Origin: a virus
DNA length: 39,323 nucleotides
Virus record (IMG/VR): IMGVR_UViG_3300033141_001167
Span: 1-39,323 of that record
Strand: one strand, 5' to 3'
Shown: in pieces, positions 1-39,323 of the stretch
Numbering within the stretch: the stretch's first letter is position 1
Layout of the letters: each line of letters starts with the position of its first letter
Made by a program: the position numbers and the translations under genes
The notes under the pieces: model-generated
What the model saw: the letters and a program-made list of their open reading frames with translations, nothing else
Told to the model about the DNA's origin: nothing
The model's database searches: none

Positions 1-114
1 GGCTAGTTGGGCTTTGGCTATGGCTCTTTTGTAGATATAGCTTCCACTACTAATATCCTTCTGATGGTTGGGGAGACTACGATAAGTCTCCATCTCTACT
101 TCGCCTATCTCCTC
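1..114. repeat. Terminal direct repeat, left copy
   Basis: Identical over 114 bases to the right end of the window. The gene on the minus strand reads continuously through the joined ends, so this is overlap from a circular or circularly permuted molecule. Whether the phage itself has a 114-bp terminal redundancy cannot be decided from the sequence; an assembler closing a circle gives the same picture. Confidence 0.95.
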
Positions 115-144
115 ATCTGTCAATAACAATTTCTGCTTAACCAT
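1..144 (-). CDS. Hypothetical 83-aa protein, N-terminal part (gene crosses the circle joint)
   Basis: This is the first 48 codons of an 83-residue gene whose remainder is at the right end of the window (down to 39102). The ATG at 144 is preceded by a GGGGAGG Shine-Dalgarno site about 8 bases upstream and overlaps the end of the preceding gene by 8 bases. The protein starts MVKQKLLLTDEEIGEVE and is charged and predicted helical, with no recognised domain. Its place in the early operon suggests an accessory phage function, but none can be named. Confidence 0.8.
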   Translation of the reverse strand, partial: MVKQKLLLTDEEIGEVEMETYRSLPNHQKDISSGSYIYKRAIAKAQLA

Positions 145-349
145 CTTTAATCCTCCCCTTTATCCTTTTTATCTTCTCTATATCACAGGCAATTGTTTCG
201 CCCATAAAGAGTCTTATGCTCGTAGCCATATCACAGGACATATTCACAAACTTCACGCAAGGAACCGTTAAGCGGACGTGATTGTTCGGGGGCTTGTTAT
301 CCCCTGATTCATAATGGGGGCATACCTCGCTTATTGGACAGTTTTTCAT
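137..349 (-). CDS. Hypothetical small cysteine-containing protein (70 aa)
   Basis: The gene starts 8 bases after the stop of the phosphoesterase gene and overlaps the next gene by 8 bases, so it is probably translated by coupling; its own ribosome site is weak. It has four cysteines in the N-terminal part and middle (CPISEVCPHY and later single Cys), which could bind metal, and a very basic C-terminus. The family is not recognised. Confidence 0.65.
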   Translation of the reverse strand: MKNCPISEVCPHYESGDNKPPNNHVRLTVPCVKFVNMSCDMATSIRLFMGETIACDIEKIKRIKGRIKDG

Positions 350-357
350 AGCTTTAA

Positions 358-1176
358 CTAAATTGAGGCGTGCAAATCCAAGGCTAGCTCGCCCACTCTC
401 CTTTGGCGCTTCGCCTCTATTCTAATTCTAGGCGTTCCCAAATCTTGGGGCGTGTAACCCTTCCTCTGAATATATCCACTATAAGAGATAAACCCGCCTG
501 TATTGACAAAGAGCTTTCTTTTGATAGTTGTATAACACGGCTTGTGGAAGTTTATCTTGCTTCTCGGTGGCTCTAATATATTACCCCGATTTATGTTTTG
601 GGTGTGGTCGTGGGAGATAACATACACATCAGCATTGGCTACACTTAATAGGTCTTGGGCTTTCTTAACCTTCGCCCCGATAGTCCTAGCCCCACCCCAA
701 CCGTGCGTAGCATAAATCCAGCACATTATATTATGAGTTCCCCCGTCAGTAGACAATCTAATTCCCACCATTCCCCCATCGGGCTTGTAGGGAATATCGC
801 CCAAGTCATACGCTAGGCGAGCCGAGTAGTCAGCCCCCGACTTTTTGTAGATATTCTCCTCGTGATTTCCCCTTGTAACCATAAGTATCTTATTTCTTAT
901 CGGCGTCAATATCTCTCTGACTTGGGCATAAGCTGTGTCAGGAGTTACCAAATCATCATACAGCTCGGATACCGAGTCTTTAGTGGCACAGTTCATCATA
1001 TCCCCGTTTACAATGGTGAACGCATTGTGCCTATTCTTTATCCATTCCACATAGCCTTGAATAACATCTATCGCTGCCTCTTTACATCCCAAGTGAAAGT
1101 CCGCTAGTGGCACAAGGTAAATCATCTGATACTGAACCAAGTCCTTTAGTATAACCTGCTGCTGATAACCCCTCAC
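358..1176 (-). CDS. Calcineurin-like metallophosphoesterase
   Basis: The metal-binding motifs of the superfamily occur in order: D26-F-H28, G58-D59, GNHE at 103-106, H158, and SHDH at 188-191 (a variant of GHxH). At 272 residues it is close to the size of phage phosphoesterases. Family members hydrolyse phosphomono- or diesters with two metal ions; the substrate here is unknown, and nucleic acid or nucleotide turnover is an inference from the early-gene setting. The start is GTG with GGAGG four bases upstream, and GTGA overlaps the stop of the preceding gene. It is unlikely to be an SbcD subunit because no SbcC partner is present. Confidence 0.85.
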   Translation of the reverse strand: MRGYQQQVILKDLVQYQMIYLVPLADFHLGCKEAAIDVIQGYVEWIKNRHNAFTIVNGDMMNCATKDSVSELYDDLVTPDTAYAQVREILTPIRNKILMVTRGNHEENIYKKSGADYSARLAYDLGDIPYKPDGGMVGIRLSTDGGTHNIMCWIYATHGWGGARTIGAKVKKAQDLLSVANADVYVISHDHTQNINRGNILEPPRSKINFHKPCYTTIKRKLFVNTGGFISYSGYIQRKGYTPQDLGTPRIRIEAKRQRRVGELALDLHASI

Positions 1177-1379
1177 TTTACCTCCAGAGCTTTAATAGCT
1201 TCCTTAAACTTTTGATAGTCTGGTATTACATAGGTTGTTCCATCAAAGGCTTTTACCTCTTTGCTTATAGCTTTTAACAGCTTCTTGGCTTGGGCTTGGA
1301 GAATTTCCCCCACGTCAAGATTCTCCATACAGCCAGCTTTTTCATAGTAGTTGCTCCAATCTAACATAAACTCTTGCAT
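1173..1379 (-). CDS. Hypothetical protein (68 aa)
   Basis: ATG start with a strong GGAGGAAA ribosome site; the stop overlaps the start of the phosphoesterase by 4 bases. The protein is helical and charged with a Lys-rich centre (AKKLLKAISKEVKAF). No family is recognised. Confidence 0.7.
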   Translation of the reverse strand: MQEFMLDWSNYYEKAGCMENLDVGEILQAQAKKLLKAISKEVKAFDGTTYVIPDYQKFKEAIKALEVK

Positions 1380-1460
1380 CTATTTCCTCCTTATCAAATC
1401 CCAGATACAGATAATTATTTCAAGACCGAATGCTATCTGAGCCCTTATTAAATTAAGCAT
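1380..1460 (-). CDS. Micro-protein with hydrophobic centre (26 aa)
   Basis: The stop of the upstream gene and this ATG form TAATG, a typical coupling arrangement. The product has a hydrophobic stretch (IAFGLEIIICIWDLI) followed by basic residues, possibly a membrane-associated peptide. It is supported only by the coupled start and tight packing. Function unknown. Confidence 0.45.
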   Translation of the reverse strand: MLNLIRAQIAFGLEIIICIWDLIRRK

Positions 1461-1711
1461 TATAATCCCCACTCTTTCTCTAGCAGATCCCAATATGTCT
1501 TATACTTCCGATAATAGCTAGGATTATCCCTCTTGTATCTCTCCACCACTTCCCCCATACCTGCCTTAAACGAGATTTGGGCTTGGGCACGGGCTACCTC
1601 ACAAGCAACTGCCATCTGCTCCACCCCTGTTATGACTGGGGTGGAGATGGCTATTGTGTGGATTTGGTCTTCACTCATCACTGTATCCTCCCAGGTCCTA
1701 GCTTCCATCAT
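1460..1711 (-). CDS. Hypothetical protein (83 aa)
   Basis: It starts with ATGATG, placed 4 and 7 bases behind AAGGAG, and overlaps the C-terminus of the HNH gene by 14 bases. The sequence is helical, with an Ala-rich middle and a Tyr/Trp-rich end (SYYRKYKTYWDLLEKEW). No family is recognised. Confidence 0.7.
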   Translation of the reverse strand: MMEARTWEDTVMSEDQIHTIAISTPVITGVEQMAVACEVARAQAQISFKAGMGEVVERYKRDNPSYYRKYKTYWDLLEKEWGL

Positions 1712-2237
1712 TCAACTCCTTAATCCATTTCTTATAATACCTAAGCTCCCTCCGCAGTGTTGCGTTTTCGCTCCTCACCCTCCTAATTAACCTCTCAAGT
1801 ATAGTGATTTGACTATGCCTATCATTTGATACGAGTTGCAGGTTTTCTATCCTATTATCACCCTTAATGTGGTTTCCGTGGTGGACTATCTCCCACGGAT
1901 GAAGGCATCTGCCAAGGTGCTTTGCCATAACAAGGCGGTGCTCAAGAACATATCCGTTGCGTGATACCATAGAGTAAAAGAAGTCATCAGGATAGAGTCT
2001 CACGAGTATGTAACCAATTCGAGTCACAGACCGCCCGCCTTTCCAAAATGGGCATTTACTCCCTATTAGGCGGTTTCCTCGAGGGGCACAGTTAAGACAC
2101 AGTTTGTTTTGTATTTCCCCCTTTCGTATTACTGACCAGCGCTCCCTGCCGCAATGCTCACAGGCAGCCCAAGTAAATAAGTGGGCTGGGGTTTTGCCGA
2201 TTTCACGCCCCCTTTTGGTTTCTCCTAATATAGGCAT
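1698..2237 (-). CDS. HNH homing-type endonuclease with N-terminal zinc ribbon
   Basis: The N-terminal part carries two CxxC pairs (C26/C29 and C47/C50), a probable zinc ribbon. The C-terminal part has an HNH_3-type core: H100 in GYVLEH, the VHH pair at 118-120, N131 in RIENL and H141. A coiled C-terminal helix follows. Such proteins cut DNA at specific sites and often spread as free-standing homing genes. It has its own strong promoter just upstream (2276-2304), unusual inside this compact operon and consistent with arrival as an independent element. AGGAAAGGA precedes the ATG. Confidence 0.85.
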   Translation of the reverse strand: MPILGETKRGREIGKTPAHLFTWAACEHCGRERWSVIRKGEIQNKLCLNCAPRGNRLIGSKCPFWKGGRSVTRIGYILVRLYPDDFFYSMVSRNGYVLEHRLVMAKHLGRCLHPWEIVHHGNHIKGDNRIENLQLVSNDRHSQITILERLIRRVRSENATLRRELRYYKKWIKELNDGS

Positions 2238-2275
2238 AATTATAATCCTTTCCTAATCTTCCCTATGGCATCTTT

Positions 2276-2304
2276 ATAGTAGCACAAAGTCGCTTGTTTG
2301 TCAA
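2276..2304 (-). promoter_or_regulatory. Sigma70-like promoter for the HNH gene
   Basis: On the minus strand a consensus TTGACA (2299-2304) is separated by exactly 17 bases from TACTAT (2276-2281), which is preceded by TG at the extended -10 position. The predicted start lies about 30 bases before the HNH ATG. The promoter overlaps the stop of the NinG-like gene. Confidence 0.7.
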
Positions 2305-2732
2305 TAGGATAATCTTTTCAGCTTGTCCTTAAAGTAGACCATAAGTGCCTCTAAATCTTGCGTGGTAAACTTCTTAATCTGCCTAGCCTCTTCCTCTATC
2401 TCCTCGTCAGCTCCCTCGCCATACATCTGAATAATCTTACGCCTGTATTCTAGTGTGTTTCCCCTCAAGTTGATGTTACAGTTATAACACTGGGCGTGCG
2501 TTCCTCTCTCTGAAAACAGATTGGCATTATGCCTACCAGAAACGAAATGCCCAGCTTGTAGTAGCTTGATGTGATACCTCTTTCCACAGGTAATACAAAG
2601 CCCCCATTCGGCACATCCAGTTGTTTCAAGGCAATCCCTAGTGCGGATAAACTTTGAGAACACCTCCCACACTTTCCTTTTAAGGCTAGATAGACTCTTA
2701 GTAGACCGTTTTTTCAATGGTGTCTTTTTCAT
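2301..2732 (-). CDS. ninG: NinG-like recombination nuclease
   Basis: It matches the lambda NinG (Rap) family: basic N-terminus, CITCG (C46/C49), the AGHF block around residue 60, CYNC (C82/C85), then NTLEYRRKI with the acidic helix typical of the family. In lambda, NinG/Rap is a structure-specific endonuclease acting on recombination joints. Length (143 aa) is near normal. A role in processing replication or recombination intermediates here is inferred from the family. The leader before the ATG is shared almost exactly with the gene starting at 36754. Confidence 0.85.
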   Translation of the reverse strand: MKKTPLKKRSTKSLSSLKRKVWEVFSKFIRTRDCLETTGCAEWGLCITCGKRYHIKLLQAGHFVSGRHNANLFSERGTHAQCYNCNINLRGNTLEYRRKIIQMYGEGADEEIEEEARQIKKFTTQDLEALMVYFKDKLKRLSY

Positions 2733-2755
2733 AACTCTATATCACTCTCTACTTC
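2730..2755 (-). repeat. Dispersed leader repeat A, copy 1
   Basis: The 26 bases ending in the start codon of the NinG-like gene recur with one mismatch at 36752-36777, again ending at a start codon. On the minus strand the unit reads from GAAGTAGAGAG to ATAGAGTTATG. It is probably a duplicated translation-start segment. Confidence 0.75.
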
Positions 2756-2880
2756 CGTTTATACAATGCTAAAACTTTCATCCCCGTCAATTTCTCACAA
2801 AGCCATATAACTAACCTGTGCCACTTGTTACTTATTATCATAGTCTCAGGTTTCCACTCGTCATAGATAATAGTGTTCAT
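2749..2880 (-). CDS. Hypothetical small protein (43 aa)
   Basis: A 43-codon frame fills the gap between two clear genes. It encodes a Trp-containing basic protein (NKWHRLVIWLCEKLTG) and has a purine-rich stretch before its ATG. The family is not recognised; its reality rests on gap filling and an uninterrupted frame. Confidence 0.5.
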   Translation of the reverse strand: MNTIIYDEWKPETMIISNKWHRLVIWLCEKLTGMKVLALYKRK

Positions 2881-2913
2881 TCCTCAACCCCCAGTTCTAT
2901 ATCCGACTCCGCT

Positions 2914-3132
2914 TCATTGCCAGTTTTCTATTCCCCTTGACTTAATTCCCACAATTTTATGTGGGGTTTCTATCTTATCAAAGGTGAACCATTCCAATGG
3001 TTCGTGTTTCGCTTCTTTAATTATGTCTTGTATATTAAATAGAGCCATTCTCGCAAGATTAAGCGGACAATACATCATCATATCATGGTGGCTGACTTCA
3101 CAAATGGTAGTCTGTTCAACATCAAGTATCAT
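2914..3132 (-). CDS. Hypothetical protein (72 aa)
   Basis: ATG start behind AAAGGAGAAGGGG, a leader repeated at 36959-36986. The product has Cys/His in the N-terminal half (TTICEVSHHDMMMYC), which may bind metal. No family recognised. Confidence 0.65.
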   Translation of the reverse strand: MILDVEQTTICEVSHHDMMMYCPLNLARMALFNIQDIIKEAKHEPLEWFTFDKIETPHKIVGIKSRGIENWQ

Positions 3133-3154
3133 CCCCTTCTCCTTTCAGCATATA
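3127..3154 (-). repeat. Dispersed leader repeat B, copy 1
   Basis: These 28 bases containing the ribosome site and ATG recur with one mismatch at 36959-36986, where they also form a translation start. Together with leader repeat A this indicates that a two-gene segment was duplicated between the two ends of the early operon, or that start segments were exchanged. Confidence 0.75.
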
Positions 3155-3157
3155 CTT

Positions 3158-3313
3158 TCATTTCATCAACTCCCTATTAGTTAGCTCCTGATATTCCCGT
3201 AATAACTCCCCGTATAATTCCCTCTCTTTCTGCGTGGCTTTGTTTAATACCATCTTGTCAGAAAGCTCACTTACTTTGTCTTCAAGCCACACTCTATTCC
3301 TGCGTCTTTCCAT
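3158..3313 (-). CDS. Hypothetical charged helical protein (51 aa)
   Basis: A 51-codon frame begins inside the end of the upstream gene (20-base overlap) behind a G-rich stretch. The product is almost entirely charged helix (KERELYGELLREYQEL), probably a short coiled coil. Family not recognised. Confidence 0.55.
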   Translation of the reverse strand: MERRRNRVWLEDKVSELSDKMVLNKATQKERELYGELLREYQELTNRELMK

Positions 3314-3563
3314 TATTTGCCCCCCCTATAAGTGGCTCTATAGCCCTGTAGTAACCCCCCCGTATGTAGTCCCACTGCTTACCCTTGTCAATCACTACAC
3401 CCCATTTAGTCAGGTGGAGTCGAGCCTCATCGGCTTCCTCTGCAACATCAATGCCCTTACCATCTACCCCCTTTCGCCAAGCATCCACCAAAATGTCCTC
3501 TAGGTATTTCTGCACATAATCCTGTTTACTCATTCCTTCCCCTATCCCTGCTCCAGTCATCAT
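3294..3563 (-). CDS. Hypothetical protein (89 aa)
   Basis: ATG with AAAGGAGG five bases upstream; a second Met at residue 11 also has GGAAGG before it, so the first ten residues are uncertain. It lies directly downstream of the replication ATPase and may be co-translated with it. The core contains LTKWGVVIDKGKQWDYIRGGYY. No family recognised. Confidence 0.65.
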   Translation of the reverse strand: MMTGAGIGEGMSKQDYVQKYLEDILVDAWRKGVDGKGIDVAEEADEARLHLTKWGVVIDKGKQWDYIRGGYYRAIEPLIGGANNGKTQE

Positions 3564-3584
3564 AAGCCTCCTTTATAATTCTCT

Positions 3585-4541
3585 TTAACCATCTAATTCC
3601 ACATAGCCAAGCCCCCTGCAATTAGTGCATTCCTTATCAAAGATATACTTGTGCCCCTTACAAGTTGGGCAGGTTTTGACTTCCCGTATGTCGTGGAACT
3701 TACTACCCCCCCCTATAATCCTAAACCCATATGTCTTATTCTGAATATAGGACTTTGAGCTTTTGACATACATAACAGTTAGCCTCTCATTGTCTATGGT
3801 CATATAAACACTAGCGAAGAACGAACCCCAATCACCCCCGACGCCAAAGGGCTTGCCGTGAGACTTTTGGGTGAAGATAATCGCAATACCGTCTCTTAGT
3901 GGTTTCTGTATGTCTTCCACCTTGCTGGCAATCTCCCACAGGTTCTCCCGAATGTGTATCCAGTCTATTATATTAAGGGCGTTGGGTAGAATATAGTCTT
4001 CGTGTCTCTCATAAACAGGAAGTAGCTCAAACTTGGGAGTGCCATCCCCATTCCATATGTCTACCCAGTTAAGCCTACCAATTCTCTTCCTGAATTGATA
4101 CGGCTTGTATTCATTCACCATCAGCCGACATTGAGGGAACTTATCCAGATTATTTACAAGGAAATTATACGCCATAGTTGTCTTACCCATATTCTTGAGA
4201 CCCGCAATAACTATAATATCCCCCGAACATATCTCAATGTTCTCATCAAACCCGAATGAGCTATTATCATCAACCCCATAAGGCCAGACCAAATCTATCA
4301 CCTTTCCCTCCGTCCCATTCCACCACTTAATCGGCTCTATTGGCGTTACCTTGTGATACCAGCCCCGCCTGAGCCTCTTTAATATCCCTGCCTTTACCCA
4401 CCTCTCAAACGCTTTATATAAAAGGTCGCAATCAGCATCAATGTTATACTTTCTCCTGAACTGCTCAATGCCAAACTCCTCCTCCTCATTACCTAGCCAC
4501 TTCTCAAGCTGTGCGGTTGTTAGTTTCTTTATAGTATCCAT
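3585..4541 (-). CDS. RecA/DnaB-like replication ATPase with C-terminal zinc ribbon
   Basis: Residues 20-65 resemble a winged-helix segment. The ATPase core follows, with Walker A GLKNMGKTT (114-122) and a hydrophobic strand ending NIIDW as likely Walker B. The last 30 residues carry two CxxC pairs (CPTC and CTNC), resembling a DnaJ-type zinc ribbon. The neighbouring primase makes a helicase or helicase-loader role likely. At 318 residues it is shorter than DnaB and closer to RepA/KaiC-like phage ATPases. Its start codon sits inside an array of TGTCAG repeats, which suggests autoregulation or an origin. Confidence 0.75.
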   Translation of the reverse strand: MDTIKKLTTAQLEKWLGNEEEEFGIEQFRRKYNIDADCDLLYKAFERWVKAGILKRLRRGWYHKVTPIEPIKWWNGTEGKVIDLVWPYGVDDNSSFGFDENIEICSGDIIVIAGLKNMGKTTMAYNFLVNNLDKFPQCRLMVNEYKPYQFRKRIGRLNWVDIWNGDGTPKFELLPVYERHEDYILPNALNIIDWIHIRENLWEIASKVEDIQKPLRDGIAIIFTQKSHGKPFGVGGDWGSFFASVYMTIDNERLTVMYVKSSKSYIQNKTYGFRIIGGGSKFHDIREVKTCPTCKGHKYIFDKECTNCRGLGYVELDG

Positions 4542-4660
4542 TGTCAGTTTTGTCAGTTTTCTCCCTTCCCGTCAGTTTTGTCAGTCGTTGTCAGTGCCTC
4601 GTGCCTATTTTGTCAGTTGTCAGTTTCTCTACTAGCTTGCCCCCAGTCTTACTCCTGACA
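4541..4660. repeat. Iteron-like TGTCAG array, candidate replication origin or operator
   Basis: Seven same-direction copies of (T/C)GTCAG start at 4542, 4551, 4570, 4579, 4589, 4611 and 4618, mostly followed by TT, plus one inverted CTGACA at 4655. Start-to-start distances are 9, 19, 9, 10, 22 and 7. The array fills the space between the primase and ATPase genes and touches the ATPase start codon. Repeats of this size beside replication genes are typical of initiator-binding iterons, but a repressor operator is an alternative. Confidence 0.65.
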
Positions 4661-4684
4661 ACCCCCTATAATATAAAGAGTTAA

Positions 4685-5512
4685 TTATTTATATAGTATC
4701 CGTTTAGGCTTAATCGGTTGCCTATTAAATCTTCTCGATAGATATATGAGGTGACCTTTGAGTTCTTGGAACTCGTCTCGTGTTACCGCACCGATTGGTA
4801 TGTATTCCTTTGTATCATCCCATAATGTTTGTAGCTCTTCGGGGTTGTGAGTTTTAAGCCATTCGGTTACATCCCTACTCCCCAGTTCTAATACTTTCAG
4901 GGATTTAGCCCAGCCGTATAAAACATTGGCTATCTTCTCGGCGTGCTTCCTACCTGCTGTATCAGCATCGGGAATAATTGCTATCCTTGCGCCCTTCAGT
5001 GTTTCGGTATATTGTGGCTGCCACGCACTAGAAGCACCACCCGATATGGAAGTTGATACCAACCCATAGGCTTCTAAATTCAAGCAATCTTTCTCTCCCT
5101 CAACAAAGAAGACTATTCTATCCTGGGAGATGGCGTTTAGAAGTTCTGGCAATCTAAACAAAACTGGCTTTATGCCGTTTAAGTTCCACACATACTGACC
5201 ATCAACTATGCGTCTCTGCTTGAAGTTCTTGGGGAAGTATCTGACAACTTGATACAAAGGGTTGCCATTCTCGTCTGTATAGTTGTAGACTTCTTCCTCT
5301 TGTGGTGTTTTAGGGTCAAACTTAATATCAAGTGCGGTTAGGATACTTCCAAAACTACACCCCGCAAAACAGTGGAGAAGGACTTTACCATCAGCCTCCC
5401 TTAATGATAGGGAATTATGGGCATCATCGTGGGCGGGACACAATGCCGTATATCCACTACCCGACTTTCTGACTCCGCTTAACTTACCCAAAACATCATT
5501 AAGTTCAATCAT
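4685..5512 (-). CDS. Phage DNA primase (CHC2 zinc finger plus Toprim)
   Basis: The N-terminal zinc motif is CPAH (C25, H28) with C48 and C52. The Toprim catalytic motifs are VEGEKD (137-142) and PDADTAG (181-187). This is the DnaG-type arrangement but only 275 residues long, without a helicase domain, which is supplied by the separate ATPase gene downstream. It would synthesise RNA primers during phage replication. Start ATG overlaps the upstream stop (ATGA) with GGAGAA before it. The basic C-terminal tail after residue 240 is of unknown use. Confidence 0.9.
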   Translation of the reverse strand: MIELNDVLGKLSGVRKSGSGYTALCPAHDDAHNSLSLREADGKVLLHCFAGCSFGSILTALDIKFDPKTPQEEEVYNYTDENGNPLYQVVRYFPKNFKQRRIVDGQYVWNLNGIKPVLFRLPELLNAISQDRIVFFVEGEKDCLNLEAYGLVSTSISGGASSAWQPQYTETLKGARIAIIPDADTAGRKHAEKIANVLYGWAKSLKVLELGSRDVTEWLKTHNPEELQTLWDDTKEYIPIGAVTRDEFQELKGHLIYLSRRFNRQPIKPKRILYK

Positions 5513-5706
5513 TTGTTCTCCAATATAAACCTTGCTATTTCGCCTGCTTCTCTGGGATTGAGGATGATAGTTGCTACATAATTCCTAGCCTCTGTCTGTT
5601 TGTCCACCCTAGTTAGACTAAACCTCTCCTCGTCCCGCCTGATTGTTACTTTCTCTACACTATTGTCGGTGATAACTCTTTCTTTCACTTTCCCCTCCCT
5701 ATTCAT
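5509..5706 (-). CDS. Hypothetical protein (65 aa) upstream of primase
   Basis: The start at 5706 is chosen because GGGAGG lies 8 bases upstream; a longer frame starting at 5754 would run through the structured RNA element and has no ribosome site. The product is basic and ends in RNYVATIILNPREAGEIARF, a style seen in small phage proteins of unknown role. The pseudoknot element closes immediately before its Shine-Dalgarno site, so its translation, and that of the coupled primase, may be controlled by that RNA. Confidence 0.7.
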   Translation of the reverse strand: MNREGKVKERVITDNSVEKVTIRRDEERFSLTRVDKQTEARNYVATIILNPREAGEIARFILENK

Positions 5707-5719
5707 TTCGTTTCCTCCC

Positions 5720-5789
5720 GCCCTGCGGGGCTGGTGACGCCTAGCTATGTTCACTCACCACTTGCCATCATAGCCTCACCCCGCAGGGC
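5720..5789 (-). ncRNA. Pseudoknot unit 2 of the large RNA, abutting a ribosome site
   Basis: An 11-bp stem, GCCCTGCGGGG with CCCCGCAGGGC (5779-5789 and 5720-5730), encloses stem a GGCTATG/CATAGCT (5769-5775 with 5743-5749, including a G-U pair that favours the minus-strand transcript) and stem b TGGTGA/TCACCA (5755-5760 with 5732-5737). Order and sizes match unit 1 while most inner bases differ. The outer stem ends directly before the GGGAGG site of the next gene. Confidence 0.75.
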
Positions 5790-5858
5790 TTTTGTGGATG
5801 GGCTTGGCATTTCAACCATATCCAGCAGTTAATTATCAGATACTGCCCCATCCCCTAT

Positions 5859-5923
5859 CCTGCGGGACTGGTGGTCATCAGACTATGCGAACCACCTTTG
5901 ATAGTCTTCTCCTGTCCCGCAGG
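5859..5923 (-). ncRNA. Pseudoknot unit 1 of the large RNA
   Basis: A 10-bp stem, CCTGCGGGAC with GTCCCGCAGG (5914-5923 and 5859-5868), encloses an H-type pseudoknot. Stem a is AGACTAT/ATAGTCT (5901-5907 with 5880-5886) and stem b is GGTGGT/ACCACC (5891-5896 with 5870-5875). Loops are CAAA, TCGC and GATG. The strand order is outer, a, b, a', b', outer'. Confidence 0.75.
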
Positions 5924-6289
5924 GCTTGTTACCTGAGCCACCCTAGCTAATCCTCGCTTCGGGCATCCACAACATACACTGGACAGGGCGCATCTGCGAC
6001 TCAGGCTTCCTGCCAGCTTATTTTCACCCAACTTCCTCTGTCTCTCAAAGCCCTATTTCTAGGGGGACTGGGAGCCGCTTCCACCAGCGACAAGGCTGAT
6101 TTCTTCTGCTTTGTTGGTAACTGGCACTCGCTGGCTCGGCAAACTTCCCCTTCTAGCGGTGCCGATTTCTAGCCATTAGCGCATTGGGCACGGACACCAG
6201 CAAGCACTGGCTGGCAGTTTCTCACTACCACTTAGATTACCTTTGACCTCACCAGCTATTCAATTGTTACTCCTTCTCTATTTTGATAT

Positions 6290-6727
6290 TTAATCCTCTT
6301 TTTGGATAAAGTGCTTGGCCACCATTTCATCAAATACAGATGGGTCTTTAACTGTAATATCTCCCACAATCCACCTGTTGATGACTTCGGCATAAGATAG
6401 CAATTTATCAGGCGCTACTATTCCCTGACCGACAAGCGTTACGGCATACGACATAGAAATAGACCTTTGTGTTTGGTCGCCATTCCGTTTTGGCTTGCCT
6501 TTTGTTTCACTTACGGCATCTTCAATTATCTTTTCGTGTTCGGGCAGCAGCTTGTTCCTACCTTGTGGCGGGAGGTTTGCATCTGCCACCTCTTTCCCCT
6601 TGTTGGCTAGTGCCTTTTCTATCTTCTTGCTTGCCTCACTAGCGGTTAGCTCCTCATCGCTGTAATCCTTGCCCGTTAGCTGTTCTAGGAATTTAAGTTG
6701 TTTAACTGTCGCTGGTGTTGTTGCCAT
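6290..6727 (-). CDS. Hypothetical phage protein (145 aa)
   Basis: Two adjacent ATGs occur; the second is chosen because GGGAGG then lies six bases away. The N-terminal module (TVKQLKFLEQLTGKDYSDEELTASEASKKIEKAL) is a short helical unit common in phage proteins of unknown function. The C-terminal half (SMSYAVTLVGQGIVAPDKLLSYAEVINRWI) is also helical. It lies directly upstream of the large RNA gene. A DNA-binding role is possible but not shown. Confidence 0.75.
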   Translation of the reverse strand: MATTPATVKQLKFLEQLTGKDYSDEELTASEASKKIEKALANKGKEVADANLPPQGRNKLLPEHEKIIEDAVSETKGKPKRNGDQTQRSISMSYAVTLVGQGIVAPDKLLSYAEVINRWIVGDITVKDPSVFDEMVAKHFIQKED

Positions 6728-6736
6728 CATTTACCT

Positions 6737-6762
6737 CCCATTCTTTTAATTTGGCTTGCCAC
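6737..6762 (-). repeat. Duplicated gene-end segment, copy 1
   Basis: 26 bases identical except one to 7393-7418. In copy 2 it encodes the in-frame end of the 64-aa gene (WQTKLKEW); here it is read in another frame and meets a stop early. Confidence 0.8.
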
Positions 6763-6958
6763 ACCAATCCTCTTTTTCTTGACACCAATGGCACCCCTCG
6801 CCATTATCCATTGTGGCGTGCTGTGGATTTAGGCGATAGCACATTGGGCAGATAATCTCGTCCCATACTTCCCTTATCCCATCCTGATAGTCAAGGTATC
6901 TCTGGCTTGGGACTTCTCCGATACAATCATCTTCTATTGTTTTTTTATGCGGGTTCAT
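6746..6958 (-). CDS. Hypothetical zinc-ribbon protein (70 aa), hybrid of a duplicated gene
   Basis: The first 33 residues are nearly those of the 64-aa protein at 7382-7576; 22 codons are identical at the DNA level. The middle is a different segment with CPMC and CHWC, a probable zinc ribbon. The last bases return to sequence shared with the other copy but in a shifted frame, ending CGKPN. AGGAGG precedes the ATG, and the start overlaps the upstream gene by 14 bases. Function unknown. Confidence 0.75.
   Translation of the reverse strand: MNPHKKTIEDDCIGEVPSQRYLDYQDGIREVWDEIICPMCYRLNPQHATMDNGEGCHWCQEKEDWCGKPN
6867..6932 (-). repeat. 66-bp perfect direct repeat, copy 1
   Basis: Identical to 7482-7547. 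It encodes the same 22 residues (DDCIGEV through DGIREV) near the N-terminus of two neighbouring small genes. Zero mismatches imply a recent duplication or gene conversion. Confidence 0.9.
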
Positions 6959-7382
6959 CCTTTACCTCCTCAAGTTGAGTTGCTATGGTTGCCTGTGGCT
7001 CTTGGAAAACTCTCACAAAATGAGGTGGGGATGCCCTTGCTATCTTTTCAAAGGCAGAAGTGTCGAGTTTAAGTGCCATTGTATGCTCAACAGCCCAATC
7101 AAAAGCAACCTTAATATCATATTCTAGCTTTGTCACCTCCCTAACGCCCACACCTGCTACGGGAGCCTTGTTACCCGTTTGGGCATAGGCTTCCAGTGTG
7201 AGTTCCCGAAGCCTTGCTTCTACTTCAGCCACCTCAGCGCCAGCTTGTGTTAGGGCATCAAACAACCCCTGATTGGCTTTATTCCACTCCTCTAATAGCA
7301 CGTCCCTTTGGCTCTTGAGTTCTGATGCCCTCCGTCGTGCCTTCACTACAAGTCCGATTTGTTTCTTTAGTTCCTCACTCAT
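6945..7382 (-). CDS. Hypothetical phage protein with coiled coil (145 aa)
   Basis: The start at 7382 forms TAATG with the upstream stop and has a G-rich ribosome site; a longer frame from 7418 would overlap the upstream gene needlessly. Residues 1-70 are a coiled coil (VKARRRASELKSQRDVL and on). The second half (VREVTKLEYDIKVAFDWAVEH, SAFEKIAR, EPQATIAT) is a pattern seen in many uncharacterised phage proteins. Lying between the two duplicated genes, it may have been the segment bracketed during duplication. No function assigned. Confidence 0.75.
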   Translation of the reverse strand: MSEELKKQIGLVVKARRRASELKSQRDVLLEEWNKANQGLFDALTQAGAEVAEVEARLRELTLEAYAQTGNKAPVAGVGVREVTKLEYDIKVAFDWAVEHTMALKLDTSAFEKIARASPPHFVRVFQEPQATIATQLEEVKDEPA

Positions 7383-7576
7383 TATTTTACCCCCCATTCT
7401 TTTAATTTGGTTTGCCACTCCTTGCCACCGCCCGACCAGTTAATGTCGTGTATTATATTTCCATTGTTTATCCACTCCGCCACTTCCCTTATCCCATCCT
7501 GATAGTCAAGGTATCTCTGGCTTGGGACTTCTCCGATACAATCATCTATCAAAAACCTATCGTGTGGATTTGGCAT
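7382..7576 (-). CDS. Hypothetical protein (64 aa), partner of the duplicated pair
   Basis: It shares its N-terminal third and its last 26 bases with the gene at 6746-6958 but has a different middle (GNIIHDINWSGGGKEW). ATG with AGGAGG upstream, and a 20-base overlap with the preceding gene. Probably the parental form, since its 3' segment stays in frame. Function unknown. Confidence 0.7.
   Translation of the reverse strand: MPNPHDRFLIDDCIGEVPSQRYLDYQDGIREVAEWINNGNIIHDINWSGGGKEWQTKLKEWGVK
7393..7418 (-). repeat. Duplicated gene-end segment, copy 2
   Basis: Partner of 6737-6762 with one mismatch; in frame here. Confidence 0.8.
7482..7547 (-). repeat. 66-bp perfect direct repeat, copy 2
   Basis: Partner of 6867-6932, identical over all 66 bases. 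Confidence 0.9.
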
Positions 7577-7766
7577 CTTCTACCTCCTCCTTGAATTCCC
7601 GCAGTTGCTTTCTAAGGCAGGTCTCGGTGTTGTCTGTCTCCCAGAAACAGGGATAGCCAGTCTTTTCCCATAAGATGAAGCCTACCTCATCGTCAGAGGC
7701 GTTGGGGAAGTATTCTCTAACCACCTCGCCAAATGTTTTGTCTTTTGTTTTGGGGTGTGGATTCAT
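7557..7766 (-). CDS. Hypothetical phage protein (69 aa)
   Basis: Strong GAGGAGG ribosome site. The sequence VREYFPNASDDEVGFILWEKTGYPCFW with a following KQLREF helix is a recurring small phage protein type without known role. Stop and start overlap its neighbours. Confidence 0.75.
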   Translation of the reverse strand: MNPHPKTKDKTFGEVVREYFPNASDDEVGFILWEKTGYPCFWETDNTETCLRKQLREFKEEVEDAKSTR

Positions 7767-7927
7767 TTTTCCTCCTCACTTGCTTGTTCTATTGCCCTAG
7801 CGAGAAAGGCTAACATCTTGCCAATAAAGAACGGAGCATAACCAAAGTCAGCCATTTGCTTAAAGAATTCTCGGTATAATTCCATCTCGTCCTCTTCGCC
7901 TAACTTATATTGCCCATTTCTCAGCAT
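7763..7927 (-). CDS. Hypothetical protein (54 aa)
   Basis: The start at 7927 is chosen because GAGGAGG lies 6 bases upstream and TAATG couples it to the preceding small gene; the alternative at 7957 lacks a site. The C-terminal part is an amphipathic helix (APFFIGKMLAFLARAIEQA). Function unknown. Confidence 0.65.
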   Translation of the reverse strand: MLRNGQYKLGEEDEMELYREFFKQMADFGYAPFFIGKMLAFLARAIEQASEEEK

Positions 7928-8016
7928 TATTTCCTCCTCGGCGTATTTTGGCCCCACTCACACGACCTTTGCTTCATACAACTTATTAGATATTCTGATA
8001 TGGGCTTAGTTTTCAT
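7927..8016 (-). CDS. Hypothetical micro-protein (29 aa)
   Basis: Begins MKTKPISEYLISCMKQ with GGAGG four bases before its ATG, one base after the upstream stop, and ends in a TAATG coupling with the next gene. Translation signals on both sides support it. No family. Confidence 0.6.
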   Translation of the reverse strand: MKTKPISEYLISCMKQRSCEWGQNTPRRK

Positions 8017-8017
8017 T

Positions 8018-8470
8018 TTACCTCCAAGTTCGGTGCTTTTCGGCGATCCATTCAATGCCATCGTATTCTTCTATTTCCCACTCAACATTATCGGGGATTT
8101 CAATAACCTTTAGTTGGGCGGCACGACCACTCGCCTTATCACCCAGCTCCCCTATAACCCTAATTAAATCTGGGTCTGCTCTAGGTATGTCCCTATCGGA
8201 GAAATACAAGGAGTTGGACTTTGAGAACCTGCCCGTCCCAACAGGCTTTTTGTTCTCTTCTGTTGCTATCTTCTCGTATTCATTTTCGGGAACGGTGGTG
8301 TAGTGAATGAGTATGCGAGGATTATCCAATGTTGCCTTCCCCCTATAAACCTCCTTGCTAATCTTGTCTATCCATGGATAAAGCCTCATCCCCTTTAGCT
8401 CGGCATACCTCATAACCCCCTCGTGGCTTAAACCAAATCCGCCATAACAATCATTTATAACTACTTTCAT
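8018..8470 (-). CDS. Hypothetical phage protein, VINDCYGGFGLS type (150 aa)
   Basis: Start at 8470 behind AAGGAGG; it overlaps the upstream stop as ATGA. The N-terminus KVVINDCYGGFGLSHEGV is a hallmark of a widespread phage protein of unknown biochemical role, usually followed as here by a segment listing residues such as R-DIPRADPDLIRVIGELG and an acidic C-terminal part. Function unknown. Confidence 0.8.
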   Translation of the reverse strand: MKVVINDCYGGFGLSHEGVMRYAELKGMRLYPWIDKISKEVYRGKATLDNPRILIHYTTVPENEYEKIATEENKKPVGTGRFSKSNSLYFSDRDIPRADPDLIRVIGELGDKASGRAAQLKVIEIPDNVEWEIEEYDGIEWIAEKHRTWR

Positions 8471-8595
8471 TTTACCTCCTTCTTGATACACTTCCAGCAC
8501 GCCTTGTCTAATTCGTTTTTCTTGTTTATAAACTGGTAGAGTGTTTTAACTTCTCTTTTACAGTATTTACATTTAAGCGGAAGTTCGTTTGTCAT
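8467..8595 (-). CDS. Small zinc-finger protein (42 aa)
   Basis: Two CxxC pairs (CKYC at 9-12 and CWKC at 33-36) separated by a helix suggest a single treble-clef or zinc ribbon. Good GGGAGG site; 23-base overlap with the upstream gene and ATGA coupling with the next. Probable nucleic-acid or protein adaptor, unproven. Confidence 0.65.
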   Translation of the reverse strand: MTNELPLKCKYCKREVKTLYQFINKKNELDKACWKCIKKEVK

Positions 8596-8863
8596 TTTTA
8601 ACCTCCCTTACCCAGCCTGCTTTGAGCATATCTTGTTGCCCATCACTGTAAGCGCTCAATTGAGCCGTGAAACCACGCTTGTTAGGATTGTATGGATTTT
8701 CTGGCAACTCTGCCTTCCTATCTACAATCGCTAGTTCGGGGATGGAGAGGATTTGGTCTATTTGGTCAGGCGAAAGGTATGCCTTTTGATTGCCTGATGG
8801 TGTGCCAATCTCGGTATGAACCCAAGATAACTGTTTCTTTACCCTATCCCTTATCCCTGACAT
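8573..8863 (-). CDS. Hypothetical protein (96 aa)
   Basis: ATG behind GAGGAGG. The sequence contains YLSPDQIDQILSIPELAIV and QQDMLKAGWVREV. No recognised domain; soluble and mixed in charge. Part of the tightly overlapped early run. Confidence 0.7.
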   Translation of the reverse strand: MSGIRDRVKKQLSWVHTEIGTPSGNQKAYLSPDQIDQILSIPELAIVDRKAELPENPYNPNKRGFTAQLSAYSDGQQDMLKAGWVREVKNDKRTSA

Positions 8864-9005
8864 CTTTCAACCTCCTCATATTCTCATCCCCAATTTTTCT
8901 CTCACAATTTCCGCAAACTTGTAGCCATTCCTTCTTGCCATCCCTTGTTCTATATAGAGCAAACTTCGCCTCTGACTTACATCCCTCAACTTCGCAAATT
9001 CTCAT
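8844..9005 (-). CDS. Small zinc-finger protein (53 aa)
   Basis: Start at 9005 (MRICEVEGCKSEA) is preferred because GGAGAAG lies immediately upstream; a TTG start at 9047 would begin inside the promoter-like element. Cysteines in CEVEGC and VCGNC form a probable zinc site. Function unknown. Confidence 0.65.
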   Translation of the reverse strand: MRICEVEGCKSEAKFALYRTRDGKKEWLQVCGNCERKIGDENMRRLKDVRDKG

Positions 9006-9018
9006 CTCTTCTCCATTA

Positions 9019-9047
9019 ACCTTACCATATACATTACTCTTTGTCAA
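9019..9047 (-). promoter_or_regulatory. Candidate internal early promoter
   Basis: Minus strand TTGACA (9042-9047), 17 bases, then TAAGGT (9019-9024) with TGG just before it. The same layout, including TATGGTA at the same distance from TTGACA, occurs at 10971-10999, suggesting one promoter class for the early operon. The -10 is a poor match, so this is tentative. Confidence 0.45.
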
Positions 9048-9050
9048 GTT

Positions 9051-9224
9051 CTAGTTCTTATTCCTTAAACAGACGGGAATATAGGGATAGAATATGTGTT
9101 TTAAGACATACATCATAGGCTCATAGGCGTATGTTTCCTTTATATCCCATACCCGTCCACAATCCAGGACTTTATACAATCCCTTCACTTCATAAGACAG
9201 AAAGTAATATGTTGTGCTTTTCAT
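9051..9224 (-). CDS. Hypothetical aromatic-rich small protein (57 aa)
   Basis: 57 codons with ATGA coupling to the upstream gene and a G-rich ribosome site. Tyr/Phe-rich (TTYYFLSYEVKGLYKVL, HIFYPYIPVC). No family recognised. Supported by placement between coupled genes. Confidence 0.6.
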   Translation of the reverse strand: MKSTTYYFLSYEVKGLYKVLDCGRVWDIKETYAYEPMMYVLKHIFYPYIPVCLRNKN

Positions 9225-9349
9225 TTCCCCACCCCGTTATTTGCCCTGATAGTATAGAGCATTAAAGCTCTTTTATCTTCGGGCAATCTACTAAGTAACA
9301 TTCTAACCAACGCTACCCTGTTACAGAATTTAATCTTTTGCGATTCCAT
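9221..9349 (-). CDS. Hypothetical small protein (42 aa)
   Basis: Starts MESQKIKFCNRVALVRML behind GGAG, overlapping the end of the upstream gene and coupled by ATGA to the next. Helical and basic. Function unknown. Confidence 0.6.
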   Translation of the reverse strand: MESQKIKFCNRVALVRMLLSRLPEDKRALMLYTIRANNGVGK

Positions 9350-9405
9350 ACTCTCCACTTCCTAGAGTAGTATCTATCCCTGTTAAACCTTGTCTTGAAT
9401 TTCAT
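9313..9405 (-). CDS. Hypothetical basic micro-protein (30 aa)
   Basis: Very basic (MKFKTRFNRDRYYSRKWR) with GAGG before its ATG and a 4-base overlap with the upstream gene. Possible nucleic-acid contact; otherwise unknown. Confidence 0.55.
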   Translation of the reverse strand: MKFKTRFNRDRYYSRKWRVWNRKRLNSVTG

Positions 9406-9719
9406 TTACCCTCTGCTTTGGCTAGGGCTTTTCTCATTTTATTCCTGTCTTTATCGGATAGTCTCCCATACAGTTCTGGATGTCCATTGAGCACTTTTAA
9501 TGCCTCATATAAATCTGATATACTCTCGGCTACTGCCATTGGTTTATCGGGGTTTAGTTTAACACAGGCGTTGACGGCAGAAACTATAAGGCGGGCGTTG
9601 GCTTCAGCTTCGGGCTGGAGTTCATTTATCCAGACTTCCGCTATAATCTTATCATCTGCCCCAATTGTAATATCTCGCCTTGAGCGCCCCCCTATGTGCC
9701 ATTCCCCCTTTGTATACAT
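9402..9719 (-). CDS. Hypothetical phage protein, NARLI type (105 aa)
   Basis: The pattern GEWHI...KIIAEVW...EAEANARLIVSAVNA...LYEALKVL is a common small phage family present in early regions of many siphophages, with no established biochemical role. AGGAGG precedes the ATG. Confidence 0.75.
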   Translation of the reverse strand: MYTKGEWHIGGRSRRDITIGADDKIIAEVWINELQPEAEANARLIVSAVNACVKLNPDKPMAVAESISDLYEALKVLNGHPELYGRLSDKDRNKMRKALAKAEGK

Positions 9720-9731
9720 CTTATTTACCTC

Positions 9732-9848
9732 CTAGTTTTTACTAAAATCCGCCGCTTCTAATCTCTCTAGCGGTCGTGTCTGTTTTACCCAATTCCTCAA
9801 GAGCATCTTATAGGTCAAATCTTTTGCTTTGCCTGTATATAGTAGCAT
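9732..9848 (-). CDS. Hypothetical small protein (38 aa)
   Basis: ATG directly follows the stop of the upstream gene, with GGGAGG at proper distance. Basic N-terminal half (TGKAKDLTYKMLLRNWVKQ). Family unknown. Confidence 0.6.
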   Translation of the reverse strand: MLLYTGKAKDLTYKMLLRNWVKQTRPLERLEAADFSKN

Positions 9849-10052
9849 TTAGTCCTCCCTATTGGTTCTAGGTAGTTCCCCTATTGTTATGCCAGTTTCG
9901 CCTATGAGCCTAAATTTACTAAAGCGGTTCAGTATTCTCATTTCAATTATATCGGAATTGAAATTGAAGTAGTCCCACATTTTGGGCGTTGTGCCTTGTT
10001 TTATTGTGTGATAGTGTTCCCCATCTGGTGCAAATTCAACCCTGGCCCTCAT
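9849..10052 (-). CDS. Hypothetical protein (67 aa)
   Basis: AAGGAGG lies 8 bases before the ATG; it overlaps the preceding micro-gene by 4 bases. Contains RVEFAPDGEHYHTIKQGTT, resembling a small beta protein, and ends RTNRED. Function unknown. Confidence 0.7.
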   Translation of the reverse strand: MRARVEFAPDGEHYHTIKQGTTPKMWDYFNFNSDIIEMRILNRFSKFRLIGETGITIGELPRTNRED

Positions 10053-10111
10053 CTCCTTTTCCTCCTTATTATTCTAGTCCTACCCAGCTTATCGGTTAGC
10101 ATATAAGCCAT
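10049..10111 (-). CDS. Hypothetical basic micro-protein (20 aa)
   Basis: Twenty codons (MAYMLTDKLGRTRIIRRKRR) with GGAGG before the ATG and coupled to the next gene by ATGA. Its small size keeps confidence low; it could be a translated leader that only couples ribosomes to the downstream gene. Confidence 0.45.
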   Translation of the reverse strand: MAYMLTDKLGRTRIIRRKRR

Positions 10112-10135
10112 TTTAGCCCTCCTGTTTAGTTGCCA

Positions 10136-10327
10136 CTAGACACCCAAACGCCTCCGCTCTTCAAGAATTATCATTGCCTTTATGTCCTCCCCCCTATCCA
10201 CAAAGAAACTAGCAACATCCGCCATTATGTTTCCACAAGTAAATCGGTCAATGTTATCAGGCAACTTTACTAAATCACCCGTGTTTCCACAATGTAAAAC
10301 TGTCTGCTTGAATTCCGCTTCCGTCAT
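10136..10327 (-). CDS. Hypothetical protein (63 aa)
   Basis: ATG behind AGGAGG. Contains two cysteines (LHCGN, FTCGN) and a helical C-terminus (DIKAMIILEERRRLGV). No family recognised. Confidence 0.7.
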   Translation of the reverse strand: MTEAEFKQTVLHCGNTGDLVKLPDNIDRFTCGNIMADVASFFVDRGEDIKAMIILEERRRLGV

Positions 10328-10354
10328 TTCATCCTCCTTACTTAATCCCTTGCT

Positions 10355-10382
10355 GGACTCACCAACCTGAGTTGCCGAGTCC
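10355..10382 (-). other. Intergenic hairpin in the early operon
   Basis: A two-tier hairpin: GGACTC/GAGTCC closes CAAC-TCAG-GTTG. It sits between two early genes with no T-run after it, so it is more likely an mRNA stability or processing element than a terminator. Confidence 0.5.
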
Positions 10383-10393
10383 TCTGTAAGATA

Positions 10394-10561
10394 TTAAGTT
10401 GTTTTTACCTCCTTTTGTGTTTGAATACTAAACCGGCTGTCAAACCCCTCTTCGGTGCCAAACTTACTGACCCATAACTTACGGTAAGTGTCGTAAGCCG
10501 CCATAATCTCCCTGATTATCTCCCTGCCCTCCTCGGCTGTTATAGCTTCTAATCCTTTCAT
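10394..10561 (-). CDS. Hypothetical protein (55 aa)
   Basis: 55 codons starting MKGLEAITAEEGREIIREIM behind GGAGTTAAGGAAA. Acidic helix followed by a basic, Gln/Lys-rich tail. Fills the gap between two neighbours. Family unknown. Confidence 0.6.
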   Translation of the reverse strand: MKGLEAITAEEGREIIREIMAAYDTYRKLWVSKFGTEEGFDSRFSIQTQKEVKTT

Positions 10562-10600
10562 TTTCCTTAACTCCTCAATAGTGGGCGGGTATGTTTTTAT

Positions 10601-10849
10601 TTAGTGGGCTTTAGCCCTACCAATTCCTTTCGGGATTTGCTTTTCTTTTACCCACGCCTCTCGTTCAGCCTTCAGTAGCTGGTAGTGCTCGTCACAGATA
10701 AAATACCAACCACCTTCCCTGAACTCTACGCTATGTTGCGGGTAGCCACAGTCGTAATGTATGCACCCGTGGTGATGATACTTACCATCATAGAAACATA
10801 TTTGGGGTTTGCCTGGATTAGGGCAATCTTTTACTGCACACAAATTCAC
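10601..10849 (-). CDS. First early gene: Cys/His-rich zinc-binding protein (82 aa)
   Basis: The promoter-proximal gene of the early operon. GTG at 10849 is chosen because GGAAGGGGG ends 7 bases upstream; a TTG one codon earlier is the alternative. It is rich in Cys and His (CAVKDCPNPGKPQIC, HHHGCIHYDC, CDEHY), indicating two zinc sites. As the first early product it could act on host transcription or on the divergent control region, but that is inference only. Confidence 0.7.
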   Translation of the reverse strand: MNLCAVKDCPNPGKPQICFYDGKYHHHGCIHYDCGYPQHSVEFREGGWYFICDEHYQLLKAEREAWVKEKQIPKGIGRAKAH

Positions 10850-10883
10850 CAACGAACCCCCTTCCTACCCGCCCACTATTCAG

Positions 10884-10936
10884 AAGTTAAGTTGAACCGT
10901 ATCACCATTCCTGTGTGGCGTTCAACCTTGTAACTT
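10884..10936. repeat. Imperfect inverted repeat in the control region
   Basis: The left arm AAGTTAAGTTGAAC (10884-10897) is matched by the reverse complement of 10920-10936 with a 3-base insertion. Overlapping it is a direct repeat of ATTCAG-N2-GTTAAG. It lies in the predicted 5' leader of the early transcript and could form an RNA hairpin or bind a dimeric regulator. Confidence 0.55.
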
Positions 10937-10970
10937 ATTCAGTTGTTAAGGTGCCTGATTTGATACTACA

Positions 10971-10999
10971 AGCCTACCATAGCCTCGAAAGGTTGTCAA
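10971..10999 (-). promoter_or_regulatory. Candidate early promoter
   Basis: Minus strand TTGACA (10994-10999), 17-base spacer ending TATGG, then TAGGCT (10971-10976). Consensus -35 with a TG extended -10 but a weak -10 hexamer. It would transcribe the whole early operon. Confidence 0.5.
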
Positions 11000-11013
11000 G
11001 TAGAACATCTGTT

Positions 11014-11182
11014 CGGTTGAGCCTAGAGTTTACATAATCGGGTTGAGATAGGCACAAAATAGATTTCTCAAAAGCGCCCCACAGTATAATCGGATTGTTG
11101 ATAGCCATCTTGTGTAAGCGGATTGGGTGTCAACTAGGCTAGGGTGTTATCTCAACCGATTGTTCGGTAGCAAACTATCTCA
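11014..11182. promoter_or_regulatory. Repeated operator-like motifs
   Basis: Related sites: CGGTTGAGCCTAG (from 11014), ATCGGGTTGAGATAG (from 11037), ATCGGATTGTTGATAG (from 11089), GCGGATTGGGTGT (from 11118), the inverse TTATCTCAACCGAT (11147-11160) and a half site CTATCTCA just upstream of the late -10. The spread over both promoters suggests one regulator reading several sites. Confidence 0.5.
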
Positions 11183-11187
11183 TAATA

Positions 11188-11196
11188 TGGTATAAT
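11188..11196 (+). promoter_or_regulatory. Late promoter, extended -10 (TGGTATAAT)
   Basis: Perfect TATAAT with TG at the extended position and no good -35, followed about 80 bases later by the first late gene. The same TGNTATAAT form occurs at 22223-22231 and 27068-27076. The absence of a -35 suggests help from an activator, or reliance on the extended element alone. Confidence 0.65.
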
Positions 11197-11280
11197 AGAA
11201 GATAAATAGGTGTGCTTATTAAATTAAGCGGGAATATAGCCGTTTTAAGGGCGGGTCAGGGCTATAAGAGGAGTGTTACT

Positions 11281-11664
11281 TTGACTGAAGATAATCAGAC
11301 TGAAAAACAATCACCGCTCAGTCACTTTGGGGATAAGCTAAAGCAGTGGAAGCCTGGGGAGTCTGGTAATCCAGGTGGCAAGCCAAAGGGCAAATCCATC
11401 ACAGCTGAACTCAGGAAGCTATTAGACAAAGGCACGACTTCAGAGGAATTAGCGCAGATACTACTTGATATGGCCAAGACCAAGACGGGCAGGAATCAGC
11501 TTGACGCCCTTAAGGAGGTATTAAACAGAAGCGACGGCAAAGTTCCCGATACTCACAAGATAGAGTCGGACGTTCCCATAAGCATTGTATACAAACAGGT
11601 AGGAGGTAGAGATGGACAAAGCGTTACAAAGGGAGAAGACGAGGGAGAGGGTTCGCAAGCATAG
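11281..11664 (+). CDS. Small terminase-like protein (DUF5681-type)
   Basis: TTG start at 11281, seven bases behind GAGGAG; a GTG 69 bases earlier would be almost leaderless from the promoter. Residues 15-45 hold the QWKPGESGNPGGKPKGKSIT motif found in DUF5681-type proteins encoded next to large terminases, followed by a helical region (LRKLLDKGTTSEELAQILL). Position just before TerL genes supports a role in DNA recognition for packaging. The 127-residue length suits a small subunit. The assignment comes from motif and context. Confidence 0.65.
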   Translation: MTEDNQTEKQSPLSHFGDKLKQWKPGESGNPGGKPKGKSITAELRKLLDKGTTSEELAQILLDMAKTKTGRNQLDALKEVLNRSDGKVPDTHKIESDVPISIVYKQVGGRDGQSVTKGEDEGEGSQA

Positions 11665-11947
11665 GGCGTTACAAAGAAGCGTTACAGAGACGGCTGATAA
11701 TGTAACGCAAAGCCCTGATAGCGTTACAGAGGGCATAGATAATGTAACGCTGGGTGTAACGCATCCCGTTATGAAGTATCTCATTAAAGAGGAGAGGGTA
11801 GACGACAAGCCCACCAACAGGGAGAAGATGGAGGGCATAGTAAGAAAGCTCGGAGACCACAGGCAATTAAGCAATGTATACTTTGGATGTGGTAAGTATT
11901 CTTTACCAATGGACGCAGTAGGTGAGTTATTAGAGATAACTACATAA
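11612..11947 (+). CDS. Hypothetical protein with VT repeats (111 aa)
   Basis: Excellent AGGAGG site before the ATG; overlaps the TerS-like gene by 53 bases. The N-terminal part is basic (REKTRERVRKHRALQRSV) and then repeats SVT/NVT units, because the underlying DNA is a cluster of GCGTTACA sites. The C-terminal half is mixed alpha/beta. The repeat may exist for the DNA rather than for the protein. Function unknown, possibly a second packaging component. Confidence 0.7.
   Translation: MDKALQREKTRERVRKHRALQRSVTETADNVTQSPDSVTEGIDNVTLGVTHPVMKYLIKEERVDDKPTNREKMEGIVRKLGDHRQLSNVYFGCGKYSLPMDAVGELLEITT
11621..11762. repeat. Seven-site GCGTTACA cluster, candidate packaging (pac) site
   Basis: Forward sites GCGTTACA start at 11621, 11666, 11679 and 11721; inverse sites TGTAACGC start at 11701, 11743 and 11755. 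Two 42-bp direct repeat units each contain one forward and one inverse site 22 bp apart (11679/11701 and 11721/11743). It lies in and just after the TerS-like gene, where pac sites of headful phages are often found. Alternatives are a transcription or partition regulator site. Confidence 0.6.
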
Positions 11948-12102
11948 TGGTATGAGGCGCACTAGGATAAAAATCTAGGCTGTTATACGGTAAACTAATG
12001 GTAAAGTATGGTCTGAATATAAAGGCACCCCATATAAGGGGGGTGGGTATCTATTATGGTGCACCGCACACAGAGAATTCACTAAAAATGATTACTTAAC
12101 AT
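11948..12102 (+). other. Non-coding stretch before the tRNA-like element
   Basis: No gene is visible. There is a G/C hairpin CACCCC-ATATAA..-GGGGTG (12026-12045) and the self-complementary GGTGCACC (12058-12065). Neither has a following T-run. It may be part of a leader or of a decayed insertion. Confidence 0.4.
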
Positions 12103-12255
12103 AACTAGGTGGCGGAATAGGTAGAAACATGGGATTTACAGACATACTTGGATGGGTGTTTTTGGGCACAGTAATTTGCTGTATTATTGCTGGTGCCGTG
12201 ATATTTGTGAAGAAGGTTAAACTTTATCCATAGGGTGCAAATCCCTAGCCTAGTT
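12103..12255 (+). pseudogene. Interrupted tRNA-Leu-like element
   Basis: The 5' part matches the start of bacterial tRNA-Leu: GTGGCGGAAT and GGTAGA in order after AACTAGG. The 3' part has a T-arm-like TAGGG-TGCAAAT-CCCTA (12231-12247), then CCTAGTT, which pairs all seven bases with AACTAGG (12103-12109). The span is 153 nt against about 85 for tRNA-Leu, the D-stem pairing is lost, the invariant T at position 55 is G, and no anticodon arm is visible. The middle is occupied by a 34-codon frame. It is read as a decayed or invaded tRNA, not a working one. Confidence 0.55.
12129..12233 (+). CDS. Small membrane peptide inside the tRNA-like element (34 aa)
   Basis: 34 codons encoding one clear membrane span (ILGWVFLGTVICCIIAGAV) followed by a basic end (KKVKLYP). 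The ATG falls in the former D-arm and the stop in the T-stem. The ribosome site is weak (AATAGG). It could be a small holin-like or superinfection protein; function unproven. Confidence 0.5.
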   Translation: MGFTDILGWVFLGTVICCIIAGAVIFVKKVKLYP

Positions 12256-12275
12256 TTAGAAGAAAGGAGAGCAAA

Positions 12276-12503
12276 GTGAAAGAGTGTGAAGTTTTAATCC
12301 AATTTCCGATTACCAGCAAGGAACAGTTAGAACACTTATTCAATGCGGGGGATGAGCTTAGAAAGGCGGGGGTTACTTTTGACACTGGTGCGGGGTGCGG
12401 TAAGCGGGATTGGGAATTTGACTGGAGTCTAAGGGGGGCAAAGGTCTTATTCAAGAGATTTAGTGACGGAAAGCTCCCTTCGGGCAAGCCCATAAATCCC
12501 TAG
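12276..12503 (+). CDS. Hypothetical protein (75 aa)
   Basis: GTG start behind AAAGGAG. Contains ELRKAGVTFDTGAGCG and RDWEFDWSLRGA, a conserved-looking block found in uncharacterised phage and bacterial proteins. Small soluble alpha/beta protein. The bases just before its stop share 12 nt (AAATCCCTAGCC) with the tRNA-like 3' end. Confidence 0.7.
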   Translation: MKECEVLIQFPITSKEQLEHLFNAGDELRKAGVTFDTGAGCGKRDWEFDWSLRGAKVLFKRFSDGKLPSGKPINP

Positions 12504-12589
12504 CCCTAATCAAGCTGTGCACGTTTATAAGATACACCGAGGGAACCTTGGAAAAGGGTTGAAGTAACTGGCTTGCATCTAAAAGAAGA

Positions 12590-12772
12590 ATGATAGACAG
12601 AATAGCAGATATAAACAAAATCGTTCTTGAGCAGTCTCAGGAGTTAAACCAGCGCTTTACCAAAGAGGCGATGATTATCTGGGACAAGGGCGAGACCAGT
12701 ATTCCTTCATTTGAATTATTTATCAAGTTATACAAGATATTTCGCTGGGAAAATTACGAGATGAGGAATTAA
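12590..12772 (+). CDS. Hypothetical protein (60 aa)
   Basis: ATG with a weak AAGAAG site. Helical, acidic then aromatic (IWDKGETSIPSFELFIKLYKIF). It lies in the packaging gene run. Family unknown. Confidence 0.6.
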   Translation: MIDRIADINKIVLEQSQELNQRFTKEAMIIWDKGETSIPSFELFIKLYKIFRWENYEMRN

Positions 12773-12800
12773 TAGGAATAATTAAAAGGAGGGGGATGCG

Positions 12801-12989
12801 ATGGAGAGAGGAGTAGCAGTAAGAGAATGGTGCATCGAGAAAGCCATACAGATGAATCACGGGGTTGGCAACGCAGGTAATGTTTTGACCACTGCCAAGA
12901 TATTGGAGGACTATCTCAACGGCTTGGTTGAGATTGAACCCGTATCGTTTGATGGCATAAAGATTGTATGTCCACCGAAACCGAAGTAA
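12801..12989 (+). CDS. Hypothetical protein (62 aa) overlapping TerL
   Basis: AAAGGAGGG lies upstream; the end overlaps the TerL start by 22 bases, so TerL is probably coupled to it. Contains EWCIEKAIQMNHG and a short acidic C-terminal part. No family recognised. Confidence 0.65.
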   Translation: MERGVAVREWCIEKAIQMNHGVGNAGNVLTTAKILEDYLNGLVEIEPVSFDGIKIVCPPKPK

Positions 12990-14194
12990 TTGAAAGGGAA
13001 ATTAGGGTAACGCCCGTATTTGAGAGAAACAGGAACTCCACAAAGAAGACGATAGTCAATGTGGGGGGATCTGGGTCGTCAAAGTCCTATTCGGTAGCCC
13101 AGCTTTTGATTGAGAAACTTATTACCGAAGACAATAAAAGGTTTGTTATCGCCAGAAAGACGATGCCTGCCTGTAAGAGGAGCTCCTACGATTTAATAAT
13201 TTCCTTTCTGAAAGAGTATGGGATTTACCGAGAAGACCATCACAATAAGACCGACCACATTTATAGGCACAAGAATAATGAGGTTTTGTTTCTGGGGCTG
13301 GACGAACCGACCAAAATCAAGTCCGTTTCAACGGGGGTGAATTATGTCTGGCTGGAAGAAGCCAACGAGTTCACTTACGAAGATTATCAAATGTTCTCTC
13401 TTCAGGTAAGGAGGGCGAATACCGAGATGAACCATATTTACCTGACTCTGAATCCAATAGATGAATCAAACTGGATAGCGAGGAGGCTCGTCAAAGAGAG
13501 TGAGGTTGAGGTTATTCACTCCACATATAAGGATAATCCGTTTCTTGGCGAAGATTATGTCCGAATGCTGGAGAACTCAATAAACGAGGATGAGAACTTC
13601 TATCGGGTTTATGCGTTGGGAGAATGGGGGAAATTAGAGAATTTAATCTACCGAAATTACAAAATCATACCCGAACTCCCCGAAATGGAGGGGGCTAAGT
13701 GGGCTTATGGGTTAGATTTCGGGCTTATCAATCCCTCGGCCGTTGTCAAGGTTTATCTCTATGATGACAGATTTTATTTAGAGGAGCGCCTTTATAAGAC
13801 AGGTCTAACCAATTCCGATATTATAGAATTTTTTTCCCACGAAGAGAAGGGCGATATTTATGCCGACCCCTCTGCCAAGCAGATGATAGAGGAGATATTC
13901 AGGGCTAACCTGAATTGTTACCCCGCATTTAAGGATGTTAAGGCGGGAATTGACCTGTGCCAGAGGCAGACTTTAACTATTCCCGAAAGTAGCGACCATC
14001 TTATTAAAGAAATACGAAGCTATCAATGGAAGAAAGACAAGGATGGGAATATTTTGTCCGAGCCAGTTAAAATGCACGACCACCTAATGGATGCGATGAG
14101 GTATGCTATATTTGGTATTACTGAAAGATACGGATTTGCTACGGCTAGACTTGGGGATAAACCGCAGAGTAAGCGTTCCAGTTTTAGATTCTAG
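12968..14194 (+). CDS. terL: Terminase large subunit
   Basis: ATPase: Walker A-like GGSGSSKS (33-40), Walker B VWLEEA (127-132), and the TLNP motif near 160 (coupling). Nuclease: D250 in GLDFG, D300 in IYADPS and D375 in HDHLMDAMRYA form the RNase H-like triad. This is the PBSX/Terminase_3-type architecture at normal length (408 aa). It powers DNA translocation into the prohead and cuts the concatemer. Its own ribosome site is weak and translation is probably coupled to the upstream gene. Confidence 0.95.
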   Translation: MSTETEVIEREIRVTPVFERNRNSTKKTIVNVGGSGSSKSYSVAQLLIEKLITEDNKRFVIARKTMPACKRSSYDLIISFLKEYGIYREDHHNKTDHIYRHKNNEVLFLGLDEPTKIKSVSTGVNYVWLEEANEFTYEDYQMFSLQVRRANTEMNHIYLTLNPIDESNWIARRLVKESEVEVIHSTYKDNPFLGEDYVRMLENSINEDENFYRVYALGEWGKLENLIYRNYKIIPELPEMEGAKWAYGLDFGLINPSAVVKVYLYDDRFYLEERLYKTGLTNSDIIEFFSHEEKGDIYADPSAKQMIEEIFRANLNCYPAFKDVKAGIDLCQRQTLTIPESSDHLIKEIRSYQWKKDKDGNILSEPVKMHDHLMDAMRYAIFGITERYGFATARLGDKPQSKRSSFRF

Positions 14195-14202
14195 GAGGAA
14201 TT

Positions 14203-14382
14203 ATGGATTTTTCGAGACGAAGGGTGTTATTGATGTCAGCAAGCTGGAAGAGGGCACTTATTTGTATAGTTCCCTATTTCCGCTTGTTAGGTAAATATGC
14301 GTGGCTTAATGGGAAATACAGAGCTCTACAGGGGAAGTGCTTTTGGTATGAGCATATTCGCAGAAGGAGTTATTATGATTGA
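14203..14382 (+). CDS. Hypothetical basic protein (59 aa)
   Basis: Begins MDFSRRRVLLMSASWKRAL behind a strong AGGAGG site and overlaps the portal gene start by 8 bases. Rich in Arg, Trp and Tyr with a hydrophobic centre (ALICIVPYFRLLG). Translation signals are good but no family is known. It may mainly couple ribosomes to the portal gene. Confidence 0.55.
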   Translation: MDFSRRRVLLMSASWKRALICIVPYFRLLGKYAWLNGKYRALQGKCFWYEHIRRRSYYD

Positions 14383-16030
14383 TTACTTAAAGAAAGTAAA
14401 AGAAAAGAAGGACGAGCAGGGCGAATTAGAGGCACGCTGGCAATCAGATGAAGACCTGCTTTATCTAAAGAAATACATAATGAGGGATGCGGGGGGGGTG
14501 AATGCCGTCCCCGATATTGTCAACGTAACCCTGAATAGACCCGCTGTGTTCGCTGCCAATGCTATTGCAGCATTGGGTTCCACTAGCGAGCAGAGGGTTG
14601 TTTTGTCAGAGGATAAGAATGTAGACACGGCTTACATTGAGGGATTCATAAAGGCAGGCTTTGCTGCTGCCAACAATAGATTAAGGCACAAAGTTTTGCT
14701 AAACCCCTTTTCCGATACGCAGTTTTGTATTAGGGGGAGAACGGCACGCAGGGTATTGTTCAGAATGGAGAATGGTGTTTTAATCCCCGATATAGTTCCC
14801 TGGGATGGTCGCTTTGTAACCTATGATCTTGGGGAGGGTGGATTGGATTGGGCAGCATACGAGATGGAACGCAGTAAGGGCGCTATAGAATCCGAGAAAT
14901 GGGCTATTAAGATGGGCTTTACCATTTCGGGGAAGAAGGCAAAGGTTCTTGATGTCTGGGACGCTGAACACAATGAGGTCTGGGTTGATGGTAAGAAGAT
15001 ATTTGAACAACCCCATACTTATGGATTTACACCAATAGTAGTTCAGGTTGTTTCTCTGGGGTATGGGGGGATATTGTTAAGTGAGGGGCATCTGAAGAAC
15101 GAGGGGGAGTCAATTTTCTTTCTGATTAGAGAAGCCATCCCCGAACTATACAGATTAGTTAGTATATGGCAAACCCTTAATCTAAAATCAGTTAAACCCC
15201 CAATGAAGTATAGAAGTAAGCAGGGGGTGAAGGCTGTTCCCCCCGACTATGAAGATGCCACTGATATGGGAACAATAACCCCAGTTGATGAGACGGGAGA
15301 TATAGTTCCCATAAATTACGGTGATGCTCAAAGGTCAGCGACTTTGGCTTTTAATATGATGAATGCAGCTATTGATGAAGGCACTATATCTCCAGCTGAT
15401 TTGGGGGCGATAGAGCGACCGCCTGCATCTGGTGTTCGTGCCCTTATAGCTGGGGAACATATAAATAACCTACTCCGCCCTCGGTTAGAAGCAAAGGCTA
15501 ATCTCAACAAGCAAACTGCCGAGATGTTCACTGAGCAGGTTATCCAGATTGGGGGCAGGGTGGAGATTGGAACTAGGGGGCACAAGAGAACCTTTGAGAC
15601 CAGCAAGTTAAAGGGCGAGTATGATATTACTTACAAGTATACCTTTAAGTCGCCCTCTGTGGATGCTGGGCTTGTCTCGCTGTCAGCAGCCTATGGACAT
15701 TTGATACCAGACAGGGCTAAAAGGGAGGAAATCTTACAGCGAGAAGACCCCGATGAAGATGAGAGGCAGTTGGATTGGGAGGATGCTGCAAGATTAAGCC
15801 CTGCCATAAAAATGAGACGTATTGCTAAATCTCTAATAGAGATGGGTGAGGATGAAGAAGCAAAGCTCCTTGCTGATGAGGCACAGGTTAATTTAGAAAT
15901 GCTGCTTTCAGGCGATATATCACAGCAACCCAAGCCCGAAAGGAAAGAGGAACCCAAGCAGGTGTTATCACTATTTGGTGGTGCTACAGGAAGAGTTAGC
16001 CCTGAAGTGCCTGAAGAGGAGGAAGGGTGA
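14375..16030 (+). CDS. Portal protein
   Basis: The start at 14375 (MIDYLKKVKEKKDEQ) has AAGGAG six bases upstream; a longer frame from 14297 lacks a site. The 551 residues follow TerL directly, the usual place for the portal, and show the expected mix: helical N-terminus, central beta-rich region (GRTARRVLFRMENGVLIPDIV), long stem-like helices around residues 330-400, and a disordered Glu/Pro-rich C-terminal tail. Twelve copies would form the DNA entry ring at one capsid vertex. No single diagnostic residue motif is visible, so the call rests on position, length and composition. Confidence 0.8.
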   Translation: MIDYLKKVKEKKDEQGELEARWQSDEDLLYLKKYIMRDAGGVNAVPDIVNVTLNRPAVFAANAIAALGSTSEQRVVLSEDKNVDTAYIEGFIKAGFAAANNRLRHKVLLNPFSDTQFCIRGRTARRVLFRMENGVLIPDIVPWDGRFVTYDLGEGGLDWAAYEMERSKGAIESEKWAIKMGFTISGKKAKVLDVWDAEHNEVWVDGKKIFEQPHTYGFTPIVVQVVSLGYGGILLSEGHLKNEGESIFFLIREAIPELYRLVSIWQTLNLKSVKPPMKYRSKQGVKAVPPDYEDATDMGTITPVDETGDIVPINYGDAQRSATLAFNMMNAAIDEGTISPADLGAIERPPASGVRALIAGEHINNLLRPRLEAKANLNKQTAEMFTEQVIQIGGRVEIGTRGHKRTFETSKLKGEYDITYKYTFKSPSVDAGLVSLSAAYGHLIPDRAKREEILQREDPDEDERQLDWEDAARLSPAIKMRRIAKSLIEMGEDEEAKLLADEAQVNLEMLLSGDISQQPKPERKEEPKQVLSLFGGATGRVSPEVPEEEEG

Positions 16031-16125
16031 CGGACAAAGAGCTAGGTGAACTGTGGCTGAAACTACAAAATGCCAAGACTTGGGATGAGGCTCTTAAGAT
16101 ATTAAGGGAGGCTTTTAATGGCTAA
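16027..16125 (+). CDS. Micro-protein (32 aa) after portal
   Basis: GTG start overlapping the portal stop (GTGA) with GAGGAGG upstream. Acidic/aliphatic helix (ELWLKLQNAKTWDEALKIL). Coupled to the next gene by overlap. Function unknown. Confidence 0.6.
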   Translation: MTDKELGELWLKLQNAKTWDEALKILREAFNG

Positions 16126-16255
16126 ATTCACAATAGAAGATTACGACAAGTTAATGGAAGATGTTAGACAAAGGCGTAGAAAGCCAGCTGGGAATTTAAT
16201 TGAAAGATTAAGAGAAGCTGCCAGAAGGCGTAAGCCCAGATTGCCCAGATTATAG
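16118..16255 (+). CDS. Small Arg-rich protein (45 aa)
   Basis: ATG behind AGGGAGG, overlapping the previous gene by 8 bases. Strongly basic (RQRRRKPAGNLIERLREAARRRKPR). Could bind DNA or RNA inside the capsid; unproven. Confidence 0.6.
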   Translation: MAKFTIEDYDKLMEDVRQRRRKPAGNLIERLREAARRRKPRLPRL

Positions 16256-16263
16256 GAGATTAA

Positions 16264-19200
16264 ATGGTAACTCTAAGACGAAAGAGCCGCCTAACTGAAA
16301 TTGAGGAACAGCTTGCTGACGAAATGCCAGTTCCAGAGCGGATTAAATTAGAGCAAGAGTTGGCTGAATTAAGAGAGGCCGCTGTTGAGGAAGTTCCAGC
16401 TATTAAAGAGCCAGAAGTGAAGCCTATCAGAGAAGAGGTTGCCCCCCCCGATACATTGATTGAGTATCCTACCGTCCCCGAACCAGCCTCAATACTTGAG
16501 CGTATCTATCCCGAAATGTTTAGACCTGAAGCTAGTTATGGTTTTACCAAAGAGGAAATCCCTGAAATGGTAGCTCAAACCATTGAAACCTTTGCTACCG
16601 AAGACCCAGAAGGCTTCTTGGAAGATTTAAGGGGTAGGGGAAGAACCGCTGATGCCGAAGAGCTTTTAAGGGTTCTTTCCGCTGGGGCTGTTGACCCCAC
16701 AGGGCGAGAATATACACCAGAAGAAATAGAGGGATTTATTGAGGAGGTTTTTGCCCCCCCAGAGCCATTTAAGATTCCCGAAGAAGGCTACCAGTTTGTT
16801 GAGGAAGTTGGGGGAATAGGAAAACTCTTCACTATAAGACCCGATTATTCCGTTGTATCGGATGGAGAAGATATTGGAACCTATAACCCAGATACTGGAG
16901 AAATCGCTCTCAAGCCAATGGTATCTAACAAATTCCTTGATGGCATTGAGACTGGGCTTCAATATGTAGAGGGTTGGTGGAAAACTGGCTTAATGGAAGC
17001 GGGTTTTGCTCTTTATAAGGGGTTAGAAGTAATTACCAGAGAGGAGAATCGCTGGACGAGTGAAGCAGAAAAAATAATGGATTCTGCTTATGAGAAACAC
17101 GGCTGGAAGGCTGTCTTTTCAGATGAAGTTAATGAGGCTTGGGATATTTACTTTCAGGAGCGACAGGTTAGGGGGCCTGCTAAAATCATAGCTGAGTTGG
17201 CTAATCCTATCTGGTGGACTGGGGCTGGCGGACTGGCGGGCTTACTTGCTAAGCCGTTCTCCAAAATCCCCGTATTGGGTAAAACATTACAGGGCGCAGC
17301 CAAAGGGGTTCAAGCTACGGAAGAAGTGGCTCTCTTGCCTCTAACAGCACCGCTGAAAGGTGGGATTAGATTTGCGGGAAAGGCGATAGGTATTAAGCCA
17401 ACTCGCCCCTTTTTAACGGATGTATTGCCAACCGCAAGCGAATTAAAAGCTACTTTGTTTAAGAATGATACTTTTAGGAAGGTTGCTCAACACATTCCTG
17501 GAATGAAATGGCTTGCTCCAGGAACTGTAATCAGTGAGAGATTACCCGTTACTTTAATTACAAAGCCTGAAATTGAGGGGGCTGTTATCCAGGAGATTTT
17601 ACAGCGAACTGCCATACTTGAGATAGGGCAAGGAACTAAAGGGCAGGCCCTTGCTTATTTAAGAGAATTGGGGACATCAAAGGGGATTCTGGGTATTAAG
17701 AATGCTATGTGCAGCCCCAGAATGGTGCAACCGAGAGTTAGGGGGGCATCTTTAGCCTTGGGCGATGTAGTTCAAGCCCCCGAACAGTATATCTTCAAGC
17801 ATAAATCGGGGTTTGAATACTGTAAGAGAGCACAACAAGTATGCCGTGAGATGTATGAGTTGGCTACCAAAGAAGGAATTGAAATTCACAAGGTTGGGCT
17901 AGAACCCTTTGAGGAATATGTTCATTGGGTATGCGTAGGTAAAATTGGCAAAGATGGCGTATTACAGATGGGGAGGAGAGGGACTAAGGCTGTTGGTGGT
18001 ATCGTTCCTGCTATGAAGACTCGGCGTTTTGAGTCAATGATGGATGGTATTAAGGCTGGCTATAAATACTCTGACGACCTAGAAATTTATGTCTCCAGTT
18101 ATGTTGGTGATATGTTCAAGGCAATTGGGGATAAGAGATTGGGTGACGGCTTGGCCGAAGTTATACCCAAGGTGGAGGGGATGCTACCCACCAAGCCGCT
18201 AGATAGATTGATTGCCCTTTATCCCGAAAGAGAGATAGCTTGGACGGGTATTAGAAAAGAGATGGCTGATGCGGGTTATGCCTTGTCGTTGGCAAATAGA
18301 GCCTTTAGGGGGGAAGTGCTTCCCGAAACATCTTTAAGGGCGTTGCAACGGCGTGCCCCTGAATTATATGAACAATTAACCAAAGCCCTTGCTCTTCCTA
18401 GAAAAATCGCCTTACGGGAAAAAGGAAGGCAGTTTGCCCTAGCCCAGATGTCTAGGGACTTGAAGGGTAAGGTTAAGGAGCTAAAGCCTGATTGGTGGAA
18501 GGCTCGGTTTGAAAGAAGTGAGGCGATGCAAATTGTCAGGAAGCCTATTCTTGGCAGGGAGGAAGGGTTTATCCGAACCGCTACTGGTCAAGCTCATCCG
18601 ATGTTCCAGAACCAGATATATCCCAAAGTTATTGCCGATCAAGCCACTAAATTATTAAGTGAAGAAGCTGCTGCGTTTTTCAAGGCGACTGCTGGAATTA
18701 GTGCTGCTGGGCGAATGGCAATCGCCGTTCTAGATATTTCGGCTTGGTGTATTCAAGGGCTTATAGCTCAATTTGCCCATCCCATCAAGGCAGGGAGAGC
18801 CAATATTGCTATGATTGAAGCTCTTATTAAACCAAGCTATTTCCAGAAATATTTGGTTAAAAATGCGGTATCAATGAATGAACGCATTGGGTTTCTGGGG
18901 GCACAAAGACCGTTTGAGTTCTTTGAGTCTATGGGCTGGTTGGTAAAGATGGCGGGCAAAGCACCTGGTGGCAAAATAGTTGTTGGTCAAACTTTTGGTC
19001 GTGCTCAAGCTTCCTTTTCAATGTGGGCTACGGTTTATAAGGATTTAATGTGGCAGGCTTGCAGTAAAAGATTTATTAGAGGTGGGCAAGGTGCTGAGTT
19101 TGCCCGTTACTTGGATAGAATGACTGGGATGATGTCATTTAACCAACTCGGTATGCCAGCCAATGTGAAGGCATTTCTGGCAGGCTGGGTATCCTTCGCT

Positions 19201-21978
19201 CCCCAATATCGGTTTTCGGTAATCAGTTGGTTCGGGGAACTTTTCAAGGGCGGTATGGTTGGCACTATGGCTAGACAAGATTTAGCCAAACTGATAGCTG
19301 GTGCAACGATTGCTTATACGGCTTGGTGTAAAGTAACCGATAATCCAATTTACCTAGACCCCTTTAGGGATGGCAAGAAGTTTATGGCTATCAATGTGGA
19401 TGGACATTGGATTGGCATTGGGGCTGCTGTGGTGAGTATGATAAGGGCTTCTACCGATATTGCTGCTAGTGCCTTGTCTATTGGCGAAAATGAGCCAATG
19501 GACTTTCTTACTTTAGATAAATGGCAGAACCCCCTTATGCGAATGTGGTATGGTCAATCTGCGGTATTGCCCAAATTGATTACAGAGATAGCTCAACGAA
19601 GGGATTACTTGGGCTACCCAATGGAATCGCCAGAAGATTGGGCAAAATGGGCTGCTGAGCAAATTACCCCGATTTGGCTTCAGGATATTTTCTTTGACGA
19701 AAGCGGTGTCCCCATTACACCCACATCGGTTCTGGGTAATTTCGCAGGTCTACGAACCTCACCCCAGACCAGGTGGGAAACCTTAAATGATAAAATACTA
19801 TCCCTCAGAGCGTGGGAGGTTGTTTCGGATTTAACTGATGAGCAACGGGAGAAAATAGAAGGTAGGCTTTTCCAGCCAGGGGAAAGTGTTCTAAGTGTGC
19901 TTGATAGATACCAAAAAGCAGAGATGTTTAATGCCTTTGCCGATACTAACCCCGAACTAATAGAGCTTTATGAAAAAGCGGTTGCCGATGCCTTGAATCG
20001 TAGCTCGCAGATTAGAAAGAATTATGAAACAGCAACTACATCAATTAAAGAAGAGGCTGTAGATAGTTTAACAAGAGCAATAGATATTGGCGTTAAGTTA
20101 GATGGCAAAGATACACGATGGTTGCGGGATAGATACGGCGATATTATGAATATTTATGGAGCCAAGAATGACATCCTGCGAGATGTTGAAGACTATCAGG
20201 ATATGTTTGATGAATGGGACGAAGCTAGGGAGAAGCGAAAGCCCGAAGCGGAACTGGTTGATTTAGCTTATTGGGAATATATAGAGGATGTTGTCTCCCC
20301 CGATTATGAGCTACCTAACGGCGATTTTGACTTTGAGGCATACGATATAGCCCTAGCGGACTTCAAGGATAAGTGGGGTGAAGAGATTTACGGTAAGATT
20401 TCATATATTCTTGAAAACAACAAGGCGGACTATCCTGATTGGGCAGTTAAACTCTGGAAAGATAGGAAAGAATTAAATGAAGGTGGCTATTGGAAGTTAC
20501 CCTACAAGTTAATTTCCAAGATGGATGAGGATGATAAACTTGAGGGCAATATTCCCACAGAATATCTTGCTCTATGGGAGAGACTACAGATAGCCGAAGA
20601 CAGGGAAGCCTTTATAGAAGCTAATCCTATTCTGGGCAAAGATTGGCGTGTTGAGTTTAGGCTGGGTAGCCCCGAAGATGATGCTCGGCTGGCTCTCTGG
20701 GGATATGGTGGCAAGTTACAAACGAAAGAGGCTTATAATCTAGTAACTAAATGGGCGGAGGAATTGGGTATACCATTGGAGCAAATAGGATTAGGTCTAC
20801 CCCCATCTAATCTAATAGACAATTACTTTGAGCTTAATAAGATAGTTGCTGAAACAAGCGGAAGTAGTATTGAGGCTAAATTATTCAAGCTTGAGCATCC
20901 CAAGTATTTAGAATGGGGGCTTGAGCAGGGAATTTGGGGGGATGATTTATCCGATGAAAGCATAGATGCCCTACGACTTAGAGACAGTAATAAGGATTTG
21001 ACTGCTGAATATGAAGCCCTTAGTGATATTGAGGATAAGAAAGAGAGAAGCGATGCTCAAAAGGAGTGGAAGAAAAAGCATACTAATTGGGTAGATGATA
21101 TGAGGCGGGTAGATATGTTTGAGTATTCCATAGACTATCCAGAGGCATTGGGATTGGTTGAGGAGTTTGTGGGATACGGCAAGGTAGCAGATAAGTATGG
21201 GGGGATTAGCTCGCAGGCTAAACTGTATCGCTTCAGGCACGAGGGGCTTAATACTTTTGGTATGAAGAAAGACGATGAGGGCAACCCCCTAACATTCGGC
21301 TGGGATGAACTTGAGGTGGATAAAGTTCCCATTTGGCAGATTGATGTTGATTATGCTAAACAAGATGAAGAATATCAAGCCATTTTGGATAAATATGAGG
21401 GCAAAGATGAAACTGTAGCCACTAACGCTTACTTGTATGACAAACAAGGCAACCCCACAGAGTATTGCCTAAAGAGATACGAGCGAAATGCCCTGGAGAT
21501 AGGGTTTCCCACAAAGTTAATTGATGCCTATGTTAGGTGGTATACAAGCCCCGACCTCAAAAAGCCCGATAGTTGGAAGAAAAAGACGGGAACAAGCGAG
21601 TGGTATGAGGACGATTGGTTTCTAATAGAGAATCAGGACTTCTATAAGGCTATGCGTGATAAGGGTATTTTCAAAGAACGCCGAGACTTCCGAAGGGTTC
21701 CATCGAGGGAGGTGTTTGCTCAGTATTTGAAATATTTGGATAGACCAACAGGCAAGTTTAGGGATGACTACAGATGGAAATTGTGGCAGGGGAAACAAAA
21801 GGACTTTGAGGAGTGGCTACTTCTTACTGGTAAAGTAACCGTTCATATTAAAGACAAGAAGTTAAGAGAAGAATTAACTCCCGCCGAGGAATTTAAGGAA
21901 GATATTTGGAAACGGGAAAAGAGATTTAAGGAATCACTTGAAGAAATAGAGGAAAAATTAAAGGAACTAGGGGATTAG
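16264..21978 (+). CDS. Giant virion-associated protein (1904 aa), probable internal/ejection protein
   Basis: About 15% of the unique sequence. Acidic coiled N-terminus (1-150); small amphipathic segments with Gly/Ala-rich hydrophobic stretches near 320-360 (IWWTGAGGLAGLLAKPF); a central conserved-looking block (FEEYVHWVCVGKIG, residues 550-580); a hydrophobic zone around 800-1080 with several possible membrane helices (GRMAIAVLDISAWCIQGLIAQF and KLIAGATIAYTAW); then about 800 residues of charged helix. The placement after portal and the membrane-active centre resemble internal virion proteins that form a DNA conduit during ejection. No lysozyme or protease motif was identified. Assignment by architecture. 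Confidence 0.65.
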   Translation: MVTLRRKSRLTEIEEQLADEMPVPERIKLEQELAELREAAVEEVPAIKEPEVKPIREEVAPPDTLIEYPTVPEPASILERIYPEMFRPEASYGFTKEEIPEMVAQTIETFATEDPEGFLEDLRGRGRTADAEELLRVLSAGAVDPTGREYTPEEIEGFIEEVFAPPEPFKIPEEGYQFVEEVGGIGKLFTIRPDYSVVSDGEDIGTYNPDTGEIALKPMVSNKFLDGIETGLQYVEGWWKTGLMEAGFALYKGLEVITREENRWTSEAEKIMDSAYEKHGWKAVFSDEVNEAWDIYFQERQVRGPAKIIAELANPIWWTGAGGLAGLLAKPFSKIPVLGKTLQGAAKGVQATEEVALLPLTAPLKGGIRFAGKAIGIKPTRPFLTDVLPTASELKATLFKNDTFRKVAQHIPGMKWLAPGTVISERLPVTLITKPEIEGAVIQEILQRTAILEIGQGTKGQALAYLRELGTSKGILGIKNAMCSPRMVQPRVRGASLALGDVVQAPEQYIFKHKSGFEYCKRAQQVCREMYELATKEGIEIHKVGLEPFEEYVHWVCVGKIGKDGVLQMGRRGTKAVGGIVPAMKTRRFESMMDGIKAGYKYSDDLEIYVSSYVGDMFKAIGDKRLGDGLAEVIPKVEGMLPTKPLDRLIALYPEREIAWTGIRKEMADAGYALSLANRAFRGEVLPETSLRALQRRAPELYEQLTKALALPRKIALREKGRQFALAQMSRDLKGKVKELKPDWWKARFERSEAMQIVRKPILGREEGFIRTATGQAHPMFQNQIYPKVIADQATKLLSEEAAAFFKATAGISAAGRMAIAVLDISAWCIQGLIAQFAHPIKAGRANIAMIEALIKPSYFQKYLVKNAVSMNERIGFLGAQRPFEFFESMGWLVKMAGKAPGGKIVVGQTFGRAQASFSMWATVYKDLMWQACSKRFIRGGQGAEFARYLDRMTGMMSFNQLGMPANVKAFLAGWVSFAPQYRFSVISWFGELFKGGMVGTMARQDLAKLIAGATIAYTAWCKVTDNPIYLDPFRDGKKFMAINVDGHWIGIGAAVVSMIRASTDIAASALSIGENEPMDFLTLDKWQNPLMRMWYGQSAVLPKLITEIAQRRDYLGYPMESPEDWAKWAAEQITPIWLQDIFFDESGVPITPTSVLGNFAGLRTSPQTRWETLNDKILSLRAWEVVSDLTDEQREKIEGRLFQPGESVLSVLDRYQKAEMFNAFADTNPELIELYEKAVADALNRSSQIRKNYETATTSIKEEAVDSLTRAIDIGVKLDGKDTRWLRDRYGDIMNIYGAKNDILRDVEDYQDMFDEWDEAREKRKPEAELVDLAYWEYIEDVVSPDYELPNGDFDFEAYDIALADFKDKWGEEIYGKISYILENNKADYPDWAVKLWKDRKELNEGGYWKLPYKLISKMDEDDKLEGNIPTEYLALWERLQIAEDREAFIEANPILGKDWRVEFRLGSPEDDARLALWGYGGKLQTKEAYNLVTKWAEELGIPLEQIGLGLPPSNLIDNYFELNKIVAETSGSSIEAKLFKLEHPKYLEWGLEQGIWGDDLSDESIDALRLRDSNKDLTAEYEALSDIEDKKERSDAQKEWKKKHTNWVDDMRRVDMFEYSIDYPEALGLVEEFVGYGKVADKYGGISSQAKLYRFRHEGLNTFGMKKDDEGNPLTFGWDELEVDKVPIWQIDVDYAKQDEEYQAILDKYEGKDETVATNAYLYDKQGNPTEYCLKRYERNALEIGFPTKLIDAYVRWYTSPDLKKPDSWKKKTGTSEWYEDDWFLIENQDFYKAMRDKGIFKERRDFRRVPSREVFAQYLKYLDRPTGKFRDDYRWKLWQGKQKDFEEWLLLTGKVTVHIKDKKLREELTPAEEFKEDIWKREKRFKESLEEIEEKLKELGD

Positions 21979-22044
21979 TATTCATCAGTTAAATAAACGC
22001 CCCAAAATTGATTGTAGTGCGTTAGGCAACATTTGGAGAGCGGG

Positions 22045-22230
22045 TTGATAGACAAAGATGGTAATGTAAGGTGCGATGAGTGTGGTAGGCTATTTGGCAT
22101 ACTAAAGGATGGCAACCTGAGAATAGTCTGCCATCGCTGTGGGCATTATAGTGTTACTCCGCTTCTCAAGGTATATCAATCCCATAAGGTTATTACACTT
22201 GAAAGCAACAGGTCTCAAGATGTGGTATAA
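22045..22230 (+). CDS. Com-like zinc-finger protein (61 aa)
   Basis: TTG start at 22045, four bases behind GGAGAG. Residues 9-37 (RCDECGRLF, then RIVCHRCGHYSV) match the layout of Mu Com-type zinc fingers with C10, C13, C29 and C32. In Mu, Com binds mom mRNA and activates its translation. No mom-like gene was recognised here, but the gene stops inside the promoter of a structured RNA, a possible target. The Com analogy is structural only. Confidence 0.65.
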   Translation: MIDKDGNVRCDECGRLFGILKDGNLRIVCHRCGHYSVTPLLKVYQSHKVITLESNRSQDVV

Positions 22231-22231
22231 T
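22223..22231 (+). promoter_or_regulatory. Extended -10 promoter before the structured leader
   Basis: TGTGGTATAAT ends at 22231: perfect TATAAT (22226-22231) with a TG extension. A TTGAAA lies 21 bases upstream, too far for an ordinary -35. It overlaps the stop codon of the Com-like gene. Predicted start about 22238. Confidence 0.65.
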
Positions 22232-22237
22232 AAGGAG

Positions 22238-22409
22238 TAGGGGTGGGGAACTTGGCGATGTGGCATAGCTACCCACATTAGTTAGTCTACTCCAACCAGT
22301 AGACCAAGGCGAAACTGGTCTAGCCCCTTCCTTAACAATTAAATAGGACAGAGCTACTTAGATAGCCCATTTGGGAGAATCTTGAATTCCGAGTGGGCAT
22401 TTTTATTTT
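22238..22409 (+). ncRNA. Structured leader or stand-alone small RNA
   Basis: About 170 nt between a promoter and an intrinsic terminator, without a reading frame. Elements: GGGG/CCCC closing pair (22245-22248 with 22324-22327), ATGTGG/CCACAT (22258-22263 with 22273-22278), and two mutually exclusive 7-bp hairpins, GTCTACT/AGTAGAC (22285-22291 with 22298-22304) and TAGACCA/TGGTCTA (22300-22306 with 22316-22322). It ends in the terminator at 22365. It may be an attenuator for the scaffold/coat genes or an independent sRNA. Confidence 0.6.
22365..22409 (+). terminator. Intrinsic terminator before the scaffold gene
   Basis: GCCCATTTGG pairs with CCGAGTGGGC over 10 bp (two G-U), followed by ATTTTTATTTT. 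It stands 22 bases before the scaffold start, so full capsid expression from upstream needs read-through or antitermination. Confidence 0.8.
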
Positions 22410-22430
22410 AAAGGAGGAGGTTATTACCAA

Positions 22431-23126
22431 ATGACATTGGGCGAACCAAATGAAAGGCAGGACAATCCTTCTGCTGAACAGGAGGATACCTCAAGCGAAA
22501 CCCTAGAATCTTTTACAAAAGAACAGGTAGAGGAGCAAGTAAGAAAAGCCAAGAGTGATGCTTTGGCCGAAGTGGGAAGGTTAAAAAAATCTTCCGAGGA
22601 TGCTATCAAGGCAGCCCGAGCAGCTGAAGAGAGGATAAACCGAATGCTCAAAGAGCAAGAGGAAGCCGAACTAGAAGCTGCTAGGGATGAGCCTGATAAG
22701 TTAACTGTAATAAGGGAAAGGCAGGCACGAAGGCAGGCAGAAGCCAAACTCGCTCAAATAGAGCAGGAACTGAGCGAAAAGGACAAAAGGATAAAACTAC
22801 AAGAAGAGAAGGAGGCTGAATCCACGAAGGAGCGAAATGCCCGTGAGATAGCCGCTCGTTTTGAAGTTGATGCCAAAAGGCTAGTTAAGTTAGCCAAGTT
22901 CACGGATGGCTCTCTGGAAGCGATAGAGGACATTGCCAAAGACTTGCCCAAGAAGGGTGAAACTAAAACATTAACACCTGATTCTGGTAAGACAACTGGG
23001 GGAGGGCAAATCTACAAAAGTGAAGAGATACTGAAAACTCTCGACCCTTCCAAAATGACGCCACAAGAAATAAGTGACCGAGTGAAAGAACTTGATAAAG
23101 CGGAGAGGGAGGGGCGTATAAAATAA
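22431..23126 (+). CDS. Capsid scaffolding protein
   Basis: 231 residues, nearly all charged coiled coil (KSDALAEVGRLKKSSEDAI through LSEKDKRIKLQEE), with a Gly/Thr-rich linker near 180-195 and a short basic C-terminal helix. It is immediately upstream of the coat gene. These are the hallmarks of a head scaffold that directs coat assembly and leaves before maturation. No protease gene is present nearby. AAAGGAGGAGG upstream. Confidence 0.8.
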   Translation: MTLGEPNERQDNPSAEQEDTSSETLESFTKEQVEEQVRKAKSDALAEVGRLKKSSEDAIKAARAAEERINRMLKEQEEAELEAARDEPDKLTVIRERQARRQAEAKLAQIEQELSEKDKRIKLQEEKEAESTKERNAREIAARFEVDAKRLVKLAKFTDGSLEAIEDIAKDLPKKGETKTLTPDSGKTTGGGQIYKSEEILKTLDPSKMTPQEISDRVKELDKAEREGRIK

Positions 23127-23136
23127 GGAGATTAAA

Positions 23137-24018
23137 ATGGCTGATTGGCTAGATAGCACTACCGACAGGATACCAACCGACATAGTTGCGGGTTATGGTA
23201 TCCCCAATATGTATAGTGCTAGAGTCATAGAGGCCCAGATGCACAATCTGGTGTGCGTGGGGGCTGTTGATACGACTTGGAGGGCAGAACTATACCGAGG
23301 TGCGCTGGTTTACATACCTGTTATGAGCAATATGACCGCTCACATAGTTGACCTTACGGGAGACTGGGGCGGGAGCAATGCCCATATGAACACCAATGTC
23401 TTTGATACTGGCGTAACCATTACTTGTGATGAGTGGTATGAATGTCCATTCCAACTATCTGATGGTGAAAGAATACAAACTCAAATTCCCGACTTGCTTG
23501 GCAAGGCAGCGAAGAACGCTGGCTATCAGATAGCGAAGGCTATTGATACAAATGTCAATGCCTTGTTCTCTGGGGGCTTGACAACTACTTGGCAGGGTTC
23601 GGATGGGCAGACCTTTAGTGACGACTTACTCATTAACTTGATGGAGGGGTTGGATGAAGCGGATGTGCCAAGAAGCGAAAGGTCGCTAATAGTTGACCCG
23701 TCCTGTCGGGCCGATATGTATAGAATAGACAAGTTTATACATAGAGACTACAACCAGACCTTAACGGGCGAGATTGGCAAGACACCATACGGGGATGTGA
23801 TACTCATAACCAATAACCTATCTAATGCTACCACTGGCAACTATGGTGCGTTACTCCACAAGGAAGCTATTGGTTGTGTAATCCAGATGCCTCCGAAGGT
23901 TGAGACATATCGCTATGCTTCACGGCACAGTGATGTCATCAATGTCAGTGCCATCTTTGGCTCTGATGTTGTTCGCAAAACCTATGGCGCTGTTTTCTAC
24001 ACCAGAGACCAGGCATAA
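23137..24018 (+). CDS. Major capsid protein (HK97-like)
   Basis: 293 residues directly after the scaffold, with a good ribosome site. The sequence shows the expected features: an N-terminal helical segment, a region like the E-loop (ALVYIPVMSNMTAHIVDL), a long helix (KAAKNAGYQIAKAIDTNVNA) and a C-terminal domain ending DVVRKTYGAVFYTRDQA. Its length fits a delta-domain-processed or P22/HK97-type coat. The fold is inferred from layout and genome position. Confidence 0.85.
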   Translation: MADWLDSTTDRIPTDIVAGYGIPNMYSARVIEAQMHNLVCVGAVDTTWRAELYRGALVYIPVMSNMTAHIVDLTGDWGGSNAHMNTNVFDTGVTITCDEWYECPFQLSDGERIQTQIPDLLGKAAKNAGYQIAKAIDTNVNALFSGGLTTTWQGSDGQTFSDDLLINLMEGLDEADVPRSERSLIVDPSCRADMYRIDKFIHRDYNQTLTGEIGKTPYGDVILITNNLSNATTGNYGALLHKEAIGCVIQMPPKVETYRYASRHSDVINVSAIFGSDVVRKTYGAVFYTRDQA

Positions 24019-24028
24019 GGAGTAACTG

Positions 24029-24292
24029 ATGCCTTTGTATGAATTTGAATGCGAGAAGTGTGTGTGTATCGTTGAAAAACTTCAAGCAATAGGCGATAAA
24101 CCTCCCACTTGTGAAAAATGCGGTGGGGTTATGCGAAAAAGGTGTGGCTCCATCGCAATATTCAAGATGCCAGTGGCTGGTATAACTCCCCGAAGCAAAG
24201 GTTATAAGGAGGGATACAAAAAGGAGTATCTGAAAAGTAAAAATCAAGAGGCTTGGAGAGGAACTATTATCGGGCCTCAAGCACAAGGGTAA
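24029..24292 (+). CDS. FmdB-type zinc-ribbon protein 1
   Basis: MPLYEFECEKC start with C8/C11 and C28/C31 is the classic FmdB zinc ribbon (family known from formamidase regulators and many small bacterial proteins). The 87 residues end in a Lys/Tyr-rich tail (SKGYKEGYKKEYLKSK). It is the first of three paralogues in the head gene region; role unknown, perhaps a regulator or capsid factor. Confidence 0.85.
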   Translation: MPLYEFECEKCVCIVEKLQAIGDKPPTCEKCGGVMRKRCGSIAIFKMPVAGITPRSKGYKEGYKKEYLKSKNQEAWRGTIIGPQAQG

Positions 24293-24311
24293 AGCCTTGA
24301 AGCGAATAAAG

Positions 24312-24350
24312 AGTCGCTGACCCGATACAGGGTTGCTCTAATTGGCGACT
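24312..24350 (+). other. Nested hairpin before the beta-helix gene
   Basis: AGTCGC (24312-24317) pairs with GCGACT (24345-24350) and encloses ACCC-GATACA-GGGT (24320-24333). There is no T-run. It is likely an mRNA stabiliser or processing site between coat and beta-helix genes. Confidence 0.5.
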
Positions 24351-24374
24351 ATAAATAAGAGGAGGAAAAATTAA

Positions 24375-25331
24375 ATGCCACAACAACTACGAGTAAGTAG
24401 GGAGCTTGATGCAACGGGCGCAACGCTATTAGGGGTGGGTAATCCCTACATAGGCGCTGGTAAAATCTACTATGTGGATTATCTCTTGGGGAGTGATGGT
24501 TATGCAGGCACAAACCCTAATTACCCCTTACAACAAATTCAAACTGCCATCAATAAATGCAGAGATGGTAAGAATGATTATGTTTTCATTCTTGCTTCCA
24601 AGGACGCAGATGATGATGCGGCAGTGCTTTTCCAAGAGTCTGATGGGACTGCACTCACAAGAGCACATCTAATTGGTATCTCTAACCCTATGGCTACATT
24701 TGGTGTAGTAATGAGGGTTGACTCTGAAACCATCAATTGTATTGACCTTAATGATGGCGGCGGGATGTATTCGGAGATAGCGGGTATCAGTTTTGGTGGT
24801 GGCACAACAGCGAAGGGGGGTATTTCAGTAAGTCAAACTATAGGAACTTGGATTCACCACTGCGTCTTCGGTCATAGCTTCTGCGGAGATAATCCTGACT
24901 ATGGCATTCTTGGTGCTGACCAGACCAACAACGAGGGCTTACAGATAACCGATTGCACCTTTTGGGGCGAAGGCGATAATGGAACAGGCAAACTTGATGC
25001 AGATGGAATCTATATGTATAGTGCTACCCCAAGCAAGAATGTCCTTATAGCTAGAAACACCTTTATGAGTTGTCCGGGAATAGGTATTCAGGGTAGTTAC
25101 ACGGGTGCCTTGATTCTCAATAATACCTTCAAGCTACCTAGTAATACGGCAGGGAAAGCTATCACTCTTATGTCCCATTCGTCAGGTTGCTGGATTGATG
25201 GTAATTCGGCCAACTTTGGGGGCACCGATGCGATGAGTGCAGAAGCGTATGTGGATGATGCGAGTGGTGGTGCCGATGCCAATACTTGGGGTCTGAACTA
25301 CACTGGTGGGGCATTGGACTTCCCAGCATAA
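24375..25331 (+). CDS. Right-handed beta-helix virion protein
   Basis: 318 residues with the repeating rungs of a pectate-lyase-like beta helix (GGGMYSEIAGISFGGG, LQITDCTFWGEG, NVLIARNTFMSCPGIGIQ, GALILNNTFKLPS). The N-terminal part contains YYVDYLLGSDGYAG and PLQQIQTAINKC, typical of the start of such folds. The location behind the coat gene suggests a head decoration or surface polysaccharide-binding protein; an enzymatic tailspike is possible but no catalytic set could be identified. AGGAGG upstream. Confidence 0.75.
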   Translation: MPQQLRVSRELDATGATLLGVGNPYIGAGKIYYVDYLLGSDGYAGTNPNYPLQQIQTAINKCRDGKNDYVFILASKDADDDAAVLFQESDGTALTRAHLIGISNPMATFGVVMRVDSETINCIDLNDGGGMYSEIAGISFGGGTTAKGGISVSQTIGTWIHHCVFGHSFCGDNPDYGILGADQTNNEGLQITDCTFWGEGDNGTGKLDADGIYMYSATPSKNVLIARNTFMSCPGIGIQGSYTGALILNNTFKLPSNTAGKAITLMSHSSGCWIDGNSANFGGTDAMSAEAYVDDASGGADANTWGLNYTGGALDFPA

Positions 25332-25341
25332 AGGAATAGGA

Positions 25342-25641
25342 ATGCCAGTCTATGAATTCAAATGTGATGTGTGTGGAAAGGAAAGGGAAGTAATACTCCC
25401 TCTCATTGAAGCTGGCAAAGAACAGGAATGTGAATGTGGGCAGGCGATGAGGCGAAAGTTCTCGCCCGCCCACTTCACCATCAAGGTATATGGCAAGGAT
25501 AAAGTTCTAAGCACGCTCAACAAAGAGAATGGCTATAACTTCCCTGGGGGCGATAAGCACAGGAAGCGATATTCAGAAGCTATGGCAAAGGGGTTGACTT
25601 ACGAAAGGCCCTTAGAGGAGAAAGTTTTTCAAGGGTTCTAG
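25342..25641 (+). CDS. FmdB-type zinc-ribbon protein 2
   Basis: The start at 25342 (MPVYEFKCDVCGKE) is set by AAGGAATAGG just upstream and by alignment with its two paralogues. C8/C11 and C30/C32 form the ribbon. The 99-residue protein continues with FSPAHFTIKVYGKDKVL and a basic tail. Probably derived from the same ancestor as the proteins at 24029 and 27776. Confidence 0.8.
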   Translation: MPVYEFKCDVCGKEREVILPLIEAGKEQECECGQAMRRKFSPAHFTIKVYGKDKVLSTLNKENGYNFPGGDKHRKRYSEAMAKGLTYERPLEEKVFQGF

Positions 25642-25650
25642 GAGGGATGT

Positions 25651-26040
25651 GTGTTACTTTATCGGTGGTTACTCTGGAGTCCTATGAGGAAGCACGTGAT
25701 TGAGCATATAAAGAAACCACTTATGGAGGCTATTATCAATATAGCCAACAGGTTCCCCCCCCCTACGATGGAGAATACCTGTATTCCGAATACTGCCAAA
25801 CTGCTAAATATCAGAGATAAGTTCTTTGAGTATGAAGATAATGCGGGTAGGGATGCGCTGTTTCGGGCACTCTGGAGAATCTTCATAGTTGAGTATGAGC
25901 ACGACCCCTATTACCGCTATCGTATTGACTGGATACTTGAGGAAGTAAATAAAAGTAATTGGGAGCCTAGAAAAATACGGAGAGAGCAATGCTGGAAAGA
26001 ACCGATAAAAGAGAAGGCGGGAGTATTTACTCTAAAGTAA
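25651..26040 (+). CDS. Hypothetical protein (129 aa)
   Basis: GTG start behind AGGAGG. Helical, rich in Arg and aromatics (RALWRIFIVEYEHDPYYRYRIDWIL). Its last 52 bases overlap the next gene. Placement between head genes suggests a virion or assembly protein; family not recognised. Confidence 0.65.
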   Translation: MLLYRWLLWSPMRKHVIEHIKKPLMEAIINIANRFPPPTMENTCIPNTAKLLNIRDKFFEYEDNAGRDALFRALWRIFIVEYEHDPYYRYRIDWILEEVNKSNWEPRKIRREQCWKEPIKEKAGVFTLK

Positions 26041-26180
26041 TAGAGAACATAGCCTTATTTGCGGTGGGTTTTTTCTTCTTGCCGTATTTACTTTGGAATG
26101 CCTGGCGTGTAGTTAGAAACGCCAAGCGATTGGAGCAAGAACAACAGGAACTGGAATGTTGGATTAGCCCCTGGAAATAG
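25989..26180 (+). CDS. Small single-span membrane protein (63 aa)
   Basis: One clear membrane helix (IALFAVGFFFLPYLLWNAW) followed by a charged helix (KRLEQEQQELE). The N-terminus is basic. Short GAGAG ribosome site inside the upstream gene. It could be a holin or virion membrane factor; not assigned. Confidence 0.65.
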   Translation: MLERTDKREGGSIYSKVIENIALFAVGFFFLPYLLWNAWRVVRNAKRLEQEQQELECWISPWK

Positions 26181-26197
26181 GGAGGAATAATCAAGGC

Positions 26198-26249
26198 TTT
26201 GGAGGGGTTGGGCTTAAACCCCTCACCAAATAATCACACCTTCAGTGTG
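26198..26249 (+). other. Two adjacent hairpins before the paralogue pair
   Basis: GAGGGGTT/AACCCCTC (26202-26209 with 26217-26224), extended by TTTG/CAAA around it, is followed by CACAC-CTTCA-GTGTG (26235-26249). No T-run, so possibly an mRNA processing or stabilising element ahead of highly expressed genes. Confidence 0.5.
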
Positions 26250-26269
26250 TGTGAAAAAGGAGGTGTATT

Positions 26270-26596
26270 TTGTTACACGGACAATGGGTTAGTTGTGCTA
26301 TAGATGGAACGACCAGTGCTGTTTGCGACTTAGGGCGTGTCTACGAAAAGGTCTGTGTCCTACTACCCACATTGTCTTCGGACACCTGTAAAGTTCAAGG
26401 GTCAAAAGAAGGCACGAATTTCTACGACCTATATACTTACAATCCCGCAGATGGTCATGTTGATTTGATGCAAACGGAAGCGTCTGGTGATGGTGATTAT
26501 TACTGTATCTTCCCCATAGGTGGATTTCAATTTCTTAAATTCGTTACTGGCAAGAGCGTAACTGATACCTTTTATGCTAGGGGGGTGAGAAGTTGA
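26270..26596 (+). CDS. Small beta-rich virion protein, paralogue A (108 aa)
   Basis: TTG start with an ideal AAGGAGGTG site. Together with the next gene it forms a tandem duplicate: both contain HGxWV, CDLGRVYE, VQGxKE, DLYTYN, CIFPIGG and end in Y-A-x-GVRS. Mostly beta strands. Probably a head decoration, cement or neck protein made in quantity; inferred from place and strong translation signals. Confidence 0.7.
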   Translation: MLHGQWVSCAIDGTTSAVCDLGRVYEKVCVLLPTLSSDTCKVQGSKEGTNFYDLYTYNPADGHVDLMQTEASGDGDYYCIFPIGGFQFLKFVTGKSVTDTFYARGVRS

Positions 26597-26922
26597 TACA
26601 CGGAGAATGGGTAGAGTTTGACATTACAGGCAAGACTAGCGATGAATGTGATTTAGGACGAGTATATGAAACGGCTATAATCCTTCTCCCCAGCATTGAC
26701 TCTGGCACAATCACAGTTCAGGGCGCAAAGGAAACTGGGGTAGGTTACGCCGATTTATATACCTACAATTCTGCCACAGGGCTTGTTGTCCAGATGATAA
26801 CAGAAGCTACTACAGGTGGATACTTCTGCATATTCCCAATAGGAGGCTATCAATACATTAAACTAGTCAGTAGCGTAGACCAAGCCGATAAGACTTTCTA
26901 TGCTATGGGGGTAAGGAGTTAG
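26593..26922 (+). CDS. Small beta-rich virion protein, paralogue B (109 aa)
   Basis: TTG start overlapping the stop of paralogue A as TTGA. Same motifs as A with roughly half of the residues shared by eye. The conserved non-ATG start in both copies implies duplication of the whole translation unit or selection for lower initiation. Confidence 0.7.
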   Translation: MIHGEWVEFDITGKTSDECDLGRVYETAIILLPSIDSGTITVQGAKETGVGYADLYTYNSATGLVVQMITEATTGGYFCIFPIGGYQYIKLVSSVDQADKTFYAMGVRS

Positions 26923-26924
26923 AT

Positions 26925-27035
26925 ATGCCACATCCCAAAAGAGACGGAAGCGGAAGGGGAATAAGAGCCAATAGGGGTAGAGGCGGTTGTTCTCCAACAC
27001 GGAGGATTGGCAAAGGCTCAAACAGAAGAAGATAA
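26925..27035 (+). CDS. Small Arg/Gly-rich protein (36 aa)
   Basis: Begins MPHPKRDGSGRGIRANRG behind AAGGAG. Very basic and Gly-rich, ends SNRRR. Possibly DNA condensing or virion packed; function unknown. Confidence 0.6.
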   Translation: MPHPKRDGSGRGIRANRGRGGCSPTRRIGKGSNRRR

Positions 27036-27047
27036 CGGTTAATAAGG

Positions 27048-27076
27048 TTGTTGTTCCCCGATGATTATGTTATAAT
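27048..27076 (+). promoter_or_regulatory. Promoter of the second HNH gene
   Basis: TTGTTG (27048-27053), 17 bases, then TATAAT (27071-27076) with TG at the extended position. The start codon of the HNH gene follows about 19 bases later, after AAGGAGG. Confidence 0.65.
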
Positions 27077-27094
27077 ATAATCAAGGAGGACAAT

Positions 27095-27577
27095 ATGCCT
27101 TGGTCAAATAAAGAAAAGGAACAAGAATGGTATCAAAGGAACAAAGAGAAAAAGCGGGAATACAATAGGCGATGGCGTTTAGAGCATAGAGAGCAGAGAA
27201 AGATATATCAAAAGCAATGGCGTCAGGAGCATAGGGAACAGAAAAACGCAGCTAATAGACAATGGTATCGGGGGCATAGAGAGCTCGCAAACAGGATAGT
27301 AAAGAGGGCTAAGGATAAGCTGAAATTAGAGGTATTAACTTATTATGGTAAGGGTAAATGTGCTTGTGTGAAGTGTGGATTTAATGATGTAAGAGCTTTA
27401 TCTATAGACCATATAAAGGGGGACGGTTATTTACATAGAGAAATCCTGATTGGTGGAGATTTTTATCGCTGGTTAAAAAAGAATAATTATCCCGAAGGTT
27501 ATCAAACACTTTGTATGAATTGCCAATTTATTAAGAGGATAGAGAACAAAGAATATGTAGGTAAAGGTAGGAGGTAG
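27095..27577 (+). CDS. HNH endonuclease with basic N-terminal repeats
   Basis: Residues 1-65 are tandem basic repeats of the form W/Y-x-x-EHREQ-K (LEHREQRKIYQK, QEHREQKNAANR), probably DNA-contacting. The HNH core follows: C91/C94, the DH pair at 105-106 in LSIDHIKGDG, and C140/C143 in LCMNC. It is free-standing among structural genes with a private promoter, typical of a homing-type nuclease. Not closely similar to the HNH at 1698. Confidence 0.85.
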   Translation: MPWSNKEKEQEWYQRNKEKKREYNRRWRLEHREQRKIYQKQWRQEHREQKNAANRQWYRGHRELANRIVKRAKDKLKLEVLTYYGKGKCACVKCGFNDVRALSIDHIKGDGYLHREILIGGDFYRWLKKNNYPEGYQTLCMNCQFIKRIENKEYVGKGRR

Positions 27578-27579
27578 AT

Positions 27580-27768
27580 ATGCCTGCTAGAAGTAAAGCA
27601 CAACAGCAAGCAGCGGGGGCGGCATTGGCTGCCAAAAGAAAAGAAATCCCCGTATCTAAATTAAAGGGTTCGGCTCTCTCAATGTATAAGTCTATGACCA
27701 TATCTGAGCTTAAAGAGTTTGCTGGGACAAAAGCTAAGGGATTGCCCAAGAGAGTTAAGAAGAAGTAG
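27580..27768 (+). CDS. DUF3008-type protein (62 aa)
   Basis: MPARSKAQQQAAGAALAAKR, then KGSALSMYKSMTISELKEF and a Lys-rich end is the signature of the DUF3008 family, small basic proteins common in phages and bacteria. Role unknown. Only three bases separate it from the HNH gene. Confidence 0.8.
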   Translation: MPARSKAQQQAAGAALAAKRKEIPVSKLKGSALSMYKSMTISELKEFAGTKAKGLPKRVKKK

Positions 27769-27775
27769 GTAAACT

Positions 27776-27931
27776 ATGCCTTTATATCAATACTGGTGTC
27801 CTCAATGCCACCAAAGATTTGAGATGAATAAATCGGTAGAGAAGAGACATACTGCCCGATGCCCTAAGTGTAATAAAAGGGCAAGGCTTATGCCCTCTGC
27901 TTTCAGTTTCAGTTTTAAGGGTGGTATGTGA
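27776..27931 (+). CDS. FmdB-type zinc-ribbon protein 3
   Basis: 51 residues: MPLYQYWCPQCHQRFEM with C8/C11 and C29/C32, then a short tail. It is the shortest of three FmdB-like paralogues in this operon. The ribosome site is weak (AAGTAGG). Confidence 0.75.
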   Translation: MPLYQYWCPQCHQRFEMNKSVEKRHTARCPKCNKRARLMPSAFSFSFKGGM

Positions 27932-27994
27932 TGGTTGACAGGATTGAGTGGGCATAAGACTATTTTCAGAGAAGAAATCATGGCGAGGTAAGAT

Positions 27995-29050
27995 ATGAGT
28001 CGCACCTATGCACAGATACAGGATTTAGTAGAACAGATGCTTCAGGACACTGGGGCTGCTACCTACGACACTACTGAAACAGGTTACTGGATTGAGGAGT
28101 CCTTAAAGGAACTTGCTCAATATGACCCGCATATAGTTGAAGTCGTATTCCAGATTGAATCAAGGACTGGGACTGATACAGCGGGAACAGCAAGCTCTCT
28201 AACCGATACCAGTGAGGCTCAATTCCTTTCTACCGACCCGACAGACGAAAAGGTAATTCATAACACTACTGACCACACTTGGGCTGTAGTTCTGGGTTAT
28301 ACATCAACTTCAGTTTTAACGCTCAGTGCCGATATTATGGATGACGGTGAGAACTACAAGATATACAACAAGCGGTGTTGGAATGAAAAGCAAATCTATA
28401 TTGGTGATGTAACCGACTATCTTTGGATTGACTCGGTTGAATATCCCATTGGCACAAAGAGGAACTGGAAGGTTTATGGCGAAGTCCTTGAGATAGATGT
28501 TACCATTGTAGAAGATAGCGACTCTACCAAGACTGACCTTCCCAATGTTGATGTCCTTGTTAGGTTTGCCAAGCCACACAGGCTTTGTCAACTTACTACT
28601 TTAAGCGGTGAATTGACTGCTGACGAGTCTAAGGGGGATACCACCATAGCCGTTGATGGATTAGCACCTGCAACTGGTGAAGTGGAAATAGGCGATGAAT
28701 TCCACCTAGAAAACCACAAGACTCTTTACGCTATTACCTCTGCCACAACATTGAGTGGTGGTGCGGGTGACATTACTTTCTATCCAGGCTTAGAAGCTAA
28801 CGCTGCAGAAAATGATGATATAACCTTTACCAAGTCCACATTGAAGCCACAGCACGAAGAGCTATTCTGCCACCTAGTCGCAGCTAGAGCTGTATTGAGT
28901 GATAACATAAGACATATCAATGAGATTCCCAAAGGCGGGGCGAATGCCTGGTCGGATTATCAAGCTTGGGGAGAACGCAAATTAGCTGAAGTCTTGGGTA
29001 AATTAGAAAGATTAAGCCCACCAAGAACAAAGAGGATATATCCGAGGTAG
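27995..29050 (+). CDS. Head-tail connector-like protein with beta insertion
   Basis: The N-terminal helices (YAQIQDLVEQMLQDTGA, then WIEESLKELAQY) and the C-terminal helices (EELFCHLVAARAVLSDN, then ERKLAEVLGKLERL) resemble gp6-type adaptors that dock under the portal. Between them sits a long beta-rich insertion (residues 60-270) with WAVVLGYTSTSVLTLSA and a second repeat-like block. At 351 residues it is longer than a plain adaptor. The order (after head genes, before tail genes) fits a connector. Confidence 0.65.
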   Translation: MSRTYAQIQDLVEQMLQDTGAATYDTTETGYWIEESLKELAQYDPHIVEVVFQIESRTGTDTAGTASSLTDTSEAQFLSTDPTDEKVIHNTTDHTWAVVLGYTSTSVLTLSADIMDDGENYKIYNKRCWNEKQIYIGDVTDYLWIDSVEYPIGTKRNWKVYGEVLEIDVTIVEDSDSTKTDLPNVDVLVRFAKPHRLCQLTTLSGELTADESKGDTTIAVDGLAPATGEVEIGDEFHLENHKTLYAITSATTLSGGAGDITFYPGLEANAAENDDITFTKSTLKPQHEELFCHLVAARAVLSDNIRHINEIPKGGANAWSDYQAWGERKLAEVLGKLERLSPPRTKRIYPR

Positions 29051-29080
29051 ATATACCACACAAGGAAAAAGGAGGAAGTA

Positions 29081-29383
29081 ATGCCTAGAAAGAAGATGGC
29101 TAAGTTAACACCTTACGCCAAGAGGGTGTTGGAAGAAAGGGAAGAAGAAGCCTATAGGCTGGCACTAAGGGCTAGGGCTACACCGTCTTTAAGGAGAGTG
29201 ATGGGGGGCAGATATACCGCAACGGGGGCAGCATTATCTGCTCAAACAGCCGCAGCTCGTGCCCGAACTGCCAAAGCCGAAGCGGAAATTTCCCGCAGGA
29301 GTGCCGAGTTAGCTAGTATAAGTGCTGAGCGTGCTCGCAAGAGGGCAGCGGCTGCCCGCGGAAGGGTAAGAAGAAGGAAGTAG
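29081..29383 (+). CDS. Ala/Arg-rich basic protein (100 aa)
   Basis: Excellent AAAGGAGG site. Sequence dominated by Ala, Arg and Lys (AAARARTAKAEAEISRRSA, AERARKRAAAARGRVRRRK), like histone-tail or DNA-condensing proteins. It may be packed with DNA or act as a connector accessory; no family recognised. Confidence 0.65.
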   Translation: MPRKKMAKLTPYAKRVLEEREEEAYRLALRARATPSLRRVMGGRYTATGAALSAQTAAARARTAKAEAEISRRSAELASISAERARKRAAAARGRVRRRK

Positions 29384-29385
29384 AC

Positions 29386-29580
29386 ATGAAGAGTGTATTA
29401 AAAACTCTAACTACTCAGAAGGAAGAAGTCCAGAAAGAATTTGAGCAACTTAAAAAGGCACAGGAACAACTACAACAACAATTAAATCAGATTGTTACAC
29501 GGCAGGTTGAACTGCGGGGCAAATATCAACAGCTGGAACAACTAGAAAAAGATTTTGGGGATGAGCCGAAGGAAAGATAA
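29386..29580 (+). CDS. Short coiled-coil protein (64 aa)
   Basis: Continuous heptad helix rich in Gln, Lys and Glu (EEVQKEFEQLKKAQEQLQQQ). The stop overlaps the next ATG by one base (TAATG). Possibly a tail assembly chaperone or structural spacer; unproven. Confidence 0.65.
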   Translation: MKSVLKTLTTQKEEVQKEFEQLKKAQEQLQQQLNQIVTRQVELRGKYQQLEQLEKDFGDEPKER

Positions 29581-31280
29581 TGCGGACTTTGTCGGATGCT
29601 TTAACTACCGCTCAGAAGGCGGGTGGTGATGCCCTATGCAAGCTCGTGCTTACGCTACAGGGCGATAGCACTGAATATACCTATGGATTATCTACCACAG
29701 ATAGAATCCTCAATCTCTCCCACATAGAACAAGAATGGAGTCAAACCGCACAAGTTACAGTCAACGACTCAAGCGGCACATTGGCTGCCTTAACATTGGA
29801 GGGATGTTCTGCTGTTATCTCTTATGGTTATCATACGACCTCAGATGAGTATTCCGCTACTGCCCCCCTAGAAGTTATAGCCTCCAAGACTGATTCCCTT
29901 CAAGGTAGAATAGTAACCACCCTTAGTTTGGCTGGCATCTTCAATATGATGGGCGAGGATGAAGCCTCTGAAGCCTACACGCCAGACGATACAAACGGGG
30001 ATACGGTTGAGACAATCCTAACTGCAATAGCCAATGCGACTATGACTTGCTTTGACCATTGCAAGTCCTATGCAATAACCTATGACGCTGGTTATGATAC
30101 CGATACACAAATTGACACCTTTAAGCCCGCAGATTATTTCAGTGTTGGCTTTAAGGAAAGCAGATTATCGGCATTTCAAAAAGCACTGGCGTTTTGCAAA
30201 TGTAAAGCTAGGGTGGAGAATGACTCTGGTGTTCCCACAATCCACATCTTCAAGCCCGTAACAAGTGGCTCAACTTACGATTACGAATACAATGATGCCT
30301 ACGGAGACTACCATAACTTCTTTGATAAGAGTGTTAGAAAGCGATTAGTTATCCCCAATAAAGTTATAGTATCTTCTCACCCCGACCACTCCCCTCAATA
30401 TACTGGTGAGGCGACCGAAACCTCTGGTGTTACTTATACTGCACTGGGCGACCGCTACATTACAGAACACCATTATATAAGAGCTACAAGTAATGCCCAA
30501 TGCGAAAATCTAGCCAAAGCAAAAATCCAGAATTATGAACTGGCTGCTGAAAGGGGACACGGCACTGCCCCAATGAATTGCGGGCAGGAGGTTATGGACT
30601 ATGTATTGATTGCCGACTCTAGGGTGGGTGATACTAGGGCTGGGAATATAGGTTTTATAAACAGGTGGTATTCTAATTATCCTAAGCAACCTACCAGATT
30701 TGGCTTTGAGTTCAGACTTGGAAGCCTTGCCATACAAGGCTTGGCTGGGACTCTGCCCCCAAGGGGCATAAAAATAATTGATGAGACAGCTACAACCCAA
30801 ACAAATATACAGCTTTTGTATGATGAGTTGTCTGCCCAATACGATAGGCTAAATGAGTTGGCTGATGCTTATAATACACTACTTGATTATCTGATAAATA
30901 GGGAGGAGGTAATCCCCAAATTGCATGTTACTCACCAACTCATAATACCAGTATGGATACCCAATGCCCCTAGAATCACAACTCAGGCTGTCTCAGACAT
31001 AGCTGCGACAACTGCTACAGGGAATGGGGATATAATTGATTTAGGCGTTCCCAATCCAACGGCATATGGGGTTTGCTGGGATACCTCTTCAAGCCCTACT
31101 ATAACTGATAGTGAGAGTGGCAAGTGGGGTAAATCAGATGAAGGGGCAGCCACCGAAACTGGAGCGTTTACTACTGATATGACGGAATTAACAACTGGGA
31201 CTTTATACTATGTTAGGGCTTATGCTACTAATACTGCAGGCACGGGTTATGGAATACAAGTAACTTTTACAACACTTTAA
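29580..31280 (+). CDS. Tail hub/nozzle-like protein with C-terminal fibronectin-like domain
   Basis: The N-terminal 400 residues resemble tail hub proteins: an opening with LTLQGDSTEYTYGLST, an adhesive beta-barrel layout, and long segments such as DYFSVGFKESRLSAFQKALA and NVITYTALGDRYITEHHYIR-like stretches. After a helical linker (LYDELSAQYDRLNELADAY) a C-terminal domain of about 100 residues shows the pattern ATGNGDIIDLG, AYGVCWDTSS, LTTGTLYYVRAYATNTAG, a fibronectin-like repeat common in surface proteins. Probably part of the tail tip with glycan or protein contact. Confidence 0.6.
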   Translation: MRTLSDALTTAQKAGGDALCKLVLTLQGDSTEYTYGLSTTDRILNLSHIEQEWSQTAQVTVNDSSGTLAALTLEGCSAVISYGYHTTSDEYSATAPLEVIASKTDSLQGRIVTTLSLAGIFNMMGEDEASEAYTPDDTNGDTVETILTAIANATMTCFDHCKSYAITYDAGYDTDTQIDTFKPADYFSVGFKESRLSAFQKALAFCKCKARVENDSGVPTIHIFKPVTSGSTYDYEYNDAYGDYHNFFDKSVRKRLVIPNKVIVSSHPDHSPQYTGEATETSGVTYTALGDRYITEHHYIRATSNAQCENLAKAKIQNYELAAERGHGTAPMNCGQEVMDYVLIADSRVGDTRAGNIGFINRWYSNYPKQPTRFGFEFRLGSLAIQGLAGTLPPRGIKIIDETATTQTNIQLLYDELSAQYDRLNELADAYNTLLDYLINREEVIPKLHVTHQLIIPVWIPNAPRITTQAVSDIAATTATGNGDIIDLGVPNPTAYGVCWDTSSSPTITDSESGKWGKSDEGAATETGAFTTDMTELTTGTLYYVRAYATNTAGTGYGIQVTFTTL

Positions 31281-31290
31281 GGAGAGCTTA

Positions 31291-32166
31291 ATGACTGGTA
31301 GTGGAACAGCAGAAGACCCATTCATAATTTCCACAGTAACCGACCTTCAAAATGTAGAGAATGACCTCACAGCTTACTATGAGCTGGGTGGCGATATAGA
31401 TGCGTCTGCTACTTCTGGATGGAATGATGGTGAGGGCTTTGTCCCAATAGGTCAAGCAGATAATTTTACGGGGCAATTGGACGGTAAGGGGTATAACATT
31501 GACCAGTTATTTATAAATCTACCAACTACAGGGGCAGGTTTGTTTTGGGATATGAGGGGCACGGTCCAAAATGTTGGACTAACCAACTGTGATATAACTG
31601 GTAAATATGCGGGTAGCATCGCTGAGGATAATCATGGCGGCACTATAACTAAATGTTATGCGACTGGAGTTGTGGACGGAGGAGCACTAGGGTATGCTGG
31701 TGGTCTTGTAAATGCTAATGACGGCACTATAAATAATAGTTATTCACGATGTTCGGTGAATGGTAAGTGGGCTGGCGGATTTACCTGCTTGTGTGTTAGT
31801 GGAACGCACGATGATTGCTACTCCACAGGGGCGGTAACTGGCACATATACTGGTGGATTTAGCCAAACCGATGCGGGGACTACCACTAACTGCTTCTGGG
31901 ATACAGAGACCTCTGGGCAAGATACCAGTGCAGGTGGAACTGGCAAGACTACAGCGGAAATGAAAACTAGAGCAACATTCGCTGATGCTGGCTGGGATTT
32001 CACTGCTATCTGGGGAATAAACGCTTCTCTAAATAATGGTTATCCTTGCTTCACACTATCAACTGGGGGGGAGTTAGCAGGGCTTATAGCCATAGTAGAA
32101 GAGAGGATTCACTATGTTGATGCCTATGGAGTAGAAAGATATATTGAGGGAACAGAGGTAGGCTAA
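31291..32166 (+). CDS. GLUG-repeat adhesin-like tail protein
   Basis: It opens with GSGTAEDPFIISTVTDLQNV, the usual start of a beta-helical GLUG domain, and continues with the motif FTGQLDGKGYNIDQL and Gly/Cys repeats (GTITKCYATGVV, GTINNSYSRCSV, GTHDDCYSTGAV). The C-terminal part has FADAGWDFTAIWGI, also typical. GLUG domains mediate cell-surface binding. Probably a receptor-binding tail component attached through its C-terminal helix. AAGGAGAG precedes the ATG. Confidence 0.75.
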   Translation: MTGSGTAEDPFIISTVTDLQNVENDLTAYYELGGDIDASATSGWNDGEGFVPIGQADNFTGQLDGKGYNIDQLFINLPTTGAGLFWDMRGTVQNVGLTNCDITGKYAGSIAEDNHGGTITKCYATGVVDGGALGYAGGLVNANDGTINNSYSRCSVNGKWAGGFTCLCVSGTHDDCYSTGAVTGTYTGGFSQTDAGTTTNCFWDTETSGQDTSAGGTGKTTAEMKTRATFADAGWDFTAIWGINASLNNGYPCFTLSTGGELAGLIAIVEERIHYVDAYGVERYIEGTEVG

Positions 32167-32167
32167 A

Positions 32168-35100
32168 ATGGGACAGTTTGATTTTACTACAGGGCAAACA
32201 GCAATAAAATTAGATGACCACTCAGCACGACACGAAGATGGTGGTGCTGATGAGATAAGCCTGACTGGATTATCTGGAGACCCTGCGGATACAATCAATG
32301 AGTCTCTGCTTACTACGCAGAATGATATTATAGTTCGTGGGGCGAGTATTGCCGAGAGGCTGAACATAACCGAGCAAACACTGGTAGGTAGGCTCACGGG
32401 TGGCAATGTCTCTGCCGTGGCTCTTGGTATTTCAGATAACAACATAGCCCAGATAGACGGAACAAGCAACGCCCCTGCCCCCCTTGATTATGCCAAATTT
32501 ACCACAAGTGGGTTAGAGGGTAAGAGCTATCAAGAACTTGTAAATGATATTAGCGGGGTTATTAAGGCAACTGATGTAGAAGTTGCCGAATTAAGCACAG
32601 CCACCTATGATGATGTTCAAGACTATATAAACTTCTTCGGTGATAGAACATACCTGACTGGATGCACCATTACAGCCGACGGTGATGGGAAAGTATCGGT
32701 GGCTTCTGGAACTGCTTGGTGTAGGGAGTCGGACTCTGATACAGCGGTAGGTAAGTTCTTTAATTTTGCTGGGCAATCTGCCATAGCCTTGACTGATATG
32801 GTAGCTAACCTACTTTATTTAGATTATAACGCAGGCACTCCACAGGTGGTAGTGGCTACCAGTGCGTTAACTTATGGCTTCCAGCAAGACCATATCCTAA
32901 TTGGTGTAGTATTCTTAAATGGAACTGATTGTCATATCCTACAGGCTGACCCTATAGGCATAGAGGGTGCTAACCGTTCTCATATGATGAGGGTAGAGGA
33001 AGGTGCAAGAAGGGCAAGCGGTATGGTTACTACCGCAATCGGGACTCGCAATCTTGCTGTAACTGCTGGCGTATTCCATCTGGGACTGAATAGAAAGACC
33101 ACCCCGCCTTTCACTACTCCTAACAGTGGAACAGCTGACGACACAGAGGCTTATAAACTACATGATGCTGATGGTGGCTTTGTTGCCACTGATGTTGGTA
33201 AGATAGTTCACAATACCACTGATGACACTTATGCATTTGTAACCGCTTATGTAGATGCTGGAGAGTTGACTCTTGATTCTGACATATTTGTGAGTGGTGA
33301 GAACTACGATTTGGATGTATTCTCCTATTGGTATTATGACGGGGATTTGGAGACTCCCGCTTGGGTGGAAGTCCCAGGCTCTACTGCTATCAGCAACACC
33401 CAATATAACGATGTAGATACTGGGCTGGCTAATCTCACAGTTAATAAGTATGGTGTTCACTGGGTTTATATGGATTTTGGTGGGCACATCAATGTTGTTT
33501 ATGGGCAGGGAAATTACTCAGCAAACGAGGCTGAGGTAGCGACTGTCCCTTCGTCATTACCCAATGTAGCTACCAACTTCTCTGTAATCATAGCCAAGAT
33601 TATTTGCCAGCAGGGGCAGGATACTATGATTATTACCCACCCTTGGACTGAAATATTCTTATCCAGTTTGGCTACAGACCATGGAAGTCTAGGTGGATTA
33701 GGTGATGATGACCATCCCCAGTATCTATTAGCCGATGGCACAAGGGCTTTGTCTGGTGCTTGGGATATGGGTTCGCAAAACCTAACCAATGTAGATATAG
33801 ATAGTGGGACTATAGATGGAGCTGATATTACTATTGGTTCTGGTAAAACCCTTGATGTATCTGCTGGAACTTTAACGCTAGCCGACAATCAAATAAGCGG
33901 AGACAAGGTAGAGGGCGGAACCATAGCTGCTATCACAATCTCTCAACTTACCCTTGATGCTACCCAATTAACTGTTACTGGTGCGGAGTTAAATCTCCTA
34001 GACCTTGCTGGCTTAACTGCTGGTGAGGTTTTAGTAGCCACTGGTGCTGCTACGGCAGCTTGGCAATCAACTGGGGTTAAATTAAGTGCTCCTGATATAA
34101 GTGGAGTAGTAACGGCTGCTAGTGCCTTGACTATGCCTGCTTTTACCCTTAACGGAACAGTAACCCTTAATGGTCAAGTCCTTGATGCTGGTAGTGCATG
34201 GGGGGCAGTTAATACCACTGGGGCTTTAAGGGGGCTTTATTTTAAGTCAACCCAAGATAGTGCTACGGGGGTGGAACTTTGGGGAGAACATGTTTCCGCA
34301 GCCGCCACAGATGATGATATTCTATTTCGTATATTGGCTAGTGGTAGGGATGATGCCCAAGCACCCCAAGAATACTGCAGGATAGATTTCAGGATAGAGG
34401 ATGCGACCGCCGCAACCCCTGCGGGGAAAATGGAGTTTAGTTCAATAGCTGGTGCTTCTTGGAATCTCGGGATGACACTTTCTAGTGCTGGTGACCTTTG
34501 GATAGATAGAAACCTTGGGATAGGTGGAACTCTAACTGGGGTTACAACTCTAACAGCTACAACTGTTAATACAACCAGCCTTGGGGCTACATCGCTGGCT
34601 GGAACTCTGACTGGAGGGGCTAATACAATAAGTGGCAGTGCCTTTGATATAGATGGCGGCACAATAGATGGTGTAACTATCGGTGGAGCAGTAGCCCCCA
34701 CAGTAACTAACTTAGGTGCTGTAACCACCTGCGATATTAATGGTGGCACGATAGCTGGAGTTACTGTGGATGGTGATTTGACTTGGAGTTCAGCACAGAG
34801 TGGTCTTACCTTAACTGCCCCCACCCTTAATGGAACTATTACCCTGGGTGCAACTCCAGTCTTTGATGCTGGGAGCGGAAATGCTCGGATAAATACCACT
34901 GGGGCACAAAAGGGACTGGTAATCCAATGCACAAATGATGGCACAATAGGTCCATATTTAGAAATGTATCAACTCTCAACCAGTCCTCTTGCTGGCGATA
35001 CCATCTTCAATATCACAGCTTTTGGGGAGGATAGTGCAGACAATAAACAATGGTATGGTGAATTTAATTGTGTTATAGATGACCCAACATCTACAAGTGA

Positions 35101-35347
35101 GGATAGTTCATACAAATGGCGACTTATGAATGCTGGTGCTACTAACTGGGTTATGATACTTGATGGTGCGGGTGAGCTTTGGGTAGATACCTTTGTAAAT
35201 CCAGATGAAGGGGTCAAAGTATCTGGCACTCAAGTTGTAGCTGCTCAAGGTGCTGCTGTAGCTGATGCCACTGATGCAGCGGATGTAATACTTAGGTTAA
35301 ATGAATTACTTGCTAGATGCAGGGCGCACGGACTAATAGCGACATAA
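32168..35347 (+). CDS. Long tail fibre protein (1059 aa)
   Basis: Repetitive beta-rich fibre. Recognisable features are HSARHEDGGADEISLTGLSG near the N-terminus, DHGSLGGLGDDDHPQYL (a tail-fibre motif with DDHPQY) near residue 515, and repeated strands of the form GTIDGVTIGGA / LTLTAPTLNGTITL in the C-terminal half. These build trimeric fibres for host recognition. The C-terminal ADATDAADVILRLNELL helix may be a trimeriser or chaperone region. The start overlaps nothing; GAGG lies upstream. Confidence 0.85.
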   Translation: MGQFDFTTGQTAIKLDDHSARHEDGGADEISLTGLSGDPADTINESLLTTQNDIIVRGASIAERLNITEQTLVGRLTGGNVSAVALGISDNNIAQIDGTSNAPAPLDYAKFTTSGLEGKSYQELVNDISGVIKATDVEVAELSTATYDDVQDYINFFGDRTYLTGCTITADGDGKVSVASGTAWCRESDSDTAVGKFFNFAGQSAIALTDMVANLLYLDYNAGTPQVVVATSALTYGFQQDHILIGVVFLNGTDCHILQADPIGIEGANRSHMMRVEEGARRASGMVTTAIGTRNLAVTAGVFHLGLNRKTTPPFTTPNSGTADDTEAYKLHDADGGFVATDVGKIVHNTTDDTYAFVTAYVDAGELTLDSDIFVSGENYDLDVFSYWYYDGDLETPAWVEVPGSTAISNTQYNDVDTGLANLTVNKYGVHWVYMDFGGHINVVYGQGNYSANEAEVATVPSSLPNVATNFSVIIAKIICQQGQDTMIITHPWTEIFLSSLATDHGSLGGLGDDDHPQYLLADGTRALSGAWDMGSQNLTNVDIDSGTIDGADITIGSGKTLDVSAGTLTLADNQISGDKVEGGTIAAITISQLTLDATQLTVTGAELNLLDLAGLTAGEVLVATGAATAAWQSTGVKLSAPDISGVVTAASALTMPAFTLNGTVTLNGQVLDAGSAWGAVNTTGALRGLYFKSTQDSATGVELWGEHVSAAATDDDILFRILASGRDDAQAPQEYCRIDFRIEDATAATPAGKMEFSSIAGASWNLGMTLSSAGDLWIDRNLGIGGTLTGVTTLTATTVNTTSLGATSLAGTLTGGANTISGSAFDIDGGTIDGVTIGGAVAPTVTNLGAVTTCDINGGTIAGVTVDGDLTWSSAQSGLTLTAPTLNGTITLGATPVFDAGSGNARINTTGAQKGLVIQCTNDGTIGPYLEMYQLSTSPLAGDTIFNITAFGEDSADNKQWYGEFNCVIDDPTSTSEDSSYKWRLMNAGATNWVMILDGAGELWVDTFVNPDEGVKVSGTQVVAAQGAAVADATDAADVILRLNELLARCRAHGLIAT

Positions 35348-35358
35348 AGGAGGGTAGA

Positions 35359-35580
35359 ATGGCAAAGCAATTAGAGAACCCATTTGAGATTAAGATAGTC
35401 ATAACTGATAAGGGGACGGAGGTGGATGTATCAGCCCACTATGGTGTGTCTTGTGAGTATGGTAGCCTCGGAAGGAAGGGATTGCCAATAGAGCTTACAG
35501 CAACACAGGAACAGAAAGTGGTGGACTTAGCCAAAAATGTTATTCTACCCCAGATTAAAGAAAATGAAGGTATGGAATAG
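35359..35580 (+). CDS. Hypothetical protein (73 aa)
   Basis: Start at 35359 set by AAAGGAGGG just upstream; a longer frame begins inside the fibre gene. Contains FEIKIVITDKGTEVDVSAHY and an acidic helical end. Follows the fibre gene; function unknown. Confidence 0.65.
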   Translation: MAKQLENPFEIKIVITDKGTEVDVSAHYGVSCEYGSLGRKGLPIELTATQEQKVVDLAKNVILPQIKENEGME

Positions 35581-35588
35581 GGGGGGCA

Positions 35589-35993
35589 ATGAGTAGTTTT
35601 CTAACGCCCTTGGTGGTCTCCCCAATGCCTGACGGGAGAAGATGGAAACTCTTTTATCCCTTCACCTTTGTGTGGCGTTCTGGGGGATTGAATATACGGA
35701 TTGATGTTCCCAAGGGGTTTGTTACCGACTTCGCTTCGTCTCCTTTCTTTGTGTGGACATTCATACCGCCTTGGGGGCGTTATGGCAAAAGTGCGATTAT
35801 CCACGATTTCTTATATCAAAACAAACTAACCCAGCCCAGAAATATCTGGGAGAGGATATTCTCTAGGGAACGCAAGGACGCAGATAGGATATTTTTAGAT
35901 GGTATGAGAGTTTTGGGCGTTCCTAAATGGAAGCGGAAACTGATGTATTGGGGAGTTCGGGCAAGCGGATGGTTAGCTTGGAGGAGAAAATGA
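35589..35993 (+). CDS. DUF1353 family protein
   Basis: Shows the DUF1353 signature: VPKGFVTDFASSPFF, IPPWGRYGKSAIIHDFLY, and RKDADRIFLDGMRVLG. Members occur near lysis or tail genes of many phages; biochemical role unsettled. At 134 residues it is typical. The end overlaps the next gene by 4 bases. Confidence 0.85.
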   Translation: MSSFLTPLVVSPMPDGRRWKLFYPFTFVWRSGGLNIRIDVPKGFVTDFASSPFFVWTFIPPWGRYGKSAIIHDFLYQNKLTQPRNIWERIFSRERKDADRIFLDGMRVLGVPKWKRKLMYWGVRASGWLAWRRK

Positions 35994-36244
35994 AACAAGC
36001 AGAGAGAGACGAACTATTATACAGGATGGACGAAACGGTCAAAAACATCTGGCGTGTTACCGAGCAACAGGAAAGACACCTTGAAAGGATAAATGGGCAC
36101 TTGGAAGACCACTCCAAGAGGATAACTATTGTAGAGACCTTACAGAAAGAACGGAACCGTCCCAGTAAAAAGACTCTTGGCGGTTGGGGGGCAGTAATAG
36201 TCGCCGCTGGTGTGGCTGTCTGGAAAGCGTTTTATGGAGACTAA
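35990..36244 (+). CDS. XhlA-like coiled-coil membrane protein (84 aa)
   Basis: Start at 35990 behind GGAGGAGAAA. A long coiled coil (RDELLYRMDETVKNIWRVTE, HLERINGHLEDHSKRI) is followed by one membrane span (WGAVIVAAGVAVWKAF), the arrangement of XhlA-type proteins that pair with holins. Function by analogy. Confidence 0.65.
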   Translation: MKQAERDELLYRMDETVKNIWRVTEQQERHLERINGHLEDHSKRITIVETLQKERNRPSKKTLGGWGAVIVAAGVAVWKAFYGD

Positions 36245-36425
36245 AGACCGAACTGAACTGAAACGCCTCAAAAGAGAATTACGGCAGGAGAGTTTTGAGA
36301 AACTCAAGCCGATTGGGAAAGACCTTGAGGAAACTGATATGGATTTGGCTGTGAGGATAGATGATATAAGAAGTGAATTGAAGACAAGACTAATACCGAT
36401 AGGAGGGAACAATGAGGTGGTCTAA
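36234..36425 (+). CDS. Charged helical protein (63 aa)
   Basis: Start at 36234 inside the end of the XhlA-like gene. Strongly charged helix (ELKRLKRELRQESFEKLK). It lies between two lysis-type genes. Function unknown. Confidence 0.6.
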   Translation: METKDRTELKRLKRELRQESFEKLKPIGKDLEETDMDLAVRIDDIRSELKTRLIPIGGNNEVV

Positions 36426-36588
36426 ATTTCTATCAAGAAAGTTTCTGTTGGCAGTGGGGGCTATTCTAGCCGACATTCTAATAGGGCTTGGCTATAATGT
36501 AGACCCCGCCCTAATTGCCGAAATAGCAGGGGCGATTGCCGTTATCTATGTAGCCGTTGAGGGAACTATTGACGCTGTAAAGAAATAA
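36412..36588 (+). CDS. Holin-like membrane protein (58 aa)
   Basis: AGGAGG site before the ATG. Two hydrophobic helices (FLLAVGAILADILIGLG and LIAEIAGAIAVIYVAVEG) separated by a short turn, basic N-terminus and charged C-terminus: a small two-span holin layout. Last gene of the late operon. No endolysin gene was recognised beside it. Confidence 0.7.
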   Translation: MRWSKFLSRKFLLAVGAILADILIGLGYNVDPALIAEIAGAIAVIYVAVEGTIDAVKK

Positions 36589-36754
36589 CCCCCCCTCTAT
36601 TAGTAACCCCTGGGTTTGACCACCCCGACTCCTTACCGCTTCTTCTGGGTAGAGGCGGGGTTTGGCACACAATCTTACAGCACATTAAACATTGCCAGTC
36701 TTCATCCGTATTCTTTCCTATAAGTGGGCTTTTACACTTGGGGCAGTATTTCAT
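36566..36754 (-). CDS. Zinc-ribbon protein (62 aa), last early gene before convergence
   Basis: CPKC and CLMC in MKYCPKCKSPL and DWQCLMCC form a zinc ribbon; the C-terminal 30 residues are low-complexity and may be read from the convergent terminator region. The last 23 bases overlap the end of the holin-like gene on the other strand. The start lies in leader repeat A. Confidence 0.65.
   Translation of the reverse strand: MKYCPKCKSPLIGKNTDEDWQCLMCCKIVCQTPPLPRRSGKESGWSNPGVTNRGGVISLQRQ
36623..36660. terminator. Strong hairpin at the convergent junction
   Basis: CCCCG-CTC-TACC pairs with GGTA-GAG-CGGGG (three tiers, two small internal mismatches). It lies where late and early units meet head-on. 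It lacks a T-run on either side, so it may slow both polymerases without being a classic intrinsic terminator. Confidence 0.5.
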
Positions 36755-36777
36755 AACTCTATATCGCTCTCTACTTC
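36752..36777 (-). repeat. Dispersed leader repeat A, copy 2
   Basis: One mismatch to 2730-2755; includes the start codon of the 62-aa zinc-ribbon gene. Confidence 0.75.
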
Positions 36778-36964
36778 AAAGTAGATAATTCCTTAAGGGC
36801 TTATCGTATTTGGTTGGTTTCTGCCATTCGGGAAAGCCCTCTTTAATTGTGCCATCTGAGATTTTACCTCCCGTAGCCTCATCAAGGTCAACTGCTACTT
36901 GGCAATGAAAGCACATTCCACTTTGCCGAGTAGGACACTTTGAGCCACACCTTTTACATATCAT
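36776..36964 (-). CDS. Zinc-ribbon protein (62 aa)
   Basis: ATG behind AAAGGAGAAGGGG (leader repeat B). CKRC and CFHC pairs (residues 3-6 and 18-21) form a ribbon; the rest is charged (EGFPEWQKPTKYDKPL). Function unknown. Confidence 0.7.
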   Translation of the reverse strand: MICKRCGSKCPTRQSGMCFHCQVAVDLDEATGGKISDGTIKEGFPEWQKPTKYDKPLRNYLL

Positions 36965-36986
36965 CCCCTTCTCCTTTCGGCATATA
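36959..36986 (-). repeat. Dispersed leader repeat B, copy 2
   Basis: One mismatch to 3127-3154; holds the ribosome site and start of the gene at 36776-36964. Confidence 0.75.
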
Positions 36987-36997
36987 TCTGATACTTC

Positions 36998-37363
36998 TTA
37001 TTCATTCTCTATATCATCCCTTAATAAGGGTTCTAGCTTGTGGGCAAGTTCCTCACTGGCCTCAAATATCTCTTGCTCGGTTGCGTATCTATATCTGGCT
37101 AATGCCTCCAACCTATAGGTTAGCAAGTGAAGTGCCTCGTGTTTCGCACTAACCCTAATATCGTTAAAGGGTTTATCTTTAACGGGGACTTTGCTATTTA
37201 ACCACACCGTAGCACACATAGTAGTTTGGTTAACCGATATTTCGGCAAAGCTATCCCTTGTAGGTTCATACTTAAAGTAAATCCTGTATCCATTAAGCCC
37301 AAGAAGCTTACAGTATCGCAGAAAATACCCCTTAAATAAATCAAAGTCATCATTGTCTTTCAT
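36998..37363 (-). CDS. HExxH-containing putative metallopeptidase (121 aa)
   Basis: HEALH at residues 75-79 sits in a helix (VSAKHEALHLLTYRLEALA), as in SprT-like and other zincin domains. The preceding beta strands (FAEISVNQTTMCATVWLNS) match the usual strand before the active helix. Acidic residues further on could be the third ligand. Target unknown; small phage zincins of this kind are uncharacterised. Confidence 0.65.
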   Translation of the reverse strand: MKDNDDFDLFKGYFLRYCKLLGLNGYRIYFKYEPTRDSFAEISVNQTTMCATVWLNSKVPVKDKPFNDIRVSAKHEALHLLTYRLEALARYRYATEQEIFEASEELAHKLEPLLRDDIENE

Positions 37364-37580
37364 TCTTCACCCTTTCTATAGCCTCATTTATCATAGCCTT
37401 TAGAGTCTCACCATAGTCGTCCGATACCTCATCAATACATCTTGAGAAGGGGCAATTTGTCTCACAATGCGAACGGGCTTGGGGGTCTACAATCCTCAGA
37501 ATGGTGGTGGCAAGGAGGCACCCCCTCCCGTCACGCCTATCCCTAGTTTTCCAGATATGCAGTAAATCCTTCTCGTTCAT
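37350..37580 (-). CDS. Hypothetical Cys-containing protein (76 aa)
   Basis: Start at 37580 (MNEKDLLHIWKTRDRRDG) because AAGGAG lies 6 bases before it; the ATG two codons earlier has no space. Cysteines in HCETNCPFSRC could bind zinc or iron. Overlaps both neighbours. Confidence 0.65.
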   Translation of the reverse strand: MNEKDLLHIWKTRDRRDGRGCLLATTILRIVDPQARSHCETNCPFSRCIDEVSDDYGETLKAMINEAIERVKNERQ

Positions 37581-37743
37581 ATCCATCTCCTTCTCCTTGC
37601 CCGAAACGCAGTTCCCATTTATTTTCTATCTTATGTGCTCTTATAGCTTGGCACCCCTTTCTTTTGCAAACCTGATACTCTATGCCGTTCTCTACAAAGC
37701 AATGCCAGATATGCGGTCTGCCATCTATACATTTAGACTTCAT
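37543..37743 (-). CDS. Hypothetical small protein (66 aa)
   Basis: AAGG just before the ATG. Contains HIWHCFVENGIEYQVCKRKGC, a likely zinc site with Cys and His. It overlaps the next gene by 38 bases, which lowers confidence slightly. Confidence 0.6.
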   Translation of the reverse strand: MKSKCIDGRPHIWHCFVENGIEYQVCKRKGCQAIRAHKIENKWELRFGQGEGDGYEREGFTAYLEN

Positions 37744-37749
37744 AAGCCT

Positions 37750-38007
37750 TCATTCTTTTATATCAATCTCTTTTATTTTTAGAATATCATAAAAGACCTC
37801 AAGGGCAGGGGGGCTTCCCACAAACTTTAGCCCTGCTTCTTTGGAGAATTGAAGAATAAGGTCGGCCTCTATGCCTGCCCCATAATGAGATAGAGGAGTG
37901 CTAAATACCAAGCGCCCAACTATCTTTTCCCTCAATTTCTCTGTATCATTCATCGGTGATGCTCTTGACTTGCGCTCATAAAATGGCCCGTAACAATAAG
38001 CCTTCAT
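37750..38007 (-). CDS. Hypothetical protein (85 aa)
   Basis: AGGAGGAATGAG upstream of the ATG. Contains KLREKIVGRLVFSTPLSHYG and a helical C-terminus (ALEVFYDILKIKEI). No family recognised. Three bases after the Nmad1-like gene stop. Confidence 0.65.
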   Translation of the reverse strand: MKAYCYGPFYERKSRASPMNDTEKLREKIVGRLVFSTPLSHYGAGIEADLILQFSKEAGLKFVGSPPALEVFYDILKIKEIDIKE

Positions 38008-38010
38008 CTC

Positions 38011-38298
38011 TCATTCCTCCTTTAGGGGCAAAGTAAACCACCCCCGTCTTACCAAAAGTGCCACGATAGAATATCCCGCCGTGTCCATCCAGCTATCATC
38101 TACGGCTTCATTCTTGGGCTTCTTACCTTGCTTGTATAAGTTTTTAAGGCGGGCTATCTTATCATTTGTCCTGACTAAAACACCGTATTCCCCAAAATCC
38201 AGTATATTGGCTTGACCATAATCTGCCTGTTTCATAGTCACTAGCTCAGCGATTTCATCGGCAAGTAACTTACAAGCTTCCTCAAATGTTTTCGGCAT
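38011..38298 (-). CDS. Nmad1 (DUF1599)-like nucleotide-modification-associated protein
   Basis: Residues 20-80 (KQADYGQANILDFGEYGVLVR, then DKIARLKNLYKQGK and DSWMDTAGYSIVALLV) match the Nmad1/DUF1599 pattern, an all-alpha MazG-related fold found with nucleotide-modifying phage enzymes. It would act on free nucleotides; the real substrate is unknown. No base-modification enzyme was recognised nearby. Confidence 0.8.
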   Translation of the reverse strand: MPKTFEEACKLLADEIAELVTMKQADYGQANILDFGEYGVLVRTNDKIARLKNLYKQGKKPKNEAVDDSWMDTAGYSIVALLVRRGWFTLPLKEE

Positions 38299-38300
38299 CT

Positions 38301-38570
38301 CTACCTCCTCGGATATTTCCTTCTATAATACAAAGTGCAACCTAGCAGGGCAAGGCATAGGATAAATGAGATTAAATACCCATACCCCCAAACCCAGTAG
38401 TCACTACACCACGCCCTTGGCAATCTAATGCTTACGCTTATAAACAGGGCAACAATCCAACGGAGTGAAAAACTCTTTGTTGAGCGGGTTCGCCTCAACT
38501 TCAAGATTTGGTCTAAATTGCCCCACCATATAATCAGAAGCCCCAGTAAATAGAAAATATCAAATCCCAT
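38301..38570 (-). CDS. SemiSWEET/PQ-loop-like membrane protein (89 aa)
   Basis: Three predicted membrane helices in 89 residues with the PQ-loop style motif GNLDQILKLRRTRSTKSFSL after helix 1 (LDQ in place of PQ) and Trp/Tyr-rich loops. SemiSWEETs are dimeric sugar carriers of this size. Transport by this protein is untested; a phage-encoded version could also alter host entry or metabolism. Confidence 0.6.
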   Translation of the reverse strand: MGFDIFYLLGLLIIWWGNLDQILKLRRTRSTKSFSLRWIVALFISVSIRLPRAWCSDYWVWGYGYLISFILCLALLGCTLYYRRKYPRR

Positions 38571-38756
38571 CTAATCTAACTCCGCAATCCTTTCGCCATC
38601 TAAATTATAAGCTCGGTCATTACACTTGGGGCAGAAAAGATATTCAGGTATGTGTTCAAGCCCACTAAAATATTCTAGAGGTTCTTGGCAGCGTGGACAC
38701 CCCATCCTCTTTACTGCCATAATCTCTAACATATCTAATGCTTCCATTCTATCCAT
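38571..38756 (-). CDS. Zinc-ribbon protein (61 aa)
   Basis: CPRC and CPKC pairs at 20-23 and 42-45 separated by an aromatic strand (YFSGLEHIPEYLF). AAGGAGG upstream. One base from the SemiSWEET-like gene. Function unknown. Confidence 0.7.
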   Translation of the reverse strand: MDRMEALDMLEIMAVKRMGCPRCQEPLEYFSGLEHIPEYLFCPKCNDRAYNLDGERIAELD

Positions 38757-38784
38757 CTAATCCTCCTTATATATTATTCCCTTA

Positions 38785-38991
38785 TTAACTACCATCATTT
38801 ATCACTCCACACTTGCTACATTTATAATTGACATACCATTCAGTGCCATAATAACCAGTATATGTTCCGCTATTGAGCACTTGCACAAATCTTCCGCATC
38901 GATAGCATTGGAACGGGCGAGGTCTAGCACGCTTTCTCAATTCCACCAAATCTATAACTATGCGTGGGTGTTCCTGTGTAGGCTTATCCAT
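38785..38991 (-). CDS. Zinc-ribbon protein (68 aa)
   Basis: CYRC (29-32) and CSKC (58-61) with a central YTGYYGTEWYVNY strand. Basic N-terminus. AGGAGG upstream. Function unknown. Confidence 0.7.
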   Translation of the reverse strand: MDKPTQEHPRIVIDLVELRKRARPRPFQCYRCGRFVQVLNSGTYTGYYGTEWYVNYKCSKCGVINDGS

Positions 38992-39003
38992 CTTAACCTC
39001 CTA

Positions 39004-39105
39004 TTATTCCCTTAACCAGCGCTCAATGTAAAAGCAAAAAATCGCACAACTCGGCATACAGAAAAGCACACAGATAACTATATGTAGAAAAAGGTCTAGT
39101 GTCAT
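39004..39105 (-). CDS. Small membrane protein (33 aa)
   Basis: GGAGGAGAA before the ATG, coupled to the preceding gene by ATGA. One hydrophobic span with several cysteines (LHIVICVLFCMPSCAIFCFY). Possibly a membrane regulator; function unknown. Confidence 0.6.
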   Translation of the reverse strand: MTLDLFLHIVICVLFCMPSCAIFCFYIERWLRE

Positions 39106-39323
39106 TTCTCCTCCAATAGGGCTAGGATTTCATCTTCAATATCAAAAACACCGTGATACTCCAATATTTCCTTTATCTTCTCCCTCAACTCAGGGCTATT
39201 CCTGATATGGGCTAGTTGGGCTTTGGCTATGGCTCTTTTGTAGATATAGCTTCCACTACTAATATCCTTCTGATGGTTGGGGAGACTACGATAAGTCTCC
39301 ATCTCTACTTCGCCTATCTCCTC
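39102..39323 (-). CDS. Hypothetical 83-aa protein, continuation at the window end
   Basis: C-terminal part and second copy of the frame that starts at 144. The first codons are cut by the window edge. The full protein ends EILEYHGVFDIEDEILALL. See the entry at 1-144. Confidence 0.8.
   Translation of the reverse strand, partial: EEIGEVEMETYRSLPNHQKDISSGSYIYKRAIAKAQLAHIRNSPELREKIKEILEYHGVFDIEDEILALLEEK
39210..39323. repeat. Terminal direct repeat, right copy
   Basis: Exact copy of the first 114 bases of the window; marks circular closure. Confidence 0.95.

Follow-up and report, generated by a model that had tools for sequence, protein, structure and literature searches.

The source of the DNA is a 39,323-base virus record, analyzed over its full length (the window), in which the minus strand carries the early genes (exonuclease-like, HNH, NinG, an ATPase/helicase-like protein, and a primase) and the plus strand carries the genes for packaging and structure (terminase, major head, and tail). 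The original prediction described a 583-bp gap among the early genes, and this gap is real; it extends on the minus strand from ORF 6290-6730, which encodes 146 aa and has no family, to ORF 5509-5706. The features of the locus are listed below.

5707-6289, minus strand: non-coding gap between two early genes, with a G+C content of up to 54%
6270-6277, minus strand: candidate Shine-Dalgarno-like sequence AGAAGGAG, followed by a five-codon frame, TTG-AAT-AGC-TGG-TGA
5930-6222, minus strand: 5' half of the gap, with candidate long-range stems at chance level (6217-6210/6017-6010, 6134-6128/6090-6084, and 6005-6000/5937-5932)
6051-6064, minus strand: GAAA-loop hairpin CCCTA-GAAA-TAGGG, a candidate from sequence only
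5859-5923, minus strand: PK-A, with P1 at 5923-5914/5868-5859 (10 bp), P2 at 5907-5901/5886-5880 (7 bp), and P3 at 5896-5891/5875-5870 (6 bp)
5720-5789, minus strand: PK-B, with P1 at 5789-5778/5731-5720 (12 bp including one G-U), P2 at 5775-5769/5749-5743 (7 bp including one G-U), and P3 at 5760-5755/5737-5732 (6 bp)
5714-5719, minus strand: putative Shine-Dalgarno GGGAGG, which begins at the first base after the PK-B stem
5509-5706, minus strand: downstream gene of 65 aa (MNREGK...ENK) with its ATG at 5706 and no known family
4685-5512, minus strand: DNA primase (zinc ribbon and Toprim), the next gene in the same operon

The gap at 5707-6289 is non-coding. Pfam searches of six stop-to-stop frames from the gap returned no match, even at E 1, and the longest stop-to-stop frame on the minus strand within it is 65 aa. 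The codon-phase signal of positions 5701-6180 is the lowest among all 480-nt windows of the 39-kb window (0th percentile), with a value of 2.1 per 480 nt compared to 8-27 for the neighboring genes. These results agree with the predicted absence of a usable gene. The G+C content rises to 53.6% in the gap versus about 44% around it, as expected for a structured RNA and also for foreign DNA. The gap is not unique in the window; another long non-coding stretch, with a coding signal of only 2.6 per 480 nt, lies at about 10330-11200, where two operons diverge and the GC skew switches sign, and it is probably a promoter/regulatory region. Many direct and inverted repeats of GTAACGC/GCGTTAC occur on the plus strand at 11618-11764, inside reading frames near the transcription divergence, and are a possible binding-site cluster.

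Folding stability was compared with shuffled sequences for the whole region and for its parts. Folded as a whole, the 590 nt give a z of -2.73 for the minus strand against -2.18 for the plus. The values outside PK-A and PK-B are -0.8 for the 5' half, -1.2 for the middle domain, and -0.2 for the spacer, and the majority of 120-nt windows in these parts have unremarkable folding values. When the region is divided, only PK-A and PK-B carry the structural signal. The proposal that all 583 bases form a single ornate structure is not supported by these numbers, with the plus strand z nearly as low and the sub-domains outside the units ordinary. The many stems that had been reported divide in the same way: those of the two units are above chance, whereas those of the 5' half (5930-6222) are not, stems of 5-8 bp at such spacings being the chance expectation in 590 nt. 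The GAAA-loop hairpin is present at 6064-6051.

PK-A (65 nt) and PK-B (70 nt) are located in the 3' third of the gap, with 70 bases between them and a period of 134 nt. Both units have the same design, in which a G+C-rich closing stem of 10-12 bp surrounds two helices of 6-7 bp that form an H-type pseudoknot. In PK-A, P2 (AGACTAT/ATAGTCT) is interleaved with P3 (GGTGGT/ACCACC), and in PK-B, P2 (GGCTATG/CATAGCT) is interleaved with P3 (TGGTGA/TCACCA). A unit was defined as a 9-bp closing stem with two 6-bp interleaved helices, and its frequency was measured in shuffled windows that keep the local dinucleotide content. The shuffles gave 34 units in 2000 windows (0.017 per window) compared to two within 210 bases of the real window, so the two complex pseudoknot units of the original prediction, at 5923-5859 and 5789-5720, are real and more frequent than chance would give. 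The fold z is -4.95 for PK-A and -5.39 for PK-B, and slightly wider borders give -4.2 and -5.5, respectively. Nested folding is unable to display P2 and P3 together and picks P3 in PK-A; P2 and P3 could therefore be alternatives instead of simultaneous helices.

The two units are related to each other. When a covariance model is built from PK-A alone, its next match on the minus strand is PK-B, at 23.3 bits (E 0.003), and P1 and P2 align in register. The symmetry of P1 gives the plus-strand image of PK-A a score of 25.1 in the same model. MAFFT misaligns P2 of the two units, and the register was taken from the PK-A covariance model and alignment by hand. The P1 sequence is nearly identical between the copies. 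Each helix contains one double compensatory change, A-U to G-C in P1, A-U to G-C in P2, and G-C to A-U in P3, and P1 and P2 each have one Watson-Crick versus G-U change (two one-sided changes). None of the pairs aligned in both copies is broken, and two end pairs in each of P2 and P3 occur in a single copy only. The compensated and unbroken pairs therefore mark PK-A and PK-B as diverged duplicates with their pairing kept. Selection on RNA structure finds its strongest support in this kept pairing, which comes from two paralogous copies in one genome.

The compensated helices also bear on the view that the gap is a remnant of inserted DNA, a decayed gene or mobile element in which the two duplicated repeats are idle as RNA. 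The G+C content above that of the surroundings would fit such an origin, as would the TGAATAG found at each end of the gap and the Shine-Dalgarno left on its upstream side, but among 1035 pairs of ordinary gene starts in this phage, 204 score as high as the end repeat, a protein trace is absent, and the compensated helices point to selection. A remnant is considered unlikely. An insertion or self-splicing element drawn from the TGAATAG end repeats was rejected on the same count, the similarity being at the level of ordinary start sites. The similarity of the 6270-6277 region to the start region at 5706 is not significant.

The minus strand is favored, not proved, as the RNA strand. The operon genes are on the minus strand, and PK-B has a predicted stability of -40.4 kcal/mol on this strand versus -30.9 kcal/mol on the plus strand. 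PK-A is equally stable on both strands and the P1 stems are equally good on either, which is compatible with a DNA element, a replication origin or single-strand initiation site beside the primase, with the G+C-rich hairpins acting as DNA. A DNA element of this kind appears improbable: the G-U pairs and stability of PK-B favor a minus-strand RNA, compensated interleaved helices are typical of RNA, and the G+C of the gap is the locally highest, which leaves no A+T-rich melting region there. A DNA-level function of the strand-symmetric P1 stem is possible.

The PK-B stem ends at base 5720, the Shine-Dalgarno occupies 5719-5714, and seven bases separate it from the ATG at 5706. PK-B is on the same strand as the ribosome-binding site and directly 5' of it, the placement of a leader. 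Positions 5400-6800 contain no terminator-like sites, and their promoter-like sites are at the level of shuffled sequence with none above chance; the element is therefore most easily read as belonging to the operon transcript. Repeated pseudoknots directly upstream of a small gene are also the layout of a type III toxin-antitoxin antitoxin RNA preceding its toxin gene. This assignment is very improbable here because there are two units only, each closed by a long stem and spaced at 134 nt, the RNA and the gene have no terminator between them, and the downstream 65-aa protein has no toxin-family match (ToxN/CptN/TenpN; no Pfam family at 0.001, and otherwise weak unrelated matches only).

Relatives of the element were sought in several collections. 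The Rfam search proposed for ROOL, GOLLD, and other families was run at the gathering cut-off and at E 5, and no family matched, ROOL and GOLLD included. The only sub-threshold Rfam match was PK-B to the DUF1874 RNA (RF02953) with 18.2 bits against a cut-off of 42 (E 1.6), which was read as chance. A blastn search of the gap against 50,697 phage records (INPHARED) and 72,556 plasmid records (PLSDB) returned only chance matches of 28-30 bases. A scan of IMG/VR with the P1 pattern found at least 120 stretches, and among the matches listed there was no comparable unit outside simple repeats. A stricter IMG/VR pattern had one match, L162, which was dismissed as lying within coding-like sequence with no other similarity. 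The PK-A covariance model applied to 98 loci gave a best score of 23.8 bits (E 0.06), on contigs that had been picked by the P1 pattern. Judged by terminase, the nearest phages (77% and 57%) are contigs of 16.7 and 18.8 kb, and neither contig yielded the RNA or the primase; these contigs appear not to reach the region and are therefore no proof that the RNA is absent from those phages. Distant relatives identified through the primase (about 40%) lack the RNA, four other early proteins used as queries brought up no relatives, and one genome scan gave a single distant terminase. The element is an orphan from a single contig, with no relative carrying it among the collections and neighbors tried.

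A tRNA(Leu)-like element lies just 5' of the terminase genes, on the plus strand at 12102-12259 of the window and at about 4341-4530 in L164 (the same as L128). Where the anticodon arm would be, there is a short ORF that encodes a small membrane-like protein (MGFTDILGWVFLGTVICCIIAGAVIFVKKVKLYP in the window and MKVTLRIYTHRRRLNLGMLFDLMPSIVGVTVFILIWELWITVEA in L164). The D-arm and T-arm of the two versions are nearly identical (20/20 in the T-arm), and the 8-bp acceptor-like stem, AACTAGGT/GCCTAGTT versus GCTATGGT/GCCATAGC, has five pairs changed on both sides with the pairing kept. ARAGORN made no tRNA or tmRNA call on this element (in L164 it made one intron-mode call, which is unrelated), and there was no match in Rfam. 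Judged from sequence, it looks like a small-ORF mRNA within a split tRNA in a tmRNA-like layout. AATTCACTAAAAATGAYTACTTAACATAA is located on the plus strand at 12076-12104 and at 167-195 in L127, the closest relative, with 28 of 29 bases kept in surroundings of diverged non-coding DNA upstream of the terminase.

The results with the parts and with the databases also weigh on the idea of a phage non-coding RNA that acts in trans as a molecule of its own, about 500-580 nt long and similar in kind to ROOL and GOLLD, which would end with PK-B and be cut from the operon transcript. Its size and intergenic place, the whole-region fold z of -2.7, and a modular 3' half with pseudoknots are consistent with this proposal. 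Such an RNA is nevertheless rather unlikely, with no Rfam match and no relatives found, a 5' half no stabler than shuffles, no above-chance promoter, and no terminator. What stands of the predicted large, ornate, phage-encoded non-coding RNA is a structured non-coding element in the early operon; the ROOL/GOLLD-like size does not, and only modules of 65 and 70 nt are supported.

The explanation that fits best, held tentatively and with somewhat less than an even chance of being right, is a duplicated, cis-acting pseudoknot leader of the small gene-primase-helicase mRNA. The gap would be a structured untranslated leader in an early polycistronic mRNA, presumably transcribed with the operon, and it bears two diverged copies of one module, a G+C-rich stem that closes an H-type pseudoknot. 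PK-B directly abuts the putative Shine-Dalgarno of the small gene that precedes the primase and the helicase. For the modules, action in cis is the most likely mode, and they may set the timing or the amount of replication-gene translation, with control exerted through a bound phage or host protein or ligand, or through a switch from one of P2 and P3 to the other. Control of this kind would act on translation of the small gene, and could reach the primase through coupling. No mutually exclusive alternative structure that hides the Shine-Dalgarno was identified, and the leader reading leaves the 5' half of the gap without explanation. The structural evidence for the element is good and the functional evidence is weak. 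A bolder proposal, a new phage RNA class of repeated "pseudoknot-in-a-stem" modules that act in trans or cooperatively bind a phage protein in the replication operon of an uncultured lineage, is distinctly unlikely. If the modules are regulatory, they add an unclassified pseudoknot design to the phage mRNA control of replication genes, and the built-in second copy is useful for structure probing.

ROOL and GOLLD are phage-encoded RNAs of several hundred nt that form RNA cages and are often found close to tRNA islands (PMC12286853). The element shares with them a phage-encoded, non-coding stretch of several hundred nt with pseudoknots (PMC12286853), but no covariance model matches it, the 39-kb window has no tRNA call, and two modules of 65-70 nt are supported while a global fold is unsupported and the transcript is not delimited. 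The type III antitoxins consist of repeated pseudoknots followed by a terminator and then the toxin gene (PMC5086642). ToxI, CptI, and TenpI resemble the element in having repeated H-type pseudoknots upstream of a gene, and they differ from its two units with a 134-nt period, 10-12 bp closing stem, and neither terminator nor toxin homologue. The DUF1874 RNA resembles PK-B in a closing stem followed by GGAGGA, but the inner hairpins match poorly and the downstream protein is not recognized as DUF1874. By position only, the nearest kind in working would be the phage mRNA leaders that have a pseudoknot close to the ribosome-binding site. The leaders of T4 gene 32 and of other phage mRNAs place a pseudoknot 5' of the ribosome-binding site of a replication gene. 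The element shares with the T4 gene 32 leader a pseudoknot upstream of the ribosome-binding site in what would be a phage replication-gene leader, and it differs in having two copies of the pseudoknot, each within a long closing stem.
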